DNA from: Anaeromyxobacter dehalogenans 2CP-C
Lineage (GTDB): Bacteria > Myxococcota > Myxococcia > Myxococcales > Anaeromyxobacteraceae
NCBI RefSeq assembly: GCF_000013385.1
Contig: NC_007760.1
Location: forward strand, 682,001-746,000
DNA length: 64,000 bases
Direction of reading: 5' to 3'
The position numbers and the translations under genes were made by a program. Shown piece by piece: positions 1 through 64,000 of this stretch (position 1 is its first letter; each line of letters begins with the position of its first letter). A model generated the notes under the pieces. It did no database searches, was not told the origin of the DNA, and saw only the letters and a program-made list of their open reading frames with translations.

Positions 1-912
1 ATCGGCGCCGAACAGGGCCGCCTTCACGAGCGGCGACGAGGCGACGGCGCGGGCGCAGTCGCGCGCCGCCTCGTCGGACGGGGCGCCGGACACCACCACC
101 TCGACGAGCTTGGTGGCGCCCTCGCCGTCGGCGGCCATGGCGCGGGCCATCTCCTCCAGCAGGTCGGAGAGCGCCGTCTCCAGCCGGTCCAGGTCCGGCC
201 CCGGGTCGGAGATGCGCGGGTTGCCGGCCAGGCCGTTCGCGAGCGCGTAGACCGTGTCGTTGGTGGACATCTCGCCGTCCACCGTCACCATCTCCAGGGT
301 GCGGTGCACCGCGCGGGCGAGCGCGTCCTGCAGCGCGCGCGGGGTCACCGCCGCGTCGGTGACCAGCAGGCAGATGGTGGTCGCGAGCTGCGGCGCGAGC
401 ATGCCCGAGCCCTTGCAGATCGCGGTCACGATGGCGGTCTTCCCGCCCAGCGTCACCTCGCGCGCGGCCATCTTCGGCCGCGTGTCGGTGGTCATGATCG
501 CCTCGGCGGCGAGGTCCGGGTGGTCGCCGAGCTGATCGACGAGCGCCGGCATCGCGGTGACCACCTTCATGGCCGGCAGGCGCGCGCCGATGACCCCGGT
601 GGACGCGGTGAGCACCGCGCGCTTCTGGATCCCGAGCGCGTCGGCGACCGCGCTGCGGATCACGGTGACGTCGTCGAGGCCGGCCGGGCCGGTGAGCGCG
701 TTCGCGTTGCCGGAGTTCACCACGATGGCGCGGATGCCCTCGGCGGGCACGCGGGTGCGCGCGTCGAGCACCGGCGCGGCGGCGGCCTTGTTGATGGTGA
801 ACAGGCCGGCCGCGGCGGCCGGGTGGTCGGAGACGACGAGCGCGAGATCGCGGCGCTGCGGCTTCAGCCCGCACGCCACGCCGCCGAACCGGAAGCCCTT
901 CGGGATCCTCAC
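1..912 (-). CDS. argJ: Bifunctional ornithine acetyltransferase / N-acetylglutamate synthase (ArgJ), 3' end outside window
   Basis: ArgJ moves the acetyl group from N-acetylornithine to glutamate and so recycles acetyl in arginine synthesis. The visible 304 codons begin VRIPKGFRFGGVACGLK and contain KGSGMLAPQLATT, the self-cleavage region in which the family cuts between Ala and Thr, and VDGEMSTND, matching the conserved VDGDTSTND block. The family is about 400 residues, so roughly the last quarter lies beyond position 1. The start is the GTG at 912-910, with a GGGAGG ribosome binding site six bases upstream inside the end of argC. It lies two bases after the argC stop, so the two are translated from one message. 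Confidence 0.93.
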   Translation of the reverse strand, partial: MRIPKGFRFGGVACGLKPQRRDLALVVSDHPAAAAGLFTINKAAAAPVLDARTRVPAEGIRAIVVNSGNANALTGPAGLDDVTVIRSAVADALGIQKRAVLTASTGVIGARLPAMKVVTAMPALVDQLGDHPDLAAEAIMTTDTRPKMAAREVTLGGKTAIVTAICKGSGMLAPQLATTICLLVTDAAVTPRALQDALARAVHRTLEMVTVDGEMSTNDTVYALANGLAGNPRISDPGPDLDRLETALSDLLEEMARAMAADGEGATKLVEVVVSGAPSDEAARDCARAVASSPLVKAALFGAD

Positions 913-914
913 CG

Positions 915-1952
915 CTAGCCTCCCAGCAGGTCGAGGCCGGCCGCCTCGGGCCAGCCCAGCGCGACGTTCATGGACTGCACCGCCTGCCCGGCGGCGCCCT
1001 TCACCAGGTTGTCGATGGCGGAGACCGCCACCAGGGCGCCGGCGCGCGGGTCCAGCGCCGCGCCGACGTGGCAGCGGTTGGTGTGCACCACGTCCTTCAC
1101 CATCACCCGGTCCGGCGCGCGCACCGAGACGAACGGCTCGTCGCCGTAGGCGCGCTCCAGCGCGGCGGCCACGTCGGCCTGCGTCGCGCCGGGGGCGGGG
1201 CGCAGGACGGCGGTGGCGAGGATGCCGCGGCGGATGGGCACGAGCACCGGGGAGAAGGAGATGGGCCCGCAGGCGCCGGCGTGGCGCGCCACGGTCTGCT
1301 CGATCTCCGGGACGTGCTGGTGGCGGCCGAGCCGGTAGGCGCGCAGGTCGTCCGAGACCTCGACGAAGCTGTAGTCCTCGCTCGACTTGCGGCCGGCGCC
1401 GGACACGCCGGACAGGCCGGTCACCGCGATGCCGTCCGGCGAGGCCACGCCGCTGCGCACCAGCGGCGCGAGCGCCAGCGCGATGGTGGTGGCGTAGCAG
1501 CCCGGGTTCGTGACCAGCCGCGCGCCGGCGAGCGCCTCGCGGCCCAGCTCCGGGCAGCCGTAGCGCGCCTCGGCGAGCAGCTCGGGGGCGGGGTGGGTGA
1601 AGCCGTACCAGGCCGGATAGGCGGCGGGGTCGGTGAGCCGGAACGCGCCGGACAGGTCCACCACCAGCTTCGCGCCGCGCGCGAGCAGCCGCGGCACGAG
1701 CTCCGCGGACACCTCGGCCGGCGTGGCCAGGAACACCACGTCGGCGTCGGCGGCCTCGCCCTCGGCGAGCGGCAGGTACGCGAGCGAGGCGGCGGGGCCG
1801 GGGAGCGGGAGGCGCGCGCCGGCGCGCTCGCCGCTCCAGCGGTCGGAGTAGATGGACGTGAGGCGCGCGTGCGGGTGGCGCGCCAGCAGGCGGGTGAGCT
1901 CGAGGCCGGAGTAACCGGACGCGCCGATCACCGCGGCCGAATGGCTATGCAT
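915..1952 (-). CDS. argC: N-acetyl-gamma-glutamyl-phosphate reductase (ArgC)
   Basis: NADPH-dependent reduction of N-acetylglutamyl phosphate to the semialdehyde, third step of arginine synthesis, cytoplasmic. The 345-residue product starts with the dinucleotide-binding loop GASGYSGLELTRLL and has the catalytic cysteine in NPGCYATT near residue 150; length is normal for the family. It is the first gene of an argC-argJ operon. The ATG at 1952 has no Shine-Dalgarno sequence; it lies about 9 bases after a -10 element, so the message may be leaderless. A palindromic ARG-box-like site overlaps the promoter, which suggests arginine repression through ArgR. Confidence 0.95.
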   Translation of the reverse strand: MHSHSAAVIGASGYSGLELTRLLARHPHARLTSIYSDRWSGERAGARLPLPGPAASLAYLPLAEGEAADADVVFLATPAEVSAELVPRLLARGAKLVVDLSGAFRLTDPAAYPAWYGFTHPAPELLAEARYGCPELGREALAGARLVTNPGCYATTIALALAPLVRSGVASPDGIAVTGLSGVSGAGRKSSEDYSFVEVSDDLRAYRLGRHQHVPEIEQTVARHAGACGPISFSPVLVPIRRGILATAVLRPAPGATQADVAAALERAYGDEPFVSVRAPDRVMVKDVVHTNRCHVGAALDPRAGALVAVSAIDNLVKGAAGQAVQSMNVALGWPEAAGLDLLGG

Positions 1953-1989
1953 GGGGCTGCATAAATATGCAGACGGCCGGGGATGTCAA
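1946..1989 (-). promoter_or_regulatory. argC promoter with overlapping ARG-box-like palindromes
   Basis: On the minus strand a perfect TTGACA (1989-1984) is followed after 16 bases by TATTTA (1967-1962). CTGCATAAATATGCAG (1957-1972) is an inverted repeat with CTGCAT/ATGCAG arms, and TATGCA at 1946-1951 pairs with TGCATA at 1958-1963 as a second overlapping palindrome reaching the start codon. ArgR boxes in many bacteria are AT-rich 18-bp palindromes of this type, usually in tandem. The AT-rich island stands out in GC-rich surroundings. ArgR binding is inferred; no argR gene is in the window. Confidence 0.7.
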
Positions 1990-2085
1990 TACGCGCCGGG
2001 CCGGGGGCTCCCCGCCGCGCCGGGCGCGCCGGCGGATCGTGGCGCGGGCCGGCCGGGGAGGGCGCCGGATCGGCGCGCCGAGGCG

Positions 2086-2118
2086 AAAAAAAGACCGGCG
2101 GGCTTTCGCCCGCCGGTC
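2086..2118 (-). terminator. Intrinsic terminator of tRNA-Leu
   Basis: A perfect 11-bp stem (2093-2103 with 2108-2118) and a 4-base loop is followed on the minus strand by seven T (2092-2086). It lies directly downstream of the tRNA. Confidence 0.9.
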
Positions 2119-2120
2119 AG

Positions 2121-2204
2121 TGCCCAGGAGAGGATTCGAACCTCCACGGTTTTGAGGCCGCCAGACCCTGAATCTGGTGCGTCTACCAGTTCCGCCACCT
2201 GGGC
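2121..2204 (-). tRNA. tRNA-Leu, anticodon CAG
   Basis: The minus strand reads GCCCAGGTGGCGGAAC at the 5' end and closes with the pairing CCTGGGC plus discriminator A. The anticodon arm is CCAGA-TTCAGGG-TCTGG, giving anticodon CAG. The D-loop has the tRNA-Leu feature CTGGTAGACGC, a long variable arm is present, and the T-loop is GGTTCGAATCC. The 84-base length is that of a class II tRNA. CCA is not encoded. It is monocistronic, with its own promoter and terminator. Confidence 0.96.
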
Positions 2205-2216
2205 GAAGGGGCCTCC

Positions 2217-2245
2217 TCTCTAGCCGGGGGTGGCCGGGGTGTCAA
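2217..2245 (-). promoter_or_regulatory. Promoter of tRNA-Leu
   Basis: Minus-strand TTGACA (2245-2240), 17-base spacer, then TAGAGA (2222-2217). The -10 ends 12 bases before the mature tRNA 5' end. Confidence 0.75.
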
Positions 2246-2634
2246 CTAGTACGGGGCCTGCGGCCCCGCCCCACGGAGCGGAGCTCCGCGGGGCCCCACC
2301 CTGCCCCGCGGGTCCCGTGACCTCGCGCGCCCGCGTGCGCGGGCTCGCGCGAGGTCCCCGCGGGCGCGGGGGGCGTGGGAGGTGGTGGGAACGGGGCGGT
2401 TCCGCGCGGACGCGGCTGCGCGCGAGCCGCCCCGCCCCACGGAGCGGAGCTCCGCGGGGCCCCACCCTGCCCCGCGGGTCCCGTGACCTCGCGCGCCCGC
2501 GTGCGCGGGAGGTCGGAACGGGGCGGCGCCGCGCGGACGGGCTGCGGCCGCGACGCGCGCGGAATCGCTTCGCTCGCGGAGCGTTTCCGAACTCGGAGCG
2601 GCCGTCTAGAATCCGCGGCTCCGGAGGAACCGCC
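2246..2634. repeat. Gene-free 389 bp with two identical 81-bp GC-rich repeats
   Basis: An 81-bp unit at 2263-2343 recurs without change at 2429-2509. Each copy opens with a short inverted repeat (GCGGAGCTCCGC inside CCCC/GGGG flanks). Related segments follow each copy (GGAACGGGGCGG at 2389 and 2515). No gene is seen. A related, diverged family lies on the other side of the next gene at 3530-3701. Proximal to the next gene, TAGAAT (2607-2612) may be its -10 element, with a weak TTTCCG 17 bases upstream. Confidence 0.85.
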
Positions 2635-3522
2635 ATGCTCGCCACCGTCGCCGCGCTCCACCTCGTCCTCGCCGCCCCGGGCACCCTGCTCGCGCAGGCG
2701 AACCCCGGCGACGCGCCGTTCGGCGGGAACCCGCCCTTGCCGGAGAAGGGGAAGCGCAGCCCGGCGCCGCCGCCCGGCGCGATGCTCCCTCCGCCGCCGC
2801 CGCCGTCCCAGGACGCGCCGGCCGGCACGCCGACCGACGCCCCGCCGCCGGAGGCCCGGCCGGCGCCGGCCGCCGCGCCCGCGCGTCCGCCACCCGCGCG
2901 CTACGAGGCCGCGCCCGCGCCCGCCGCGCCGGCCCCGTCGGCGGTCGGGCGCGCCCCGCTGCGCTCGCTGCTCTCCGCCGAGCCGCTCGGCGGCGGCTCC
3001 GCCGTCGAGGTCGAGGCGGGCTGGCCCTCGCTCGGCGCCATGTACGGGCAGGGGCTCACCCGGATCGACGACCTGGGCGCCCTCGCGTCGCTGGACTGGG
3101 CCAAGACCGAGCTCCGCCTCGGCGGCTGGTACCGCCGCGGCCTGGGGCGCTCGAGCGGGCTCGACGTCGCCGCCCGCCTGGCGGTGGCCTGGTACGCGAA
3201 CTTCGGCGGCACCTGGATCGACTCGAAGAACCACACCGATCGCGGGCTCGAGGTCGCGCCCGGCCTCGCGCTCTCGCGCCGCGCCGGGGGCGGCGTCGCC
3301 TCGGCGCTGGGCGAGCTGCCGCTCGTGTTCACCGTGCGGCACGACGCCGGCCTGCTGTTCCTGCCGCGCGTCACCTTCGCGTACGAGGCGCCGTTCTACG
3401 GCGACTTCACGCTGGGTGCCCGCGCCGGCGTGGGCGTGCGCGCCGGCGCGGGCGACGCCCCGCTGAAGGAGACGCGGGGCGAGCTGACGTTCCTGATCGT
3501 GGGCGGGTTCAGGGCGTTCTGA
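2635..3522 (+). CDS. Secreted proline-rich protein with C-terminal outer-membrane beta-barrel-like domain
   Basis: The 295-residue product has a signal peptide (MLATVAALHLVLAAPGTLLAQA), a linker of about 75 residues built of Pro and Ala (residues 35-110), then about 170 residues of alternating hydrophobic strands with many Gly/Tyr/Trp. It ends in Phe (VGGFRAF), as proteins inserted by the BAM machinery often do. I read this as an outer-membrane beta-barrel whose linker may cross the periplasm; no specific family is recognised. The ATG has a good GGAGGA site eight bases upstream. It is a single gene, flanked on both sides by GC-rich repeats and facing the lipoprotein gene end to end. Confidence 0.7.
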   Translation: MLATVAALHLVLAAPGTLLAQANPGDAPFGGNPPLPEKGKRSPAPPPGAMLPPPPPPSQDAPAGTPTDAPPPEARPAPAAAPARPPPARYEAAPAPAAPAPSAVGRAPLRSLLSAEPLGGGSAVEVEAGWPSLGAMYGQGLTRIDDLGALASLDWAKTELRLGGWYRRGLGRSSGLDVAARLAVAWYANFGGTWIDSKNHTDRGLEVAPGLALSRRAGGGVASALGELPLVFTVRHDAGLLFLPRVTFAYEAPFYGDFTLGARAGVGVRAGAGDAPLKETRGELTFLIVGGFRAF

Positions 3523-3529
3523 TCGCAGC

Positions 3530-3712
3530 GAGGGCTGCGCCCTCGCCCCGCCGAGCGAAGCTCGTCGGGGCCCCACTCCTGCTGCGCGGGGCCCGTGACC
3601 TCGCGCGCCCGCTTGCGCGGGCTCGCGCGAGGTCCCCGCGGGCGCCGCTGCGCGGCGCGAACGAGGGCTGCGCACTCGCCCCGCCGGCGGAGCCGTCGGG
3701 GCCCCTCCCTGC
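3530..3712. repeat. Degenerate GC-rich repeats between convergent genes
   Basis: GAGGGCTGCGC followed by CTCGCCCCGCCG occurs at 3530 and again, with one change, at 3663 (133-bp offset). Each copy carries a hairpin with CCCCG and CGGGG ends (3546-3570 and 3679-3701). The stretch 3575-3645 resembles the 81-bp unit at 2263-2343 (shared GACCTCGCGCGCCCGC and GAGGTCCCCGCGGGCGC). The hairpins sit after the stop codons of both convergent neighbours and could act as terminators, though they have no T-run. Confidence 0.7.
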
Positions 3713-3747
3713 TGGTGACGTGAGTGCGCCCTCGGCGCCCCCTCCGA

Positions 3748-5745
3748 TCACCGATCCCAGCGCGCGTGGCTGACGCCCTGCGCGCCGGGCCGGGCTGCGG
3801 CGCCGCCCGCGCCGCCGGCGCCGGGCGTGAGCGTGCTCGCGCCCTCCACCGTCACCGCGCCCCCCTCGTTCAGCAGCGCGACGCTCGGGCCGCCGCCCCC
3901 GCCGCCGCCCCAGCCGCCGTCGCCGCCGCGCCCCCCGGCGCCGCCGTTGCCGCCGCCGCCGACCTCGCCGGTGCAGGTGGCGCCGCCCGCCCCGCCGCGG
4001 CCGCCCGGGCCCCCGAGGCCGCCCGCACCCCCGGCGCCGCCGGCCCCGCCGTTCCCGGCGCGCACCGAGGTGTCGCGCAGCACCACCGCGCCGCGGACCA
4101 CCACGACGCCGAGGGAGGCGCCGCCCCCGCGGCCCCCTCCGCCGCCGGTGCCGAGCCGCCCGCCCGAGCCGCCGCCGCCGCCGCCGTTGCCGGAGCCCTC
4201 GTCGCACTCCAGGAACCCGCAGGGCCCCTGCCCGCCGCCGCCCCCACCGCCTCCGCCGCCGAAGCCGTCGCCGCCGGTGCCGCCGCCGAACCCGTCGCTC
4301 GTGCGGTACGCGTCGGGCAGCGGCAGGAGCGCGCCGAACCCGCCGCCGGGCGCGCCGTTCAGGCCCTGGAACCCGTCGCCGCCCGTGGCGCCGTCCTGGC
4401 CGCGCTGGCCGGGCTTGCCGTACGCGCCGCCTCCGCCCGAGGCGCCGCCGTTCGCGCCGCCGCCGGACGAGCCGTTCCTGCCCGCGTTCGCGCCCTCCGC
4501 GCCGCCCGCTCCCCCGGGTCCGCCGGACCACGCGCCCAGCCCGGCCGCGCCGCCCGCGCCCACCGTGGCGCCGTCGCACGAGCCGCCGCCGCCGGCGCCG
4601 CCGGCGTTCCCCGGCGCGCCCTCCACGCCGGCGCCGCCCGCCGCGCCGGCCTGGCCGTTCCCGGCCGCGATGGCGCAGCGCGAGAACGTCACCTCGGAGT
4701 CCACCAGGAACGCGCCGAACGAGCTGAAGCCCGGGGAGATGGCGTCGCCGGCGGCGAGGGTGAAGCCGTCCACCACCACGCCGGTCGCGCCGGTGACGAC
4801 GACGCCCCGGAGCGAGTTCCCGATGACGCTCGGCGCCGCGGCGTCGCGCAGCCAGGTGGCGGGGTCGAAGCCGCCGTACAGCGAGACGCCGCTCGCGAGC
4901 ACGACCGGGCCGAAGTAGGTCCCGGCCGCCGCGTAGACGCCGGCGCCCGGCACCGCGCCGCCCGGCCCGCCCAGCCGCTCGATGGCGACGCGGAGCGTGG
5001 CGAGCGGGGCGGCGCGGGTGCCGGCGGCGGTGTCGTCGCCCCCCGGCGCGACGAACAGCGCGGCGGCGGGGTTGCGCAGCACGGTGACCACGGTGCGATC
5101 CGGCGCGCTCTCCGACTGGCCGTCGCGGACCGTGAGGTCGAACACCAGCGTGGAGACCTCGGCCGGCGCTGTGAACGCCGGCGCCGGCCCGTGGAGCGCG
5201 CCCGCGCCGCCGGTCACGTCCGGCCCGGCCACCTGCGTCCAGGCGTACTCGAGGCCGGCGCCGTCCGGATCCACGCTGCCCGAGGCGTCGAGCGCCACCG
5301 GCGCGCCGGTCGCGACGTCCTGGTCGGCCCCGGCGACCGCCACCGGCGCGCGGTTCGCGCCCGTGGTGAACGACCACGCGTGGTCGGCGGCGAGCGCGCC
5401 GCCCGCCAGGCTCCGCACGCCCGCCGCCACGCGGGCCGCGTAGGTCGTGTCGCCGACGAGGACCGCCGGGGTGAACGTCGCCACCGCGCCGGAGACGGTC
5501 ACCGTGCCGGTCGCGCCGGCGACCGCGATCGCGCCCTGCAGCGTGGCCGGGTCCACCGCCTCGGAGAACGTGACGCGCACCGGCGCGCTCGGGGAGACGC
5601 CGGTGGCGCCGTCGGCCGGGACCACCTCGACCACGGTGAGCGGGGCGGGTGGCGGGCCGCCGGACGGGCCGGAGGAGCCGGACGAGCCGGAGCAGGCGGC
5701 GGAGAGGGCGATCGCGGCGGCGGCGAGCGCGGTGCGGAAACGCAT
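3748..5745 (-). CDS. Glycine-rich lipoprotein with Ig-like, PKD-like and beta-helix segments
   Basis: The 665-residue product has a lipoprotein signal with lipobox SAAC (Cys18), then a Ser/Gly linker. Residues about 30-130 look like an SbsA-type Ig domain (VVPADGATGVSPSAPVRVTF). Residues about 133-230 resemble a PKD/cadherin-like Ig repeat (ALDASGSVDPDG). Residues 230-345 resemble the start of a right-handed beta-helix (LFVAPGGDDTAAGTRAAPLATL). The last 300 residues are dominated by Gly, with runs such as GGAGGAGGLGGPGGRGG. Proteins of this build are frequent at myxobacterial surfaces, but their role is unknown. Surface lipoprotein is inferred from the domains. No operon partner is seen. Confidence 0.7.
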   Translation of the reverse strand: MRFRTALAAAAIALSAACSGSSGSSGPSGGPPPAPLTVVEVVPADGATGVSPSAPVRVTFSEAVDPATLQGAIAVAGATGTVTVSGAVATFTPAVLVGDTTYAARVAAGVRSLAGGALAADHAWSFTTGANRAPVAVAGADQDVATGAPVALDASGSVDPDGAGLEYAWTQVAGPDVTGGAGALHGPAPAFTAPAEVSTLVFDLTVRDGQSESAPDRTVVTVLRNPAAALFVAPGGDDTAAGTRAAPLATLRVAIERLGGPGGAVPGAGVYAAAGTYFGPVVLASGVSLYGGFDPATWLRDAAAPSVIGNSLRGVVVTGATGVVVDGFTLAAGDAISPGFSSFGAFLVDSEVTFSRCAIAAGNGQAGAAGGAGVEGAPGNAGGAGGGGSCDGATVGAGGAAGLGAWSGGPGGAGGAEGANAGRNGSSGGGANGGASGGGGAYGKPGQRGQDGATGGDGFQGLNGAPGGGFGALLPLPDAYRTSDGFGGGTGGDGFGGGGGGGGGGQGPCGFLECDEGSGNGGGGGGSGGRLGTGGGGGRGGGASLGVVVVRGAVVLRDTSVRAGNGGAGGAGGAGGLGGPGGRGGAGGATCTGEVGGGGNGGAGGRGGDGGWGGGGGGGPSVALLNEGGAVTVEGASTLTPGAGGAGGAAARPGAQGVSHARWDR

Positions 5746-6004
5746 GGTGTCGAACCCAGGCCGGGGCCGGTGGAGGGGCGCCCCGGGGATGTCCCCCGCG
5801 CGCGCGGCGGGGGCAGGTTCGCCCTCCGTCGCACGCGGCGCGCGCTTCCTAGCACCGGCCGGAGGAGGGACGCCGCCGGATCGAGCCGCCCCCGTCCCCC
5901 GGGACAGTGCGACTGCGCCCGCGGCGTCCCTGGCGCGTGGCGACCCTGAGCGCCCCTCGACTCCGCGCGGCCCCCACGGGCCGCGCTAGGCTCGCGATGA
6001 GCGA

Positions 6005-6021
6005 GCGGGCCGAAGGCCCGC
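6005..6021 (-). terminator. Possible terminator hairpin after dsbD
   Basis: GCGGGCC-GAA-GGCCCGC forms a perfect 7-bp stem ten bases after the stop codon. No T-run follows, so its activity is uncertain. Confidence 0.35.
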
Positions 6022-6030
6022 CGGGAGCGG

Positions 6031-7446
6031 CTACCAGCGCGCGGCGCAGGCCATCGCGACCTGCTCGCCCTGCACCGCCGCGGGCGTCGCCGGCGGCGGC
6101 TTGCCCTCGCAGGCGCCGTCCACCGCGCGGAGCTTCTGCACCATCTCGCCGGCGGAGATCGCGCCCATCACGCGGTCCGGCACCTCGCGGCCGCGCGGGT
6201 CGATGAAGATGACGGTGGGCATGCCCACCACGCCGTACTTCTCGGCGAGCGCGTTGAACGCGTCGGAGCCGTCGGTGCCGTCGAGCTTCACCGCCACGAA
6301 CCGGGCGGCCTCCTCCTGCACCTCGGGCTTCGCCCAGGCGATCTTGTCGAGCTCCTTGCAGGCGGTGCACCAGTCGGCCCAGAAGTCGATGATGACCGGC
6401 CGGCCCTCGGCCTTCGCGAGCGCGAGCGCCTCCTCCTCGGAGTGGATCCAGGCAAAGCCGGCGTGCGCGCGCGCCCGCTCGCGGGCGCCGGCCGCGCCGG
6501 CCGCGTAGGCGATCCCGCCCACCAGCAGCGCGACCCCGAGCCCCTTCGCGAGCCGCTGGCGCGCCGGCGCGTGGAAGCTCCCGGAGAGCGCGCCCGCCAG
6601 CACGCCGAGCGCCGCGGCGCCGGCCGCCGCGAACGCCGCGCCGCGTGCCGCCGAGAACAGCGGCTTCAGCGCGGGGAACGCGTCCTTCAGGAAGATCAGC
6701 GCGGCCGCGAGCAGCGCCACGCCGAACACCGACTTCACCGTCTCCATCCACGCCCCGCTCTTGGGGAGCGAGATGGAGAACGCGCCGATGAGGAAGAACA
6801 GCAGCCCCATGCCGAGCGCGTACGCGAACATGATGCCGAAGCCGAACGCGACCGAGCCCTTGGCCGCCACGAAGGTGAGCGCGGCGGCGAGCACCGGCCC
6901 GGTGCAGGGGGCGGCGATGATCCCGGAGACGAGCCCCATCGCGAAGGCGCCGGCGCGCCCCGCGCCGCCCACGCCGTTGAGGCGCGCCTGCAGCGAGGGC
7001 GGGAGCTGCAGCTCGAAGGCGCCGAACATCGAGGCGGCCATGGCGGCGAGCACGATCGCCACGAACCCGATCACCCACGGGTTCTGCATCACGCTGCCGA
7101 ACGCCTTGCCGGTGAGCGCCGCCCCCACCCCGAGGGCGGAGTACATGGCGGCGATGCCGAGCACGTAGAGCGCCGAGACCGCCATCGCCTCGCCGCGCGA
7201 GCCCGCCTTGCGGGCGCCGAAGATCGAGACGGTGATGGGGATGAGGGGGTACACGCACGGTGTGAGGCTGGTCGCCACCCCGCCGGCGAACGCGACCGCG
7301 AACGCCAGGATCGACCCTTCCGCCAGGAGCGCGCCGAGGCGCAGATCGCTCGACCCCCCAGCGGGTCCGAGACCGATCAGGTCTGGAATCCACGCCACGG
7401 CGGCGAAGGTGAGGGCGGCGAGGAGGATGCGGATGGCGAAGCGCAT
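6031..7446 (-). CDS. dsbD: DsbD-like cytochrome c biogenesis / thiol:disulfide interchange protein
   Basis: An inner-membrane protein that carries reducing power from cytoplasmic thioredoxin to the periplasm. The 471 residues hold a cluster of about eight membrane helices with the two membrane redox cysteines in TSLTPCVYPLIP (about residue 62) and IAAPCTGPV (about 176), and a C-terminal thioredoxin domain with WCTAC (about 345) and the cis-proline segment GMPTVIF. The N-terminal periplasmic alpha domain of enterobacterial DsbD is absent, so this is the shorter beta-gamma form. It is divergent from iscS across 158 bases. Oxidised periplasmic proteins or cytochrome c maturation factors are the likely partners; none are nearby. 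Confidence 0.88.
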   Translation of the reverse strand: MRFAIRILLAALTFAAVAWIPDLIGLGPAGGSSDLRLGALLAEGSILAFAVAFAGGVATSLTPCVYPLIPITVSIFGARKAGSRGEAMAVSALYVLGIAAMYSALGVGAALTGKAFGSVMQNPWVIGFVAIVLAAMAASMFGAFELQLPPSLQARLNGVGGAGRAGAFAMGLVSGIIAAPCTGPVLAAALTFVAAKGSVAFGFGIMFAYALGMGLLFFLIGAFSISLPKSGAWMETVKSVFGVALLAAALIFLKDAFPALKPLFSAARGAAFAAAGAAALGVLAGALSGSFHAPARQRLAKGLGVALLVGGIAYAAGAAGARERARAHAGFAWIHSEEEALALAKAEGRPVIIDFWADWCTACKELDKIAWAKPEVQEEAARFVAVKLDGTDGSDAFNALAEKYGVVGMPTVIFIDPRGREVPDRVMGAISAGEMVQKLRAVDGACEGKPPPATPAAVQGEQVAMACAARW

Positions 7447-7514
7447 TCGAATGGCCTTGCGGATCTAAGAAAAAAAGTCCTGTCGCGCCCGATAGTTTGG
7501 TAGAGGGGGGCCGC

Positions 7515-7542
7515 TTGACCCGATGACGTGAATCTTTATACT
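7515..7542 (+). promoter_or_regulatory. Promoter of the isc operon
   Basis: TTGACC (7515-7520), 16-base spacer, TATACT (7537-7542). The predicted transcript starts near 7549 and has a leader of about 55 bases. I looked for an IscR-type operator here and did not find one. Confidence 0.7.
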
Positions 7543-7604
7543 CGACCCCGGCCGTCCACGTTGGTCACGGCCGAGGCCCCTGCATCTTAGAGGTTCCGGG
7601 CGCG

Positions 7605-8819
7605 ATGAAGATTCCCATCTACATGGATTACCACGCGACGACGCCCGTCGATCCGCGCGTGCTGGAGGCCATGCTCCCGTACTTCACCACCGAGTACGGG
7701 AACGCTGCGTCGAAGAGCCACGCCTTCGGCTGGAAGGCCGAGGAGGCGGTGGAGGCAGCCCGCGAGGAGGTCGCGAAGCTGATCGGCGCCTCGGCCAAGG
7801 AGATCGTCTGGACGAGCGGCGCCACCGAGTCCGACAACCTGGCGGTCAAGGGCGCGGCGCACTTCTACCAGGCCAAGGGGAAGCACCTCGTCACCTGCAA
7901 GACCGAGCACAAGGCGGTGCTCGACTCGATGCACGCCCTCGAGCGGCAGGGCTTCGAGGTCACCTTCCTCGAGCCCGAGCGCGACGGCCGGCTCGATCCC
8001 GCCAAGGTGAAGGCGGCGCTCCGCCCCGACACCATCCTCGTCTCGGTGATGCACGCGAACAACGAGACCGGCGTGGTCCACCCCATCGCCGAGATCGGCC
8101 GCATCGCCCGCGAGGCGGGCGTGGTGTTCCACTGCGACGCGGTGCAGTCGATCGGGAAGATCCCGTTCGACGTCGAGGCCATGAACGTGGACCTCGCCTC
8201 GATCTCCGCGCACAAGATGTACGGCCCGAAGGGCGTGGGCGCGCTCTACGTCCGCCGCAAGCCGCGCGTGCGCCTCGTCGCCGAGATGGACGGCGGCGGC
8301 CACGAGCGCGGCTTCCGCTCCGGCACGCTGAACGTCCCCGGCATCGTGGGGATGGGCAAGGCGGCCGAGCTGGCGCGGCTGGAGCGCGACGCCGAGGCGG
8401 TCCGGGTCACCGCGCTGCGCGAGCGGCTGCGCAAGGGCCTGGAGCAGGAGCTCGATCTCCTCACGGTGAACGGGAGCCTGGAGCACCGCGTCCCCGGCAA
8501 CCTCAACGTGAGCTTCGCCTACGTCGAGGGCGAGGCGCTCATGATGGCGGTGAAGGACGTGGCCGTCTCCTCCGGCTCCGCCTGCACCAGCGCGTCGCTA
8601 GAGCCGTCCTACGTGCTGCGCGCCATGGGCGTGTCCGAGGACCTGGCCCACTCGTCGATCCGCTTCGGCCTGGGCCGCTTCAGCACCGAGGAGGAGGTGG
8701 ACTACGCGATCCGCCTCTTCGGCGAGAAGGTCCGCAAGCTGCGCGAGATGTCGCCGCTCTACGAGATGGTGAAGGACGGCGTCGACCTGAACCAGATCGA
8801 GTGGGCGAACCCCCACTAG
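7605..8819 (+). CDS. iscS: Cysteine desulfurase IscS
   Basis: PLP enzyme that takes sulfur from cysteine as a persulfide and passes it to IscU. The 404 residues contain the PLP lysine in [10 protein letters not shown] (Lys204), the substrate-binding block [14 protein letters not shown] and the long IscS-type mobile loop with the catalytic cysteine in [16 protein letters not shown] (Cys327), which separates IscS from the SufS group. Length is the usual 404. First gene of a seven-gene iron-sulfur assembly operon; the operon does not begin with iscR. The ATG follows AGAGG at a rather long distance. Confidence 0.97.
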
Positions 8820-8875
8820 GACCGGATCCGCTCACGGCCGGCTCACGTGGACGGGAGCGAGGGAAGGAACGACCG

Positions 8876-9337
8876 ATGGCGTACTCCGAGAAGCTCATCG
8901 ACCACTACGAGCACCCCCGCAACGTCGGCTCGCTCGACAAGAACGACCCGGACGTCGGGACGGGCCTGGTGGGCGCCCCGGCCTGCGGCGACGTGATGAA
9001 GCTGCAGATCAAGGTCAGCGACGACGGGATCATCGAGGACGCGAAGTTCAAGACGTTCGGCTGCGGCTCGGCCATCGCGTCGTCGTCGCTCGTGACCGAG
9101 TGGGTGAAGGGCCGGACGGTGGAGGAGGCCCTCACCATCAAGAACACCGACGTGGCGAACGAGCTGAACCTGCCGCCGGTCAAGATCCACTGCTCCGTCC
9201 TGGCGGAGGATGCCATCAAGGCGGCGGTGGCGGACTGGCAGAAGAAGCACGGCCGGGAGCCGTCGGTGAAGCCGAACACGGTCCAGGGCGATCGCAGCGC
9301 GCTCATCGAGAAGGGCGTGCTGAAGTCCGGGATCTAG
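8876..9337 (+). CDS. iscU: Iron-sulfur cluster scaffold IscU
   Basis: Scaffold on which the 2Fe-2S cluster is built from IscS sulfur. Conserved ligands are visible: Cys37 and Asp39 (APACGDV), Cys63 (FGCGSA), and His105-Cys106 (KIHCSV). The LPPVK motif recognised by the HscA chaperone is at 99-103. At 153 residues it is about 25 longer than E. coli IscU because of a C-terminal tail after the conserved core (KPNTVQGDRSALIEKG). The ATG at 8876 has GGGAAGGA upstream. It follows iscS after 56 bases. Confidence 0.97.
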   Translation: MAYSEKLIDHYEHPRNVGSLDKNDPDVGTGLVGAPACGDVMKLQIKVSDDGIIEDAKFKTFGCGSAIASSSLVTEWVKGRTVEEALTIKNTDVANELNLPPVKIHCSVLAEDAIKAAVADWQKKHGREPSVKPNTVQGDRSALIEKGVLKSGI

Positions 9338-9349
9338 GAGCGCGGGAAC

Positions 9350-9682
9350 ATGGCGGCGGCCATCGAGATCAGCGAGAAGGCGGCGGTGCACATCAAGGCG
9401 CTCGGCGCGCAGAAGGGCGCGCCCGCGGGCGGGCTCCGGCTGGGCGTGAAGGGCGGGGGCTGCTCGGGCCTGTCGTACTTCATCGACTGGGCGAACGAGC
9501 CGGCCCGGTTCGACCAGGTCATCGAGCGCGACGGCGCGCGCGTGTTCGTGGACCCGAAGAGCGCGGTGTTCCTCGCCGGCACCGTGATCGACTGGCAGCA
9601 GACGCTCATGCAGACCGGGTTCGTGTTCCGGAACCCGAACGTGAAGAGCGCCTGCGGCTGCGGCGAGTCCTTCACGATCTAG
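9350..9682 (+). CDS. iscA: A-type iron-sulfur carrier IscA
   Basis: A-type carrier that receives clusters or iron and delivers them to apoproteins. The 110 residues contain the three signature cysteines, Cys38 (KGGGCSGLSY) and Cys102/Cys104 (SACGCGESF). It lies 12 bases after iscU in the same operon. Confidence 0.95.
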   Translation: MAAAIEISEKAAVHIKALGAQKGAPAGGLRLGVKGGGCSGLSYFIDWANEPARFDQVIERDGARVFVDPKSAVFLAGTVIDWQQTLMQTGFVFRNPNVKSACGCGESFTI

Positions 9683-9772
9683 CCGCCCCGGCTGGATCGC
9701 GTTCCCGCTTCGACCTGCGCCACGTCGCGCAGGCAGGGCGGGAACGATCGCATCGGGGCCACGGAGGGCCGC

Positions 9773-10390
9773 GTGGCGCACTGCTGGAGCTGCAAGGCGC
9801 AGGAGGAGCAGCAGACCCCCTTCTGTCCGAGCTGCCAGAAGATCCAGCCGGTCGGGCGCACCGAGGACTACTTCTCGCTGCTCGGCCTGCCGCGCCAGTT
9901 CGCGCTCGATCCCGCGGAGCTCGACCGCAACTTCCGCACGCTCTCCCGCTCGCTCCACCCCGACCGCTTCGCCAAGGCGGAGGCGCGCGAGCGCCGGCTC
10001 TCGCTGGAGCGCGCCACCCGGCTGAACGACGCGCACCGCTACCTGAAGGACTGGCGCCTCCGCGCCGCCTACCTGCTCAAGCTGGCCGGCACCGACGTGT
10101 TCGCCGAGGGCAGGACCTTCGCCGACCCGGCGTTCCTGGAGGAGCAGCTGGAGTGGCGCGAGGACATGGCGCTCGCGCAGGCGGATCGCGACGCGGGCGG
10201 CCTGCGCGAGATCGCGGCCCGCGCCCGCGCCCGCCTGCAGGCCCTCGAGAGCGAGGTGGCGCGGTGCTTCGAGGACGACCACTGGTTCTCGGAGCTGGTG
10301 ATCGACATCGCCCGCCTGCTCTCCCGCGCCCGGTACTACGACCACATCATCGCGGACGCGGAGCGGGCCAGCGCGGCGGTCGCGTCGTAG
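9773..10390 (+). CDS. hscB: J-domain co-chaperone HscB with N-terminal zinc-finger-like motif
   Basis: HscB recruits IscU to HscA and stimulates its ATPase. A J domain with the HPD motif (His62-Pro63-Asp64 in SLHPDRF) is followed by the C-terminal helical IscU-binding domain (about residues 115-195). Before the J domain are two CxxC pairs (Cys4/Cys7 and Cys18/Cys21), as in eukaryotic HSC20 and some bacterial HscB but not E. coli HscB, so a bound metal is likely. The start is GTG at 9773, with GGAGGG upstream. A 90-base gap separates it from iscA. It is followed by hscA. Confidence 0.93.
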   Translation: MAHCWSCKAQEEQQTPFCPSCQKIQPVGRTEDYFSLLGLPRQFALDPAELDRNFRTLSRSLHPDRFAKAEARERRLSLERATRLNDAHRYLKDWRLRAAYLLKLAGTDVFAEGRTFADPAFLEEQLEWREDMALAQADRDAGGLREIAARARARLQALESEVARCFEDDHWFSELVIDIARLLSRARYYDHIIADAERASAAVAS

Positions 10391-10413
10391 CCGATCCGTA
10401 GTAGAAGGAACCC

Positions 10414-12294
<1,881 letters not shown>

Positions 12295-12295
12295 C

Positions 12296-12601
12296 GTGCC
12301 CAAGGTGACCTTCCTCCCGGACGGGAAGTCGGCGGAGGTGCCGGCGGGGACCTCCATCCTCGACGCGGCGGAGGCCGCCGACGTGGACCTCCCGCACAAC
12401 TGCGGCGGCGTCGCGGCCTGCACCACCTGCCACGTGTGGATCGAGCAGGGGCTCGCGTCGCTCTCGGAGATCGGCGACCGCGAGGACGACAAGCTGAACG
12501 AGGCGGCCGGGCTCGCGCCCAGCTCGCGGCTCGGGTGCCAGGCCTGCGTCGGGGGCGAGGACGTGGTGGTCCGCATCCCCGGCAACCGCATCGCGTCGTG
12601 A
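12296..12601 (+). CDS. fdx: Isc-type 2Fe-2S ferredoxin
   Basis: Electron donor for cluster assembly. The 101 residues have the adrenodoxin-type ligand pattern Cys36-x5-Cys42-x2-Cys45 and Cys81 (NCGGVAACTTCHVW, LGCQACVGG). The GTG start at 12296 is one base after the hscA stop, so translation is probably coupled. Confidence 0.95.
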   Translation: MPKVTFLPDGKSAEVPAGTSILDAAEAADVDLPHNCGGVAACTTCHVWIEQGLASLSEIGDREDDKLNEAAGLAPSSRLGCQACVGGEDVVVRIPGNRIAS

Positions 12602-12629
12602 GCCGCGGCCGCGGCCGCTGGAGGCGATC

Positions 12630-12824
12630 ATGAAGTGGACGGACGTGCGGGACATCGCGATCGAGCTGGCGGACCGCCACCCCGGCGTGGCGCCGCTCTC
12701 GGTGCGCTTCACCGACCTGCACCGCTGGGTGCGCGAGCTGCCCGGCTTCGCCGACGATCCCGAGAAGTCGAGCGAGAAGGTCCTCGAGGCCATCCAGATG
12801 GCCTGGCTCGACGAGGTCGAGTAG
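12630..12824 (+). CDS. iscX: IscX (YfhJ) iron-binding adaptor
   Basis: A 64-residue acidic protein matching IscX: MKWTDVRDIAIELADRHP, then DLHRWVRELPGFADDP and the C-terminal AIQMAWLDE. In E. coli IscX binds IscS and tunes its activity with iron. It is the last gene of the operon; GGAGGCGATC precedes the ATG. Its stop codon lies within GTAGGGCCCTAC (12821-12832), which also contains the stop of the convergent cheB. Confidence 0.93.
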   Translation: MKWTDVRDIAIELADRHPGVAPLSVRFTDLHRWVRELPGFADDPEKSSEKVLEAIQMAWLDEVE

Positions 12825-12828
12825 GGCC

Positions 12829-13878
12829 CTACCGCGCCCAGGCCAGCACGGCGGACGCGACGCGCGGCAGCGGGAGCACCTCGACGGCCGCGCCGCGGGC
12901 GATCGCCTCCTTCGGCATCCCGAACACCACCGAGGTGGACTCGTCCTGCGCGACGGTGTGCGCGCCGGCCCGGCGCAGCTCCAGCAGCCCGTCCGCGCCG
13001 TCGTCGCCCATGCCGGTGAGCAGGATGCCGAGGGTGCCCGGGCCCGCCACCCGCGCCGCGGAGTGGAACAGCACGTTCACGCTGGGCCGGTGCAGCGAGA
13101 CCGGCGGCCCGTCGGACACCACCGCCACCAGCCCGCCCGCGCGCTTCACCGAGAGGTGACGGTTGCCGGGCGCCACCAGCGCGCGCCCGGGCAGCAGCCG
13201 GTCGCCGTCGGCGGCCTCCTTCACCTCGATGCGGCACAGCTTGTCGAGCCGCTTCGCGAACTGCGCGGTGAACACCTCCGGCATGTGCTGCACCACGGCG
13301 ATCGCGGGCGCGTCGGCCGGCATCGCCTCGAGCAGCACGCGCAGCGCCTCGGTCCCGCCGGTCGAGGCGCCCACCACCACCAGCTCGGCGCGCCCGGCGC
13401 GCGGCGCGAGGCGGGGCGCGGGCCGGGGCTGCGCGCCCGCCGGCGGGCGGGGCAGCGGGCGCAGCGCCCGGACCCGGGCCCGCAGCCGCGCCTGCGTGGC
13501 GGCGCGGACCACCTCCACGATCCGGCGCGCCGAGTCCTCCAGGAAGCCCTTCACCCCGAGGCGCGGCTTCTCGATGACGTCCACCGCGCCGTGCTCCAGC
13601 GCGTGCAGCGCCACCTCGCTCCCCGGCCCCGCCAGGCCGGAGCACACCACGACCGGCACCGGGTCCTGGGCCATGACGCGGTCCAGGAAGGTGAGCCCGT
13701 CCATGCGCGGCATCTCGATGTCGAGGACGATCGCGTCCGGGCGCGCCCGGCGCATCTTGTCCATCGCCACCAGCGGGTCGATGGCGGTCTCCACCTCCAG
13801 CCCGGCGCGCCCCAGGATCTGGGAGAGCGCCATCCGGACCACCGCCGAGTCGTCCACCACCAGGATGCGCGGGGCCAC
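12829..13878 (-). CDS. cheB: Chemotaxis protein-glutamate methylesterase CheB (Che1)
   Basis: Removes methyl groups from, and may deamidate, receptor glutamates; activated by phosphorylation from CheA. Residues 1-120 form a receiver (DD at 9-10, phospho-acceptor Asp53 in VLDIEMPRMDG). The methylesterase domain starts near residue 165 with the triad in GASTGGTEAL (Ser), VVQHMPEVFT (His) and GMGDDGADGL (Asp). The 349 residues are standard. GTG start at 13878. Last gene of the minus-strand Che1 operon; it ends four bases from the iscX stop. Confidence 0.95.
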   Translation of the reverse strand: MAPRILVVDDSAVVRMALSQILGRAGLEVETAIDPLVAMDKMRRARPDAIVLDIEMPRMDGLTFLDRVMAQDPVPVVVCSGLAGPGSEVALHALEHGAVDVIEKPRLGVKGFLEDSARRIVEVVRAATQARLRARVRALRPLPRPPAGAQPRPAPRLAPRAGRAELVVVGASTGGTEALRVLLEAMPADAPAIAVVQHMPEVFTAQFAKRLDKLCRIEVKEAADGDRLLPGRALVAPGNRHLSVKRAGGLVAVVSDGPPVSLHRPSVNVLFHSAARVAGPGTLGILLTGMGDDGADGLLELRRAGAHTVAQDESTSVVFGMPKEAIARGAAVEVLPLPRVASAVLAWAR

Positions 13879-13888
13879 GGAGCGGACC

Positions 13889-14788
13889 TCAGGCCGGGCG
13901 CGCCGGCGGGTCGGAGAGCTGGTAGACGGTGGGCACGACCGCGCGCGCCCGGGTGGAGAGGCCGCCCAGGCTCTCGGCGTGGCCGAGGAACAGGTGGCCG
14001 CCCGGCACCAGCCGGTCGATGAGCCGGTTCACCACCTTCGCCTTGGTGTCGCGGTCGAAGTAGATGAGGACGTTCCGGCAGAACACCAGGTCGAAGTGGC
14101 CGATGGCCGGGTACGGCTCCTGGCTCAGGTTCAGGCGCGCGAAGCGGATCAGGCGCCGGATCTCCGGCCCGGCCTTCATGAGGCCCTCCTGGCTGCCGAA
14201 GCCCCGCAGCATGTACGCCTTCAGGTACGGGGTCGGGATCTCCTTCGCCTTCTCCACCGGCCACAGCGCGTCCTCGGCGCGCGCCAGCACCTTGGTGGAG
14301 AGGTCGGTGGCGAGGATCTCGACCTCCCAGCCCGGGAGCGCGGCCAGCAGCGACATGGCGAGCGAGCAGGGCTCCTCGCCGGTCGAGCAGGCGGCGCTCC
14401 ACACCCGCGCCCGCCGCGGCCGCCGGCCCGCGTCCGCCTCGGCCACCCAGGCCGGGAAGATCCGCTCGGCCAGCAGGTCGAAGTGGCGCGGCTCGCGGAA
14501 GAAGTGCGTCTCGTTGGTGCAGATCGCGTCGAGCATCCGCACCCGCTCGGCGCCGTCCTCCACCACGCGCTCGAAGTACTCGCCGTAGCCGTGCATCCCC
14601 AGCTCGCGCAGCCGGCGCGCCAGCCGGCCCACCAGCAGCGCCTTCTTCACCGGCGCGAGCCAGATCCCCGCCTCGCGGTTGATGAGCGCCTGGAAGCGCA
14701 GGAAGTCGCGGTCGCTCACGGTGGCGAGCGGGCGCGGTTCGACCAGCGCGGCGCGGCGGGGCGCGCCCTCCTCGGCGGCCGGGCTCAC
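13889..14788 (-). CDS. cheR: Chemotaxis protein methyltransferase CheR (Che1)
   Basis: SAM-dependent methylation of receptor glutamates. The 299 residues contain the SAM-binding segment VWSAACSTGEEPCSLAM and the FCRNVLIYFD motif, preceded by the helical N-terminal CheR domain. No TPRs are attached, unlike the Che2 copy. Its GTG start at 14788 overlaps the cheW stop by four bases. Confidence 0.95.
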   Translation of the reverse strand: MSPAAEEGAPRRAALVEPRPLATVSDRDFLRFQALINREAGIWLAPVKKALLVGRLARRLRELGMHGYGEYFERVVEDGAERVRMLDAICTNETHFFREPRHFDLLAERIFPAWVAEADAGRRPRRARVWSAACSTGEEPCSLAMSLLAALPGWEVEILATDLSTKVLARAEDALWPVEKAKEIPTPYLKAYMLRGFGSQEGLMKAGPEIRRLIRFARLNLSQEPYPAIGHFDLVFCRNVLIYFDRDTKAKVVNRLIDRLVPGGHLFLGHAESLGGLSTRARAVVPTVYQLSDPPARPA

Positions 14789-15369
14789 GGGGCGGGCGGC
14801 GCCTCGGCGGCGGGCTCGGGCGCGGCGGCGGCCCCGGCGGCGTCGGCGCCGTCGAGGGCGGGCGCCTCGGCCTCGGGCAGCCCGTCGCGCACCGCCTCGG
14901 CGAACTCCTTCTCGTCGGCGGAGATCACCCGGTCGATGTCGAGCAGCAGCACGAAGCGCTTGCCGACCTTGCCCATGCCGAGCAGGAAGTCCACCCGGAC
15001 CTGCGTGCCGAACGAGGGCGGCGGCTCGACGTCGTCGAACCCGAGCTCGATGACCTCGCGGACCGCGTCCGCCATCACGCCCACCACCGTGGGCTGGCCC
15101 TCCAGCAGCGCCTCGACGATGAGGATGCAGGTGAGGCGGGTGACCTCGGTCTCGGCCAGGCCGAACTTCACGCCCAGGTCCACCACCGGGACCACCGCGC
15201 CGCGCAGGTTGATGACGCCGCGGACGGAGCGCGGCGTGGACGGCACGCGCGTGATCGCCTCGTACTGCAGGATCTCCTTCACCTTCAGGATGCCGACGCC
15301 GTACTCGGCGCCCCCCAGCGAGAAGGACAGGTACTGTGCGCGCTGCGCGCTCTCGGTGCTCTCGGCCAT
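14785..15369 (-). CDS. cheW: Chemotaxis coupling protein CheW (Che1)
   Basis: Scaffold joining receptors to CheA. The first about 155 residues are a CheW domain (YLSFSLGGAEYGVGILKVKEIL, VRGVINLRGAVVPVVDL). A low-complexity Ala/Glu/Pro tail of about 30 residues follows. The ATG at 15369 was chosen because GGAGGGAGGAACC lies just upstream; longer in-frame extensions have no such site. Confidence 0.93.
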   Translation of the reverse strand: MAESTESAQRAQYLSFSLGGAEYGVGILKVKEILQYEAITRVPSTPRSVRGVINLRGAVVPVVDLGVKFGLAETEVTRLTCILIVEALLEGQPTVVGVMADAVREVIELGFDDVEPPPSFGTQVRVDFLLGMGKVGKRFVLLLDIDRVISADEKEFAEAVRDGLPEAEAPALDGADAAGAAAAPEPAAEAPPAP

Positions 15370-15395
15370 GGTTCCTCCCTCCGGTTCGCGATGCC

Positions 15396-17051
15396 TCAGG
15401 CGGCCGCCTGCGCCGCCGCCCGCCGGAGCGTCTCGCGCAGGATGCCCGCCACGTCCAGGATCAGGGCCACCCGGCCGTTGCCCAGGATCGACGATCCCGA
15501 GACCCCGGCCACGGCGCCCACCAGCCCGCCCAGCGGCTTGATCACCGTCGAGCTCTCGCCGTGCAGCACGTCCACCGCCACGCCCGCGACCTGCGCGCCG
15601 TGCTGCACCACCACCACGTTCTCGCGCTGCGGCGCGGCGCCGCCCACCTTGAAGTGGTCGCGCAGCCGCAGGTACGGGAGCGGCTTCCCGCGGACGTTGA
15701 TGACGCCCCAGGGCGCGCCGTCCCGCGTCTCCTCCGGCGGCAGCTCCAGGCACTCGGAGACCGCGTCGAGCGGGAGGATGTACGTCTCGCCGCCCACGCC
15801 CACCTTGAACCCCTGGATGATGGCGAGGGTGAGCGGGACGCGCAGGGTGATGGCGGTGCCGCGCCCCGGCTCGCTCTCCACCGAGACCGAGCCGCGCAGC
15901 GCCTCGATGTTGCGCCGGACCACGTCCATGCCCACGCCGCGGCCGGACAGCTCGGTGACCGCGTCGGCGGTGGACAGGCCCGGCTCGAAGATCAGGCCGG
16001 CGGCGTCCTCCGGGCCGACGCGGGCGGGGTCGGAGGCGAGCCCGCGCGCCACCGCCTGCTGCGCGATGCGCCGCACGTCCAGCCCGCGCCCGTCGTCCAG
16101 CACCTGCACCACCATGCTGCCCGCGTCGTGGAACGCGCGCAGCGTGAGCGTGCCCACCGGCGGCTTGCCGGCGGCGCGCCGCTCCTCCGGGCGCTCGATG
16201 CCGTGGTCGAGCGCGTTGCGGACCATGTGCAGCAGCGGGTCGCGGATGTGCTCGATGACGGCGGTGTCCACCTCGACGTCCTCGCCCTCCATCACCAGCC
16301 GGGCCTGCTTCCCCAGGCTGGCGGCGAGGTCGCGCAGCGTCCGCACGTGCTGGTGGAACGTCGGCCCGATGGGCACCATGCGGGCCTTCATGATCAGCTC
16401 CTGCAGGTCGAGGTAGAGCCGGTCCGCCTCGCGGTGCGCGTCGAGCGCGTCCTCCGGCGACACGCCGCCGCGCCGCTCCAGCATCTCGCCCAGGCGCCCG
16501 CGCGCGATGGCGATCTCGCCGGAGAGGTTGAGCATGCGGTCGAGCTTGCCCACGTCCACGCGGAGCGTGCGCGCGGCCGAGGCGTGCGGCGCGTGCGGCT
16601 CGTGCGCGTCCGGCGCCTCGCCGGCGCCCGCGGGCGCGGCGCGCTCGGCCACCGCCGCCCGGGCCGCCTCGGCCAGCCTGGCGCGGAACGCCAGCACCGC
16701 CTCCGACGCGGCGTCGCCGCCGGCCGCGGCCTCGGCCACCGCCCGGCGGAGCACGTCCACCGACTGGAGCAGCAGCGTCACGAGCGTGTCGGTGACCGCC
16801 AGCGTCCGCTGGCGGAGGCGCTCCAGCACGTCCTCGAGGTCGTGCGCCACGTCGCGGGCGCCGTCGAACGAGACCAGCGAGGCGGCGCCCTTCAGCGTGT
16901 GCACGTCGCGGAACAGCGCGTTCAGGAGCTCGTCGTCCTCCGGCGTGCGCTCCAGCGCGAGCAGCTGCTGCTCCATGTGCGCGAAGGTCTCGTCCGCCTC
17001 CGCCAGGAACGTGGCGAGCAGCGCCTCGCGGTCGATCTCGAGCTCGTCCAT
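15396..17051 (-). CDS. cheA: Chemotaxis histidine kinase CheA (Che1), short form
   Basis: Receptor-controlled kinase. An HPt domain with phospho-acceptor His51 (DVHTLKGAAS) is followed after a linker by the dimerisation domain (about 180-240), the ATPase domain (N-box MVRNALDHGIE, DDGRGLDVRRIAQQA, GRGVGMDVVRRNIE) and a C-terminal CheW-like regulatory domain. At 551 residues it is shorter than E. coli CheA (654) and I see no P2 response-regulator docking domain between HPt and dimerisation domain. I prefer the ATG at 17051, five bases after AGGGGAG, over the GTG just before it. Confidence 0.93.
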   Translation of the reverse strand: MDELEIDREALLATFLAEADETFAHMEQQLLALERTPEDDELLNALFRDVHTLKGAASLVSFDGARDVAHDLEDVLERLRQRTLAVTDTLVTLLLQSVDVLRRAVAEAAAGGDAASEAVLAFRARLAEAARAAVAERAAPAGAGEAPDAHEPHAPHASAARTLRVDVGKLDRMLNLSGEIAIARGRLGEMLERRGGVSPEDALDAHREADRLYLDLQELIMKARMVPIGPTFHQHVRTLRDLAASLGKQARLVMEGEDVEVDTAVIEHIRDPLLHMVRNALDHGIERPEERRAAGKPPVGTLTLRAFHDAGSMVVQVLDDGRGLDVRRIAQQAVARGLASDPARVGPEDAAGLIFEPGLSTADAVTELSGRGVGMDVVRRNIEALRGSVSVESEPGRGTAITLRVPLTLAIIQGFKVGVGGETYILPLDAVSECLELPPEETRDGAPWGVINVRGKPLPYLRLRDHFKVGGAAPQRENVVVVQHGAQVAGVAVDVLHGESSTVIKPLGGLVGAVAGVSGSSILGNGRVALILDVAGILRETLRRAAAQAAA

Positions 17052-17061
17052 CACCGCTCCC

Positions 17062-17577
17062 CTACAGCTGCCGCACCCAGGCGGCGCCGTCGTCCACGTG
17101 GAAGATGAGCTTGCGGCCCCGCGCGCCGCCGACGTCGCGGTCGAGCACCGGGATGCGGGCCTCGTCGAGCAGGCGCAGCGCGAGCTGCACGTTCTCGTCG
17201 CCGAGGTTGCGCGCGCCGCGGAACGCGCCGATGACGCTGGCGCCGCCGAACACCTTCGCGACCAGGCTCGCCCGCCGCGCCCCGGCCCGCACCACCGCCT
17301 CGACGAGCTGCGGGACCGCCACGGTGCCGAAGCGCGCCGACTGCTCGCGCTCGACGTGCAGCGGCAGGAGGAAGTGGTTCATCCCGCCCACCCGCGCGAC
17401 CGGATCGTGCAGGCACACCGCCACGCAGGAGCCCAGCACCGTGACGATGGCGGTCGGCTCGGCCGCCACGGCGATCTGGCCCGCGTGGAGGTACACCTGG
17501 GCGCGGCCGCCGCCGCCCGGGGTCTCCCCGGCCGCCGGCGCTGCTCGATCCGGCGCTGCGCCGGTGGTGCGGGTCAC
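17062..17577 (-). CDS. cheD: Chemoreceptor glutamine deamidase CheD
   Basis: Deamidates receptor glutamines. The 171 residues contain the catalytic Cys in VLGSCVAVCL, the His in GGMNHFLLP and the AKVFGGASV segment, all typical of CheD. An N-terminal extension of about 25 residues is low-complexity. GTG start at 17577. Its stop is 10 bases before cheA. No cheC is present, so CheD is not obviously paired with a phosphatase here. Confidence 0.93.
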   Translation of the reverse strand: MTRTTGAAPDRAAPAAGETPGGGGRAQVYLHAGQIAVAAEPTAIVTVLGSCVAVCLHDPVARVGGMNHFLLPLHVEREQSARFGTVAVPQLVEAVVRAGARRASLVAKVFGGASVIGAFRGARNLGDENVQLALRLLDEARIPVLDRDVGGARGRKLIFHVDDGAAWVRQL

Positions 17578-17579
17578 GG

Positions 17580-18389
17580 TCAGCTCGCCGCGCCTGCGCG
17601 CTCGGCCTGCGCGCGGAGGTGGAGCGCCAGGCCCGCGTGCGCCGAGAGCAGGTCGAAGACCGCCTGGTCGGACTCGCCCAGCCCCGGCTTGTGGCCGAGC
17701 AGGCGGAAGATCGCGAGCACCGCGGTGACGCGGTCGCCGACGCGGAGCGGGATGCAGGCGGTGAGGTCGCGGTCCGCCTCGTCGGGCGAGCCGTCGCGGC
17801 CCGCCACGTAGAGCCGGCCGGTCCGGGCGGTGCGGCCGATGGCGCCCTGGCCGAGCTGGACCTCGCGGAGCGGGCCGGGGGCCACGCCGAACGCGTGCGC
17901 CAGCACCAGCCGGTCGCCGCGCACCTCGAGCAGCGCCAGCTCCTCGGTGCCCACCACGTTGATGACGATCTCCTGCAGCGCGGTGAGCACCTCGGCGCGC
18001 GTGGGGGCGCCGTGGAGCCGCTCCAGCGCGACGAAGAGCTGCGCCAGCTCGGAGTGGCGCTCCTCCACCGCCACGTAGTCGTCCGAGACGCGCTGGTGCT
18101 CGGCCTCGATCTCGGCCAGCCGGTCGCGCAGGCGCGCGCGCTCGGCGGTGGCGTGCTCGACCGCCTCGCGCGCCAGGGCGAGCTCGGCCGCGAGCCGCTT
18201 CTTCTCGAGGTCCACCGCCGCCGGCGGCGACGGCTCGGCCGCGGCGGGCGGCGGGGTGGCGGCGGAGAGGCGCGACTCGGAGAGCCGCTCCTTCTCGGTC
18301 CGGAGCGAGCTGATGAGCTCGCGCAGCTTCTCGTTCACCTGCTGGAGGTCGCGGCCGGTGCCGCCCGGCTTGCCACGGAGGTCGCTCAT
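17580..18389 (-). CDS. Coiled-coil GAF-domain protein of the Che1 operon
   Basis: The 269 residues have no signal or membrane segment. Residues 10-115 are largely helical and heptad-rich (two coiled-coil stretches split by a Pro/Ala linker at 44-60). Residues 125-265 read as a GAF domain (RAEVLTALQEIVINVVGTEE, ACIPLRVGDRVTAVLAIFRL). The GAF ligand is unknown. Its place between a response regulator and cheD suggests that it feeds a cytoplasmic signal into the Che1 kinase or holds the regulator nearby; that is inference. Confidence 0.75.
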   Translation of the reverse strand: MSDLRGKPGGTGRDLQQVNEKLRELISSLRTEKERLSESRLSAATPPPAAAEPSPPAAVDLEKKRLAAELALAREAVEHATAERARLRDRLAEIEAEHQRVSDDYVAVEERHSELAQLFVALERLHGAPTRAEVLTALQEIVINVVGTEELALLEVRGDRLVLAHAFGVAPGPLREVQLGQGAIGRTARTGRLYVAGRDGSPDEADRDLTACIPLRVGDRVTAVLAIFRLLGHKPGLGESDQAVFDLLSAHAGLALHLRAQAERAGAAS

Positions 18390-18405
18390 GGGCGTCGGGC
18401 TCCGG

Positions 18406-18777
18406 CTACTGGCCCAGGCAGCTGCGCACCTTGGCGAGCAGCTCGAGGCCGTTGATGGGCTTGGTGACGTAGTCGGTGCAGCCGCTGGCGTAGCCGGTCT
18501 CGACGCTGGCCAGCTCGCCGCGGGTGGTCACCATGATCACCGGGATGGCCGCCGTCTCCTCGTGCTCGCGGAGCTTGCGGCACGCCTCGAAGCCGTCCAT
18601 GCGCGGCATGACCACGTCCATCAGGATGAGGTCCGGCTTCTCCTCCCGCGCCTTCTCGACCCCCTCCTGGCCGTCGCGCGCCGTGACCACGTCGTACGCG
18701 CTCTTCGCGAGGATCATGCGTTCCATGAGCAGCACGGTGCTCGAGTCGTCCACGAGCAGGATCTTCTTCCGCTCCAT
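18406..18777 (-). CDS. Single-domain response regulator (CheY-like) heading the Che1 operon
   Basis: A stand-alone receiver of 123 residues: acidic pair Asp10-Asp11, phospho-acceptor Asp54 (ILMDVVMPRMDG), Thr at VTTRGE and Lys in YVTKPI. It has no output domain, so it acts as CheY-type output or a phosphate sink. The ATG at 18777 has GGAGG seven bases upstream. First gene of the minus-strand Che1 operon, divergent from the gene at 19194. Confidence 0.9.
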   Translation of the reverse strand: MERKKILLVDDSSTVLLMERMILAKSAYDVVTARDGQEGVEKAREEKPDLILMDVVMPRMDGFEACRKLREHEETAAIPVIMVTTRGELASVETGYASGCTDYVTKPINGLELLAKVRSCLGQ

Positions 18778-19193
18778 CTCGCCTCCAGGGTCGGCCCCGC
18801 ACTCCGTGCAAGCCGGGCACCACGCGGCGTCCCCGCACCACGGGACGGTGTGGGCGGTGGAGGGGGGCGCACACACACCGGGAGGCCGATCGGATTCCCG
18901 TGCAACGGCGGCCGGATGGGGCTGCGCCGCGCCGCGCGCCCGGCCGCGTGCGCCGCCGCCGCGGGGGGCGGGGGCCACGCGTACCCGCAGTCAGTGCACC
19001 GCGAGCGCGTGCGGGGCCGGGTCGGCGCAGCCCCTCGGGTCGCGCGCGCGTGGGTGGGGCTGCACCTGTCCCGTGCTCACGCGACCGCCCGGACCGCGGA
19101 CGGCGGGGCCGAGGTGCGTCCCGCGCGCACCGCGCAAGACCGCGGAACGACGGCCCTGCGCGCCTGGTCCGCCCCGTGCTCTCGCAAGCGCGC
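18778..19193. other. 416-bp intergenic region between Che1 and the gene at 19194
   Basis: Divergent upstream region, very GC-rich, with a short CACACACAC run near 18870. It must hold the Che1 promoter on the minus strand. I found no convincing -35/-10 pair, sigma-54 site, RNA gene or credible ORF. Confidence 0.5.
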
Positions 19194-19856
19194 ATGGCCT
19201 CGCCCCACCTCGACCTCCTCGCGGCCGCGCTCGCGCTCTGCGCCTCCGCGCCACCCGCGCGCGCCCAGCCCCGCGCCGCGCCGCCGCCCGCCGGCGCGCC
19301 GTACGCCATCGTCTACGCAGCGCCGCCGGCCGCCGCGGTCCGCGCCGCCGAGCCGTCCGGCGCGGACGGCGCCCCGGACGCCGAGGTCGCGGCGATCCAG
19401 GCCGCGGCCGCCCGCCGGGCGGAGCGCGCCGGCGCCGTCTCGGGCTCGTTCCCGGCGCGCGCACGGCTCGCGGCGCTCCTGCCGCGCATCACCGCCGAGT
19501 ACCGCCACGAGGAGCAGTCGAACCGCGTGGTGGGGCTGCAGGGCTCGGGCGAGGTGGACTACCTGCGCCTCGCGCCCGGCAACACCTTCCTCGTCCGCGC
19601 CTCCTGGGACCTCGGGCGCCTGGTGGCCGCGCCGGGCGAGCTCCAGGCCGCCGCGCAGGACGCGGCGCGCGCGCGGCGCCGCGACGAGGCGGTGGCGCGG
19701 GCGACGCGGCTCCACTTCGAGCGGCAGCGGCTCCGGGTGCGGCTGCTGCTCGCGCCGCCGGCGGAGGCGCTGGCGCGGGCCGAGCTGGAGCTCGAGATCG
19801 CGCGGCTCGGCGCCGAGCTGGACGCGGTCACCGGCGGCGCCGGGGTGCCGCGGTGA
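19194..19856 (+). CDS. Exported helical protein of unknown function
   Basis: The 220 residues begin with an Ala-rich signal peptide that probably ends at APPARAQ. From residue 60 onward the protein is mostly Ala/Arg/Glu helices. The stretch 85-130 (AALLPRITAEYRHEEQSNRV, VDYLRLAPGNTFLVRASWDL) faintly recalls one repeat of TolC-type outer-membrane efflux proteins, but the protein is only half that size, so I do not assign it. It overlaps the next gene by four bases (GTGA); the two form an operon. No clear ribosome binding site precedes the ATG. Confidence 0.55.
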   Translation: MASPHLDLLAAALALCASAPPARAQPRAAPPPAGAPYAIVYAAPPAAAVRAAEPSGADGAPDAEVAAIQAAAARRAERAGAVSGSFPARARLAALLPRITAEYRHEEQSNRVVGLQGSGEVDYLRLAPGNTFLVRASWDLGRLVAAPGELQAAAQDAARARRRDEAVARATRLHFERQRLRVRLLLAPPAEALARAELELEIARLGAELDAVTGGAGVPR

Positions 19857-20809
19857 GCGGGCGCCGGGGGTGGGGCACCGCCGCGGCGGTCTGGGCGGCG
19901 GCGCTGGCCGCGGGCTGCGGGCTGCCCGAGGCGGCCCCGCACGTCCGGGTGGTCGCGCTCGAGCCGGCCGGGCCCGGCGTGGCGCCGGAGCTGGACGAGG
20001 CGGCGGTGACGTTCAGCGCGCCGGTGGACCCCGCCGGCCTCGCCGACGGGGCGCGCCTCGTGCTCGTGCCGGCGGACGCGGTGAAGGCGGCGCTCGAGGC
20101 GGTCGAGTCGGAGGAGGGCGCGGCCGGGCTCGCCCAGGCGGTGCCGGCGCGCGCGGCGCTCGACGCGGACGGAGCGCGCGCGGTGCTCCGGCCGGACGCG
20201 CCGCTCCGCGCGCACGCGGCGTACGCGCTCGTGCTCTCGTCGCGCGCCCGCGCGGCGGACGGCCGGCCGGTGCTCGACGCCGAGGGCCGGCGCCGGCCGT
20301 CGATCGCGTCCTTCGAGACCGGCGCCGCCGCGGGCCCTCCGCCGGCGCCCGTGCTGACCGAGGTCCGCGCCGACGCGGCCACGCCGGAGGCCGGGGGGGA
20401 GTACGCGGAGCTCGCGAACCTGGGCGAGGGGCCGCTCGATCTCTACGGCCACCGGCTCGCGAAGCGAACGGCCACGGGCGCGCTCTCCTCCTGCGCGCTC
20501 CCGCAGGACGCGGTCATCGCGCCGGGCGAGGTGGTGCTGGTCGCGGGCGGCGCCTACGACGGGCGGTACGCGCTGCCGGCGGGGACGCGCGTGCTCGCCT
20601 GCGGCGCCACGGCGCTGCTCGGCGGCGTCGCGAACGACCGCCCGCCGGAGCTGCTCCTGCTCGACGGGCGCGGGGAGACGATGGCGAGCTTCGGGGCGGG
20701 CGGCGTGGCGCCGGTGTGCGCGGACGCCGCGGCGGTGAAGCGCGATCCCGCGGGCCCGGACGCCGCGTGGAACCTGGCCTGCGCGGCCGGCTCGCCGGGC
20801 GCGCTGTGA
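19853..20809 (+). CDS. Lipoprotein with Ig-like (SbsA-type) and lamin-tail-like domains
   Basis: The 318-residue product has a lipobox LAAGC (Cys22). Residues about 30-155 resemble a bacterial Ig-like domain of the SbsA type (VVALEPAGPGVAPELDEAAV, AAYALVLSSRARAADGRPVL). Residues about 165-290 look like a lamin-tail domain (LTEVRADAATPEAGGEYAEL, VIAPGEVVLVAGG). Such LTD proteins are exported in bacteria and often accompany surface nucleases or adhesins, but no enzyme domain is present. Coupled to the preceding exported protein. Function unknown. Confidence 0.65.
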   Translation: MSGRRGWGTAAAVWAAALAAGCGLPEAAPHVRVVALEPAGPGVAPELDEAAVTFSAPVDPAGLADGARLVLVPADAVKAALEAVESEEGAAGLAQAVPARAALDADGARAVLRPDAPLRAHAAYALVLSSRARAADGRPVLDAEGRRRPSIASFETGAAAGPPPAPVLTEVRADAATPEAGGEYAELANLGEGPLDLYGHRLAKRTATGALSSCALPQDAVIAPGEVVLVAGGAYDGRYALPAGTRVLACGATALLGGVANDRPPELLLLDGRGETMASFGAGGVAPVCADAAAVKRDPAGPDAAWNLACAAGSPGAL

Positions 20810-20815
20810 TCGTCC

Positions 20816-21508
20816 TCAGCCGGCGTTCTCGGCGATCCACTTGCCGAGCAGCTCGCCCTTCGAGAGGAAGCCGTCGGCGCCGCACTCCGCCACCAGGCGC
20901 TGGACCTTCTCCTTGTCCTCGCCCGAGCAGAACAGCACCTTGATCGACCGGAACCGCTCGTTCTTCTTCACGAAGCGGCAGAACTGCCCGCCGTCCACCT
21001 TCGGCATGTTGACGTCGAGGAGGATGAGGTCGGGGCGGGTCTGGCGCTTCAGGATGATCGACGTCGCCTTCTCGGCGTCGGGCGCGTAGTGGATCTCGAA
21101 GCCCTTCGCCTCGAGCTCCTCCTGCAGCAGGCGAGCGACGATCTCGGAGTCGTCCACGATGAGGACGCGGCGGCGCGCGCCCACCGCGGCGGTGAAGCGC
21201 TGCGCGAAGTCGTCGGTGGCCGGCGAGGCCACCGCGCCGTCCAGCGTCAGCTCGGCGGCGGCGCGGGCAAGCTCCTCCTGCGCACCCTCACCCACCAGCA
21301 ACGACCGGCCGCCGAAGCCGCGATCGCGCAGGAGCGCCGGCGCCTGCCGGGCGCGGCCCGCGTCCACCAGCAGCGCCGCGGCGCCCTGCACGTGCGGCAA
21401 GAGCGCGTGCGGTTCGCGCTCCAGCGCCACCTGGTGCCCGGCGGCCTCCAGCGCCATCCCGGTCACCTGTAGGATGATCTCGCTCTCGCAGCAGATGAGG
21501 ACCTTCAC
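20816..21508 (-). CDS. Response regulator with degenerate N-terminal and intact C-terminal receiver
   Basis: The 230 residues are two receiver folds in tandem. The C-terminal one (114-230) is intact: Asp119-Asp120 (VLIVDDSE), Asp165 (LILLDVNMPKVDG), Lys in GFLSKGE. The N-terminal one (1-108) begins MKVLICCESEIIL, where the acidic pair is Glu-Ser-Glu, and has Asp49 in LLVDAGRAR but no clear switch Thr or Lys, so it is probably a pseudo-receiver. GTG start at 21508, with GAGGGAA upstream. It is divergent from the Che2 operon by 75 bases and probably belongs to it functionally. Confidence 0.82.
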   Translation of the reverse strand: MKVLICCESEIILQVTGMALEAAGHQVALEREPHALLPHVQGAAALLVDAGRARQAPALLRDRGFGGRSLLVGEGAQEELARAAAELTLDGAVASPATDDFAQRFTAAVGARRRVLIVDDSEIVARLLQEELEAKGFEIHYAPDAEKATSIILKRQTRPDLILLDVNMPKVDGGQFCRFVKKNERFRSIKVLFCSGEDKEKVQRLVAECGADGFLSKGELLGKWIAENAG

Positions 21509-21543
21509 GCGTTCCCTCGGGGCGGGAGAAATTAGCACCGATC

Positions 21544-21573
21544 TTGCCCGGCCGTCCCACCCTCGCGGATAAT
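21544..21573 (+). promoter_or_regulatory. Promoter of the Che2 operon, leaderless geometry
   Basis: TTGCCC (21544-21549), 18-base spacer, GATAAT (21568-21573), then only 10 bases to the ATG at 21584. No Shine-Dalgarno sequence fits in between. Confidence 0.65.
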
Positions 21574-21583
21574 CCCGCGCCGA

Positions 21584-22072
21584 ATGGCCGACCCGAAGCC
21601 CACCGACGCGACGGGCGCCGACGCCTGGTACTTCTGCCTCCGCCTGCTCGGCGCCCGCTACGCGTTCGAGGCGCCGCTCGTGACCGAGGTCGTGCGCCTG
21701 GGCCCGCTCACCCGGCTGCCCGCCGCGCCCGCCTTCCTCCCCGGCGTCTTCACGCACCGTGGCGAGGTGCTGCCCGTGCTCGACATCGGGCTGCTGGTGG
21801 GCCACGGCGCCGTCCCCATCCGCGCCAGCACCCGCGCCGCGATCGTGCACTGCGGTCCGTGGAAGGTGGCGGTGGTGACCGAGGGCGTGGAGGGGCTGGT
21901 CTCGATCCCGCGGCGCGCCATCGAGCCGCCGCCCGCCGAGTCGTCCGGCGTGGCCGAGTTCCTCTCCGGCGTCGGGCGCGACCGCGCCGGGACGGTGGCG
22001 GTGCTCGACCTGCCGCGGCTGGTGGAGACCGCCCGCGCGCGCGCCGTTCCGGCGGGGGGCCCGGCGGCGTGA
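21584..22072 (+). CDS. CheW-like coupling protein (Che2, first copy)
   Basis: The 162 residues form a CheW domain (WYFCLRLLGARYAFEAPLVT, LPGVFTHRGEVLPVLDIGLL) with a divergent C-terminal subdomain. It heads the Che2 operon; the ATG lies 10 bases after a -10 element without a Shine-Dalgarno sequence. It overlaps the next CheW gene by four bases. Confidence 0.87.
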   Translation: MADPKPTDATGADAWYFCLRLLGARYAFEAPLVTEVVRLGPLTRLPAAPAFLPGVFTHRGEVLPVLDIGLLVGHGAVPIRASTRAAIVHCGPWKVAVVTEGVEGLVSIPRRAIEPPPAESSGVAEFLSGVGRDRAGTVAVLDLPRLVETARARAVPAGGPAA

Positions 22073-22467
22073 CCGAGCCCACCAGCGAGATCCTGCTGTT
22101 CCAGGTGGGCGCGCGCGTGTTCGCGGCGGTGGTGCACGACGCGGTGCGCATCGGCGCGGTCCGCGACGTCCCCGAGGACGACCTGGTGCTGGAGAGCGCG
22201 CTGGGCGCGCCGTTCGCGCGCGCGCGCGGCATCGTGGTGGCGAGCCACGAGGGCGCGTCCGAGCGCACGCTGGTGGTGGACCAGGTGGTCGGGGTCCGCA
22301 GCGTGCCCGAGGCCGACGTCCAGCCGCTCCCCGCGTTCGCCGCCGCCTGCCTCGTCTCCGGCGCCGTCACCGGCCTCGTCATGCTGGACGAGGCGCCGCT
22401 GCTCCTCGTCGATCTCCCCACCCTGGTGCGCGAGCGCTCCCTCGCCGCGCCCGAGCTCACCGCCTGA
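22069..22467 (+). CDS. CheW-like protein (Che2, second copy, divergent)
   Basis: GTG start at 22069 overlaps the previous stop (GTGA). The 132 residues fit a shortened CheW fold: ILLFQVGARVFAAVVHDAVR at the start and GLVMLDEAPLLLVDLPTLVR near the end, but the usual RGxxxPVxDL block is altered. It may be a second adaptor that links a different partner to the CheA hybrid. Recognition rests on pattern and context. Confidence 0.75.
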   Translation: MTEPTSEILLFQVGARVFAAVVHDAVRIGAVRDVPEDDLVLESALGAPFARARGIVVASHEGASERTLVVDQVVGVRSVPEADVQPLPAFAAACLVSGAVTGLVMLDEAPLLLVDLPTLVRERSLAAPELTA

Positions 22468-22481
22468 AGAGGCCCACACCG

Positions 22482-23741
22482 ATGCGCGATCCGTCCGAAC
22501 TCGACAAGCCGAAGAAGAAGCCCGCCCGCGCCGCGCGGCCCGCCCGCAAGGCGGCCGTCCCCGCCGGCGACGCGCTGCAGGTGGAGGCGTTCCTGCGCTC
22601 GTTCGCGGCCGGCGAGCACGGGGCGGCCCGGCTCGACGTCGCCAGCTTCGCCGACCCCATGCTCCGCGGCATCGCCGAGGCCGCCAACGCGGCCGCCGAC
22701 CACGCGGTGGAGCAGCTGGACACGTCGCGCCACCGCGTGCAGGTCGTCACCGCCGGCGTGGACGAGGCCATCGAGGCGATGATCCGCCTGGTCATCCAGG
22801 GCGACCTCTCCGGCACGCTGCGGCTGGGCGTCAGCGACGCGGCGCTCACGCCGCTCATCGCCGGCATCGGCCAGGTGATGGAGACGCTGAAGCGCTTCGT
22901 CACCGAGATCCGCGAGGCGGCCCTGCAGCTCTCGACCTCCTCGGCCGAGGTGCTCGCCGCCGCCACGCAGAACGAGTCCTCCACCAGCGCGCAGGCCTCG
23001 GCCATCCACGAGACCACCGCCACCATGGAGGAGCTGAAGGGCGCCTCGCACCAGATCGCCGAGAACGCGCAGATGGTGGCCGCCATCGCCGAGCAGACGC
23101 TCACCGGGGCGAAGCAGGGCGAGGGCGCCATCAAGTCGTTCATGTCCTCGATGGAGAAGGTGCGGCACAACGCGGTCGAGGTGGACGACGCCATCGCCAA
23201 GCTGTCGAAGCGCGTGGAGCGCATCGGCACGGTGGTGGAGGTGATCGACGAGATCGCCGACCGCTCCGACCTGCTCGCGCTGAACGCGGCGCTGGAGGGC
23301 GCCAAGGCCGGCGAGGCCGGGCGCGGCTTCTCCATCGTGGCGGCCGAGATGCGCCGGCTCGCCGAGAACGTCCTGGAGTCCACCAAGGAGATCAAGAACC
23401 TCATCACCGAGATCCGCGAGGCCACCCACGCCGCCAAGGAGGCGTCGGACGGCAACAAGCGGATGGCGGCCGAGGGCGAGCAGCTCGGCGGGAACGCGAT
23501 GACGAGCGTCTCCGGCATCCTCTCCGGCATCCAGGAGACCAGCGACGCGGCGCGCGTCATCCACCTCGCCACCCAGCAGCAGCGGACGGCCACCGAGCAG
23601 GTGGTGCAGTCCATGTCGGAGATCGAGGAGGTCACCCGCCAGGCGCAGACCGGGTCCAAGCAGGCCACCGGCGCCGCCTCCGAGCTGACCAAGCTGGCCG
23701 AGCGGCTCGCCGAGCTGGTGAAGCGCTTCAAGGTCGAGTAG
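22482..23741 (+). CDS. Soluble methyl-accepting chemotaxis protein (Che2 receptor)
   Basis: The 419 residues contain no hydrophobic segment long enough for the membrane, so the receptor is cytoplasmic. An N-terminal region of about 75 residues starts with a basic Lys/Ala/Arg patch; residues 90-419 form the signalling coiled coil, with the hairpin tip EVIDEIADRSDLLALNAALE around residue 255 and GEAGRGFSIVAAEMRRLAEN beyond it. No C-terminal CheR-docking pentapeptide is seen. The sensory input could come through the short N-terminal domain or a partner protein. Confidence 0.92.
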   Translation: MRDPSELDKPKKKPARAARPARKAAVPAGDALQVEAFLRSFAAGEHGAARLDVASFADPMLRGIAEAANAAADHAVEQLDTSRHRVQVVTAGVDEAIEAMIRLVIQGDLSGTLRLGVSDAALTPLIAGIGQVMETLKRFVTEIREAALQLSTSSAEVLAAATQNESSTSAQASAIHETTATMEELKGASHQIAENAQMVAAIAEQTLTGAKQGEGAIKSFMSSMEKVRHNAVEVDDAIAKLSKRVERIGTVVEVIDEIADRSDLLALNAALEGAKAGEAGRGFSIVAAEMRRLAENVLESTKEIKNLITEIREATHAAKEASDGNKRMAAEGEQLGGNAMTSVSGILSGIQETSDAARVIHLATQQQRTATEQVVQSMSEIEEVTRQAQTGSKQATGAASELTKLAERLAELVKRFKVE

Positions 23742-23771
23742 CCGCGGGGCGCCCCGCCGACCGCCGCCGCC

Positions 23772-26024
23772 ATGGGCATCTCCGAAGAGATCCGCCAGAA
23801 GCTGCTCCCGCGCTTCCGCGAGACCACCGCGGACCGCGTGGAGAAGATCTCGGCGGCGCTGCTCGAGATCGAGCGCGGCGCCGCGACGCCCGAGGTGCGC
23901 GAGGAGCTGGCCCGCGAGCTCCACACGCTGAAGGGCGAGGCCCGCATGATGGGCTTCGCCGGGATCTCCACCGTGGTGCACGCGGCGGAGGACCTCCTGA
24001 AGGCGCTCCCGGCGGAGCGCCCGGGCGACCGGATCGACGCGCTGCTGAGCGCGTGCGACACCATCCTGCCCATGCTCGACGCGCCCGCCGACGGCGGCGC
24101 GGCCGCGACCGCGCTGGCCGAGCGGATGCGCGCGCTCATCTCCGGCGCGCCGGCGCCGGAGGCTCCCGTGGCGCCCGCCGCCGCACCCGCCGCGGCGGCC
24201 CCGGCGCCCGCGTCCGCGCCGCCCGCACCTCCGGTCGCGGCCGCCGACCCCGCCGCCCCGCCGACCGCCGCCCCGCACGCCGAGGAGGCGCCCCGCGCCG
24301 AGCTGCGCGGCGACAAGCCCGCCGCGTCCATCCGCGTGGACGTGGACCGCCTCGACGAGATCGCCGCCCTGGCCGGCGACGTGATGGTCGAGGGCGCGCG
24401 CGCGATGCGCCGCTCCAAGGACCTGGTCGGCCTGTTCGCCCGCTGGGCGCGCATCTCCGACCGCGTCGTCGCGCTCGCCGAGCGCGTGCGCGACCCGCGC
24501 ACCGCGAAGATGGTCGAGCAGATCGAGGGCGACGTCCACCTGCTCCGGTCCGACACCTTCCGCTTCGCGCGCGTCCACTCCGAGGCCGCGTCCAGCGCGC
24601 ACGCGCAGCTCGGCCAGCTCTCCGAGCGCATCGGCGAGGCTCGGCTCATCCCGCTCTCCGGCGTGCTGGCCGGCTTCCCGCGCGCGGTGCGCGACATGGC
24701 GCACGAGCAGGCGAAGGAGGTCGAGTGCGTGGTGCGCGGCGCCGAGACCGGGGTGGACAAGTCCATCCTGCTCTCGCTGAACGACCCGCTCGTCCACCTG
24801 GTGCGCAACTCGGTGGACCACGGCGTCGAGGCGCCCGACGAGCGCGAGCGGGCCGGCAAGCCGCGGGCCGGGCGCATCACCATCTCGGCGCGGACCGACG
24901 GCGACCTGCTCGCGGTGACGGTGGACGACGACGGGCGCGGCATCACCCCGGCGGCGGTGCGCGCCGCGGCGCTGCGCAAGGGGCTCATCGGCGAGCAGCA
25001 GGCGGCGAGCCTCTCCTCGCGCGCCGCCCTGGACCTCATCTTCACGCCCGGGTTCTCCACCCGCGAGCAGGCCGGCGAGACCAGCGGCCGCGGGGTGGGG
25101 CTCGACGTGGTCCGCAAGCGCGTCACCTCGCTGGGCGGGTCGGTGACGGTGGAGTCGAGCCCGGGCAAGGGCACGCGCTTCACGCTGCGCATGCCGCAGT
25201 CGCTGTCGCTCATGAAGGTCCTGCTGGTCCGGATCGACGACGACGTCTACGGCGTCCCGGCGGTGGACGTGGACAGCGTGGGCCGGCTCGACCCGAAGGA
25301 CACCACCGAGGTGGCCGGCATCCGCGCGGTGCGCTACCGCAACCGGCTCATGCCGGTGGTGGCGCTCGGGCCGCTGCTCTCGCTGAACGGCGGCCCGCGC
25401 ACGCAGCGCCCCATGGTCGTGTACGTGAGCCACGGCACCGAGGGCGCCGCGGTGGTGGTGGACGGCCTGCACGGCGAGCGCGAGGTGGCGGTGAAGGCCC
25501 CGGGCGCGTTCCTGAAGGGCATGCGCTTCGTCACCGGCGCCGCGGCGCTGGAGGACGGGCGCGTGGCGGTGCTGCTCTCCACCCCGGACCTGGTGAACGC
25601 CGCGCGCCGGCTCGCCTCGCCCGCCATGACCCGCGGGCGCGACCGCCGCCGGCTCCGCATCCTGCTGGTGGACGACAGCGCCATCGCGCGCGAGGCCGAG
25701 GCCGCGCTGCTCCGGTCGCTGGGCCACGAGGTGGACGAGGCGGTGGACGGCGAGGACGGCTGGGCGCGGCTGCAGAACGGCCAGTACCACCTGCTCGTCA
25801 CCGACGTGCAGATGCCGGTGCTCGACGGCATCGACCTCACCCGCCGGGTGAAGGCGACGCCGCGCTTCGTGAAGCTGCCCATCGTGATCATGTCCTCGCT
25901 CTCCGCGCCCGAGGAGCGGCGGCGGGGCGTGGACGCCGGCGCCGACGCGTACCTGGTGAAGGGCGAGCTCGACGCGGAGAGCCTCGCGGTCACGCTCGAG
26001 CGGCTGTGCGGGGTCCCCACGTGA
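23772..26024 (+). CDS. Hybrid CheA kinase with C-terminal receiver (Che2)
   Basis: The 750 residues comprise HPt (phospho-acceptor His51 in ELHTLKGEAR), a Pro/Ala linker (about 130-180), dimerisation domain, ATPase domain (LVRNSVDHGVEAPDE, VDDDGRGITPAAVRAAALRK, GRGVGLDVVRKRV), CheW-like domain (about 480-610) and a receiver with Asp678 (LLVTDVQMPVLDG). The attached receiver is typical of alternative chemosensory systems that control functions other than flagella. The overlap with cheB (GTGA) couples the two. Myxobacterial FrzE has this same architecture. Confidence 0.93.
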   Translation: MGISEEIRQKLLPRFRETTADRVEKISAALLEIERGAATPEVREELARELHTLKGEARMMGFAGISTVVHAAEDLLKALPAERPGDRIDALLSACDTILPMLDAPADGGAAATALAERMRALISGAPAPEAPVAPAAAPAAAAPAPASAPPAPPVAAADPAAPPTAAPHAEEAPRAELRGDKPAASIRVDVDRLDEIAALAGDVMVEGARAMRRSKDLVGLFARWARISDRVVALAERVRDPRTAKMVEQIEGDVHLLRSDTFRFARVHSEAASSAHAQLGQLSERIGEARLIPLSGVLAGFPRAVRDMAHEQAKEVECVVRGAETGVDKSILLSLNDPLVHLVRNSVDHGVEAPDERERAGKPRAGRITISARTDGDLLAVTVDDDGRGITPAAVRAAALRKGLIGEQQAASLSSRAALDLIFTPGFSTREQAGETSGRGVGLDVVRKRVTSLGGSVTVESSPGKGTRFTLRMPQSLSLMKVLLVRIDDDVYGVPAVDVDSVGRLDPKDTTEVAGIRAVRYRNRLMPVVALGPLLSLNGGPRTQRPMVVYVSHGTEGAAVVVDGLHGEREVAVKAPGAFLKGMRFVTGAAALEDGRVAVLLSTPDLVNAARRLASPAMTRGRDRRRLRILLVDDSAIAREAEAALLRSLGHEVDEAVDGEDGWARLQNGQYHLLVTDVQMPVLDGIDLTRRVKATPRFVKLPIVIMSSLSAPEERRRGVDAGADAYLVKGELDAESLAVTLERLCGVPT

Positions 26025-27046
26025 GCCTCGCCGGGGGGGACCGGCCCATCCGCGTGCTGGTCGCCGACGACTCGGAGCTGTTCCGCGAGCTGCTCGCGCG
26101 CGTCGTCGCGGCCGAGCCCGGCTTCGAGGTGGCGGCGGTCGCGGCGGACGGCGACGCGGCGGCGGCCATGGCCCGCGCGCTGCGGCCGGACGTGGTCACC
26201 ATGGACCTGCACATGCCCGACGCCGACGGCTACTCGGGCATCGCGCGGATCATGGCGGAGACGCCCACGCCCATCCTGGTGCTCACCGCGAACCCCACCG
26301 AGGCGGCGGGCTTCCGCGCCCTCTCGCTGGGCGCGCTCGACATCCTGGAGAAGCCGTCCGCGACCGCCGACCTGGGCGAGTACGGCCGGCTCATCCGCTC
26401 GCGGCTGCGCCTGCTCGCCGGCGTGAAGGTGATCCGGCACCTGCGCGGCCTGCGGGAGCGCCGGGACGCCGCGCCGGCCCGCGCCGCGCGCGTCGAGGTG
26501 GTGGTGATCGGCGCCTCGCTGGGCGGCCCCCGCGCGCTGGCGGCGGTGCTCCGCGGCCTCCCGCCCGACTTCCCCGCGCCCATCGCGGTGGTGCAGCACA
26601 TCGCCGACGGCTTCACGGCCGGGCTCGCCGGCTGGCTCGCGCAGGAGTCGCGCCTCGACGTGCGCGAGGCCCGCCACGGGGACCCGCTGCGGGCGGGCAG
26701 GGTGCTCATCGCGCCGAGCGGCCGGCACCTGGTCCTCGGCGAGGGCGTGGCGCGGCTCTCCGACGCGCCGCCGGTGGACACCTTCCGCCCCTCGGTGACG
26801 CCGCTCTTCACCTCCGCGGCGCGGCAGTACGGGCGCCGCTGCTGCGGCGTGCTGCTCACCGGCATGGGCCGCGACGGGGCCGAGGGGCTGCGGGTCATCA
26901 AGGACGCGGGCGGCCCCACGCTGGCGCAGGACGAGGCCACCAGCGCGGTGTTCGGGATGGCGCGCGCCGCGGTGGAGCTGGGCGCGGTGGACCGCGTGCT
27001 GCCGGTGGACGAGATCCCGCGCGCGCTCCGGGAGCTGACGCGGTGA
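26021..27046 (+). CDS. cheB: CheB methylesterase (Che2)
   Basis: GTG start at 26021 overlaps the CheA stop. The 341 residues contain a receiver (Asp62 in VTMDLHMPDADG) and the methylesterase domain with the triad in GASLGGPRAL (Ser), VVQHIADGFT (His) and GMGRDGAEGL (Asp). A second CheB beside the Che1 copy at 12829 implies separate adaptation of the Che2 receptor. Confidence 0.93.
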   Translation: MSLAGGDRPIRVLVADDSELFRELLARVVAAEPGFEVAAVAADGDAAAAMARALRPDVVTMDLHMPDADGYSGIARIMAETPTPILVLTANPTEAAGFRALSLGALDILEKPSATADLGEYGRLIRSRLRLLAGVKVIRHLRGLRERRDAAPARAARVEVVVIGASLGGPRALAAVLRGLPPDFPAPIAVVQHIADGFTAGLAGWLAQESRLDVREARHGDPLRAGRVLIAPSGRHLVLGEGVARLSDAPPVDTFRPSVTPLFTSAARQYGRRCCGVLLTGMGRDGAEGLRVIKDAGGPTLAQDEATSAVFGMARAAVELGAVDRVLPVDEIPRALRELTR

Positions 27047-28545
27047 AGCCCGTCGCGACCGAGCACCTGCTGGACCTGGCCGCGCTGCTCAAGGAGCGGG
27101 TCGGGCTCCACGTGCGCCGCGAGGGCCACTCCGCCCTGCGCATCGCCGTGGCGGCGCGCCTCGAGGGCCTCGCCGCGGTGGCGGACTCCGGCGCGTACCT
27201 CGCGCTGCTCCGCTCCGGCGCCGGTGACGAGGAGCTGCGGCGCCTGCTGCCGCTGGTCACGGTGGGCAAGACCAGCTTCTTCCGCGACGAGCGGCAGTTC
27301 CGGGCGCTCGACGCGATCCTGCCGGGCCTGCTCGACCGCGCGCGCTCCGGCGGCCGCCGCGTGGGCATCTGGTCCGCCGGCTGCGCCACGGGCGAGGAGC
27401 CGTACTCGATCGCCATGGCCGCCGCCGAGGCCGGGGCCAGCCCCGACGACGTCGAGATCCTCGCCACCGACGTGAACCCCGAGGCGGTCGCGTTCGCCGC
27501 GCGCGGCGCCTACGAGCCCCGGCGCGTCCGCGAGATCCCCGCGCACTTCCTCGGCCGGCACTTCGACCGCGACGGCGACGCGTTCCACGTGCGCGCCGGC
27601 CTGCGCCGCTACCTGCGCGCCATCCGCCCGCACAACCTGGTGTCGTCCGCGTTCCCGCGCCCGGCCGAGGGCGGCTGGGACGTCGTGTTCTGCCGGAACG
27701 TCATCATCTACTTCGACACGCCCACCACGCAGGCGGTGCTGGCGCAGTTCCACGAGGCGCTGGCGCCCGGCGGCTACCTGTTCCTCGGCTACTCGGAGTC
27801 GCTGTTCCGGCTGTTCGACGGGTTCGAGCTCACCGAGGTCTCCGGCGCGTTCCTGTACCGCCGCCCCGAGGCGCCCACCCGCGCCGGCCCGTCCGCCCCG
27901 CTGGCGCCGCCGTCCCGCCCGCACCTGGTGCAGATGCCGGCGGCGCCGCCGCCGGTGCGCCACCTCTCCCTCGCGCCGCCGCCCACCGCGCGCCCCACGG
28001 CGCCGGCGCGCGATCCCGAGCCGCTGCCCCTCGCGCCGCAGGAGTACCTGGACGCCGCCGTGGCCCTGTTCGCCGACGGCCGCTTCGGCGCCGCCCGCGA
28101 GCTGCTGGAGCGGCTGCTGGAGAAGGGCGGCGACGACCTGGCCGCGCGGCTCACGCTCGCGAACCTGTACGGCGTGCTGCGCCAGCCCGACCGCGCCCGC
28201 GCCAGCTACGAGGCCGCGCTCGCGCTCGAGCCGCTCAGCGCGGAGGCGCACCTGTTCTACGGCATCCACCTGCTCTCGGGCGGCGACGCGGAGGCGGCCG
28301 CGCTGGAGCTCGCGCGCGCGCTGTTCCTCGACCCGGATCTCGCGCTCGGCCACTACTACCTGGGCCGCTGCCGCGAGGCGCAGCGGGACGTGGTGCGCGC
28401 CCGGCTGGCCTACCGCAACGCGCTGGAGGCGTACCGGCGCCGGCCCGACGGACGGGCGCAGGCGTTCCTGGGGTACTATCCGGACATCCCCGAGGACGGC
28501 AGCGCGTTCGCGCGCGCGGCCGAGTACGCGCTCGCCGCCCTGTAG
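27043..28545 (+). CDS. cheR: CheR methyltransferase with C-terminal TPR domain (Che2)
   Basis: The 500 residues have an N-terminal CheR domain (SAM motif IWSAGCATGEEPYSIAM, FCRNVIIYFD), a Pro-rich linker (about 285-325) and TPR-like helices (about 330-480; EAHLFYGIHLLSGGDAEAAA). The TPR tail may provide receptor docking, since the Che2 receptor has no obvious pentapeptide. GTG start overlapping the cheB stop by four bases. Confidence 0.92.
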   Translation: MKPVATEHLLDLAALLKERVGLHVRREGHSALRIAVAARLEGLAAVADSGAYLALLRSGAGDEELRRLLPLVTVGKTSFFRDERQFRALDAILPGLLDRARSGGRRVGIWSAGCATGEEPYSIAMAAAEAGASPDDVEILATDVNPEAVAFAARGAYEPRRVREIPAHFLGRHFDRDGDAFHVRAGLRRYLRAIRPHNLVSSAFPRPAEGGWDVVFCRNVIIYFDTPTTQAVLAQFHEALAPGGYLFLGYSESLFRLFDGFELTEVSGAFLYRRPEAPTRAGPSAPLAPPSRPHLVQMPAAPPPVRHLSLAPPPTARPTAPARDPEPLPLAPQEYLDAAVALFADGRFGAARELLERLLEKGGDDLAARLTLANLYGVLRQPDRARASYEAALALEPLSAEAHLFYGIHLLSGGDAEAAALELARALFLDPDLALGHYYLGRCREAQRDVVRARLAYRNALEAYRRRPDGRAQAFLGYYPDIPEDGSAFARAAEYALAAL

Positions 28546-28581
28546 CGGCGGCCCGGAGCTCCCGGCGGGAGGCGAATCGAC

Positions 28582-28965
28582 ATGGCCGAGAAGAAGCGCA
28601 TCCTCCTGCTGGACGACTCGGCGATCACGCTCGAGATGGAGAAGGCCGTGCTCGAGGATCGCGGCTACCGCGTCGCCGCCGCCTCGAACCTGCTCGAGTT
28701 CCAGGCGCAGCTGGACGGGTTCCAGCCGGAGGTGATCCTCACCGACCTCATGATGCCGGACATCTCGGGCAAGGACATCGTGCGGGTGCTGAAGCAGGAC
28801 TTCCACACCGAGAAGATCCCCATCATCCTGTTCAGCTCGAAGACCGACGAGGAGCTCGAGCCCATCGCCGAGCAGGCCGGCGCCGACGGCTTCCTCTCCA
28901 AGTCGCACGGCATCGAGCGGCTCGGCGACATGGTGGACGAGCTGGTCGAGTCGATCATCTGGTGA
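28582..28965 (+). CDS. Single-domain response regulator closing the Che2 operon
   Basis: Receiver only, 127 residues: Asp11-Asp12, phospho-acceptor Asp55 (VILTDLMMPDISG), Ser-Ser at the switch position (LFSSKTDEE) and Lys in GFLSKSHG. It lacks an output domain and is a candidate phosphotransfer target of the Che2 kinase. GGGAGG lies nine bases before the ATG. It shows similarity in its C-terminal half to the receiver at 20816-21508. Confidence 0.9.
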   Translation: MAEKKRILLLDDSAITLEMEKAVLEDRGYRVAAASNLLEFQAQLDGFQPEVILTDLMMPDISGKDIVRVLKQDFHTEKIPIILFSSKTDEELEPIAEQAGADGFLSKSHGIERLGDMVDELVESIIW

Positions 28966-29015
28966 ACGCCCGCCCGGGCCCCGCCGCCGCCGTCGCGCGG
29001 CGCCGCGCCCTGCGC

Positions 29016-29021
29016 TAGGCT
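29016..29021 (+). promoter_or_regulatory. Candidate -10 element of the nucleoside operon
   Basis: TAGGCT in the context GCGCTAGGCTCGG, 38 bases before the TTG start of the pyrimidine phosphorylase gene. No -35 match was found. The same TAGnnT form recurs upstream of other genes here. Confidence 0.4.
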
Positions 29022-29059
29022 CGGGACCACGCGCCGACGCCGGGCGCCGGGAGGGCCGC

Positions 29060-30363
<1,304 letters not shown>

Positions 30364-30367
<4 letters not shown>

Positions 30368-31212
30368 CCCGGCGCGCCGATCTCTCCACCCGGCTCTCGT
30401 ACGCGCTCGCCTGGGTGCGCGGCCAGGCCGAGGCCGCCCCCGTCGCCGGCGTCATCCTGGGCTCCGGCCTGTCCGCGTTCGCCGAGCGCCTGCAGCGTCC
30501 GGTGGTCATCCCGTACGAGCGCATCCCGGGCTTTCCGGTCGCCAAGGTGGTGGGCCACCCCGGGCGGCTGGTGCTGGGAGCGCTCGAGGCGGAGGGCGGC
30601 CCGGTGCCCGTCGCCGCCATGCAGGGGCGGGTGCACGCGTACGAGGGCTGGTCGCCGGAGGACGTCGCCTTCGGCGCCCGGGTGCTGTGCGGCCTCGGCA
30701 TCCGCGCGCTGCTCGTCACCAACGCGGCCGGCGGGGTGAACCCCGCGCTCGGGCCCGGCGACCTGGTGCGCATCACGGATCACCTGAACCTCTCCGGCCA
30801 GAACCCGCTCGTCGGCGAGAACCTGGACCGGCTCGGGCCGCGCTTCCCGGACATGTCCGAGGCCTACGACGAGCGGCTGGGCGGGCTGCTGGACGCGATC
30901 GCGGCGGAGCTCGGGTTCCCGCTGGGCCGCGGGGTGTACGCCTGCATGCTCGGACCCTCGTACGAGACGCCCGCCGAGGTGCGCATGCTCCGCGCGCTCG
31001 GCGCGGACCTGGTGGGCATGTCCACCGTCCCGGAGGTGATCGCGGCGCGCCACATGGGCGTTCCGGTGGCGGGGCTGTCGGTGGTGACGAACCACGCCGC
31101 CGGGCTGGTGCGGAAGCCGCTGACGCACGCGGAGGTGGCCGCGACCGCCGACCGCGTCAGGGACCGGCTGGGGGCGCTGGTGTCGGCGTTCCTCGCACGG
31201 GCCGGGCGTTGA
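30364..31212 (+). CDS. Purine-nucleoside phosphorylase (trimeric type)
   Basis: Cleaves inosine or guanosine with phosphate. The 282 residues contain VAGVILGSGLSAF, VVGHPGRLVLG, the phosphate/base-binding VTNAAGGVNPALGPGDLV and the purine-contacting segment VGMSTVPEVIAARHMG with VTNHAAG. This is the low-molecular-weight trimeric class. Coupled to the preceding phosphorylase by a 4-bp overlap. Confidence 0.94.
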
Positions 31213-31237
31213 TGGCGCCGCCGGGCGCTGCTAGCCT
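31209..31237 (+). promoter_or_regulatory. Internal promoter before the PilZ gene
   Basis: TTGATG (31209-31214), 17-base spacer, TAGCCT (31232-31237). It overlaps the stop codon of the purine phosphorylase. The predicted start near 31244 leaves a leader of about 15 bases that contains GAGGTGA. Confidence 0.6.
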
Positions 31238-31258
31238 CGCGATCCCGAGGTGAAGCGC

Positions 31259-31612
31259 ATGCGTGAGCCGAACGCGGCAGGTGGACCGGCGGTGACGCCG
31301 GAGGCGGATCGACGCGACAGCGGCCGGGTGCCGCTGGAGCTGCTGGTGCGCGACGCCGCGCTGGGCGGCTCCTTCGAGCCGCGCCGGGGCAACCTGGCGC
31401 TGGGCGGCGTGTACTTCGACGGCCTCCACCCGCCCGAGGGCAGCCGGTTCGAGCTGCGCTTCATCCTGCCCGGCCACGGCGGGGAGATCCGCGCGGTGGC
31501 CGAGGTGCTCGGGGTCACGCGCGAGGACGAGCGCTTCGGAACCCACCTGCGCTTCGTGGAGATCCCGCTCGGCGCGGAGCTCGCCATCGCGCGCTTCCTC
31601 CAGCAGGCCTGA
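31259..31612 (+). CDS. PilZ-domain protein (candidate c-di-GMP receptor)
   Basis: A stand-alone PilZ domain of 117 residues. RDSGR fits the RxxxR half of the c-di-GMP motif, and [11 protein letters not shown] fits the [D/N]x[S/A]xxG half. It is cytoplasmic. I chose ATG 31259 over the in-frame GTG at 31250 because GAGGTGA lies at the right distance from the ATG and overlaps the GTG. It stands between nucleoside salvage genes, but the type IV pilus locus begins 1.6 kb further on; a role in pilus or motility control is inference. Confidence 0.8.
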
Positions 31613-31616
31613 GCGC

Positions 31617-32021
31617 GTGGCGCCCCGGGCCCGGTCCCACGGCGAGCTCGTCCGTGCCGCGCGCGCCGCGCGCGGCCGCGCCTACGCCCCGTACTCGCGC
31701 TTCCGGGTGGGGGCGGCGGTGCGCGCCGGCGGGGCCATTCACGCAGGGTGCAACGTCGAGAACGCGAGCTACGGCCTCACCGTCTGCGCCGAGCGCGCCG
31801 CGGTCGCCGCGGCCGTCGCCGCCGGGGCACGCCGGCTGGACGCGGTGGTGGTGGCGAGCGGCACGAGCCCGCCGACGCCGCCCTGCGGCGCGTGCCTCCA
31901 GACGCTCGCCGAGTTCGGCGGGCCGGACCTCCCGGTGGTGCTCGCCGGCGCGCGCGGCGCCCGCGTCGAGACCACCCTCGGCGCGCTGCTCCCCAGCGCG
32001 TTCGGGCGCCGGTTCCTGTAG
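31617..32021 (+). CDS. cdd: Cytidine deaminase
   Basis: Zinc-dependent deamination of (deoxy)cytidine to (deoxy)uridine, feeding the pyrimidine phosphorylase upstream. The 134 residues have the catalytic CAERAAV (Cys-Ala-Glu) and PCGAC zinc ligands and the [10 protein letters not shown] and CNVENASYG blocks. This is the short tetrameric class. GTG start at 31617, four bases after the PilZ stop. Confidence 0.94.
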
Positions 32022-32072
32022 GCCGCGCGCCCGGCCCGCGCGCGCGGGCGAACGGCCCGCACGCGCGCGCGA

Positions 32073-32101
32073 TTGACGCCGCCGGCCCCCGGCCCTATGA
32101 A
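32073..32101 (+). promoter_or_regulatory. Candidate promoter at the ribF start
   Basis: TTGACG (32073-32078), 17-base spacer, TATGAA (32096-32101). The -10 overlaps the ATG chosen for ribF. If it is used, transcription begins at about the GTG at 32109, giving a leaderless message with a slightly shorter protein. Confidence 0.45.
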
Positions 32102-33068
32102 CGGCGGCGTGCAGGTCTTCCGCTCCCTCGAGCAGGCGGCCGCCGCGGGCGTGCTCCGCGGCGGCGCGGTCGCGATCGGGAACTTCGACGGCGTCCACCT
32201 CGGGCACCAGAAGCTCGCGGAGGTGGCGCGCGCCTGGGCCGCCTCGCGCGGCCGCAACGCCGGCGTGCTCACCTTCGAGCCGCACCCGGTCCGCGTGCTC
32301 CGGCCGCAGCTCGCCCCGCGGGTGATCACGCCGCTGCCGCGCAAGCTCGAGCTGCTCGCCGGCCTCGGGCTGGACGCCGCGGTGGTCCAGCCGTTCGACC
32401 TCGGCTACGCCGGCACGCCCGCGGCCGAGTTCACGGCGCGCGACCTGGCCGGCCGGCTCGAGGTGGCCGACGTGGTGGTGGGCTGGGACTTCACCGCGGG
32501 CCGCGACCGGGCCCGCGTGGACGCGCTCCGCCCGCTGCTGGAGCGGCACGGCATCTCGCTCCACGTGGTGGACCCGGTCACGGTGGACGGCCTGGTGGTC
32601 TCGTCCACCAAGGTCCGCGAGTTCCTGCGCGAGGGGAACGTGGAGGCGGCCGCGCAGCTGCTGACGCGCCCCTACGACCTCGACGGCGAGGTGGCGCGCG
32701 GGGCCGGCCGCGGGCGCGGCTTCGGGTTCCCCACCGCGAACGTGGCGACCACGGGCCTGCTCCCCGCGAACGGCGTCTACGTGGTCCGCGCGGAGCTGGG
32801 CGGCGCGCACCGCGAGACCGGCCTGTCCGGCGCCTCGGTCCACGGCGGCGTGTGCAACGTGGGCGTGAAACCCACCGTGGAGTCGGGGGCGTCGCCCGTC
32901 GCCGAGGCGCACCTGTTCGACTTCGACGGCCGGGACCTCTACGGCACCCCCATGCGGCTCGCCTTCCTGGCGCGCCTGCGCGACGAGCAGCGCTTCCCGT
33001 CGGTGGAGGCGCTGCGCGCGCAGATCGCCCGCGACGTCGAGGCGGCGCACCGGGTGCTCGCGGGCTGA
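32097..33068 (+). CDS. ribF: Bifunctional riboflavin kinase / FAD synthetase
   Basis: Makes FMN and then FAD from riboflavin. The 323 residues begin with an FAD synthetase domain (AIGNFDGVHLGHQKL near residue 28; VVSSTKVREFL near 170) and end with the flavokinase domain (GFGFPTANV, CNVGVKPTV). Length is normal. Two starts are possible: ATG 32097, and GTG 32109 if the promoter overlapping the ATG is active. No good ribosome binding site precedes either. Confidence 0.93.
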   Translation: MNGGVQVFRSLEQAAAAGVLRGGAVAIGNFDGVHLGHQKLAEVARAWAASRGRNAGVLTFEPHPVRVLRPQLAPRVITPLPRKLELLAGLGLDAAVVQPFDLGYAGTPAAEFTARDLAGRLEVADVVVGWDFTAGRDRARVDALRPLLERHGISLHVVDPVTVDGLVVSSTKVREFLREGNVEAAAQLLTRPYDLDGEVARGAGRGRGFGFPTANVATTGLLPANGVYVVRAELGGAHRETGLSGASVHGGVCNVGVKPTVESGASPVAEAHLFDFDGRDLYGTPMRLAFLARLRDEQRFPSVEALRAQIARDVEAAHRVLAG

Positions 33069-33140
33069 GCCGCGCCGGCGCCGGTCGGGTCCGATGTAGG
33101 GACGGTGGCGCTTTCTCCTTGCAAATCGCGGGCTTCGACC

Positions 33141-33157
33141 TGGCCCGTTCCTTGACC
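33141..33157 (+). promoter_or_regulatory. Candidate pilB operon promoter (sigma-54-like, with overlapping -35)
   Basis: TGGCCCGTTCCTTGAC has GG and GA spaced like the -24/-12 elements (consensus TGGCAC-N5-TTGC), with an imperfect -12. The same TTGACC could be a -35 paired with TTAAGG at 33175-33180 (17-base spacer). Either would start transcription about 55-75 bases before pilB. Confidence 0.4.
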
Positions 33158-33242
33158 CTCCCAGGAAGCGCCTGTTAAGGTCGCTGCGCTCCCCGCGCGG
33201 ATCCCGCCGCGCTCCGGCGAACGCAACGAGGTCAAAGACGAC

Positions 33243-34949
<1,707 letters not shown>

Positions 34950-34962
34950 GAGGCGGTCCCCC

Positions 34963-36063
34963 TTGGCGAACCTGCACCAGCTCCTGAAGGCCATGGTCGA
35001 GAAGGGGGCCTCCGACCTCCACGTCACCACCGGCTCCCCGCCCCAGCTCCGCATCGACGGCAAGCTGGTGCCGCTCAAGACCCCGCCGCTCTCGCCGGTC
35101 GAGACGAAGCAGCTCTGCTACTCGATCCTGACCGACGCGCAGAAGCACAAGTTCGAGGAGGAGAGCGAGCTCGACCTCTCCTTCGGCGTGAAGGGGCTCT
35201 CCCGCTTCCGCGCCAACGTCTTCATGCAGCGCGGCGCGGTCGCCGGCGCGTTCCGCACCATCCCGTTCAAGATCCTCACCTTCCAGGAGCTGGGCCTGCC
35301 GCCCATCGTGGCCGAGCTGGCCAGGAAGCCGCGCGGCCTGGTGCTCGTCACCGGCCCCACCGGCTCCGGCAAGTCCACCACGCTCGCGTCGATCATCGAC
35401 AAGATCAACACCGACCGGCACGAGCACATCATCACGATCGAGGATCCGATCGAGTACCTGCACCCGCACAAGAACTGCGTGGTGAACCAGCGCGAGGTCG
35501 GGGCGGACACCGCCTCGTTCAAGAAGGCGCTCAAGTACATCCTCCGCCAGGATCCCGACGTCGTGCTGGTCGGCGAGATGCGCGACCTCGAGACCATCGA
35601 GGCGGCGCTGGTGATCTCCGAGACCGGCCACCTCGCGTTCGCGACGCTGCACACGAACAGCGCGGTCCAGACCATCAACCGCATCCTCGACGTCTTCCCG
35701 CCCTACCAGCAGCCGCAGGTCCGCGCGCAGCTCTCCTTCGTGCTGGAGGGCGTGCTCACCCAGAACCTGCTGCCCAGGGCCGGCGGCCCCGGCCGCGTGC
35801 TCATCATCGAGGTGATGGTCCCGAACCCCGCCATCCGGAACCTCATCCGCGAGGACAAGGTGCACCAGGTCTACTCGCAGATGCAGGTCGGCCAGGCCAA
35901 GTTCGGCATGCAGACCTTCAACCAGAGCCTCGCGATGGCGTTCGCGAAGCGCCTCATCACGCTGGAGGAGGCGCTCGGCCGCTCCTCGGACGCCGAGGAG
36001 CTGAAGAACATCATCGCGAGCGGCGCCGCGCTGCGCGGCCCGCCGCAAGGTGCGGCGCGGTAG
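34963..36063 (+). CDS. pilT: Type IV pilus retraction ATPase PilT
   Basis: Powers pilus retraction and hence twitching or S-motility. The 366 residues contain Walker A GPTGSGKSTTLAS, Walker B ILRQDPDVVLVGEMRD and the PilT hallmark AIRNLIRE near residue 290. The TTG at 34963 is used as start; AGGAGG lies 12 bases upstream, overlapping the pilB stop. Confidence 0.97.
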   Translation: MANLHQLLKAMVEKGASDLHVTTGSPPQLRIDGKLVPLKTPPLSPVETKQLCYSILTDAQKHKFEEESELDLSFGVKGLSRFRANVFMQRGAVAGAFRTIPFKILTFQELGLPPIVAELARKPRGLVLVTGPTGSGKSTTLASIIDKINTDRHEHIITIEDPIEYLHPHKNCVVNQREVGADTASFKKALKYILRQDPDVVLVGEMRDLETIEAALVISETGHLAFATLHTNSAVQTINRILDVFPPYQQPQVRAQLSFVLEGVLTQNLLPRAGGPGRVLIIEVMVPNPAIRNLIREDKVHQVYSQMQVGQAKFGMQTFNQSLAMAFAKRLITLEEALGRSSDAEELKNIIASGAALRGPPQGAAR

Positions 36064-36097
36064 GCGCCCCGGATTCGACCCGATCCCACCCCCGCGC

Positions 36098-36103
36098 TAG
36101 GAT
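36098..36103 (+). promoter_or_regulatory. Candidate -10 element before pilC
   Basis: TAGGAT in GCGCTAGGATGCG, 28 bases before the pilC start; a weak TTCGAC lies 18 bases upstream (36074-36079). It would give pilC-S-R a secondary promoter. Confidence 0.4.
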
Positions 36104-36131
36104 GCGGGGGCCGTCGCTTCGTGAGGAGACC

Positions 36132-37385
36132 ATGGCCCAGGCCGCAGCCGCGAACGTGAAGACCCGGGCAGCCACGCCGGCCAAGGTGTGGAAGTGGTCC
36201 GGCAAGACCCGGCAGGGCGAGGTGCGCTCCGGCGAGATGGAGGCGCAGGACGCCGCCGCCGTGCAGGCCCGCCTCCGGCAGATGGGCATCGAGCCGGAGA
36301 AGGTGCGCAGGAAGCCGAAGGAGATCCAGCTCAAGATCCCGGGGTTCGGCGGCGTCACCACCAAGGACCTGCTCGTCTTCACCCGCCAGTTCTCGGTGAT
36401 GATCGACGCCGGCTTGCCGCTGGTGCAGGCGCTCGACATCATCGCGACCCAGGCCGACAACGTCGAGTTCCGCAAGGTCCTCTCGACGGTCAAGGTCAAG
36501 GTCGAGTCGGGCTCGACCTTCGCAGACGCGCTCGGGGAGCACCCGAAGGTCTTCGACGAGCTGTTCGTGCAGCTCGTCCGCGCCGGAGAGATCGGCGGCA
36601 TCCTCGACACCATCCTGCAGCGCCTCGGCGCGTACATCGAGAAGAACGAGAAGCTGAGCCGCCGGGTGAAGGGCGCGATGGTGTACCCGGCCATCGTGCT
36701 CACCGTCGCGGTCAGCGTGGTGGGGATCCTGATCGCGTTCGTGGTCCCGACCTTCGAGAAGATGTTCAAGGACTTCGGCGGCGCGATGCCGGCGCCGACG
36801 CAGCTGCTCATCGACATCTCGCACGGGTTCCGGAACTACTGGTTCGTCTACGTCGGCGTGCCGGTCGGCCTGTTCGTCGCGTTCAAGGCCGCCACGCGGA
36901 AGGGGCGGGGCCAGGAGATCTGGCACGACACGGTGCTGAAGTTGCCGGTGTTCGGGCCGCTCGTCCGCAAGGTGGCGGTGGCGCGGTTCACGCGCACGCT
37001 CGGCACGATGCTGTCCTCGGGCGTGCCGATCCTCGACGCGCTCGAGATCGTGGCGAAGTCGGCCGGCAACCGGACCATCGAGCGGGGCATCCTGTACGTC
37101 CGCGCCAAGATCTCCGAAGGGAAGAACATCGCCGGCCCGCTCGCCGAGACCAAGGTGTTCCCGGCCATGGTGGTGCAGATGATCGGCGTGGGCGAGGCCA
37201 CCGGCGCGATGGACGCCATGCTCAACAAGATCGCCGACTTCTACGACGACGAGGTGGACGTCGCGGTCGGCGCGCTCACCAGCATGATCGAGCCGCTCAT
37301 GATGGTGTTCCTGGGCGGGACCGTCGGGTTCTTCATGATCGCGATGTACATGCCGATCTTCAACATCGCCGGGACCATCAAGTAG
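36132..37385 (+). CDS. pilC: Type IV pilus inner-membrane platform protein PilC
   Basis: Inner-membrane platform on which PilB and PilT act. The 417 residues hold two GspF domains (LLVFTRQFSVMIDAGLPLVQ and VAVARFTRTLGTMLSSGVPI) and three membrane helices (about 180, 230 and 385). The ATG at 36132 is preceded by GAGGAG; an in-frame ATG ten codons earlier lies within the promoter-like TAGGATG and is less likely. Confidence 0.96.
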   Translation: MAQAAAANVKTRAATPAKVWKWSGKTRQGEVRSGEMEAQDAAAVQARLRQMGIEPEKVRRKPKEIQLKIPGFGGVTTKDLLVFTRQFSVMIDAGLPLVQALDIIATQADNVEFRKVLSTVKVKVESGSTFADALGEHPKVFDELFVQLVRAGEIGGILDTILQRLGAYIEKNEKLSRRVKGAMVYPAIVLTVAVSVVGILIAFVVPTFEKMFKDFGGAMPAPTQLLIDISHGFRNYWFVYVGVPVGLFVAFKAATRKGRGQEIWHDTVLKLPVFGPLVRKVAVARFTRTLGTMLSSGVPILDALEIVAKSAGNRTIERGILYVRAKISEGKNIAGPLAETKVFPAMVVQMIGVGEATGAMDAMLNKIADFYDDEVDVAVGALTSMIEPLMMVFLGGTVGFFMIAMYMPIFNIAGTIK

Positions 37386-37398
37386 GCGACGGGACAGG

Positions 37399-38979
37399 AT
37401 GAGCGGGTCCGGGGCAGAGCCGGGGCTTCATCGAAAGCTCGTCTGGCTCACCTTCTTCCGCCTGGTGACCGTCACCGTGCTGCTCGGCGGCACGGCGCTG
37501 GTCGGCTGGCAGGTCGGTGGTGAGGCGGGTGGCTACCTCGCGCCGCTCTACGGCGTGGTCGGCGCGACGTACGCGGGCTCGCTGGTCTTCGCCGTCGCCC
37601 TGCGCCGCAACACCGGCCTGGTCGCGGTCGCGTACGTGCAGATCGCGCTCGACGTCGCGATCGCGACGGCGGTGGGGGCGCTCACCGGCGGCGTCGAGAG
37701 CGTGTTCGTCTTCATGTTCTCGCTGGCGGTCGTGAACGGCGCGATCCTGCTCTACCGCCGCGGCGCGATGGCCGCGGCCGGGATGGCGCTGCTCGGCTAC
37801 CTGGTGATGCTCGCCGCCACCTGGCGGCCCGGGGCCGTGCCGGTCGTGACCGTTTTCGCGCACGGCACCGCGTTCCTGGTCACGGCTGCGCTGGCGTCGT
37901 ACCTCGCCGAGATGCTCCGCAGCGCGGGCGAGCGCCTGGCCGAGCGGGAGGGCGATCTCGAGGCCATCACCGCGCTGCACGAGTCCATCGTGCAGTCGCT
38001 GACCAGCGGGCTCGTGACGGTGGATCGGGCCGAGCGCGTGACCTTCCTCAACGCCGCGGCGGAGCAGGTGACCGGGATCCCCATGGAGCGGGCGCTCGGG
38101 CAGCCGGTCCGGGAGGTGCTGCCGTTCCAGGCCGGGACCGGGCGCGACGAGATCGAGTGGGTGAACGCGCGCGGGGAGCGGCTCACGCTCGGGTACACCA
38201 TGTTCCCGCTGGTGGGGCGCGGCGGCACCGGGATCGGGTCGGCCGCCATCTTCCAGGATCTCACGCGTCTCCGCACGATGGAGCAGGCCTTCCAGCGCAG
38301 CGAGCGGCTCGCGGACCTGGGCCGCGTGGCCGCGGGCCTGGCGCACGAGCTGCGCAACCCCCTGGCCTCCATGGCAGGCTCGGTGGAGCTGCTGCGCGCG
38401 CAGGCGGCGCCCGACGGAGACGAGCGGCGGCTCCTCGACATCGTGCTGCGCGAGGCGTCCCGGCTCGACGAGCTGGTGACGGAGTTCCTGCGCTTCGCGC
38501 GCCCGGCCCCGCTGCGACCGGGCTCCGTGGAGCTGTCCGGCCTCCTCGACGACGCGCTCCGGGTGTTCGCGCACGATCCCGCCGCCGTGGGGCTCCTCGT
38601 GGCGCGCTCGCTGGACCCGGCGCCGGCGGCCTGCGATCCCGATCAGATCCGCCAGGTGGTCTGGAACCTCCTGCGGAACGCCGCCCAGGCGCTGGGCGAC
38701 GGGCGAGGCGCGCGCATCGAGGTCTCCTGCGGCGTCGAGGACGGCGGCGCCTGGTTCGCCGTCGGGGACGACGGTCCCGGGATCCCGGCGGCGGAGCTGG
38801 AGCGCATCTTCCTCCCGTTCCACACCACCAAGGAGCGCGGCACGGGGCTCGGGCTCGCGGTCGTGCAGCGAATCGTGGACGCGCACGGCGGCCGCGTCGA
38901 GGTCCGCTCGACGCCGGGCGAGGGCGCCCGGTTCACCGTCCACCTGCCCGGCCCCGCGGGCGTCGCGCAGACGGGGTAG
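37399..38979 (+). CDS. pilS: Membrane sensor histidine kinase PilS
   Basis: Partner kinase of PilR. The 526 residues have about six N-terminal membrane helices (20-190), a PAS domain (205-310), the H-box with His316 (GLAHELRNPLASMAGSVELL), and an ATPase domain with DDGPGIPAAEL and GTGLGLAVVQRI. In Pseudomonas and Myxococcus PilS senses PilA in the membrane. GTCC-rich flanks; it starts 13 bases after pilC. Confidence 0.94.
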   Translation: MSGSGAEPGLHRKLVWLTFFRLVTVTVLLGGTALVGWQVGGEAGGYLAPLYGVVGATYAGSLVFAVALRRNTGLVAVAYVQIALDVAIATAVGALTGGVESVFVFMFSLAVVNGAILLYRRGAMAAAGMALLGYLVMLAATWRPGAVPVVTVFAHGTAFLVTAALASYLAEMLRSAGERLAEREGDLEAITALHESIVQSLTSGLVTVDRAERVTFLNAAAEQVTGIPMERALGQPVREVLPFQAGTGRDEIEWVNARGERLTLGYTMFPLVGRGGTGIGSAAIFQDLTRLRTMEQAFQRSERLADLGRVAAGLAHELRNPLASMAGSVELLRAQAAPDGDERRLLDIVLREASRLDELVTEFLRFARPAPLRPGSVELSGLLDDALRVFAHDPAAVGLLVARSLDPAPAACDPDQIRQVVWNLLRNAAQALGDGRGARIEVSCGVEDGGAWFAVGDDGPGIPAAELERIFLPFHTTKERGTGLGLAVVQRIVDAHGGRVEVRSTPGEGARFTVHLPGPAGVAQTG

Positions 38980-38991
38980 GATCCGGTCGCC

Positions 38992-40374
<1,383 letters not shown>

Positions 40375-40395
40375 GCCGCCGGCGATCCCGTCCGG

Positions 40396-43300
40396 TCACT
40401 CGCAGGTGGCGGCGTCGGAGGTGGCCGCGTGCCGGCAGGCGTGCAAGGGCTCGCTCACCTCCATGAACCCGAAGTCCATCGTCGGATCGATCGGGTCCGT
40501 CATGCCGACGTTCGTCGCGCCGCGCTCCGGGTTCACCGCGGTGAGGCCCACCGCGATCTGGCCGGCCTGGTTCACGAACACCGTCGGCTGGTCGGCCTGG
40601 GTCGGCACGAGCAACGCCGCCTTGACCGAGCGGACCACGTTGCCGTCCGCGTCCTTGAACCGCGACGGCAGCCCGCCGGTCTCGATGTTGGCGCCGTACT
40701 TGGTGGCGATCCGCCGCGCCTCGGTGGTGCCGCACTTCGAGACCGGCTTCTCCGAGCCGTGCACGCAGGACGTGGCGTCGATGGTGCCGGTCGCGCGCTG
40801 CACCGTGTTCCAGTAGATGTCGCCGAGGGTGGACGTGCCCGACGAGGTCCGCTCGTCGGCCCAGTACACGTTGTACGTGTAGCCGTCGGCCTCCACCGTC
40901 GGCCCCTGGTTGTAGTAGATCGCCCAGCCGGGCGAGCTCGCGTCCGCGAGCGGGCTCGGGTTCGTCGCCGTGGCGGAGATGGTGACGAGCCCGCTGGTCG
41001 CCGATCCGGAGAAGCCGTAGGACGCATCGACGCCGGTCTGGTTGAGCCACAGGCGCGCGCCGTCGTACGCCGCCGCGGTGGTCGCGCTGTCGAACGGCGC
41101 GCGCGGGCCCGTCTCGTCGAACACGAGCAGCGAGTAGAAGAAGTTGCCCCGGCTGATCTGGCCGTCGAGGGCGATCTCGGCGCCGCGGCTCTCGATCCCG
41201 GGCCGGCAGTCGTAGCCGTCCGCGTTGAACGTGCAGCTCGCGGTCATCTTCTTCTCGGTGGTCGGCACCGCCGTCGTGCTGCTCGGCTGCGGGCACCAGA
41301 TCTTGATCTGGGCCCGCGCGCTCACCACCGTCGCGCCCGCGGCGGCGCAGGCGGGGCCCGAGCCCTCGCTGCCGCTCGCGGTGAGGACGTTGGTGCTCGT
41401 GCCGCAGGTCGAGTGCGAGAGCCCTCGCTTGATCCCGCCGAGGCCGTAGCTCTCGAAGAGGTTGCCGCCCATGGGATCGGTCGCCGTCGCCTCCAGCGGC
41501 ATCTCGACCTTGCAGCCGCGCAGGACGCACGCGCGGACGTTGTCCGGTCCGCAGGTGCCGCCGTCCTTGTCGAGCAGGTTGTAGCGGTCGCCCGTGCCCG
41601 CGAAGACGCGGTAGGCGCCGTTCGACGGCAGCGGGATGTTGGCGGTCATGTAGAAGAACGGCTGGCCGCCGCAGAACCGGCAGTCCTGGTTCTGCGTGCC
41701 CATCTGGAAGATGCGCCCGCCGTACCAGTTCTCGACCTTTCCGCTCGTGCCGAGCTTGCCTGGGCGGTGGAAGCGCAGCGCCCAGAGCTGGCCGCCGGCG
41801 TCGCCGAACGTGGCGGTGTCGAAGAAGTAGTCGTTGGTCTCGCCGGACGCGCGCCGGGCGCCACCGCCCCAGCCGACCATGCCCACCACCGCCGGGACCG
41901 GGAAGCGGAGGTACTGCTTCACCGCGTGGGTCGCGTCGTACGAGAAGTCGAAGACCTCCTTGCCGGTCCAGACGTCCACCATGTGGACGCCGCGGCCGCG
42001 GACGTACTGCGGGTCGAAGCCGCCGTTCAGGAACACGACCCAGCGCTCGTGGTAGGCCACCTCGCCGGTGCCCACGCTCATCCTGGGGGTGTCGCTGGTG
42101 GCGGCGCCGGTGGCGGCGTCGGCCTCGAGCCGCACCGGGCCGATGGGCGGGGCGCGCGGCAGGAAGTCGTCGTAGCTCTCGGCGAACTCCAGCGTCTCCG
42201 GATCGTTCGGCTGCGGGTAGATCCAGAGGAACTCGGGCACGTCCGTGCTCCCGCTCGCGTCGGTCACGTCGAGCGCGAAGTAGTGCGTGCCGCCGCGCCG
42301 CTCGCCGACCACCGCCACCGTGTGGTACTCGCCCGCCTCCTTGACGTCGTTCCGGATCCCGGTCCCAAGCGAGTTGCCGGTGCCGTCGACCCAGACGTCG
42401 CGCACCATGGCGGTGCCGTCCACGAAGAACTGGTGCTTCGGCTCGATGAGCAGGCGCAGCTTCGCGAGCATGTCGGGCGGCAGGAAGGCCCAGAGCTCCT
42501 CGCCGGTGCCGCGGTCGTAGTAGCCGTTGAACGGCGGCAAGGACTCGTCCACCGCGGTGGTGGACGGGTCGTCGGCGGTCCCGTTGTGCACGCCGGGGGT
42601 CGGGTTTCCGTGCCACGCGCCCGCGTGGAACGCGTGCAGGAGGCCGTCGTTGGCGCCCACCAGCACGAGCTTGGCCCTGTCCTTGTAGGCCGTGCTCTTG
42701 GAGTAGCCGTCGTAGGCGTCCTTCCCGTTCTTCGTGGGCGTGTCCCAGAGCGACTGCAGGCACTGGTTGGAGAGGCCGTTCGGGCAGATGACGCCGTCGC
42801 GGGGGAGCGGCGGATCGACCACCACCGGCGAGGAGTGGAAGACGTCGCCGAGCATCCAGTCGCGGTCCCACAGGTCGTCCATGGACGACGGCGGGTACGC
42901 GCCGCGCTTCATCGAGTTGAAGAGGTCGGCGCCGAGCACCAGGCGGATGAAGGCCTTGGTGCAGGCCGTGCGCGCCTCGACGGTCGAGCCCTGGACGCTC
43001 GCGGCGAACGTCGAGGCGCCGGCGTTCTGGAACTCCGTCGCGAGCGCGTTGCACACCGTCCCGCCGCCCAGGCCGAGGTACGGCATGATCGCGCTGGCGG
43101 CCGTATCGTCCGCCTGGAGCCGGATGACGCGATCGCTCCCGTCGATCTTGCCGTCGCCGGTGTCGTCCACCACGGTGTAGACGCGCCGCGACTTCCACTT
43201 CTGGGACGTGCCGGTGCCGGCGAGCAGCGCGCCGGCGTCCCACCAAGGGTTGGCGGGCGCGCTGCTCGCCACGGAGCAGCTCTTTCCGGCCACGCTCGCG

Positions 43301-45564
43301 CACTTCGGGGCCTGCGAGCACACCGGCGTGGTGCCAGGGTCGGACTTCACGAAGTTGCCGGCGCCGTCCTCGGTGATGAAGTCGCCGGACTGGCTGGTGG
43401 TCGTGGACTTGTCCTGGAGGAACACGCTCGTGCACGAGCCGTCGCAGTCGAGGTCACCGGTCCCGGTGCCGTCGAGCTTCGCGTCGCAGGCGTTCACGAA
43501 CTCGCTGTAGAGGTCGAAGCGGAGCACGTGGCCGCGCCAGCGGCTGGACCCGTTCTTCGGCTCGAACCGGGGGACGATCACCGCGCGACCCGAGGTGGTC
43601 TGGAGGGTGGAGACCGTGGCGACCGAGAAGGAGGTGGCGCGCTCGTTGATCTTCTCGAGGATGTAGGTGAGCCCCTCGGCGAGCGTCTGCGGGTTCTCGG
43701 CCGGGACGAACTTGCCTCCGCCCGCCTCCGCCGCGGCGTGGAGGATGGTCCTTGCGTCCGGGAGCTGCCGGGTGGCGAAGCCGACCGTGTACGTGTCGAG
43801 GACCTGCTTCCCGCCGTTCTTCTTGCAGTCCCAGGTGCTCTCGGCGTTGTCGCGCAGGTCCATGTTGTGCATGTACCAGGCGACCTTCGCGAGGTTGTCC
43901 TTCCAGGCGTTCTCGCCGCTGAAGTTCGCGCACTGAGGGCAGTCCGTCGAGGCGATGCCCTGGATGCCCGTGGAGGTCGCGCCGGCGTACTTGCCGCTGG
44001 TGGTGTCCGCGAGCGTGGTGCTGCCCGTCGGGAGCCGGTCGCCGTCGTTCGGCGTCAGGCCGCTCCCGGGCGACGGCTCGCCGTCGGTGAGCAGGACCAC
44101 CGACGAGGTCTGGCACAGGTAGCAGATCGAGTACTGGTTCGCGTTCGACGAGGACTCGTACGACGAGCTGCTCTTCTCCCAGCTCTGCCCGAACCACGGC
44201 AGGGCCGGGGAGTGGTAGTAGCGGCCCACGTCGAACAGCGACATGGCGAGCGGCGTGCCGCCCTGGAAGCTGGTGACCGCGTTCACCGCGCTGACGAAGG
44301 CGGCCCGGTTGCTGTCGAAGTTGGAGGTCGTGTTGAACTCCATCTGGCAGCTCGGGTTGAACTCCTTCTGCAGCGTCCAGCCGCTCGGGTAGTTGAAGGT
44401 CGCGAGCGCCATGCGGATCCGGCTGCGCTTCGCGATGACGTCCTTGATGGTCTTGCGCGCCACCAGGAACTTGGGCGGGAAGAAGTTGAGGTAGTTGCCC
44501 GTGTACCAGATGGACGGGAACCGATCGCCGTTCGTGTCCTCGAGGACGACGCCGTCGTAGTACCAGCCCTTCTTCTCGAGGCAGGACTGGCAGACCTCGG
44601 CGCGGGTGCGCAGGCCCTGGAGCGTGGTCCCCTGCGTGGCGCAGAACTCCGCGATGGTCGCGGGGTCGTTGTTGGTCCGCCGGGCCGGGAAGACCGCGTT
44701 GTCGGTCCAGCCGTTGCCGAAGTTGGTCTTGAAGGCCAGGTTGTTGTTCTCGTAGGTCCACTCGCCCGTGACCACCGGGACGTAGTTGGCGTCGTGGAAC
44801 ACGAGATCCCGGCCGAAGAACGCCGGCTTGCCGTTCGCGGTGGTCTCGGTACCGCTCGGCGACTGCGAGTAGAAGTCCGGGTCGAAGCCGAGGCCGCCGG
44901 TCTGCTGGTTGTTGGACGAGGTGTAGTACGGACAGTTGATGTACTCGCGCGCGTAGTCCACGCCACCCGTGACCACGCTGGCGTGGCCGGCGTACCCGCT
45001 GCCGATCGCCACCGTCGCGGCGCTGCCGCACGGCGTGTAGAAGCGCCGCGCGGGGATCGACGCCAGCATGGGGTTGTCACCCACGTTCGGCGTGGCATTG
45101 AACACCGGGTCGTCGTCGCACCCCACCACGCGCGCCGAGGCGAACGCGGCGGTCTGCTGGGTGGTGCTGGCCGGGTCGTCGACGAGGGCGCCGGCCGGCA
45201 GCGCGGGCGCGCAGTGGCCGCTCGCGCACGTGTACCGCGCCGGGCACTGCGAGTCCGCCGTGCAGGCCTGGCTCGAGCCGCCGAGGGAGGCGGGGCCATC
45301 CGGCGGCAGCCGCTGCATCGAGCCGGAGGTGTCCAGCAGGAACATGATGTTCGGGAAGGTGGTGTCCTCCCGGGTGATGAACTGCTGGTCCTCGCCGGCG
45401 GGCGGGTTGAGCCAGGTGTCCATCAGGCTCGAGACCATCAGGTTGCGCGCGGCGTCGTCGCCGCAGGTGGTCTGCGAGCGGGTGTCGCCGGGCGTGAGCA
45501 GCAGCATCACCGCCGCCAGGCCGGCGGCGCGGAGGACGAACGCGAGGGGCTTGCGAATGCGCAT
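40396..45564 (-). CDS. pilY1: PilY1-like tip adhesin / minor-pilin complex protein
   Basis: Large exported protein expected at the pilus tip. The 1722 residues start with a signal peptide (MRIRKPLAFVLRAAGLAAVM), then a von Willebrand A domain with MIDAS DTSGS at 78-82 and LLTDGEPSPGSG. A four-cysteine insert (CTADSQC, CASGHC; 101-118) is in the vWA. The C-terminal half is the PilY1 beta-propeller (VFHSSPVVVDPP, VLVGANDGLLHAFHAG, LWAFLPPDML). It is about 560 residues longer than Pseudomonas PilY1 and rich in CxxC pairs. Last gene of the minor pilin operon. Confidence 0.92.
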   Translation of the reverse strand: MRIRKPLAFVLRAAGLAAVMLLLTPGDTRSQTTCGDDAARNLMVSSLMDTWLNPPAGEDQQFITREDTTFPNIMFLLDTSGSMQRLPPDGPASLGGSSQACTADSQCPARYTCASGHCAPALPAGALVDDPASTTQQTAAFASARVVGCDDDPVFNATPNVGDNPMLASIPARRFYTPCGSAATVAIGSGYAGHASVVTGGVDYAREYINCPYYTSSNNQQTGGLGFDPDFYSQSPSGTETTANGKPAFFGRDLVFHDANYVPVVTGEWTYENNNLAFKTNFGNGWTDNAVFPARRTNNDPATIAEFCATQGTTLQGLRTRAEVCQSCLEKKGWYYDGVVLEDTNGDRFPSIWYTGNYLNFFPPKFLVARKTIKDVIAKRSRIRMALATFNYPSGWTLQKEFNPSCQMEFNTTSNFDSNRAAFVSAVNAVTSFQGGTPLAMSLFDVGRYYHSPALPWFGQSWEKSSSSYESSSNANQYSICYLCQTSSVVLLTDGEPSPGSGLTPNDGDRLPTGSTTLADTTSGKYAGATSTGIQGIASTDCPQCANFSGENAWKDNLAKVAWYMHNMDLRDNAESTWDCKKNGGKQVLDTYTVGFATRQLPDARTILHAAAEAGGGKFVPAENPQTLAEGLTYILEKINERATSFSVATVSTLQTTSGRAVIVPRFEPKNGSSRWRGHVLRFDLYSEFVNACDAKLDGTGTGDLDCDGSCTSVFLQDKSTTTSQSGDFITEDGAGNFVKSDPGTTPVCSQAPKCASVAGKSCSVASSAPANPWWDAGALLAGTGTSQKWKSRRVYTVVDDTGDGKIDGSDRVIRLQADDTAASAIMPYLGLGGGTVCNALATEFQNAGASTFAASVQGSTVEARTACTKAFIRLVLGADLFNSMKRGAYPPSSMDDLWDRDWMLGDVFHSSPVVVDPPLPRDGVICPNGLSNQCLQSLWDTPTKNGKDAYDGYSKSTAYKDRAKLVLVGANDGLLHAFHAGAWHGNPTPGVHNGTADDPSTTAVDESLPPFNGYYDRGTGEELWAFLPPDMLAKLRLLIEPKHQFFVDGTAMVRDVWVDGTGNSLGTGIRNDVKEAGEYHTVAVVGERRGGTHYFALDVTDASGSTDVPEFLWIYPQPNDPETLEFAESYDDFLPRAPPIGPVRLEADAATGAATSDTPRMSVGTGEVAYHERWVVFLNGGFDPQYVRGRGVHMVDVWTGKEVFDFSYDATHAVKQYLRFPVPAVVGMVGWGGGARRASGETNDYFFDTATFGDAGGQLWALRFHRPGKLGTSGKVENWYGGRIFQMGTQNQDCRFCGGQPFFYMTANIPLPSNGAYRVFAGTGDRYNLLDKDGGTCGPDNVRACVLRGCKVEMPLEATATDPMGGNLFESYGLGGIKRGLSHSTCGTSTNVLTASGSEGSGPACAAAGATVVSARAQIKIWCPQPSSTTAVPTTEKKMTASCTFNADGYDCRPGIESRGAEIALDGQISRGNFFYSLLVFDETGPRAPFDSATTAAAYDGARLWLNQTGVDASYGFSGSATSGLVTISATATNPSPLADASSPGWAIYYNQGPTVEADGYTYNVYWADERTSSGTSTLGDIYWNTVQRATGTIDATSCVHGSEKPVSKCGTTEARRIATKYGANIETGGLPSRFKDADGNVVRSVKAALLVPTQADQPTVFVNQAGQIAVGLTAVNPERGATNVGMTDPIDPTMDFGFMEVSEPLHACRHAATSDAATCE

Positions 45565-45574
45565 GGTCCGCCTC

Positions 45575-46078
45575 CTACAGGATGATGGCCGTCACGAACT
45601 CGACCTCGAGCGGACGGCCGCGCCGGTCCTTGCACTTCGCGACCACCGTGTAGCCGGTCGCGGTGTTCAGGCCCTGCATGAAGTTGAAGGAGTTGGTGAG
45701 GTCGGTGGCCGTCGGAGTGGACGCCGTCGTCACCGTGTTCTTGAGCACCACCGAGCTGACGGTGACGTCCGGGTCGCTGTCGTAGTGCGAGGGCGCGGTG
45801 AGCACGGTCCCGTCGGGCAGGGTCACCGAGCCGGCCACGTTGCCCGACTCCAGGTACCCGCGGCCGTATCGGGCCAGCTCCGCCCAGATCTGCAGGCGCG
45901 CCGCGGCCGCGCACGCGTAGAGCTGGTCGCGCTGGGTCTTGCCCGATGCGTTGATCCGCTCCTGCGAGCCGAGGGAGACCGCGGCCACGCCGATCACCGC
46001 CAGCACCATCAGCAGGATCACGGTGAGGATGAGGGTGGAGCCGCTCGCGCGGCGTGGCAGGGGACGTGAGAGGGACAT
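45575..46078 (-). CDS. pilX: PilX-like minor prepilin
   Basis: The 167 residues have a short basic leader (MSLSRPLPRRASG), probable cleavage at Gly-Ser, then the hydrophobic helix STLILTVILLMVLAVIGVAA. The glutamate usual at mature position 5 is missing (Leu), as in PilX/GspK-type proteins. It lies between pilW and pilY1, the place of pilX in Pseudomonas. Assignment rests on the leader, the helix and position. Confidence 0.8.
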   Translation of the reverse strand: MSLSRPLPRRASGSTLILTVILLMVLAVIGVAAVSLGSQERINASGKTQRDQLYACAAAARLQIWAELARYGRGYLESGNVAGSVTLPDGTVLTAPSHYDSDPDVTVSSVVLKNTVTTASTPTATDLTNSFNFMQGLNTATGYTVVAKCKDRRGRPLEVEFVTAIIL

Positions 46079-46090
46079 GCCAGCCTCGCG

Positions 46091-47362
46091 CTAGAACCCG
46101 GTGATGGAACGAACGGTCATGTTGGGAAGGTTCACCACGGCCTCGACCCGCGTGCGCTGGAAGCCGTCGGTGCCGCTCGCGATCTTCGGCGCGCCCGTCA
46201 CCCAGTCCGGCGCACCGGACTGGTTCAGCAGGGCGAAGGACGAGTCCACCACGAACGTCGCGCGGGCCGAGGGATCGGGCTCCGGCGAGCGCGCGACCAG
46301 GGCGAGCCGCACCGCCCGGATGTTGGCCTGGTGCTTGGTCTGGCGGATCGGATCCGAGTACCGGTACGAGTAGAAGCTGGAGGGCGTGTACGCGGCCTTG
46401 GTCGTGGCGGTTGCCGATCCGCTGAACTTCGTCGGGATGATCGCACCGTCGGCGAGCACGCTCTGATCGTCGTTCGCCTCGCCGAACGTGATGGCCGTCC
46501 CGGCCTCCGCGCCGGCGGGCGCGATGGCCGGGTTGGCGAACACGTAGGCCACCTGGAACGCCTCGATGCCCTCGGCGAGGATCACCTCGTCCTTCTCGTC
46601 CACCGCGCCGTCCGGGGAGCCGTCCGCGGCACCGGTCAGGTCCAGGCCGCGATCCAGCACCAGGTAGGGGTCGTAGCTGCCGTCGGCGCGAGCCACCGGG
46701 CGGACGTGGAACCGGTAGCGGTTCACCAGGAAGGTGCGGCAGCCGGCCATGCTCGCGGCGACGTCCTGGCGGCGGAACGGATCGGTCAGGACCACGTCCT
46801 CGAGCTCCACGTCCACGTTTCCGGCCGACGTGACCGGCTTGCGGCTCTTCACGGTGAAGTACGCGTACCGGAGCTCGCCGGGGCAGACGACCTGGAGGAT
46901 CTGGCCCCTGAGGAAGTCGTCGCCGGCGCGGGCCTCCAGCGTCGCGTGCGCGGCGTCGGGCAGCGCCACGAAGGTCCAGGCGTTCCCGCGCAGCGCGCCC
47001 GCGTGCCCCTCCGGCGGAACCCAGTACGCCGGGTCGCGGGCGTAGAACACCAGCTCGTCCGCGTCGCCGACGCTGTCCCGGCCCACCGGGCACGTCATGT
47101 CCGCGGGGCAGAAGCCGGGTGCGTAGAACTGGAAGTCGAGCGCGAGGGAGCCGTCCAGCCCCCAGCCGGCGAGCGGGAGCTTCTGCTCGAGGTAGAGCAG
47201 CGCCGCGCGCGCGTTCCCCTGGGTGGCGCGCTGCTTCTGGCCGCCGAAGAAGGCGCGCTGCTGCGAGCTGGAGGCGGCGATCACGGCGGTCAGCACGATG
47301 GCGGCGACGCCGGTCGCGATCATGATCTCGATGAGCGTGAAGCCACGGCGGGAGCGGGTCAT
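46091..47362 (-). CDS. pilW: PilW-like minor prepilin
   Basis: The 423 residues begin MTRSRRG|FTLIEIMIATGVAAIVL, a classic class III prepilin leader with Glu5. The body is much larger than a major pilin and has cysteine pairs (GFCPADMTCPVG). PilW proteins are the largest minor pilins of the GspJ type, which helps the assignment. It starts four bases after the pilV stop. Confidence 0.85.
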   Translation of the reverse strand: MTRSRRGFTLIEIMIATGVAAIVLTAVIAASSSQQRAFFGGQKQRATQGNARAALLYLEQKLPLAGWGLDGSLALDFQFYAPGFCPADMTCPVGRDSVGDADELVFYARDPAYWVPPEGHAGALRGNAWTFVALPDAAHATLEARAGDDFLRGQILQVVCPGELRYAYFTVKSRKPVTSAGNVDVELEDVVLTDPFRRQDVAASMAGCRTFLVNRYRFHVRPVARADGSYDPYLVLDRGLDLTGAADGSPDGAVDEKDEVILAEGIEAFQVAYVFANPAIAPAGAEAGTAITFGEANDDQSVLADGAIIPTKFSGSATATTKAAYTPSSFYSYRYSDPIRQTKHQANIRAVRLALVARSPEPDPSARATFVVDSSFALLNQSGAPDWVTGAPKIASGTDGFQRTRVEAVVNLPNMTVRSITGF

Positions 47363-47366
47363 GCGT

Positions 47367-47969
47367 TCACCGGTAGGCGGAGGCGTTGACCGTCGATGCG
47401 CCCAGGTTCGGGATCTGGACGTAGAGCGTGACGACCCGCGGCCGCGTGATGGTCCGCTCGCGATACACGACGGACACGGCCGCGAGCCGGACGCCCGACG
47501 CCGTGTTGGAGGTGGCGACCTGCCAGATCGACCAGCGCCGCCGGTAGAGCGGCTTGGAGGGATCGGCGGGATCCGACTCGAGCGCGGAGTCCGGCCGGAC
47601 GCCCACGACCTTGAGGGCCGGGTAGCCGGAGGTCGTGCCGGTGAGATAGGCGTCGTCCCAGTCGCGCCAGCCGGACGTGGCGAGGTTCCCCGAGGCGTCC
47701 AGCGGGTCCCCGAAGCCGCCGGGGGGCGCGTCCGAGATGGTGTCCGCGACCAGGAGCGCGTCGAGCGACGGATCGAGGCGCTCCAGCCCCGCCGCGAGCT
47801 CGCGCGCCAGCTCCTGGGCCGTGCCGTTCGACCGCGCACCCTGGTTGGACGTGATGCCGACGATCTGCAGGCGCATCATCCCGAGGATCCCGATGAGCAG
47901 GAGCGTGAGCGAGATCATCGCCTCGATGAGCGTGACCCCGCGCATGCCTGCGCTCCGTTCGCGCGTCAT
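47367..47969 (-). CDS. pilV: PilV-like minor prepilin
   Basis: The 200 residues have leader MTRERSAGMRG and mature start VTLIEAMISLTLLLIGILG with Glu5, matching the PilV consensus (TLIEvlvalvIl..GllG). ATGA overlap with the preceding fimU-like gene. Together with PilW, PilX and PilY1 it would form the pilus-priming complex. Confidence 0.87.
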   Translation of the reverse strand: MTRERSAGMRGVTLIEAMISLTLLLIGILGMMRLQIVGITSNQGARSNGTAQELARELAAGLERLDPSLDALLVADTISDAPPGGFGDPLDASGNLATSGWRDWDDAYLTGTTSGYPALKVVGVRPDSALESDPADPSKPLYRRRWSIWQVATSNTASGVRLAAVSVVYRERTITRPRVVTLYVQIPNLGASTVNASAYR

Positions 47970-48622
47970 GGCGTCCCCTGGTACGTCGCGGTCTTGAGGA
48001 TGCCGGTCGGGAAGGACACCACCACCCGCCGCCGGTGACCGGCGCCCAGCTCGGCGGAGGTCGCGAGGGCCAACGCAACCCCACCGAGGTAGGGGTGCGA
48101 GGCGCCTGCGTACACCGGCCGGACCTCGCCGTTGGCGCCGAACCGGATCGCCAGGCGGCCGTCGGTGGTGACGGCCGGGTCGAAGACCTTCACCTGGTCG
48201 AACGGCGCGTCGGCCGCCACGCCGGCCTGCCCGAGATCGAAGAACTGCCCCTGCGGCAGCGCGACCGTATCGACCACGGCCGCCTGGCTGGCGGGGCTCG
48301 CGGGATCGAAGCCGGCGAGCGACCAGCCGGCCTCGGGCTCGAGCACGAACAGCCGGACGCAGTTCTGCTCGGAGAAGAACCCACAGCCCTCGCCCGTGCC
48401 ATCGGCCGCGTTGGTCAGGACGGCCACCAGCTCCCGCTGCTCGTTGAGCGCCTGGGTCTTCAGCGCCTGGAGGCGCAGGCCGAGGTCGAACGCCGCCGAG
48501 GCGGCGTTCGCATTGCGCTTGGCGGCGGCGAACGACGAGCCCGCGAGCGCAGCGAGCGCGGCGATGACGGCGATGACGATCGCCGCCTCGACGAGCGTGA
48601 AGCCGTGGCGTCTCCGGTCCAT
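47966..48622 (-). CDS. fimU: GspH/FimU-like minor prepilin
   Basis: The 218 residues start MDRRRHG|FTLVEAAIVIAVIAALA. Longer in-frame starts would give an implausible leader, so the ATG at 48622 is used. The body fits the FimT/GspH type (FGANGEVRPVY near residue 165). First gene of the minor pilin operon fimU-pilV-pilW-pilX-pilY1. Confidence 0.85.
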   Translation of the reverse strand: MDRRRHGFTLVEAAIVIAVIAALAALAGSSFAAAKRNANAASAAFDLGLRLQALKTQALNEQRELVAVLTNAADGTGEGCGFFSEQNCVRLFVLEPEAGWSLAGFDPASPASQAAVVDTVALPQGQFFDLGQAGVAADAPFDQVKVFDPAVTTDGRLAIRFGANGEVRPVYAGASHPYLGGVALALATSAELGAGHRRRVVVSFPTGILKTATYQGTP

Positions 48623-48799
48623 GCCGCGAGCACAAGCAAGGTTCCGGCCGTCGCGTCCGTTCGCAAGCTGCCGGAACGAGGGGAATTCTCCAGGCCCCGG
48701 CGACCGCCGCACGTCAAACCGTGAAGCGCTGTTCAAAGTTTGTCTGTGCGCCGACGGCCGACAGCGGCGCCGCGCTGCGCGGTGCTGCCGCGGCGCACG

Positions 48800-50500
48800 T
48801 CATGGGCGCGCCAGGCGCTCGGCCGCGATCCTTCGGGCGCCCGCGTACGCCGCGGGCGCGGTCTCGACGAAGCGGGCCAGCAGCGGTCGCGCCTCCTCGG
48901 CGCGTCCGGTGCGCGACAGCAGCATCCCGAGGTTGAACAGCACCTCCGGATCGGTCGGCGCCAGCCGGAGCGCCTCGCGGAGCTCGTGCTCGGCCTCCTG
49001 CGTCCGCCGCTGCCGGAGGAGCACGCCTGCGAGCTGGACCCGCGGGAGCGCCGACGCGGGATCCAGCGCGGCTGCGCGCCGCAGCGGCGCCTCCGCCTCG
49101 CGCGGCCGGCCCGCCTCCACGAGCGCGGTGCCGAGGTTCAGGTTGGGCCGCATCTTGTCGGGGGACTTCGAGGCCGAGTCCGCCCACAGGGTGACCTCGC
49201 TCGCCCAGACGCGATTGCGCGCCACCGTCGCGGCCGCCAGCAGCAGCGCGATCGCGAGCCCGGCCAGCGCGGTGGCGCGCGCCGCCACCTCGGCCCCGGC
49301 GACCCTCCGGGCCGCCAGCGCGATGCCCATGGACGCGGCGACGGCGAACCCGACGGACGGGAGGTACACCCGGTGCTCGTTGATCACGTCCACGATCGGG
49401 ATCACGCTCGACTCGACCGAGAGCGTCAGGAACCACCAGGCGGCGCAGCCGCCCGCGAGGCGCGCCGCCGGGTCCAGCGGGCGCCGGCTGGCCGCCGACG
49501 TGCGCAGGTACGCGTACGCGGCGGTCGCGGCCATGGCGCCCAGCACCACCGCCGCGGACATGACCTCCGGCGCGAGCAGCGTCCGGTACACGGGGTAATC
49601 GTGATCGATGTTCTGGCCGATCGGGACCAGGAGCATGAACAGGTAGGTCACGATCACCGGGAGCTGCGTCGCGAGGTACTCGAGCCGCCCCAGGTCCGTC
49701 TGCACGCGCGTGACCGACGAGGCGCTCTCGACCAGCGCGGCCGGGGACGGTCCGGCGTGGCCCACGAGCGACAGCGGGATCAGCGCCGCGGCGGCGAAGA
49801 ACGGGAGCGCGGGGAGGAGGCGCGGGCGATCGAACAGCGTCACCTCGCAGAGCAGGATCGCCGCCGGCAGCGTGATCGCGATCTCCTTCGTCCGCACGGC
49901 GAGCAGGCCGGCCAGCACCGCGCCACCGTACACCAGCGCGCCGCTCCTTCGGCCCCCGCCGGACGCGACGCCCAGCCGCCAGGCCAGGTAGGCGACGACC
50001 GCGAGCAGGTAGAACATCGCGGCGAGCGACGTCATGCGCTGCACGACGTAAGTGACGGCCTGCGTCTGGAGCGGGTGCGCGACGAAGATGGCGGCGGCGA
50101 CCATCGCGACGGTGCGCGCCTGGGGCGCCAGCACCGAGGGCGCGAGCCGGGGCGCACGGAACGCGAGCACGCCGAGCGCGTAGACGAGGGCGGAGGCGCC
50201 CAGGTGCACCGCCAGGTTGAACGCGTGGAAGCCGAACGGCGCCGTGCCGCCCAGGCGGTGGTTGATCGCGAAGCTGACGTAGGCGGCCACCCGGTTCGGG
50301 GCCGCGTGGTAGCCGTCCGGCGTGAGCCACCACAGGAGGTCTCGCAGGCGAGGGTCGTCCCGGACCACCCGGATGTCGTCGAACACGAACGCCGCGTCGA
50401 GCGAGTTCGCGTACGCGAGGACGCCCAGGGCGGCGATCGCCGCGAGCGCCTGCCAGTGACGCGGGCGGCCCCCCCCGGCGGGCTCGAGCGTGGCGGTCAC
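48800..50500 (-). CDS. Polytopic membrane protein of TMTC type with C-terminal TPRs (candidate O-glycosyltransferase)
   Basis: The 566 residues have about ten membrane helices followed by TPRs (about 430-560). The first loop carries Asp41-Asp42 in AAFVFDDIRVVRDDP, and GFHAFNLAVH and NEHRVYLPSVGF follow. These three blocks match the TMTC / GT-C fold of protein O-mannosyltransferases. Substrate is unknown. Its place between pilI and the minor pilins suggests glycosylation of a pilin or PilY1; that is inference. GTG start at 50500, ten bases after the pilI stop. Confidence 0.75.
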   Translation of the reverse strand: MTATLEPAGGGRPRHWQALAAIAALGVLAYANSLDAAFVFDDIRVVRDDPRLRDLLWWLTPDGYHAAPNRVAAYVSFAINHRLGGTAPFGFHAFNLAVHLGASALVYALGVLAFRAPRLAPSVLAPQARTVAMVAAAIFVAHPLQTQAVTYVVQRMTSLAAMFYLLAVVAYLAWRLGVASGGGRRSGALVYGGAVLAGLLAVRTKEIAITLPAAILLCEVTLFDRPRLLPALPFFAAAALIPLSLVGHAGPSPAALVESASSVTRVQTDLGRLEYLATQLPVIVTYLFMLLVPIGQNIDHDYPVYRTLLAPEVMSAAVVLGAMAATAAYAYLRTSAASRRPLDPAARLAGGCAAWWFLTLSVESSVIPIVDVINEHRVYLPSVGFAVAASMGIALAARRVAGAEVAARATALAGLAIALLLAAATVARNRVWASEVTLWADSASKSPDKMRPNLNLGTALVEAGRPREAEAPLRRAAALDPASALPRVQLAGVLLRQRRTQEAEHELREALRLAPTDPEVLFNLGMLLSRTGRAEEARPLLARFVETAPAAYAGARRIAAERLARP

Positions 50501-50510
50501 TGGAGCGCTC

Positions 50511-51272
50511 CTACCGGAAGTCGCGCCGCTCGAACACCGCGGCGGCGATCGCGAGGATCGCCCCCGCGTACAGGACGCCGTACGCGCACGCGAGCCAGGC
50601 CGATGCCGGCACCGGGGTGCCGTAGATCACGTGCTCGTTGAGCGAGAGGGCCGACAGGTTCGGCAGGACGTACCAGATGACGCGCCCGACGGAGGCGCCG
50701 GCGCCCTGCCACAGGGTCCGGAGGTCGTTCGACATGTGGCCGGCGAGCGTCAGCGCGAGCGCGAAGATGGCGGCGAGCGTCGGCGTGGTGAACGACGAGA
50801 ACGCGACGGCGATCGCGGCGACCACCAGGAACTGCACCCCGAGCATCGCGAAGGCGGACAGGAGCTGCGCGTTCACCACGTCGAGCGAGCCGGCCTGCAG
50901 CGACAGGAGCCCCGCGAGCGTCGCCGCCATCGCGGCGAGGTTCAGCCAGAGCGTCGCGGCCAGGCCGAGATACCTCCCGAGCAGGTACTCCGCCCGGGCC
51001 ACCGGCTTGGCGACCATGGGGTAGACGACCCGGCGCTCCACGTCCCCCGCCACGAAGCCCGCGCCGAGGAAGACTGCCGTGAGCGAGCCCATCAGCTCCA
51101 TCGCGGTGAGGCCGAGGTCCGCCGCGATCCGGTGCGCGTGGCCGACGGTGAGCGACGACGCCAGCAGGCTGGCGAGCACCAGGAGGATCGCGAACAGGAG
51201 GAGGTTGACGTGCAGCCTGCGCCGCAGCGCCTCGCGCACCGACACGATCGCGATCGCCAGGACCTTGCTCAT
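50511..51272 (-). CDS. pilI: ABC-2 type permease, PilI-like
   Basis: The 253 residues have six membrane helices in the ABC-2 permease pattern (GAGFVAGDVERRVVYPMVAK is the cytoplasmic coupling segment). In Myxococcus the pilG-pilH-pilI genes beside pilA encode an ABC system needed for pili. The matching ATPase here is pilH at 53098 on the other strand. ATGA overlap with the PilG-like gene. The name is by position and family. Confidence 0.8.
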   Translation of the reverse strand: MSKVLAIAIVSVREALRRRLHVNLLLFAILLVLASLLASSLTVGHAHRIAADLGLTAMELMGSLTAVFLGAGFVAGDVERRVVYPMVAKPVARAEYLLGRYLGLAATLWLNLAAMAATLAGLLSLQAGSLDVVNAQLLSAFAMLGVQFLVVAAIAVAFSSFTTPTLAAIFALALTLAGHMSNDLRTLWQGAGASVGRVIWYVLPNLSALSLNEHVIYGTPVPASAWLACAYGVLYAGAILAIAAAVFERRDFR

Positions 51273-52189
51273 GGGGCACTCTCCGTCGCCGCCCGCGCCG
51301 CGCCGGAGGCGGCGCCGATGAGCGCGGCGCGCTGGGCGGCGCTCATGGGGGCCTCGTAGCGGTACTCGCTGGCCGACGACCGCACGCGCCCGTCCGGAGC
51401 GAGGTAGTAGACGCCGCCGAAGGGATCGGCGGGGATCTCCGCGATCAGGTCGTCGCGGACGAGCTGCGACAGCGCCACCGGCGCGAACCCGTAACGCGCG
51501 CGCCAGTCCGCCGCGGCCAGCTCCAGCCGGGAGGCGTCGCGCTCCAGGAGCACCTGCTGGAGTTGCTTCCGGACGGCCTTGCGCGACTCCTCGTCCTCGG
51601 CCGATCGGAGCAGGTCCTGGAGGAGGGCGACGCCGGTATCGTGCGCGCTGCCCTTCGCGTACATCGCGGCCGCGTACTGCAGCATCCGTTCGGAAGGCGC
51701 GCCCGGCACCTGCGCTGCGCGCCGGAACCAGGCTCCCGCCTCCGCATAGTCGCCCTCGTAGAGGAAGGCGTTCACCGCGCGCTGGAACGGGATGAGGTAG
51801 CGATCCGGTGCCTGCGCGATCCCCTTCTCGAGCAGCCGGTTCGACTCCCCGACCCGCCCCGCGGACGCGAGCATGTTCCCGCCGACCTGGTACGCATACC
51901 CGTGCGCCGGATCGAGGTCCGTCACGAGATCGAGCGCCGGGAAGAGCTTCTCCCAGCCGCGCTGGTCGGCGCGTGGGTCACCCATGTACTGCACGGCGCG
52001 CAGCCACCAGAGGTTCGCCGCCAGCGTCGGGTGGCCGAAGGAGGCCCATCGAAGGGCGGCGCTCGTCGGCACCGGCCCGAGGTCGTAGGCGCGCTGCGCC
52101 GCCACCGGGAGCCGTGCGGCCAGCGCGCAGGCGCCCGCGGCGAGCAGCAGCGCGGCGAGACCGAGGACCTTCTGGCGACCGAGGCTCAT
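51269..52189 (-). CDS. pilG: PilG-like membrane-anchored TPR-like protein
   Basis: The 306 residues have one N-terminal membrane anchor or uncleaved signal (VLGLAALLLAAGACALAARL) and then helical repeats resembling TPRs (AHGYAYQVGGNMLASAGRVG, MLQYAAAMYAKGSAHDTG). The C-terminal part contains a short pilin-like segment (IPADPFGGVYYLAPDGRVRS). By order, pilA followed by this gene then pilI, it matches Myxococcus PilG. No Shine-Dalgarno sequence precedes the ATG, since the space is taken by the T-rich tail of the pilA terminator. Confidence 0.7.
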   Translation of the reverse strand: MSLGRQKVLGLAALLLAAGACALAARLPVAAQRAYDLGPVPTSAALRWASFGHPTLAANLWWLRAVQYMGDPRADQRGWEKLFPALDLVTDLDPAHGYAYQVGGNMLASAGRVGESNRLLEKGIAQAPDRYLIPFQRAVNAFLYEGDYAEAGAWFRRAAQVPGAPSERMLQYAAAMYAKGSAHDTGVALLQDLLRSAEDEESRKAVRKQLQQVLLERDASRLELAAADWRARYGFAPVALSQLVRDDLIAEIPADPFGGVYYLAPDGRVRSSASEYRYEAPMSAAQRAALIGAASGAARAATESAP

Positions 52190-52239
52190 CTGGAAAAAGA
52201 AGAGGGCAGCGCCCCCATGTAGTCCGGGAGCGCTGCCCT
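52190..52239 (-). terminator. Intrinsic terminator between pilA and pilG
   Basis: Minus strand: perfect 10-bp stem (AGGGCAGCGC / GCGCTGCCCT, 52203-52212 with 52230-52239), followed by CTCTTCTTTTTCC, which reaches the pilG start codon. It would cut most pilA transcripts and let some pass to pilG-pilI. Confidence 0.85.
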
Positions 52240-52264
52240 TGACAAGTTCGCGACCCGCGGCGCT

Positions 52265-52840
52265 CTAGAACACGCCGTCCGCCGCGATCTGCGGCTGGCC
52301 CCACGGCGGGCCGAACGGAGCGATCGGCGTCCCACCCTGGTTCGGGCAGACGTGAGCGACGCCGGCCGCGGTGGACGCAACCCCGCCAGCGGAGTCGAGC
52401 GTCGCCTTGTACAGGTACACGCAGCCCTCGGTCCCGTCGCCGTCGATGTCCGAGTTCGCGTAGACGGTCAGGTGGACGGCGGGGGCGGACACCGTGGTCG
52501 TGTAGCAGCCGTACGTCGAGCCCTCGACCACCCAGTCGATCTGCGCGGCGGCCGCCAGGTCGGCCGGGGCCCACGGATGCTTCGCCGTGCCCTGGCCACC
52601 CGTGTTGTCGCAACCGTCGGGCAGCAGCGCGACGGCCCGGTACTGGCCGTTCGACGCCTCGCCCTGGCGAAGGGCCTCCTCCGACTTGAACACCGCGTTC
52701 ACGTTCTCGCGGAGCTCGCTGAACTTCGCGCGGAGCTGGTAGCGGAGGAAGTTCGGGATGGCGATCGCGGCGAGGATCCCGATGATCGCGACGACGATCA
52801 TGAGCTCGATGAGGGTGAAGCCCTTGGCAGCCTTCTTCAT
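52265..52840 (-). CDS. pilA: Major type IV pilin PilA
   Basis: The 191-residue prepilin starts MKKAAKG|FTLIELMIVVAIIGILAA, with PilD cleavage after Gly7, methylated Phe1 and Glu5, and a long N-terminal helix (IAIPNFLRYQLRAKFSEL). The mature protein of 184 residues has four cysteines (DGCDN, YGCYT, EGCVY, HVCPN), enough for two disulfides. GGAGG precedes the ATG. It is transcribed alone from a sigma-54 promoter, and a strong terminator follows. Divergent from pilH. Confidence 0.96.
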   Translation of the reverse strand: MKKAAKGFTLIELMIVVAIIGILAAIAIPNFLRYQLRAKFSELRENVNAVFKSEEALRQGEASNGQYRAVALLPDGCDNTGGQGTAKHPWAPADLAAAAQIDWVVEGSTYGCYTTTVSAPAVHLTVYANSDIDGDGTEGCVYLYKATLDSAGGVASTAAGVAHVCPNQGGTPIAPFGPPWGQPQIAADGVF

Positions 52841-52925
52841 GAGACCTCCGGAGATGTGGGCCGCGGTGTGAGCCTCGCGGCCCCGCGGACCGGGCTGCGA
52901 CGGCCGCCCGGCGGAACGCCTGCAT

Positions 52926-52941
52926 AGCATCGAGGGTGCCA
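52926..52941 (-). promoter_or_regulatory. Sigma-54 promoter of pilA
   Basis: Minus strand TGGCACCCTCGATGCT: exact -24 element TGGCAC and -12 element ATGCT with the correct spacing. Transcription should begin near 52915, giving a leader of about 75 bases. PilR/PilS in the same locus are its likely regulators. Confidence 0.82.
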
Positions 52942-53023
52942 GCGGCCGGGCATCCGCAAGCACCCGATCCGACATGGATGGCGGAGACCCGCGGTGACGG
53001 AACGCGGCGCCCGCCCCGGGTCG

Positions 53024-53042
53024 GGTGACGTTTTTCGTCACC
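53024..53042. promoter_or_regulatory. Palindrome GGTGACG-N5-CGTCACC between pilA and pilH
   Basis: Perfect 7-bp arms around TTTTT. It lies about 110-125 bases upstream of the pilA start point, where an NtrC-type activator would bind. A third half-site GGTGACG is at 52993-52999. A PilR enhancer is the obvious guess; a repressor site for pilH is the alternative. Confidence 0.55.
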
Positions 53043-53060
53043 GGCCCGGCGCCCGTCCCT

Positions 53061-53089
53061 TTGACAGGGGCCAGGACCCCGCCGATCAT
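53061..53089 (+). promoter_or_regulatory. Promoter of pilH, leaderless geometry
   Basis: TTGACA (53061-53066), 17-base spacer, GATCAT (53084-53089), eight bases before the ATG at 53098. No ribosome binding site lies in between. Confidence 0.65.
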
Positions 53090-53097
53090 CCGCGGCG

Positions 53098-54054
53098 ATG
53101 ATCCTGAGGACGGAGAAGCTGACGAAGGTCTTCGAGGTGGGGCTGCTGGCACGCAAGGTCACCGCGGTGGACGCGCTCGACCTCGAGGTCGCCCCCGGGG
53201 AGATCTTCGGGTTCGTCGGCCCGAACGGCGCCGGCAAGACCACGACCATCAAGATGTTGATGGGGCTCATCTACCCGAGCAGCGGGCGGGCCTTCATCTT
53301 CGACGACCCCATCCCGAGCCGGCGCGCCAAGGCGCGCATCGGCTACCTGCCGGAGCACCCCGCGTACTACGAGTTCCTCACCGGCCGCGAGGCGCTGCGC
53401 TTCTTCGCGCGGCTCTCCGAGGTCCCGGGGGCGGCTCGCGACCGCCGCTGTGACGAGCTGCTCGAGCTGGTGGGCCTGACCGCGGCCGCGGATCGGCAGA
53501 TCCGGAAGTACTCGAAGGGCATGCAGCAGCGGCTCGGCATCGCGCAGGCGCTGGTGGGCGACCCGGCGCTGGTCGTGCTGGACGAGCCCATGAGCGGGCT
53601 CGACCCCGTCGGCCGCAAGGACGTGCGCGACCTCATCCTCGAGCTGAAGCGGCGCGGCAAGACCGTGTTCTTCTCCACGCACATCCTCCCGGACGTCGAG
53701 AGCCTGTGCGACCGCGTCGGCGTGATCCTGCGCGGCAAGCTGCGCGACGTCGGGCGCATCGACGAGCTGCTCTCCGGGAACGTGCGCGCGGTGGAGCTCA
53801 CCGCCACGGTGCCCGGCCCGGCGCGCGAGGCGCTCTCGCGCGGGCGGCTCCTGCGCGCCGACGGCGACCGCCTCACGGTGGTGTTCGACGACGCGCCCGC
53901 GGCCGACGCCGCGGTCAGCGCCGTGGTGCGCGCCGGCGGCAGGGTGATCGCGCTGACACCGCACCGCGACACGCTCGAGGACTTCTTCGTGCGCCGCCTG
54001 GCCGAGGTGCACGGCGCCGAGCCGGAGCCGAGGGCCGCCGCCGGGGGTGCGTAG
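53098..54054 (+). CDS. pilH: ABC transporter ATP-binding protein, PilH-like
   Basis: The 318 residues contain Walker A (GPNGAGKTTTIKML near residue 42), the signature YSKGMQQRLGIAQAL, Walker B ALVVLDEPMSGLDP and the H-loop FFSTHILPD. An ABC-2 type ATPase with an accessory C-terminal domain. Likely partner is the PilI-like permease at 50511, although it lies on the opposite strand. In Myxococcus this ABC system is needed for pili. PilD starts two bases after its stop. Confidence 0.87.
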   Translation: MILRTEKLTKVFEVGLLARKVTAVDALDLEVAPGEIFGFVGPNGAGKTTTIKMLMGLIYPSSGRAFIFDDPIPSRRAKARIGYLPEHPAYYEFLTGREALRFFARLSEVPGAARDRRCDELLELVGLTAAADRQIRKYSKGMQQRLGIAQALVGDPALVVLDEPMSGLDPVGRKDVRDLILELKRRGKTVFFSTHILPDVESLCDRVGVILRGKLRDVGRIDELLSGNVRAVELTATVPGPAREALSRGRLLRADGDRLTVVFDDAPAADAAVSAVVRAGGRVIALTPHRDTLEDFFVRRLAEVHGAEPEPRAAAGGA

Positions 54055-54056
54055 GC

Positions 54057-54956
54057 ATGGACCCGGCGATGCCCGGCGTCCCCGCGGGCCTGATCGCGGC
54101 CTGGGTGGCGCTGGTCGGCGGCGTGGTGGGCAGCTTTCTCAACGTCGTGATCGCCCGGGTGCCGGCCGGCGAGTCGATCGTCTCCCCGGGGTCGCGCTGC
54201 CCGCGCTGCAGGACGCCCATCGCCTGGTACGACAACGTGCCGGTGGTGTCCTGGCTCGTGCTGCGCGCCCGCTGCCGCAGCTGCCGCGCGCCCATCTCCG
54301 CCCGCTACCCGCTGGTCGAGGCGCTCGTCGCGGGCGTGGCGCTGCTGGCGTGGGCGCGCCACGGCCTCGCCGTCGCCGCGCTGGGCGAGCTGGTGCTCGT
54401 CTCGCTCCTGGTGGCGCTTGCGTTCATCGATCTCGACACCTGGCTGCTTCCCCACGCGCTCACCTGGCCCCTCATCGCCACCGGCCTCGCCGCCGCCGCT
54501 GCCGGGCTCGGACCGGCGACGCTCCAGGGCTCGGCGATCGGCGCGGCGGTCGGTTTCCTCGCCTTCGCGCTCGTCTCGGTCGTCGGCGAGAAGGTGCTGC
54601 ACAAGGAGGCGCTCGGGTTCGGGGACGTGTGGCTCCTCTCGGGGATCGGCGCGTGGCTGGGGGTGGCGGCGTTGCTCCCGGTGGTGCTGCTCGCCTCGGT
54701 GCAGGGGAGCGTGGTGGGCCTCGTGCTGCTCGCGCTCGGGAAGGGGCAGCCCGGCCCGCAGCCGCCGGCCGAGGCGGCTGCGCCGCCAGCCCCGTCGGTG
54801 CCCGGCGATCCGGCCGTGCTCGCCGACGCCGACGACTGGGTCCCGCCCCGGAACGCGGTCCCGTTCGGCCCGTTCCTGGCCGCCGGTGCCCTGGAGTGGC
54901 TGTATCTCGCGGACCTCATCGTGCGCGGTGTCCCGTCGCTAGAGCTGTTCCGGTGA
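54057..54956 (+). CDS. pilD: Prepilin peptidase / N-methyltransferase PilD
   Basis: Cleaves the leader of PilA and minor pilins and methylates the new N-terminus. The 299 residues hold the cytoplasmic tetracysteine site (Cys48, Cys51, Cys73, Cys76 in CPRC and CRSC), about seven membrane helices, and the two catalytic aspartates in FIDLDTWLLP and GFGDVWLL. A Pro/Ala-rich loop near residue 240 is unusual. Confidence 0.95.
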   Translation: MDPAMPGVPAGLIAAWVALVGGVVGSFLNVVIARVPAGESIVSPGSRCPRCRTPIAWYDNVPVVSWLVLRARCRSCRAPISARYPLVEALVAGVALLAWARHGLAVAALGELVLVSLLVALAFIDLDTWLLPHALTWPLIATGLAAAAAGLGPATLQGSAIGAAVGFLAFALVSVVGEKVLHKEALGFGDVWLLSGIGAWLGVAALLPVVLLASVQGSVVGLVLLALGKGQPGPQPPAEAAAPPAPSVPGDPAVLADADDWVPPRNAVPFGPFLAAGALEWLYLADLIVRGVPSLELFR

Positions 54957-54959
54957 TCC

Positions 54960-56081
54960 ATGCGGCGCGTGGGCCTCGTCCTCCTGCTCGACCTCGTCGC
55001 CGCGGCGGCCGCCGGCGCGGTGCTCCTCCTGGCGCTGGGCGTTCCGCCCGCGGCGCGCGGCGTGTTCGGCCCCGCGAGGCTCGCGCTCCTCGCGGCCGGC
55101 GCTGCGGCGGCCGTGATCGCGGTGGGCCTGGTGCTGCTGCGACGCTCGGTGGCGCGGCCGGTGGGGCGGCTGCTCGCGTCCGCACGGCGGCTGGAGCACG
55201 CGAGCGGCGGGCTCCCGGTGCTCGCGCCGCCGGGCGAGCCCGAGGACGGCTCGCTCGCCCGGGCGGCGGTGGCGTTCGAGCGCGTGGCGGAAGCGCTCGG
55301 CGAGGAGCGCGTGCGCCTCGCCGCCAAGATCGAGGAACTGGAGGGCGCGAACCGCGCGCTCGCGGAGGCGCGGGCCTCGTGGCTGCGCTCCGAGCAGCTC
55401 GCCGCCGTGGGCAGGCTCGCCTCGGGCGTGGCGCACGAGGTCGGCAACCCGCTCGGCGCCATCTCCGGCTACGCCGAGCTGGCGCGCGGCCGGATCCGCG
55501 CGGGCGAGGCGGAGCAGGCGGAGGACCTGGTCGCGCGGATCGCGGTGGAGGCGGGCCGGATCGACGCCATCGTGCGCGACCTGCTCGAGCTGGCGCGCCC
55601 CTCGGCGCCGGTGGTGGCGCCCATCGCGCTGTCCGGCCCGGTCGATGCGGCGCTCCGCCTGGCGCGCGTGCAGGCGCGGCTTCGAGAGGTGCGGGCGGAG
55701 CTCGACCTGCCCGCGAGCCTCCCGCCGGTGCTCGCCGACGAGGCGAGGCTCGCGCAGGTCTTCCTCAACCTGTTCCTGAACGCGGGCGACGCGATGGGGG
55801 GCCGTGGCACGCTGCGCGTCGAGGCCCGCGCGGTCGAGGGCGCGGTGGAGGTCGAGGTCTCGGACGATGGGCCCGGGATCGCGCCCGAGGACCTGCCGCG
55901 CGTCTTCGATCCCTTCTTCACGACCAAGCCTCCCGGCGCCGGCACCGGCCTCGGGCTCTCGGTGAGCCACGGCCTGGTGGAGGCGATGGGCGGAGACCTC
56001 TCCGCCGCCAACGGGCCGGGCGGCGGGGCGGTGTTCCGCCTGCGGCTCCGGCGCGGGGGTCCGCCCGCGGGCCCGTGCTAG
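54960..56081 (+). CDS. pilS2: Second membrane sensor histidine kinase, PilS2-like
   Basis: The 373 residues have two N-terminal membrane helices with almost no periplasmic loop, a HAMP-like segment (about 60-110), the H-box with His159 (GVAHEVGNPLGAISGYAELA) and an ATPase domain (DDGPGIAPEDL, GTGLGLSVSHGL). The sensing part is minimal, so it probably reads the membrane or a partner. It follows pilD by three bases; Myxococcus has a PilS2-PilR2 pair in the same place as I recall. Confidence 0.87.
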   Translation: MRRVGLVLLLDLVAAAAAGAVLLLALGVPPAARGVFGPARLALLAAGAAAAVIAVGLVLLRRSVARPVGRLLASARRLEHASGGLPVLAPPGEPEDGSLARAAVAFERVAEALGEERVRLAAKIEELEGANRALAEARASWLRSEQLAAVGRLASGVAHEVGNPLGAISGYAELARGRIRAGEAEQAEDLVARIAVEAGRIDAIVRDLLELARPSAPVVAPIALSGPVDAALRLARVQARLREVRAELDLPASLPPVLADEARLAQVFLNLFLNAGDAMGGRGTLRVEARAVEGAVEVEVSDDGPGIAPEDLPRVFDPFFTTKPPGAGTGLGLSVSHGLVEAMGGDLSAANGPGGGAVFRLRLRRGGPPAGPC

Positions 56082-56084
56082 AGT
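56079..56084 (+). promoter_or_regulatory. Candidate -10 element before pilR2
   Basis: TAGAGT, overlapping the pilS2 stop codon and ending six bases before the GTG start. No convincing -35 is seen. Confidence 0.3.
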
Positions 56085-56090
56085 CGCGCC

Positions 56091-57464
56091 GTGGGCATGC
56101 GCAACGTCCTCGTCGTGGACGACGAGGCTTCCATCCGGCACCTGCTCTCCGTGATCCTGGTGGACCACGGGTACGACCCGCGCGCGGTGGCCACCGGCGA
56201 GGAGGCGCTCAAGGAGCTGGCGGCCCGGGACTTCGACCTGGTGCTCACCGACGTGCGCATGCCCGGGATGGGCGGCCTGGGCCTGCTGCGCGAGATCCAG
56301 CGCACCGCGCCGGAGCTGATGGTCATCGTGATGAGCGCGTACGGCGCGCACGACGCGGCCATCGAGGCGATGAAGGCCGGCGCCTACGACTTCCTGTCGA
56401 AGCCGTTCAAGCCGGACGAGGTGGTGCTGGTGCTCCGCAAGGCGGAGGAGCGCGAGCGGCTGGCGCGCGAGAACCGCCGGCTGCGCACCGAGCTGTCGGC
56501 CGGGTACAGCCCGGAGCACATGGTCGGCACCTCCGAGCCGATGCGCGAGGTGTCCCGGCAGATCCGCAAGATCGCGCAGCAGAAGACCACCGTCCTGGTG
56601 CAGGGTGAGTCGGGCACCGGCAAGGAGCTGGTCGCGCGCGCGATCCACCAGCTCTCGCCGCGGGCCGCCCTCCCGTTCGTCGCGGTCAACTGCGGGGCCA
56701 TCCCCTCGGAGCTCATCGAGTCCGAGCTGTTCGGGCACGTGAAGGGCGCCTTCACCGACGCGGTGCGCGCGAAGAAGGGGCTCGCGGCGGAGGCGGACGG
56801 CGGGACGCTGTTCCTCGACGAGATCGGCGAGCTGCCCCTGGGCCTCCAGGTGAAGCTGTTGCGCTTCCTCCAGGAGGAGGAGGTGCGGCCCGTCGGCGAC
56901 ACCCGCAGCCGCCGGGTGGACGTTCGCGTCGTCGCCGCGACCGCGATCGACCTCCGCGCCGCCGTGGCGGCGGGCCGGTTCCGGGAGGATCTGTACTGGC
57001 GCCTCGACGTGGTGGGCGTGCGCCTCCCGCCGCTGCGAGAGCGGCGGGAGGACCTCCCCGCGCTGCTGGATCACTTCCTGGCCCGGTTCCGCCACCTCCG
57101 CCCCGAGCTGCCCGGGCTGGCGCTGTCGGACGAGGCCCGCGCGGCGCTGCTCGCCCATGGCTGGCCCGGAAACGTGCGCGAGCTGGAGCACGCGGTCGAG
57201 CGGGCCGTGGTGCTCGCCGACGGGCCGGTGCTGCGCGAGGAGGACCTGCCCGAGGGGATCCGCGCCCGCGCGCGCGCGGCCCCGGCACCTGCCGACGCCG
57301 GCGACGGCTCGCTGTCGGTGAAGCGCGCCACCCGCGCCCTGGAGGAGCGGCTCATCCGTGCGGCGCTGGAGCGGACCGCCGGGAACCGCACCCGCGCCGC
57401 AGAGCTGCTCGAGCTCTCGTACGGGGCGCTCCTGTACAAGATCAAGGAGTACGGCCTCGGATAG
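56091..57464 (+). CDS. pilR2: Second NtrC-family response regulator, PilR2-like
   Basis: The 457 residues have a receiver (Asp54 in VLTDVRMPGMGG), AAA+ domain (GESGTGKELVARA, GGTLFLDEIGEL, FREDLYWRL) and a C-terminal Fis-type helix-turn-helix (RTRAAELLELSYGALLYKIK). The sigma-54 contact loop is GAFTDA, not GAFTGA. That Gly-to-Asp change would be expected to weaken or alter sigma-54 activation. The start could be GTG 56091 or ATG 56097; both lack a ribosome binding site. Confidence 0.9.
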   Translation: MGMRNVLVVDDEASIRHLLSVILVDHGYDPRAVATGEEALKELAARDFDLVLTDVRMPGMGGLGLLREIQRTAPELMVIVMSAYGAHDAAIEAMKAGAYDFLSKPFKPDEVVLVLRKAEERERLARENRRLRTELSAGYSPEHMVGTSEPMREVSRQIRKIAQQKTTVLVQGESGTGKELVARAIHQLSPRAALPFVAVNCGAIPSELIESELFGHVKGAFTDAVRAKKGLAAEADGGTLFLDEIGELPLGLQVKLLRFLQEEEVRPVGDTRSRRVDVRVVAATAIDLRAAVAAGRFREDLYWRLDVVGVRLPPLRERREDLPALLDHFLARFRHLRPELPGLALSDEARAALLAHGWPGNVRELEHAVERAVVLADGPVLREEDLPEGIRARARAAPAPADAGDGSLSVKRATRALEERLIRAALERTAGNRTRAAELLELSYGALLYKIKEYGLG

Positions 57465-57488
57465 GGCCGCCGCGGCGCCCCGCCTCCC

Positions 57489-57510
57489 GGCGGGCGGGCG
57501 CCCGCCCGCC
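57489..57510 (+). terminator. Possible terminator hairpin after pilR2
   Basis: GGCGGGCGGGCGCCCGCCCG and the next two bases form a perfect 22-bp palindrome 25 bases after the stop. No T-run follows. Confidence 0.4.
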
Positions 57511-57608
57511 CGCTCCTCCACGGGCGGTATGACGCATAACTACGCATCACTTCGCGTCAGCTAGCGCTCGGTCGCCTACAACCGCCGATATCCGCGCAGG
57601 CGCCTTTC

Positions 57609-57638
57609 TTGATCCTTCGGGGGGCGATCGCATAGCGT
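57609..57638 (+). promoter_or_regulatory. Promoter of the XRE regulator, leaderless geometry
   Basis: TTGATC (57609-57614), 18-base spacer, TAGCGT (57633-57638), nine bases before the ATG at 57648. Confidence 0.5.
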
Positions 57639-57647
57639 GGCCCCCGC

Positions 57648-57917
57648 ATGGCCGACCGATCGCCCAGCGCCCGGACGTCCCTCGCGAAGCCTGCGAGGCG
57701 CGCGCCGAACAACGTGCAGCGGCTCCGGGAGGAGCAGCTCCTCACCAAGGCCGAGCTCGCCCGCAAGGCGGGCGTCTCCCCGCTCACCGTGACCCGGATC
57801 GAGCACGGCCTGGAGTGCCGCGTGGACACCAAGCGGAAGATCATCCTCGCGCTCGGCCTGACCCCCTCGGACCGGCGCAAGGTGTTCGGCCCCAGCCCCG
57901 GAGGGCGCCTCTCGTGA
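57648..57917 (+). CDS. Small XRE-family helix-turn-helix regulator
   Basis: The 89 residues carry one helix-turn-helix of the Cro/C1 type at about 25-80 (LREEQLLTKAELARKAGVSP, LTVTRIEHGLECRVDTKRKI). The first 20 residues are basic and disordered. No other domain is present. It stands alone between pilR2 and pilM, so it may control the pilM-Q operon or itself. Target sites are unknown. Confidence 0.8.
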   Translation: MADRSPSARTSLAKPARRAPNNVQRLREEQLLTKAELARKAGVSPLTVTRIEHGLECRVDTKRKIILALGLTPSDRRKVFGPSPGGRLS

Positions 57918-58016
57918 GCCCCGCCCCGTCGTTCACCCTGAGCGCGCGCTGCGGCGCGAAGCCGCTCGAGACGGGGCGCGGGTGCGTTCGCCCGCGCCTC
58001 TCGTGAAGGGATCGCC

Positions 58017-59075
58017 ATGGCGAAGAAGAAGCTCGCCGTCGGCCTCGACATCGGCTCCTCGAGCGTGAAGCTCGTGCAGCTCCGCGAGAAGCGGGGAGGC
58101 TGGACGCTCGAGGCGTTCGCGACGGCGCCGCTGCCCCCCGAGGCCATCGTGGACGGGGCCCTGATGAACTCCTCCGCCATCGTGCAGGCGGTGCAGGAGG
58201 TCCTCGGGAAGCAGAAGGTCAAGGCGAAGGACGTCGCGATCGGCGTCCGCGGCCACTCGGTGATCATCAAGAAGATCTCGCTCCCGCGCATGTCGCAGGA
58301 GGAGCTCGACGAGTCCATCCAGTGGGAGGCGGAGCAGTACATCCCCTTCGACATCAAGGACGTGAACATCGACACGCAGATCCTGACGCCCGACGGCGAC
58401 GCCGCCGGGCAGATGGACGTGCTGCTGGTGGCCGCCAAGAAGGACATGATCAACGACTACACCTCGGTCTGCGCGGAAGCGGGGCTCACCGCGACCGTGG
58501 TGGACGTCGATGCGTTCGCCGTCCAGAACGCGTTCGAGGTGAACTACGACGGGTCCCCCGACGAGACGGTGGTGCTCATCAACGTCGGCGCCGCGGTCAC
58601 CAACGTGAACGTGGTGTCGCACGGGATCACCACGTTCACGCGCGACATCACCATGGGCGGCAACGCCTTCACGGAGGAGATCCAGAAGCAGCTGAACGTC
58701 TCCTACGACGAGGCCGAGGCGCTGAAGGTGGGCGGGCAGGGCGAGTCCGACGCGGTGATCCCGCAGGAGGTGGAGCGGGTCATCCAGGGCGTCGCCGACC
58801 AGCTCTCGGGCGAGGTCCAGCGCTCGCTCGACTTCTTCGCCTCCACCTCGGGCGGGGCGACGATCGGGCGGGTCTACCTGTCCGGCGGGACCGCGCGCAT
58901 CCCGGCGCTGTTCAAGGCCATCGAGGGACGCGCCGGCGCGCCGGTCGAGGTGCTGAATCCCTTCAAGAACATCGAGATCGACAACCGCAAGTTCGACCCC
59001 GCGGTGATCCTCGCGGCTGCCCCCGCGGCCGCCGTGAGCGTCGGCCTCGCGCTTCGCCGCGCCGGAGACAAGTAG
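58017..59075 (+). CDS. pilM: Type IV pilus assembly protein PilM
   Basis: Cytoplasmic actin-like ATPase that binds the N-terminus of PilN. The 352 residues start with the phosphate loop VGLDIGSSSVKLVQL, then IQWEAEQYIPFDIKD and the second nucleotide-binding loop VYLSGGTARIPAL. GAAGGG precedes the ATG. First gene of pilM-N-O-P-Q, the alignment complex and secretin operon. Confidence 0.96.
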   Translation: MAKKKLAVGLDIGSSSVKLVQLREKRGGWTLEAFATAPLPPEAIVDGALMNSSAIVQAVQEVLGKQKVKAKDVAIGVRGHSVIIKKISLPRMSQEELDESIQWEAEQYIPFDIKDVNIDTQILTPDGDAAGQMDVLLVAAKKDMINDYTSVCAEAGLTATVVDVDAFAVQNAFEVNYDGSPDETVVLINVGAAVTNVNVVSHGITTFTRDITMGGNAFTEEIQKQLNVSYDEAEALKVGGQGESDAVIPQEVERVIQGVADQLSGEVQRSLDFFASTSGGATIGRVYLSGGTARIPALFKAIEGRAGAPVEVLNPFKNIEIDNRKFDPAVILAAAPAAAVSVGLALRRAGDK

Positions 59076-59077
59076 CC

Positions 59078-59659
59078 ATGATCCGGATAAACCTGCTCCC
59101 GGTCCGGGTCTCGAAGAAGAAGGAGGCGGGCAAGCAGCAGCTGGCGCTGCTCGCCGTCGTCGTGATCGGCGGCCTCGTGGGCAACTACCTGTGGGCCGCG
59201 TCGCGCTCCTCGGACCTCGCCGCTCGCGAGGCGCAGCTGAAGCGGACGAAGGCCGACATCGCCCAGCTCGACCGCATCATCGGTGAGGTCAAGGACATCA
59301 AGGAGCAGCAGGCGCAGCTCCGCGAGAAGCTCGAGGTGCTGGACCGGCTCAAGGCCGGGCGGATCGGGCCGGTCAAGATGCTCGACCAGCTCGCGCAGCT
59401 CACGCCGAAGCGGCTCTGGCTCTCCAAGCTCGAGCAGAAGGGCGACGCCCTCACGTTCACGGGCACGGCGGCGAGCATCGACGAGGTGTCGGAGCTCATG
59501 ACCGCGCTCAAGGGCTCCACGTACTTCAAGGACGTCGAGCTGAAGAAGACGAGCGCGAAGACCGACAAGTCGTTCAGGCTGGTGGAGTTCTCGCTGTCCG
59601 CGAACGTCGTCTATCCGGGCGCGCCGGTGATCGCCGCGCCGTCGCCCGGGAAGAAGTAG
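59078..59659 (+). CDS. pilN: Type IV pilus assembly protein PilN
   Basis: Inner-membrane alignment protein. The 193 residues begin with the PilM-binding INLLP motif (MIRINLLPVRV), one membrane helix (LALLAVVVIGGLVGNYLWAA), then a coiled coil (residues 45-95) and a small ferredoxin-like domain. It starts two bases after pilM. Confidence 0.95.
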   Translation: MIRINLLPVRVSKKKEAGKQQLALLAVVVIGGLVGNYLWAASRSSDLAAREAQLKRTKADIAQLDRIIGEVKDIKEQQAQLREKLEVLDRLKAGRIGPVKMLDQLAQLTPKRLWLSKLEQKGDALTFTGTAASIDEVSELMTALKGSTYFKDVELKKTSAKTDKSFRLVEFSLSANVVYPGAPVIAAPSPGKK

Positions 59660-59664
59660 GCGCC

Positions 59665-60294
59665 ATGGAAAAGCTCATCGAGAACATCGCCCGGGCGTCG
59701 ACCGCCGCGAAGGTCGGGGTCGTCGCGGCGATCGTGATCGCCGTCACCGCGCTCAACTACTTCGCCATGTCGGCCACCTTCGGGCCCTCCATCTCCGAGG
59801 TCGAGACGCGCATCGCGAGGGCGAAGACGGAGCAGGCCCGGCTGGATCGCGAGTACATCGAGAAGACGTCCATCGCGAACAACCTGAACCAGTTCCGGCG
59901 GGAGAAGGAGCTGCTCGAGGAGCGGCTGCGCCAGGCGCTCGCGGAGCTGCCCGAGGACAAGAAGATCGACGAGCTGCTGCAGCTCCTCCAGGACCGCGCG
60001 CAGAAGGCCGGGCTGGAGATCGGCACCATCGAGCCGAGGCCCGCGGTCACCGAGCGCTTCTACGCGCGGATCCCCATCCCCATGTCGGTCACCGGCAGCT
60101 TCCACGAGATCGCGACGTTCTTCGACGCCCTCGGCCGGATGCAGCGCATCGTGAACGTCACGGACATCGTGCTGGACGGGCCCAAGGACGTGAACGGGAA
60201 GATCCTGCTGAACGGCAAGTTCCTGGCGACCACGTTCATGTTCGTCGAGGCGAAGCCCGCGGCGGCAGCGCCGAAGAAGGGAGGCGCCAAGTGA
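59665..60294 (+). CDS. pilO: Type IV pilus assembly protein PilO
   Basis: Pairs with PilN. The 209 residues have a short cytoplasmic stub, one membrane helix (VGVVAAIVIAVTALNYFAMS), a coiled coil (45-95) and a periplasmic domain (IPIPMSVTGSFHEIATFFDA). Overlaps pilP by four bases. Confidence 0.95.
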   Translation: MEKLIENIARASTAAKVGVVAAIVIAVTALNYFAMSATFGPSISEVETRIARAKTEQARLDREYIEKTSIANNLNQFRREKELLEERLRQALAELPEDKKIDELLQLLQDRAQKAGLEIGTIEPRPAVTERFYARIPIPMSVTGSFHEIATFFDALGRMQRIVNVTDIVLDGPKDVNGKILLNGKFLATTFMFVEAKPAAAAPKKGGAK

Positions 60295-60824
60295 GCCCGC
60301 GCCGCATCGTCCCCTTCCTCCTCTGCGCGCTCCTCGCCGGGTGCGGCGGCTCCGCGCCCAAGCGCGCCCCCGCGCCGAAGAAGGCCGCCGCCGCGGCCAC
60401 CGCGCCCGCCGACGTCAAGCCGGAGCCGCAGACCGCGAAGGCCGACGACTGGGTCTACTCGTCGGTCGGCAAGCGCGATCCGTTCCGGAGCTTCCTGGCG
60501 GACGTGACCCAGGCCGGGCCGGGGCTGCAGACCCGGTGCGCGACACCGCTCGGGAAGTACGAGCTCGATCAGCTGAAGCTGGTCGCCGTGGTCACCGGGC
60601 TCGAAGATCCGGTCGCCATGGTCGAGGCGCCGTCCGGCGTCGGCTATGCAGTGCGCCGCGGCGCCTGCCTCGGAAAGAACGGCGGCACCGTCGCGGCGGT
60701 GAGGAGCGGCGAGGTCGTGGTGACCGAGTTCGCACTCCGCGCCGACGGGACCCGCGACCGAACCCAGACCGTGCTCCGCCTTCCGAAGGAAGCGGCGCTC
60801 AACCTCGAGGAGCAGCTCCCATGA
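60291..60824 (+). CDS. pilP: Type IV pilus lipoprotein PilP
   Basis: Lipoprotein linking PilN/PilO to the secretin. The 177 residues have lipobox LLAGC (Cys18), a Lys/Pro/Ala linker, and the PilP domain starting DDWVYSSVGKRDPFRSFL. GTG start at 60291. Overlaps pilQ by ATGA. Confidence 0.94.
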   Translation: MSPRRIVPFLLCALLAGCGGSAPKRAPAPKKAAAAATAPADVKPEPQTAKADDWVYSSVGKRDPFRSFLADVTQAGPGLQTRCATPLGKYELDQLKLVAVVTGLEDPVAMVEAPSGVGYAVRRGACLGKNGGTVAAVRSGEVVVTEFALRADGTRDRTQTVLRLPKEAALNLEEQLP

Positions 60825-63469
60825 CTTCCCGCCTGAAGCCCATCGTCGGCCTGCTCCTGTGGGGCGCGATCGGCGTCGCCTCCGCTGCGGAGCCGAACGT
60901 CATCCGGGGGATCGAGGTCGGGCAGCGCGAGGGCGCGCTCGAGCTCGAGATCCGCGGCTCGCGGGCCCCGTCCTACTCCGTGTTCAAGCTCCAGGACCCG
61001 CCGCGGCTGGTGGTGGACCTGGCCGGCGCCGACGTCTCCGGGGTGACCTCGCCCATCCAGGTCGGCAAGGCCGGCGTGCTCGCGGTGAGCACGGCACAGT
61101 ACAAGGACGAGCGCAGCGCGGTCGGCCGCGTGATCATCGCGCTCGACGGCGCGCGCCGCTACGACGTGGCGCCGCGGGGTGACGCGGTGGTGGTGCGCGT
61201 GCTGGAGGCCGAGGCCGCGAGCGTCCCCACCCAGGCGACCGCCTCCGCGCCGAAGGCTCCGGCCCCCGCGGCCGCGCCGCCCGCCGCCCCCGCGTCCTCC
61301 GGCGACGACCACCTCGTCGCGCACCGCGTGGACGAGGGCCCAGCCGGCACCGCTACCCGGATCACGGGCGTCCGCGCTGCCGGAGGCCAGCTCGTCATCG
61401 CGACCGACGGCCAGGCCGGCCGCCTCGAGATCCTCGAGCTGCGCGACCCGGCGCGCCTCGCCATCGACGTCCACGGCGTCTCCGGCGCGCCGCGGGCGCC
61501 GGTGAAGGTGCGCGGCGCGTTCTCGCAGGTCCGCTTCGGGCGCGACGCGGGCAAGGTGCGCGTCGTCCTCGACGCGTCCGGCGCGCTGCCGAGGTACGAG
61601 GTGAAGCGCGTGGCCGGCGGCGTGGCCGTGGTCACCTCTGGCGCCACCGTGGCGGCTGCCGAGCCGGCGCGCAAGGCCGTGCCGGCGCCCCGCGTCGAGC
61701 CCGTCGCGCCGGCGGCCGCGCCCGCGGCGCCCGGCCTGGCGCGCATCGGCGACGTCCGCTTCGCGAGCGCCGGCGGCGGCGCCCGTATCGACATCTCCGG
61801 CAAGGCGCCGTTCGTCATCTCGCGGCCCGACGCGCACACGGTGGTGCTGACGCTGGACGGCGCGCAGCTCCCGCGCGCGCTGGAGCGCTCCCTCGACACC
61901 AGCGCCTTCCGCGGCCCGGTGGCGATGGTCTCCTCCTTCAACCAGCCGCAGACCGGGCAGGTCCGCATCGTGGCCAGCCTGCGCGGCAACGCCACCGACC
62001 GGATGATCGAGACGCGCGACGGGCTCGCCTGGACGTTCTCCGAGGCCGGTGAGGCGGCGGCAGAGGCCGCGGCGCCCGCCGCGCCGGAGCAGGCCCAGGC
62101 CGCCGACGCGAAGGTGGCGGGCTTCGCCGCCGAAGCCCCGGCGTACGCCTCCTCGGGCGCGCCCCAGGCGCGCGGCTACACCGGCCGCCGGATCACCCTC
62201 GACTTCCACGACATCGAGATCCGCAACCTGCTCCGGCTCATCGCCGATGTCTCCAAGAAGAACATCGTCGTGGCCGACGACGTGTCCGGCAAGGTCACCG
62301 TCTCGCTCCGCAACGTGCCCTGGGACCAGGCGCTCGACCTGGTCCTGCGGTCCAAGGGGCTGGGGAAGGAGGAGATGGGCAACGTCATCCGGATCGCGAA
62401 GTTCGAGGCCATCGCCAAGGAGCAGGCGGCGAAGGCGGAGGCCGAGAAGGCGCGCATCCCGCTCATCCCGCTGAAGGTGCGAATCATCCCGGTGAACTAC
62501 GCGCGGGCGAACGACGTGGCGAGCCGGGTGAAGGACGTGCTCTCCGAGCGCGGCTCGGTCTCCACCGACGAGCGCACCAACGTGCTCATCGTGAAGGACA
62601 TCCCCGAGGCCCTGGTCCGCGCCGAGGGGCTGGTGCGGAACCTCGACACCGAGATCCCGCAGGTGCTCATCGAGAGCCGCATCGTCGAGGCGTCCTCGAA
62701 CTTCAACCGCCAGCTCGGCGTGCAGTGGGGCGGCAACGCCTCGTTCACGCAGGCCACCGGCAACCCCACCGGCGTCGCGTTCCCGAACAACGTCTCGGGC
62801 GCCGGCGCCGCCGGCCAGGCGCCGAACCAGGGCACCTCGGCCACCCCGAACTACGCCGTCAACCTCCCGGCCGCCATCGGCCAGGGCGCCGGCGGCGGCA
62901 TCGGCCTGGTGCTCGGCTCCGCGAACGGCGCGTTCAACCTGAACCTCCGCCTCTCCGCGCTCGAGAACAACGGCGTGGTGAAGACCATCTCCTCGCCCAA
63001 GATCGCCACCATCGACAACAAGGAGGCGACCATCGGGCAGGGCATCTCCATCCCGTTCTCGCAGACCTCCGCGTCGGGCGTGAACACGACGTTCGTGGAG
63101 GCGAAGCTGGAGCTGAAGGTCACGCCGCACGTCACCGCCGACGGCTCGATCCTCCTCAAGATCAAGGCGACCAACAACGCGCCGAACTCGTCCCTGACCG
63201 GCTCGAACGGGCAGCCCTCGATCTCGAAGCGCGAGGCGGAGACCGAGGTCCTGGTGAAGGACGGCGAGACCACCGTCATCGGCGGCATCTACACACGCTC
63301 CACGGCGTCGAAGACCGCCGCGGTGCCGTTCCTCAGCAAGATCCCGCTGCTCGGCTTCTTCTTCCGGAGCGACACGAACACGGACGACCACACCGAGCTG
63401 CTCATCTTCATCACGCCGCGCATCCTGAACCGGCAGCCGGCGACGGCCGCGGCGGCCGCGAGCAACTAG
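60821..63469 (+). CDS. pilQ: Outer-membrane secretin PilQ
   Basis: Forms the outer-membrane pore for the pilus. The 882 residues have a signal peptide, three AMIN domains for peptidoglycan binding (about 25-130, 175-280, 305-410) joined by Ala/Pro linkers, an STN/N0 domain (about 455-525; RRITLDFHDIEIRNLLRLI), an N1 secretin domain (about 550-625) and the secretin core (about 630-870; VEAKLELKVTPHV, VLVKDGETTVIGGIY). Three AMIN repeats is what Myxococcus PilQ is said to have. Confidence 0.96.
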   Translation: MTSRLKPIVGLLLWGAIGVASAAEPNVIRGIEVGQREGALELEIRGSRAPSYSVFKLQDPPRLVVDLAGADVSGVTSPIQVGKAGVLAVSTAQYKDERSAVGRVIIALDGARRYDVAPRGDAVVVRVLEAEAASVPTQATASAPKAPAPAAAPPAAPASSGDDHLVAHRVDEGPAGTATRITGVRAAGGQLVIATDGQAGRLEILELRDPARLAIDVHGVSGAPRAPVKVRGAFSQVRFGRDAGKVRVVLDASGALPRYEVKRVAGGVAVVTSGATVAAAEPARKAVPAPRVEPVAPAAAPAAPGLARIGDVRFASAGGGARIDISGKAPFVISRPDAHTVVLTLDGAQLPRALERSLDTSAFRGPVAMVSSFNQPQTGQVRIVASLRGNATDRMIETRDGLAWTFSEAGEAAAEAAAPAAPEQAQAADAKVAGFAAEAPAYASSGAPQARGYTGRRITLDFHDIEIRNLLRLIADVSKKNIVVADDVSGKVTVSLRNVPWDQALDLVLRSKGLGKEEMGNVIRIAKFEAIAKEQAAKAEAEKARIPLIPLKVRIIPVNYARANDVASRVKDVLSERGSVSTDERTNVLIVKDIPEALVRAEGLVRNLDTEIPQVLIESRIVEASSNFNRQLGVQWGGNASFTQATGNPTGVAFPNNVSGAGAAGQAPNQGTSATPNYAVNLPAAIGQGAGGGIGLVLGSANGAFNLNLRLSALENNGVVKTISSPKIATIDNKEATIGQGISIPFSQTSASGVNTTFVEAKLELKVTPHVTADGSILLKIKATNNAPNSSLTGSNGQPSISKREAETEVLVKDGETTVIGGIYTRSTASKTAAVPFLSKIPLLGFFFRSDTNTDDHTELLIFITPRILNRQPATAAAAASN

Positions 63470-63478
63470 GAGCCAGCC

Positions 63479-64000
63479 ATGAAGACACGACTCGCGACCC
63501 TCTTTCTCGCTGCGGCGGCGCTCGCCTGCAAGGTGGACAACAACGCCTCGATCCAGGTGGTGGCGCTGTGCGCGCCGCCGGCGGAGACCTGCGGGACCGA
63601 AGGCGGGTGCGACGCCTACCTCGCCTCGCAGCCGTTCCTGTACCTGGAGGGCGGCACCAACTATCTGGAGCTGTTCGTCGAGATGACGAACCAGCTGGCC
63701 GACAACGCAGACCCCTCGGCCGGCCGCCTGAACACGAACGACGCGTACCTCGAGAAGTACCGGCTGACCTACCGGAGCGCGTTCTTCAACTACGCGGACT
63801 ACGACTACCCGGCGAGCGGCATCCTGAGGGCCGGGAGCACCAGCGCCCCCATCGTCCGCCTCATCCCCGAGACCATCAGCGCGCCGTTGTCCGCGGCCAT
63901 GGCGGCCGCGGGCGCGACCACCGGCCTGGTCGAGGTCGGGCTGACGATCACCGGCCATTACGCCAGCGGCGACTCGTTCGAGGTCGGCGGCGTCACGTTC
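63479..64000 (+). CDS. Lipoprotein of unknown function, 3' end outside window
   Basis: The visible 174 codons start MKTRLATLFLAAAALACKVD, a lipoprotein signal with Cys17. A cysteine cluster follows (LCAPPAETCGTEGGC, about residues 31-46). The rest looks like beta-rich surface sequence with no domain I recognise. It begins ten bases after the pilQ stop, with TAGGAG upstream, so it is cotranscribed with pilM-Q and may assist the secretin. It continues past the window end. Confidence 0.7.
   Translation, partial: MKTRLATLFLAAAALACKVDNNASIQVVALCAPPAETCGTEGGCDAYLASQPFLYLEGGTNYLELFVEMTNQLADNADPSAGRLNTNDAYLEKYRLTYRSAFFNYADYDYPASGILRAGSTSAPIVRLIPETISAPLSAAMAAAGATTGLVEVGLTITGHYASGDSFEVGGVTF

Follow-up and report, generated by a model that had tools for sequence, protein, structure and literature searches.

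The 257-bp region between pilA and pilH in Anaeromyxobacter dehalogenans 2CP-C very probably carries the upstream activating sequence of a sigma-54-dependent pilA promoter, consisting of paired predicted binding sites for dimers of the NtrC-like response regulator PilR. The region lies in a window of 64,000 nucleotides (positions 682001-746000 of the single contig of this genome), in which pilA runs leftwards from 52840 and pilH rightwards from 53098. The pair of dyads is a real, well-conserved element that keeps both its sequence and its helical position across the myxobacterial order, and its sites persist in genomes that have lost PilR2, a second NtrC-like regulator encoded nearby.

The pilA promoter and its paired dyads

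The product of pilA matches the NCBIfam models for the prepilin N-terminal domain and the PilA_Myxo N-terminal region, and at each of the 21 home-family pilG loci that were examined, a pilin gene adjoins pilG. The -24/-12 element that the first-pass annotation placed before pilA is real: TGGCACCCTCGATGCT shows GG-N10-GC spacing, and two of its positions differ from TGGCACR-N4-TTGCW. Such a GG-N10-GC element is found upstream of pilA in 20/20 family loci. Transcription of pilA would start at about 52916. Promoter positions throughout come from the best sequence match rather than from mapping of 5' ends, with the GG at -24 as the reference for dyad centres.

Table 1. Coordinates of the pilA control region, neighbouring genes and candidate regulators in the window
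Feature	Position	Strand	Basis
PilR (PilR1), NtrC-like response regulator, predicted ligand	38992..40374	+	conserved helix; orthologue adjacent to pilA in Myxococcus-like genomes
pilA, type IVa major prepilin, 191 aa	52265..52840	-	prepilin N-terminus; NCBIfam
Sigma-54 -24/-12 element of pilA, TGGCACCCTCGATGCT	52926..52941	-	sequence read directly
Tentative IHF-like block GATCGGGTGCTTG, centre ~-47	52957..52969	-	weak sequence match
Second, degenerate dyad of the predicted pilA enhancer, GGCGCCGCGTTCCGTCACC, centre ~-86	52993..53011	-	12/14 arm positions
Main predicted enhancer palindrome GGTGACGAAAAACGTCACC, centre ~-117, predicted PilR dimer site	53024..53042	-	sequence and conservation
Sigma-70-like pilH promoter, TTGACA-N17-GATCAT	53061..53089	+	unique in window; absent from shuffled sequence
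pilH, ABC transporter ATPase, divergent from pilA	53098..54054	+	ORF; NCBIfam ABC ATPase matches
PilR2, NtrC-like response regulator, disfavoured as ligand	56091..57464	+	NtrC-family match

Farther upstream, a direct reading of the sequence confirms the proposed 19-bp palindrome GGTGACG-N5-CGTCACC at 53024-53042. It is perfect, with a spacer of five T residues (GGTGACG-T5-CGTCACC; GGTGACGTTTTTCGTCACC), and is the only match without mismatches in the window. Loose matches to the palindrome mean little because the GC-rich window yields 43 of them when three mismatches are allowed, compared with 11 expected. Genome-wide, the exact palindrome occurs twice in 5,013,479 bp, and one copy is that upstream of pilA. 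The other sits within a long coding frame, and we rejected it as a regulatory site. The home genome was searched by pattern, and a combined search for TGAC-N7-GTCA followed 55-85 bp later by TGGC-N8-TGC gives one match in the 5,013,479 bp, at pilA. When the core is partly relaxed, with A or T at its centre and a sigma-54 element still present, pilA is again the sole match in the genome.

The palindrome had been described as accompanied by one further half-site. The GGTGACG in question is present at 52993, but it does not stand alone: it is the stronger arm of a further 19-bp dyad. The centres of the two dyads are 31 bp apart, at about -117 and -86 from the predicted start site.

In a scan for IHF-like sequences (WTC-N6-TTR), most family members have their best match on the same strand and at -46 to -48, a positional concentration that is suggestive. 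The match itself is weak, with sequence scores barely above those of shuffles (6.2 versus 5.6), and we regard an IHF site near -47 of pilA as tentative.

Conservation and helical phasing

Within the family, we recovered 20 usable pilA upstream regions from six genera by using pilG as an anchor; the relatives include A. oryzae, A. terrae, A. oryzisoli, A. soli and strain PSR-1. One genome (G014) carries two pilA-pilG copies on separate contigs (L054, L068). The palindrome is found at -116 to -131 in all 20 regions, and all 14 arm positions are intact in 7 of them. Its distance to the promoter is restricted: the gap between the palindrome and the -24/-12 element is 81-86 bp in 17/20 family members and 93-96 bp in the other 3, which corresponds to a site-to-promoter distance of 92-97 bp in 17/20 and of 104-107 bp, about one turn more, in 3. 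The 5-bp spacer, which plays no part in scoring, is 91% A+T in the home family versus 27% in the flanks. A pattern that combines the palindrome with the sigma-54 element has about one match per family genome, located at pilA in 16/18, and the reversed control of this pattern has no match in family genomes.

For the order as a whole, pilG was found in 122/132 genomes, and 40 loci were fetched from eight further families. In five of the 40, the fetched stretch contains no pilin that could be recognised. Four genomes (G047, G073, G084 and G119) do not enter the statistics, since no credible sigma-54 element was obtained for them under the start-codon rule. Among the 31 upstream regions from other families, in which related genomes are not independent, 28 have a TGACR-N5-YGTCA dyad with at least 8/10 core matches between -145 and -80, versus 2.8 in dinucleotide shuffles; with at least 9/10 core matches the figures are 21 and 0.3. 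The R/Y degeneracy of this scoring core was picked after a first look at the upstream regions, and the order-level test is thus not fully blind. Control windows at -210 to -145, -80 to -15 and -20 to +45 are at background in the other families. In the home family the window from -210 to -145 is slightly raised (4 versus 0.9), and the pilH promoter sits there. The unscored 5-bp spacer is again rich in A+T in the other families (85%, versus 36% in flanks).

The second dyad is likewise more than a local feature. It lies 30-33 bp from the palindrome in 17/20 family members, and the best second dyad within 40 bp of the main dyad has a mean score of 7.74, versus 6.23 (sd 0.10) in shuffled flanks. 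Among second dyads scoring at least 7, 42 of 44 are located 20-22 or 30-33 bp from the main dyad. These spacings amount to two and three helical turns, respectively, as in the paired enhancers of NtrC-like activators. Home-family genomes as a rule have the wider spacing, which families f8 and f9 each show in a single genome; in the Myxococcus-like family and in others the narrower spacing predominates. A fitted helical period is 11.45 bp, which exceeds 10.5 bp, and the argument for phasing rests on the discrete spacings instead.

Candidate regulators and the divergent pilH promoter

A PilS-PilR pair is encoded in the pil cluster of the window (37399-38979 and 38992-40374). The first-pass annotation had considered the upstream sites to be at the right distance for PilR, and this proposal is strongly supported by their position, order-wide conservation, helical phasing and persistence without PilR2. 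Since the window encodes both PilR and PilR2, assignment to PilR rests on other species. Orthologues of PilR have the recognition helix [ST]FRS[LFI]RYR in 18/20 genomes, and in Myxococcus-like genomes the PilR orthologue adjoins pilA. Orthologues of PilR2 have a conserved helix of their own, resembling S[YH]RALLYK.

The dyads could instead be bound by PilR2, or by PilR and PilR2 jointly, so that pilA would integrate the signals of two sensor kinases. PilR2 is NtrC-like, is encoded 3 kb away and has its own conserved helix, and M. xanthus needs it for pilus-dependent motility (PMC6211767). We nonetheless consider its involvement improbable, and the informative contrast comes from three genomes of one genus (G067-G069) that have no PilR2 orthologue at a threshold that finds PilR2 in 114 other genomes. 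One of them, G069, is a complete genome on a single contig. Their fetched pil regions (L227, L229, L230) include PilS-PilR and lack PilS2-PilR2, whereas the sister genome G070 (L234) has both pairs; the same two dyads occur in all four, at -107/-108 and -128/-129. In G031, a metagenome-assembled genome from another family, PilR2 is likewise missing, whereas PilR and the dyad remain. The loss of PilS2-PilR2 in G067-G069 is in line with the reported absence of pilR2S2 from Cystobacter fuscus (PMC6060248), a report that itself speaks against PilR2 as the ligand. Because the sites and PilR persist where PilR2 has been lost, and because expression of pilA in M. xanthus requires PilR (PMC6211767), PilR, not PilR2, is likely the ligand of the pilA dyads.

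Two genomes run counter to a strict association with PilR. The metagenome-assembled genome G131 (86% complete, 6% contaminated) has no clear PilR orthologue, yet it has a site with a perfect core, and G026 retains a 9/10 site although its PilR has a changed helix (TFRQFRHR). In the small genomes G118 (L233) and G119 (L231), of 2.3-2.7 Mb, neither PilR nor PilR2 was seen in the fetched pil neighbourhood, and the pilA upstream regions have no enhancer dyad (best score 7). Both genomes keep pilA and pilH, and control of pilA may have been rewired in them.

The palindrome had also been proposed to let one protein set transcription in both directions, as an operator shared by pilA and the divergent pilH. 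It does sit in the stretch that separates the two promoters, and in the window 28 bp lie between its centre and the pilH -35 element; a TTGACA-N17-GATCAT-type element is found in 10/20 family intergenic regions. In these 10 genomes, which have a recognisable pilH -35/-10, the distance from the dyad to the pilA -24 element is 93-96 bp (SD 1.0), whereas that to the pilH -35 element ranges from 19 to 66 bp (SD 11.9). The spacing to pilA is therefore fixed while that to pilH drifts, and the dyads are still there in Myxococcus-like genomes, where pilR rather than a divergent pilH is upstream of pilA. On this comparison of variances we reject a shared operator as the main role, and regard the explanation as quite improbable; the dyad element belongs to pilA. 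As to pilH itself, the GATCAT of its -10 element ends 8 bp ahead of the start codon, and this distance is 6-9 bp in most relatives with the element. Being so short and recurrent, it suggests that pilH mRNA is probably leaderless.

That another NtrC-like regulator, for example NmpR, or an unrelated factor occupies the palindrome is very improbable. NtrC-like activators are numerous, and the home genome has 14 strong PilR-like matches, but the sites are paired, phased and tied to pilA. For NmpR in particular, the described site is GCGCA-N5-TGCGC and in published EMSA the protein did not shift the pilA promoter of M. xanthus (PMC11841059, PMC6211767), whereas the conserved dyad reads TGACR-N5-YGTCA. 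Finally, loose palindrome matches are common in the window, but the idea that the dyad is a chance product of GC-rich DNA has a negligible probability and is refuted by order-wide conservation, the A+T-rich spacer and helical phasing.

Proposed mechanism and relation to known enhancers

In the mechanism that we favour, two PilR dimers would bind two dyads of 15-19 bp on the same face of the helix, namely the strong distal dyad TGACG-N5-CGTCA at -117 and the weak proximal dyad at -86. Phosphorylated PilR would assemble at these dyads into an ATPase ring, and the intervening DNA would bend, possibly with help from IHF near -47. PilR could then remodel the closed complex of RNA polymerase and sigma-54 at the -24/-12 element, allowing transcription of pilA to start.

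NtrC enhancers consist of paired inverted-repeat dimer sites that lie on one face of the helix and act on a sigma-54 promoter. The pilA region shares this anatomy, with a variable stretch between the paired dyads and the -24/-12 promoter, and differs in half-site and regulator; it is clearly a switch of a kind that was known before. The PilR-dependent pilin promoters of P. aeruginosa and Geobacter sulfurreducens have the same -24/-12 pilin promoter activated by PilS-PilR. Activator sites in P. aeruginosa were reportedly placed roughly 80-120 bp upstream by Jin et al. in 1994, and the myxobacterial dyads are found about 80-130 bp upstream of pilA, as expected of PilR-type activator sites. The hallmark elements described for P. 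aeruginosa PilR are TGT-N11-AGA and GTCT (PMC6058289), and this description sets them apart from the TGACR-N5-YGTCA pair. NmpR enhancers of Myxococcus xanthus likewise have paired N5 dyads upstream of a sigma-54 element and are served by an NtrC-like regulator, although their half-site is different and NmpR does not bind the pilA promoter.

The literature that we searched, with most subscription papers outside it, contains no description of a PilR site at a myxobacterial pilA promoter. What is new is a defined enhancer code for myxobacterial pilA, together with its pairing and phasing and the evidence for PilR over PilR2. Tentatively, we suggest that PilR of Anaeromyxobacter could be a nearly single-target activator whose sites are one turn further apart (30-33 bp) than in the majority of the order's other families (20-22 bp), in which case this lineage might provide a natural test of how helix phase constrains enhancer architecture. 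The code STGACR-W5-YGTCAS, paired and phased, is a testable prediction of binding. The natural variants, with two versus three turns between sites and one-turn shifts relative to the promoter, can serve studies of how NtrC-like activators assemble, and the proposed enhancer would explain how pilA is switched on.
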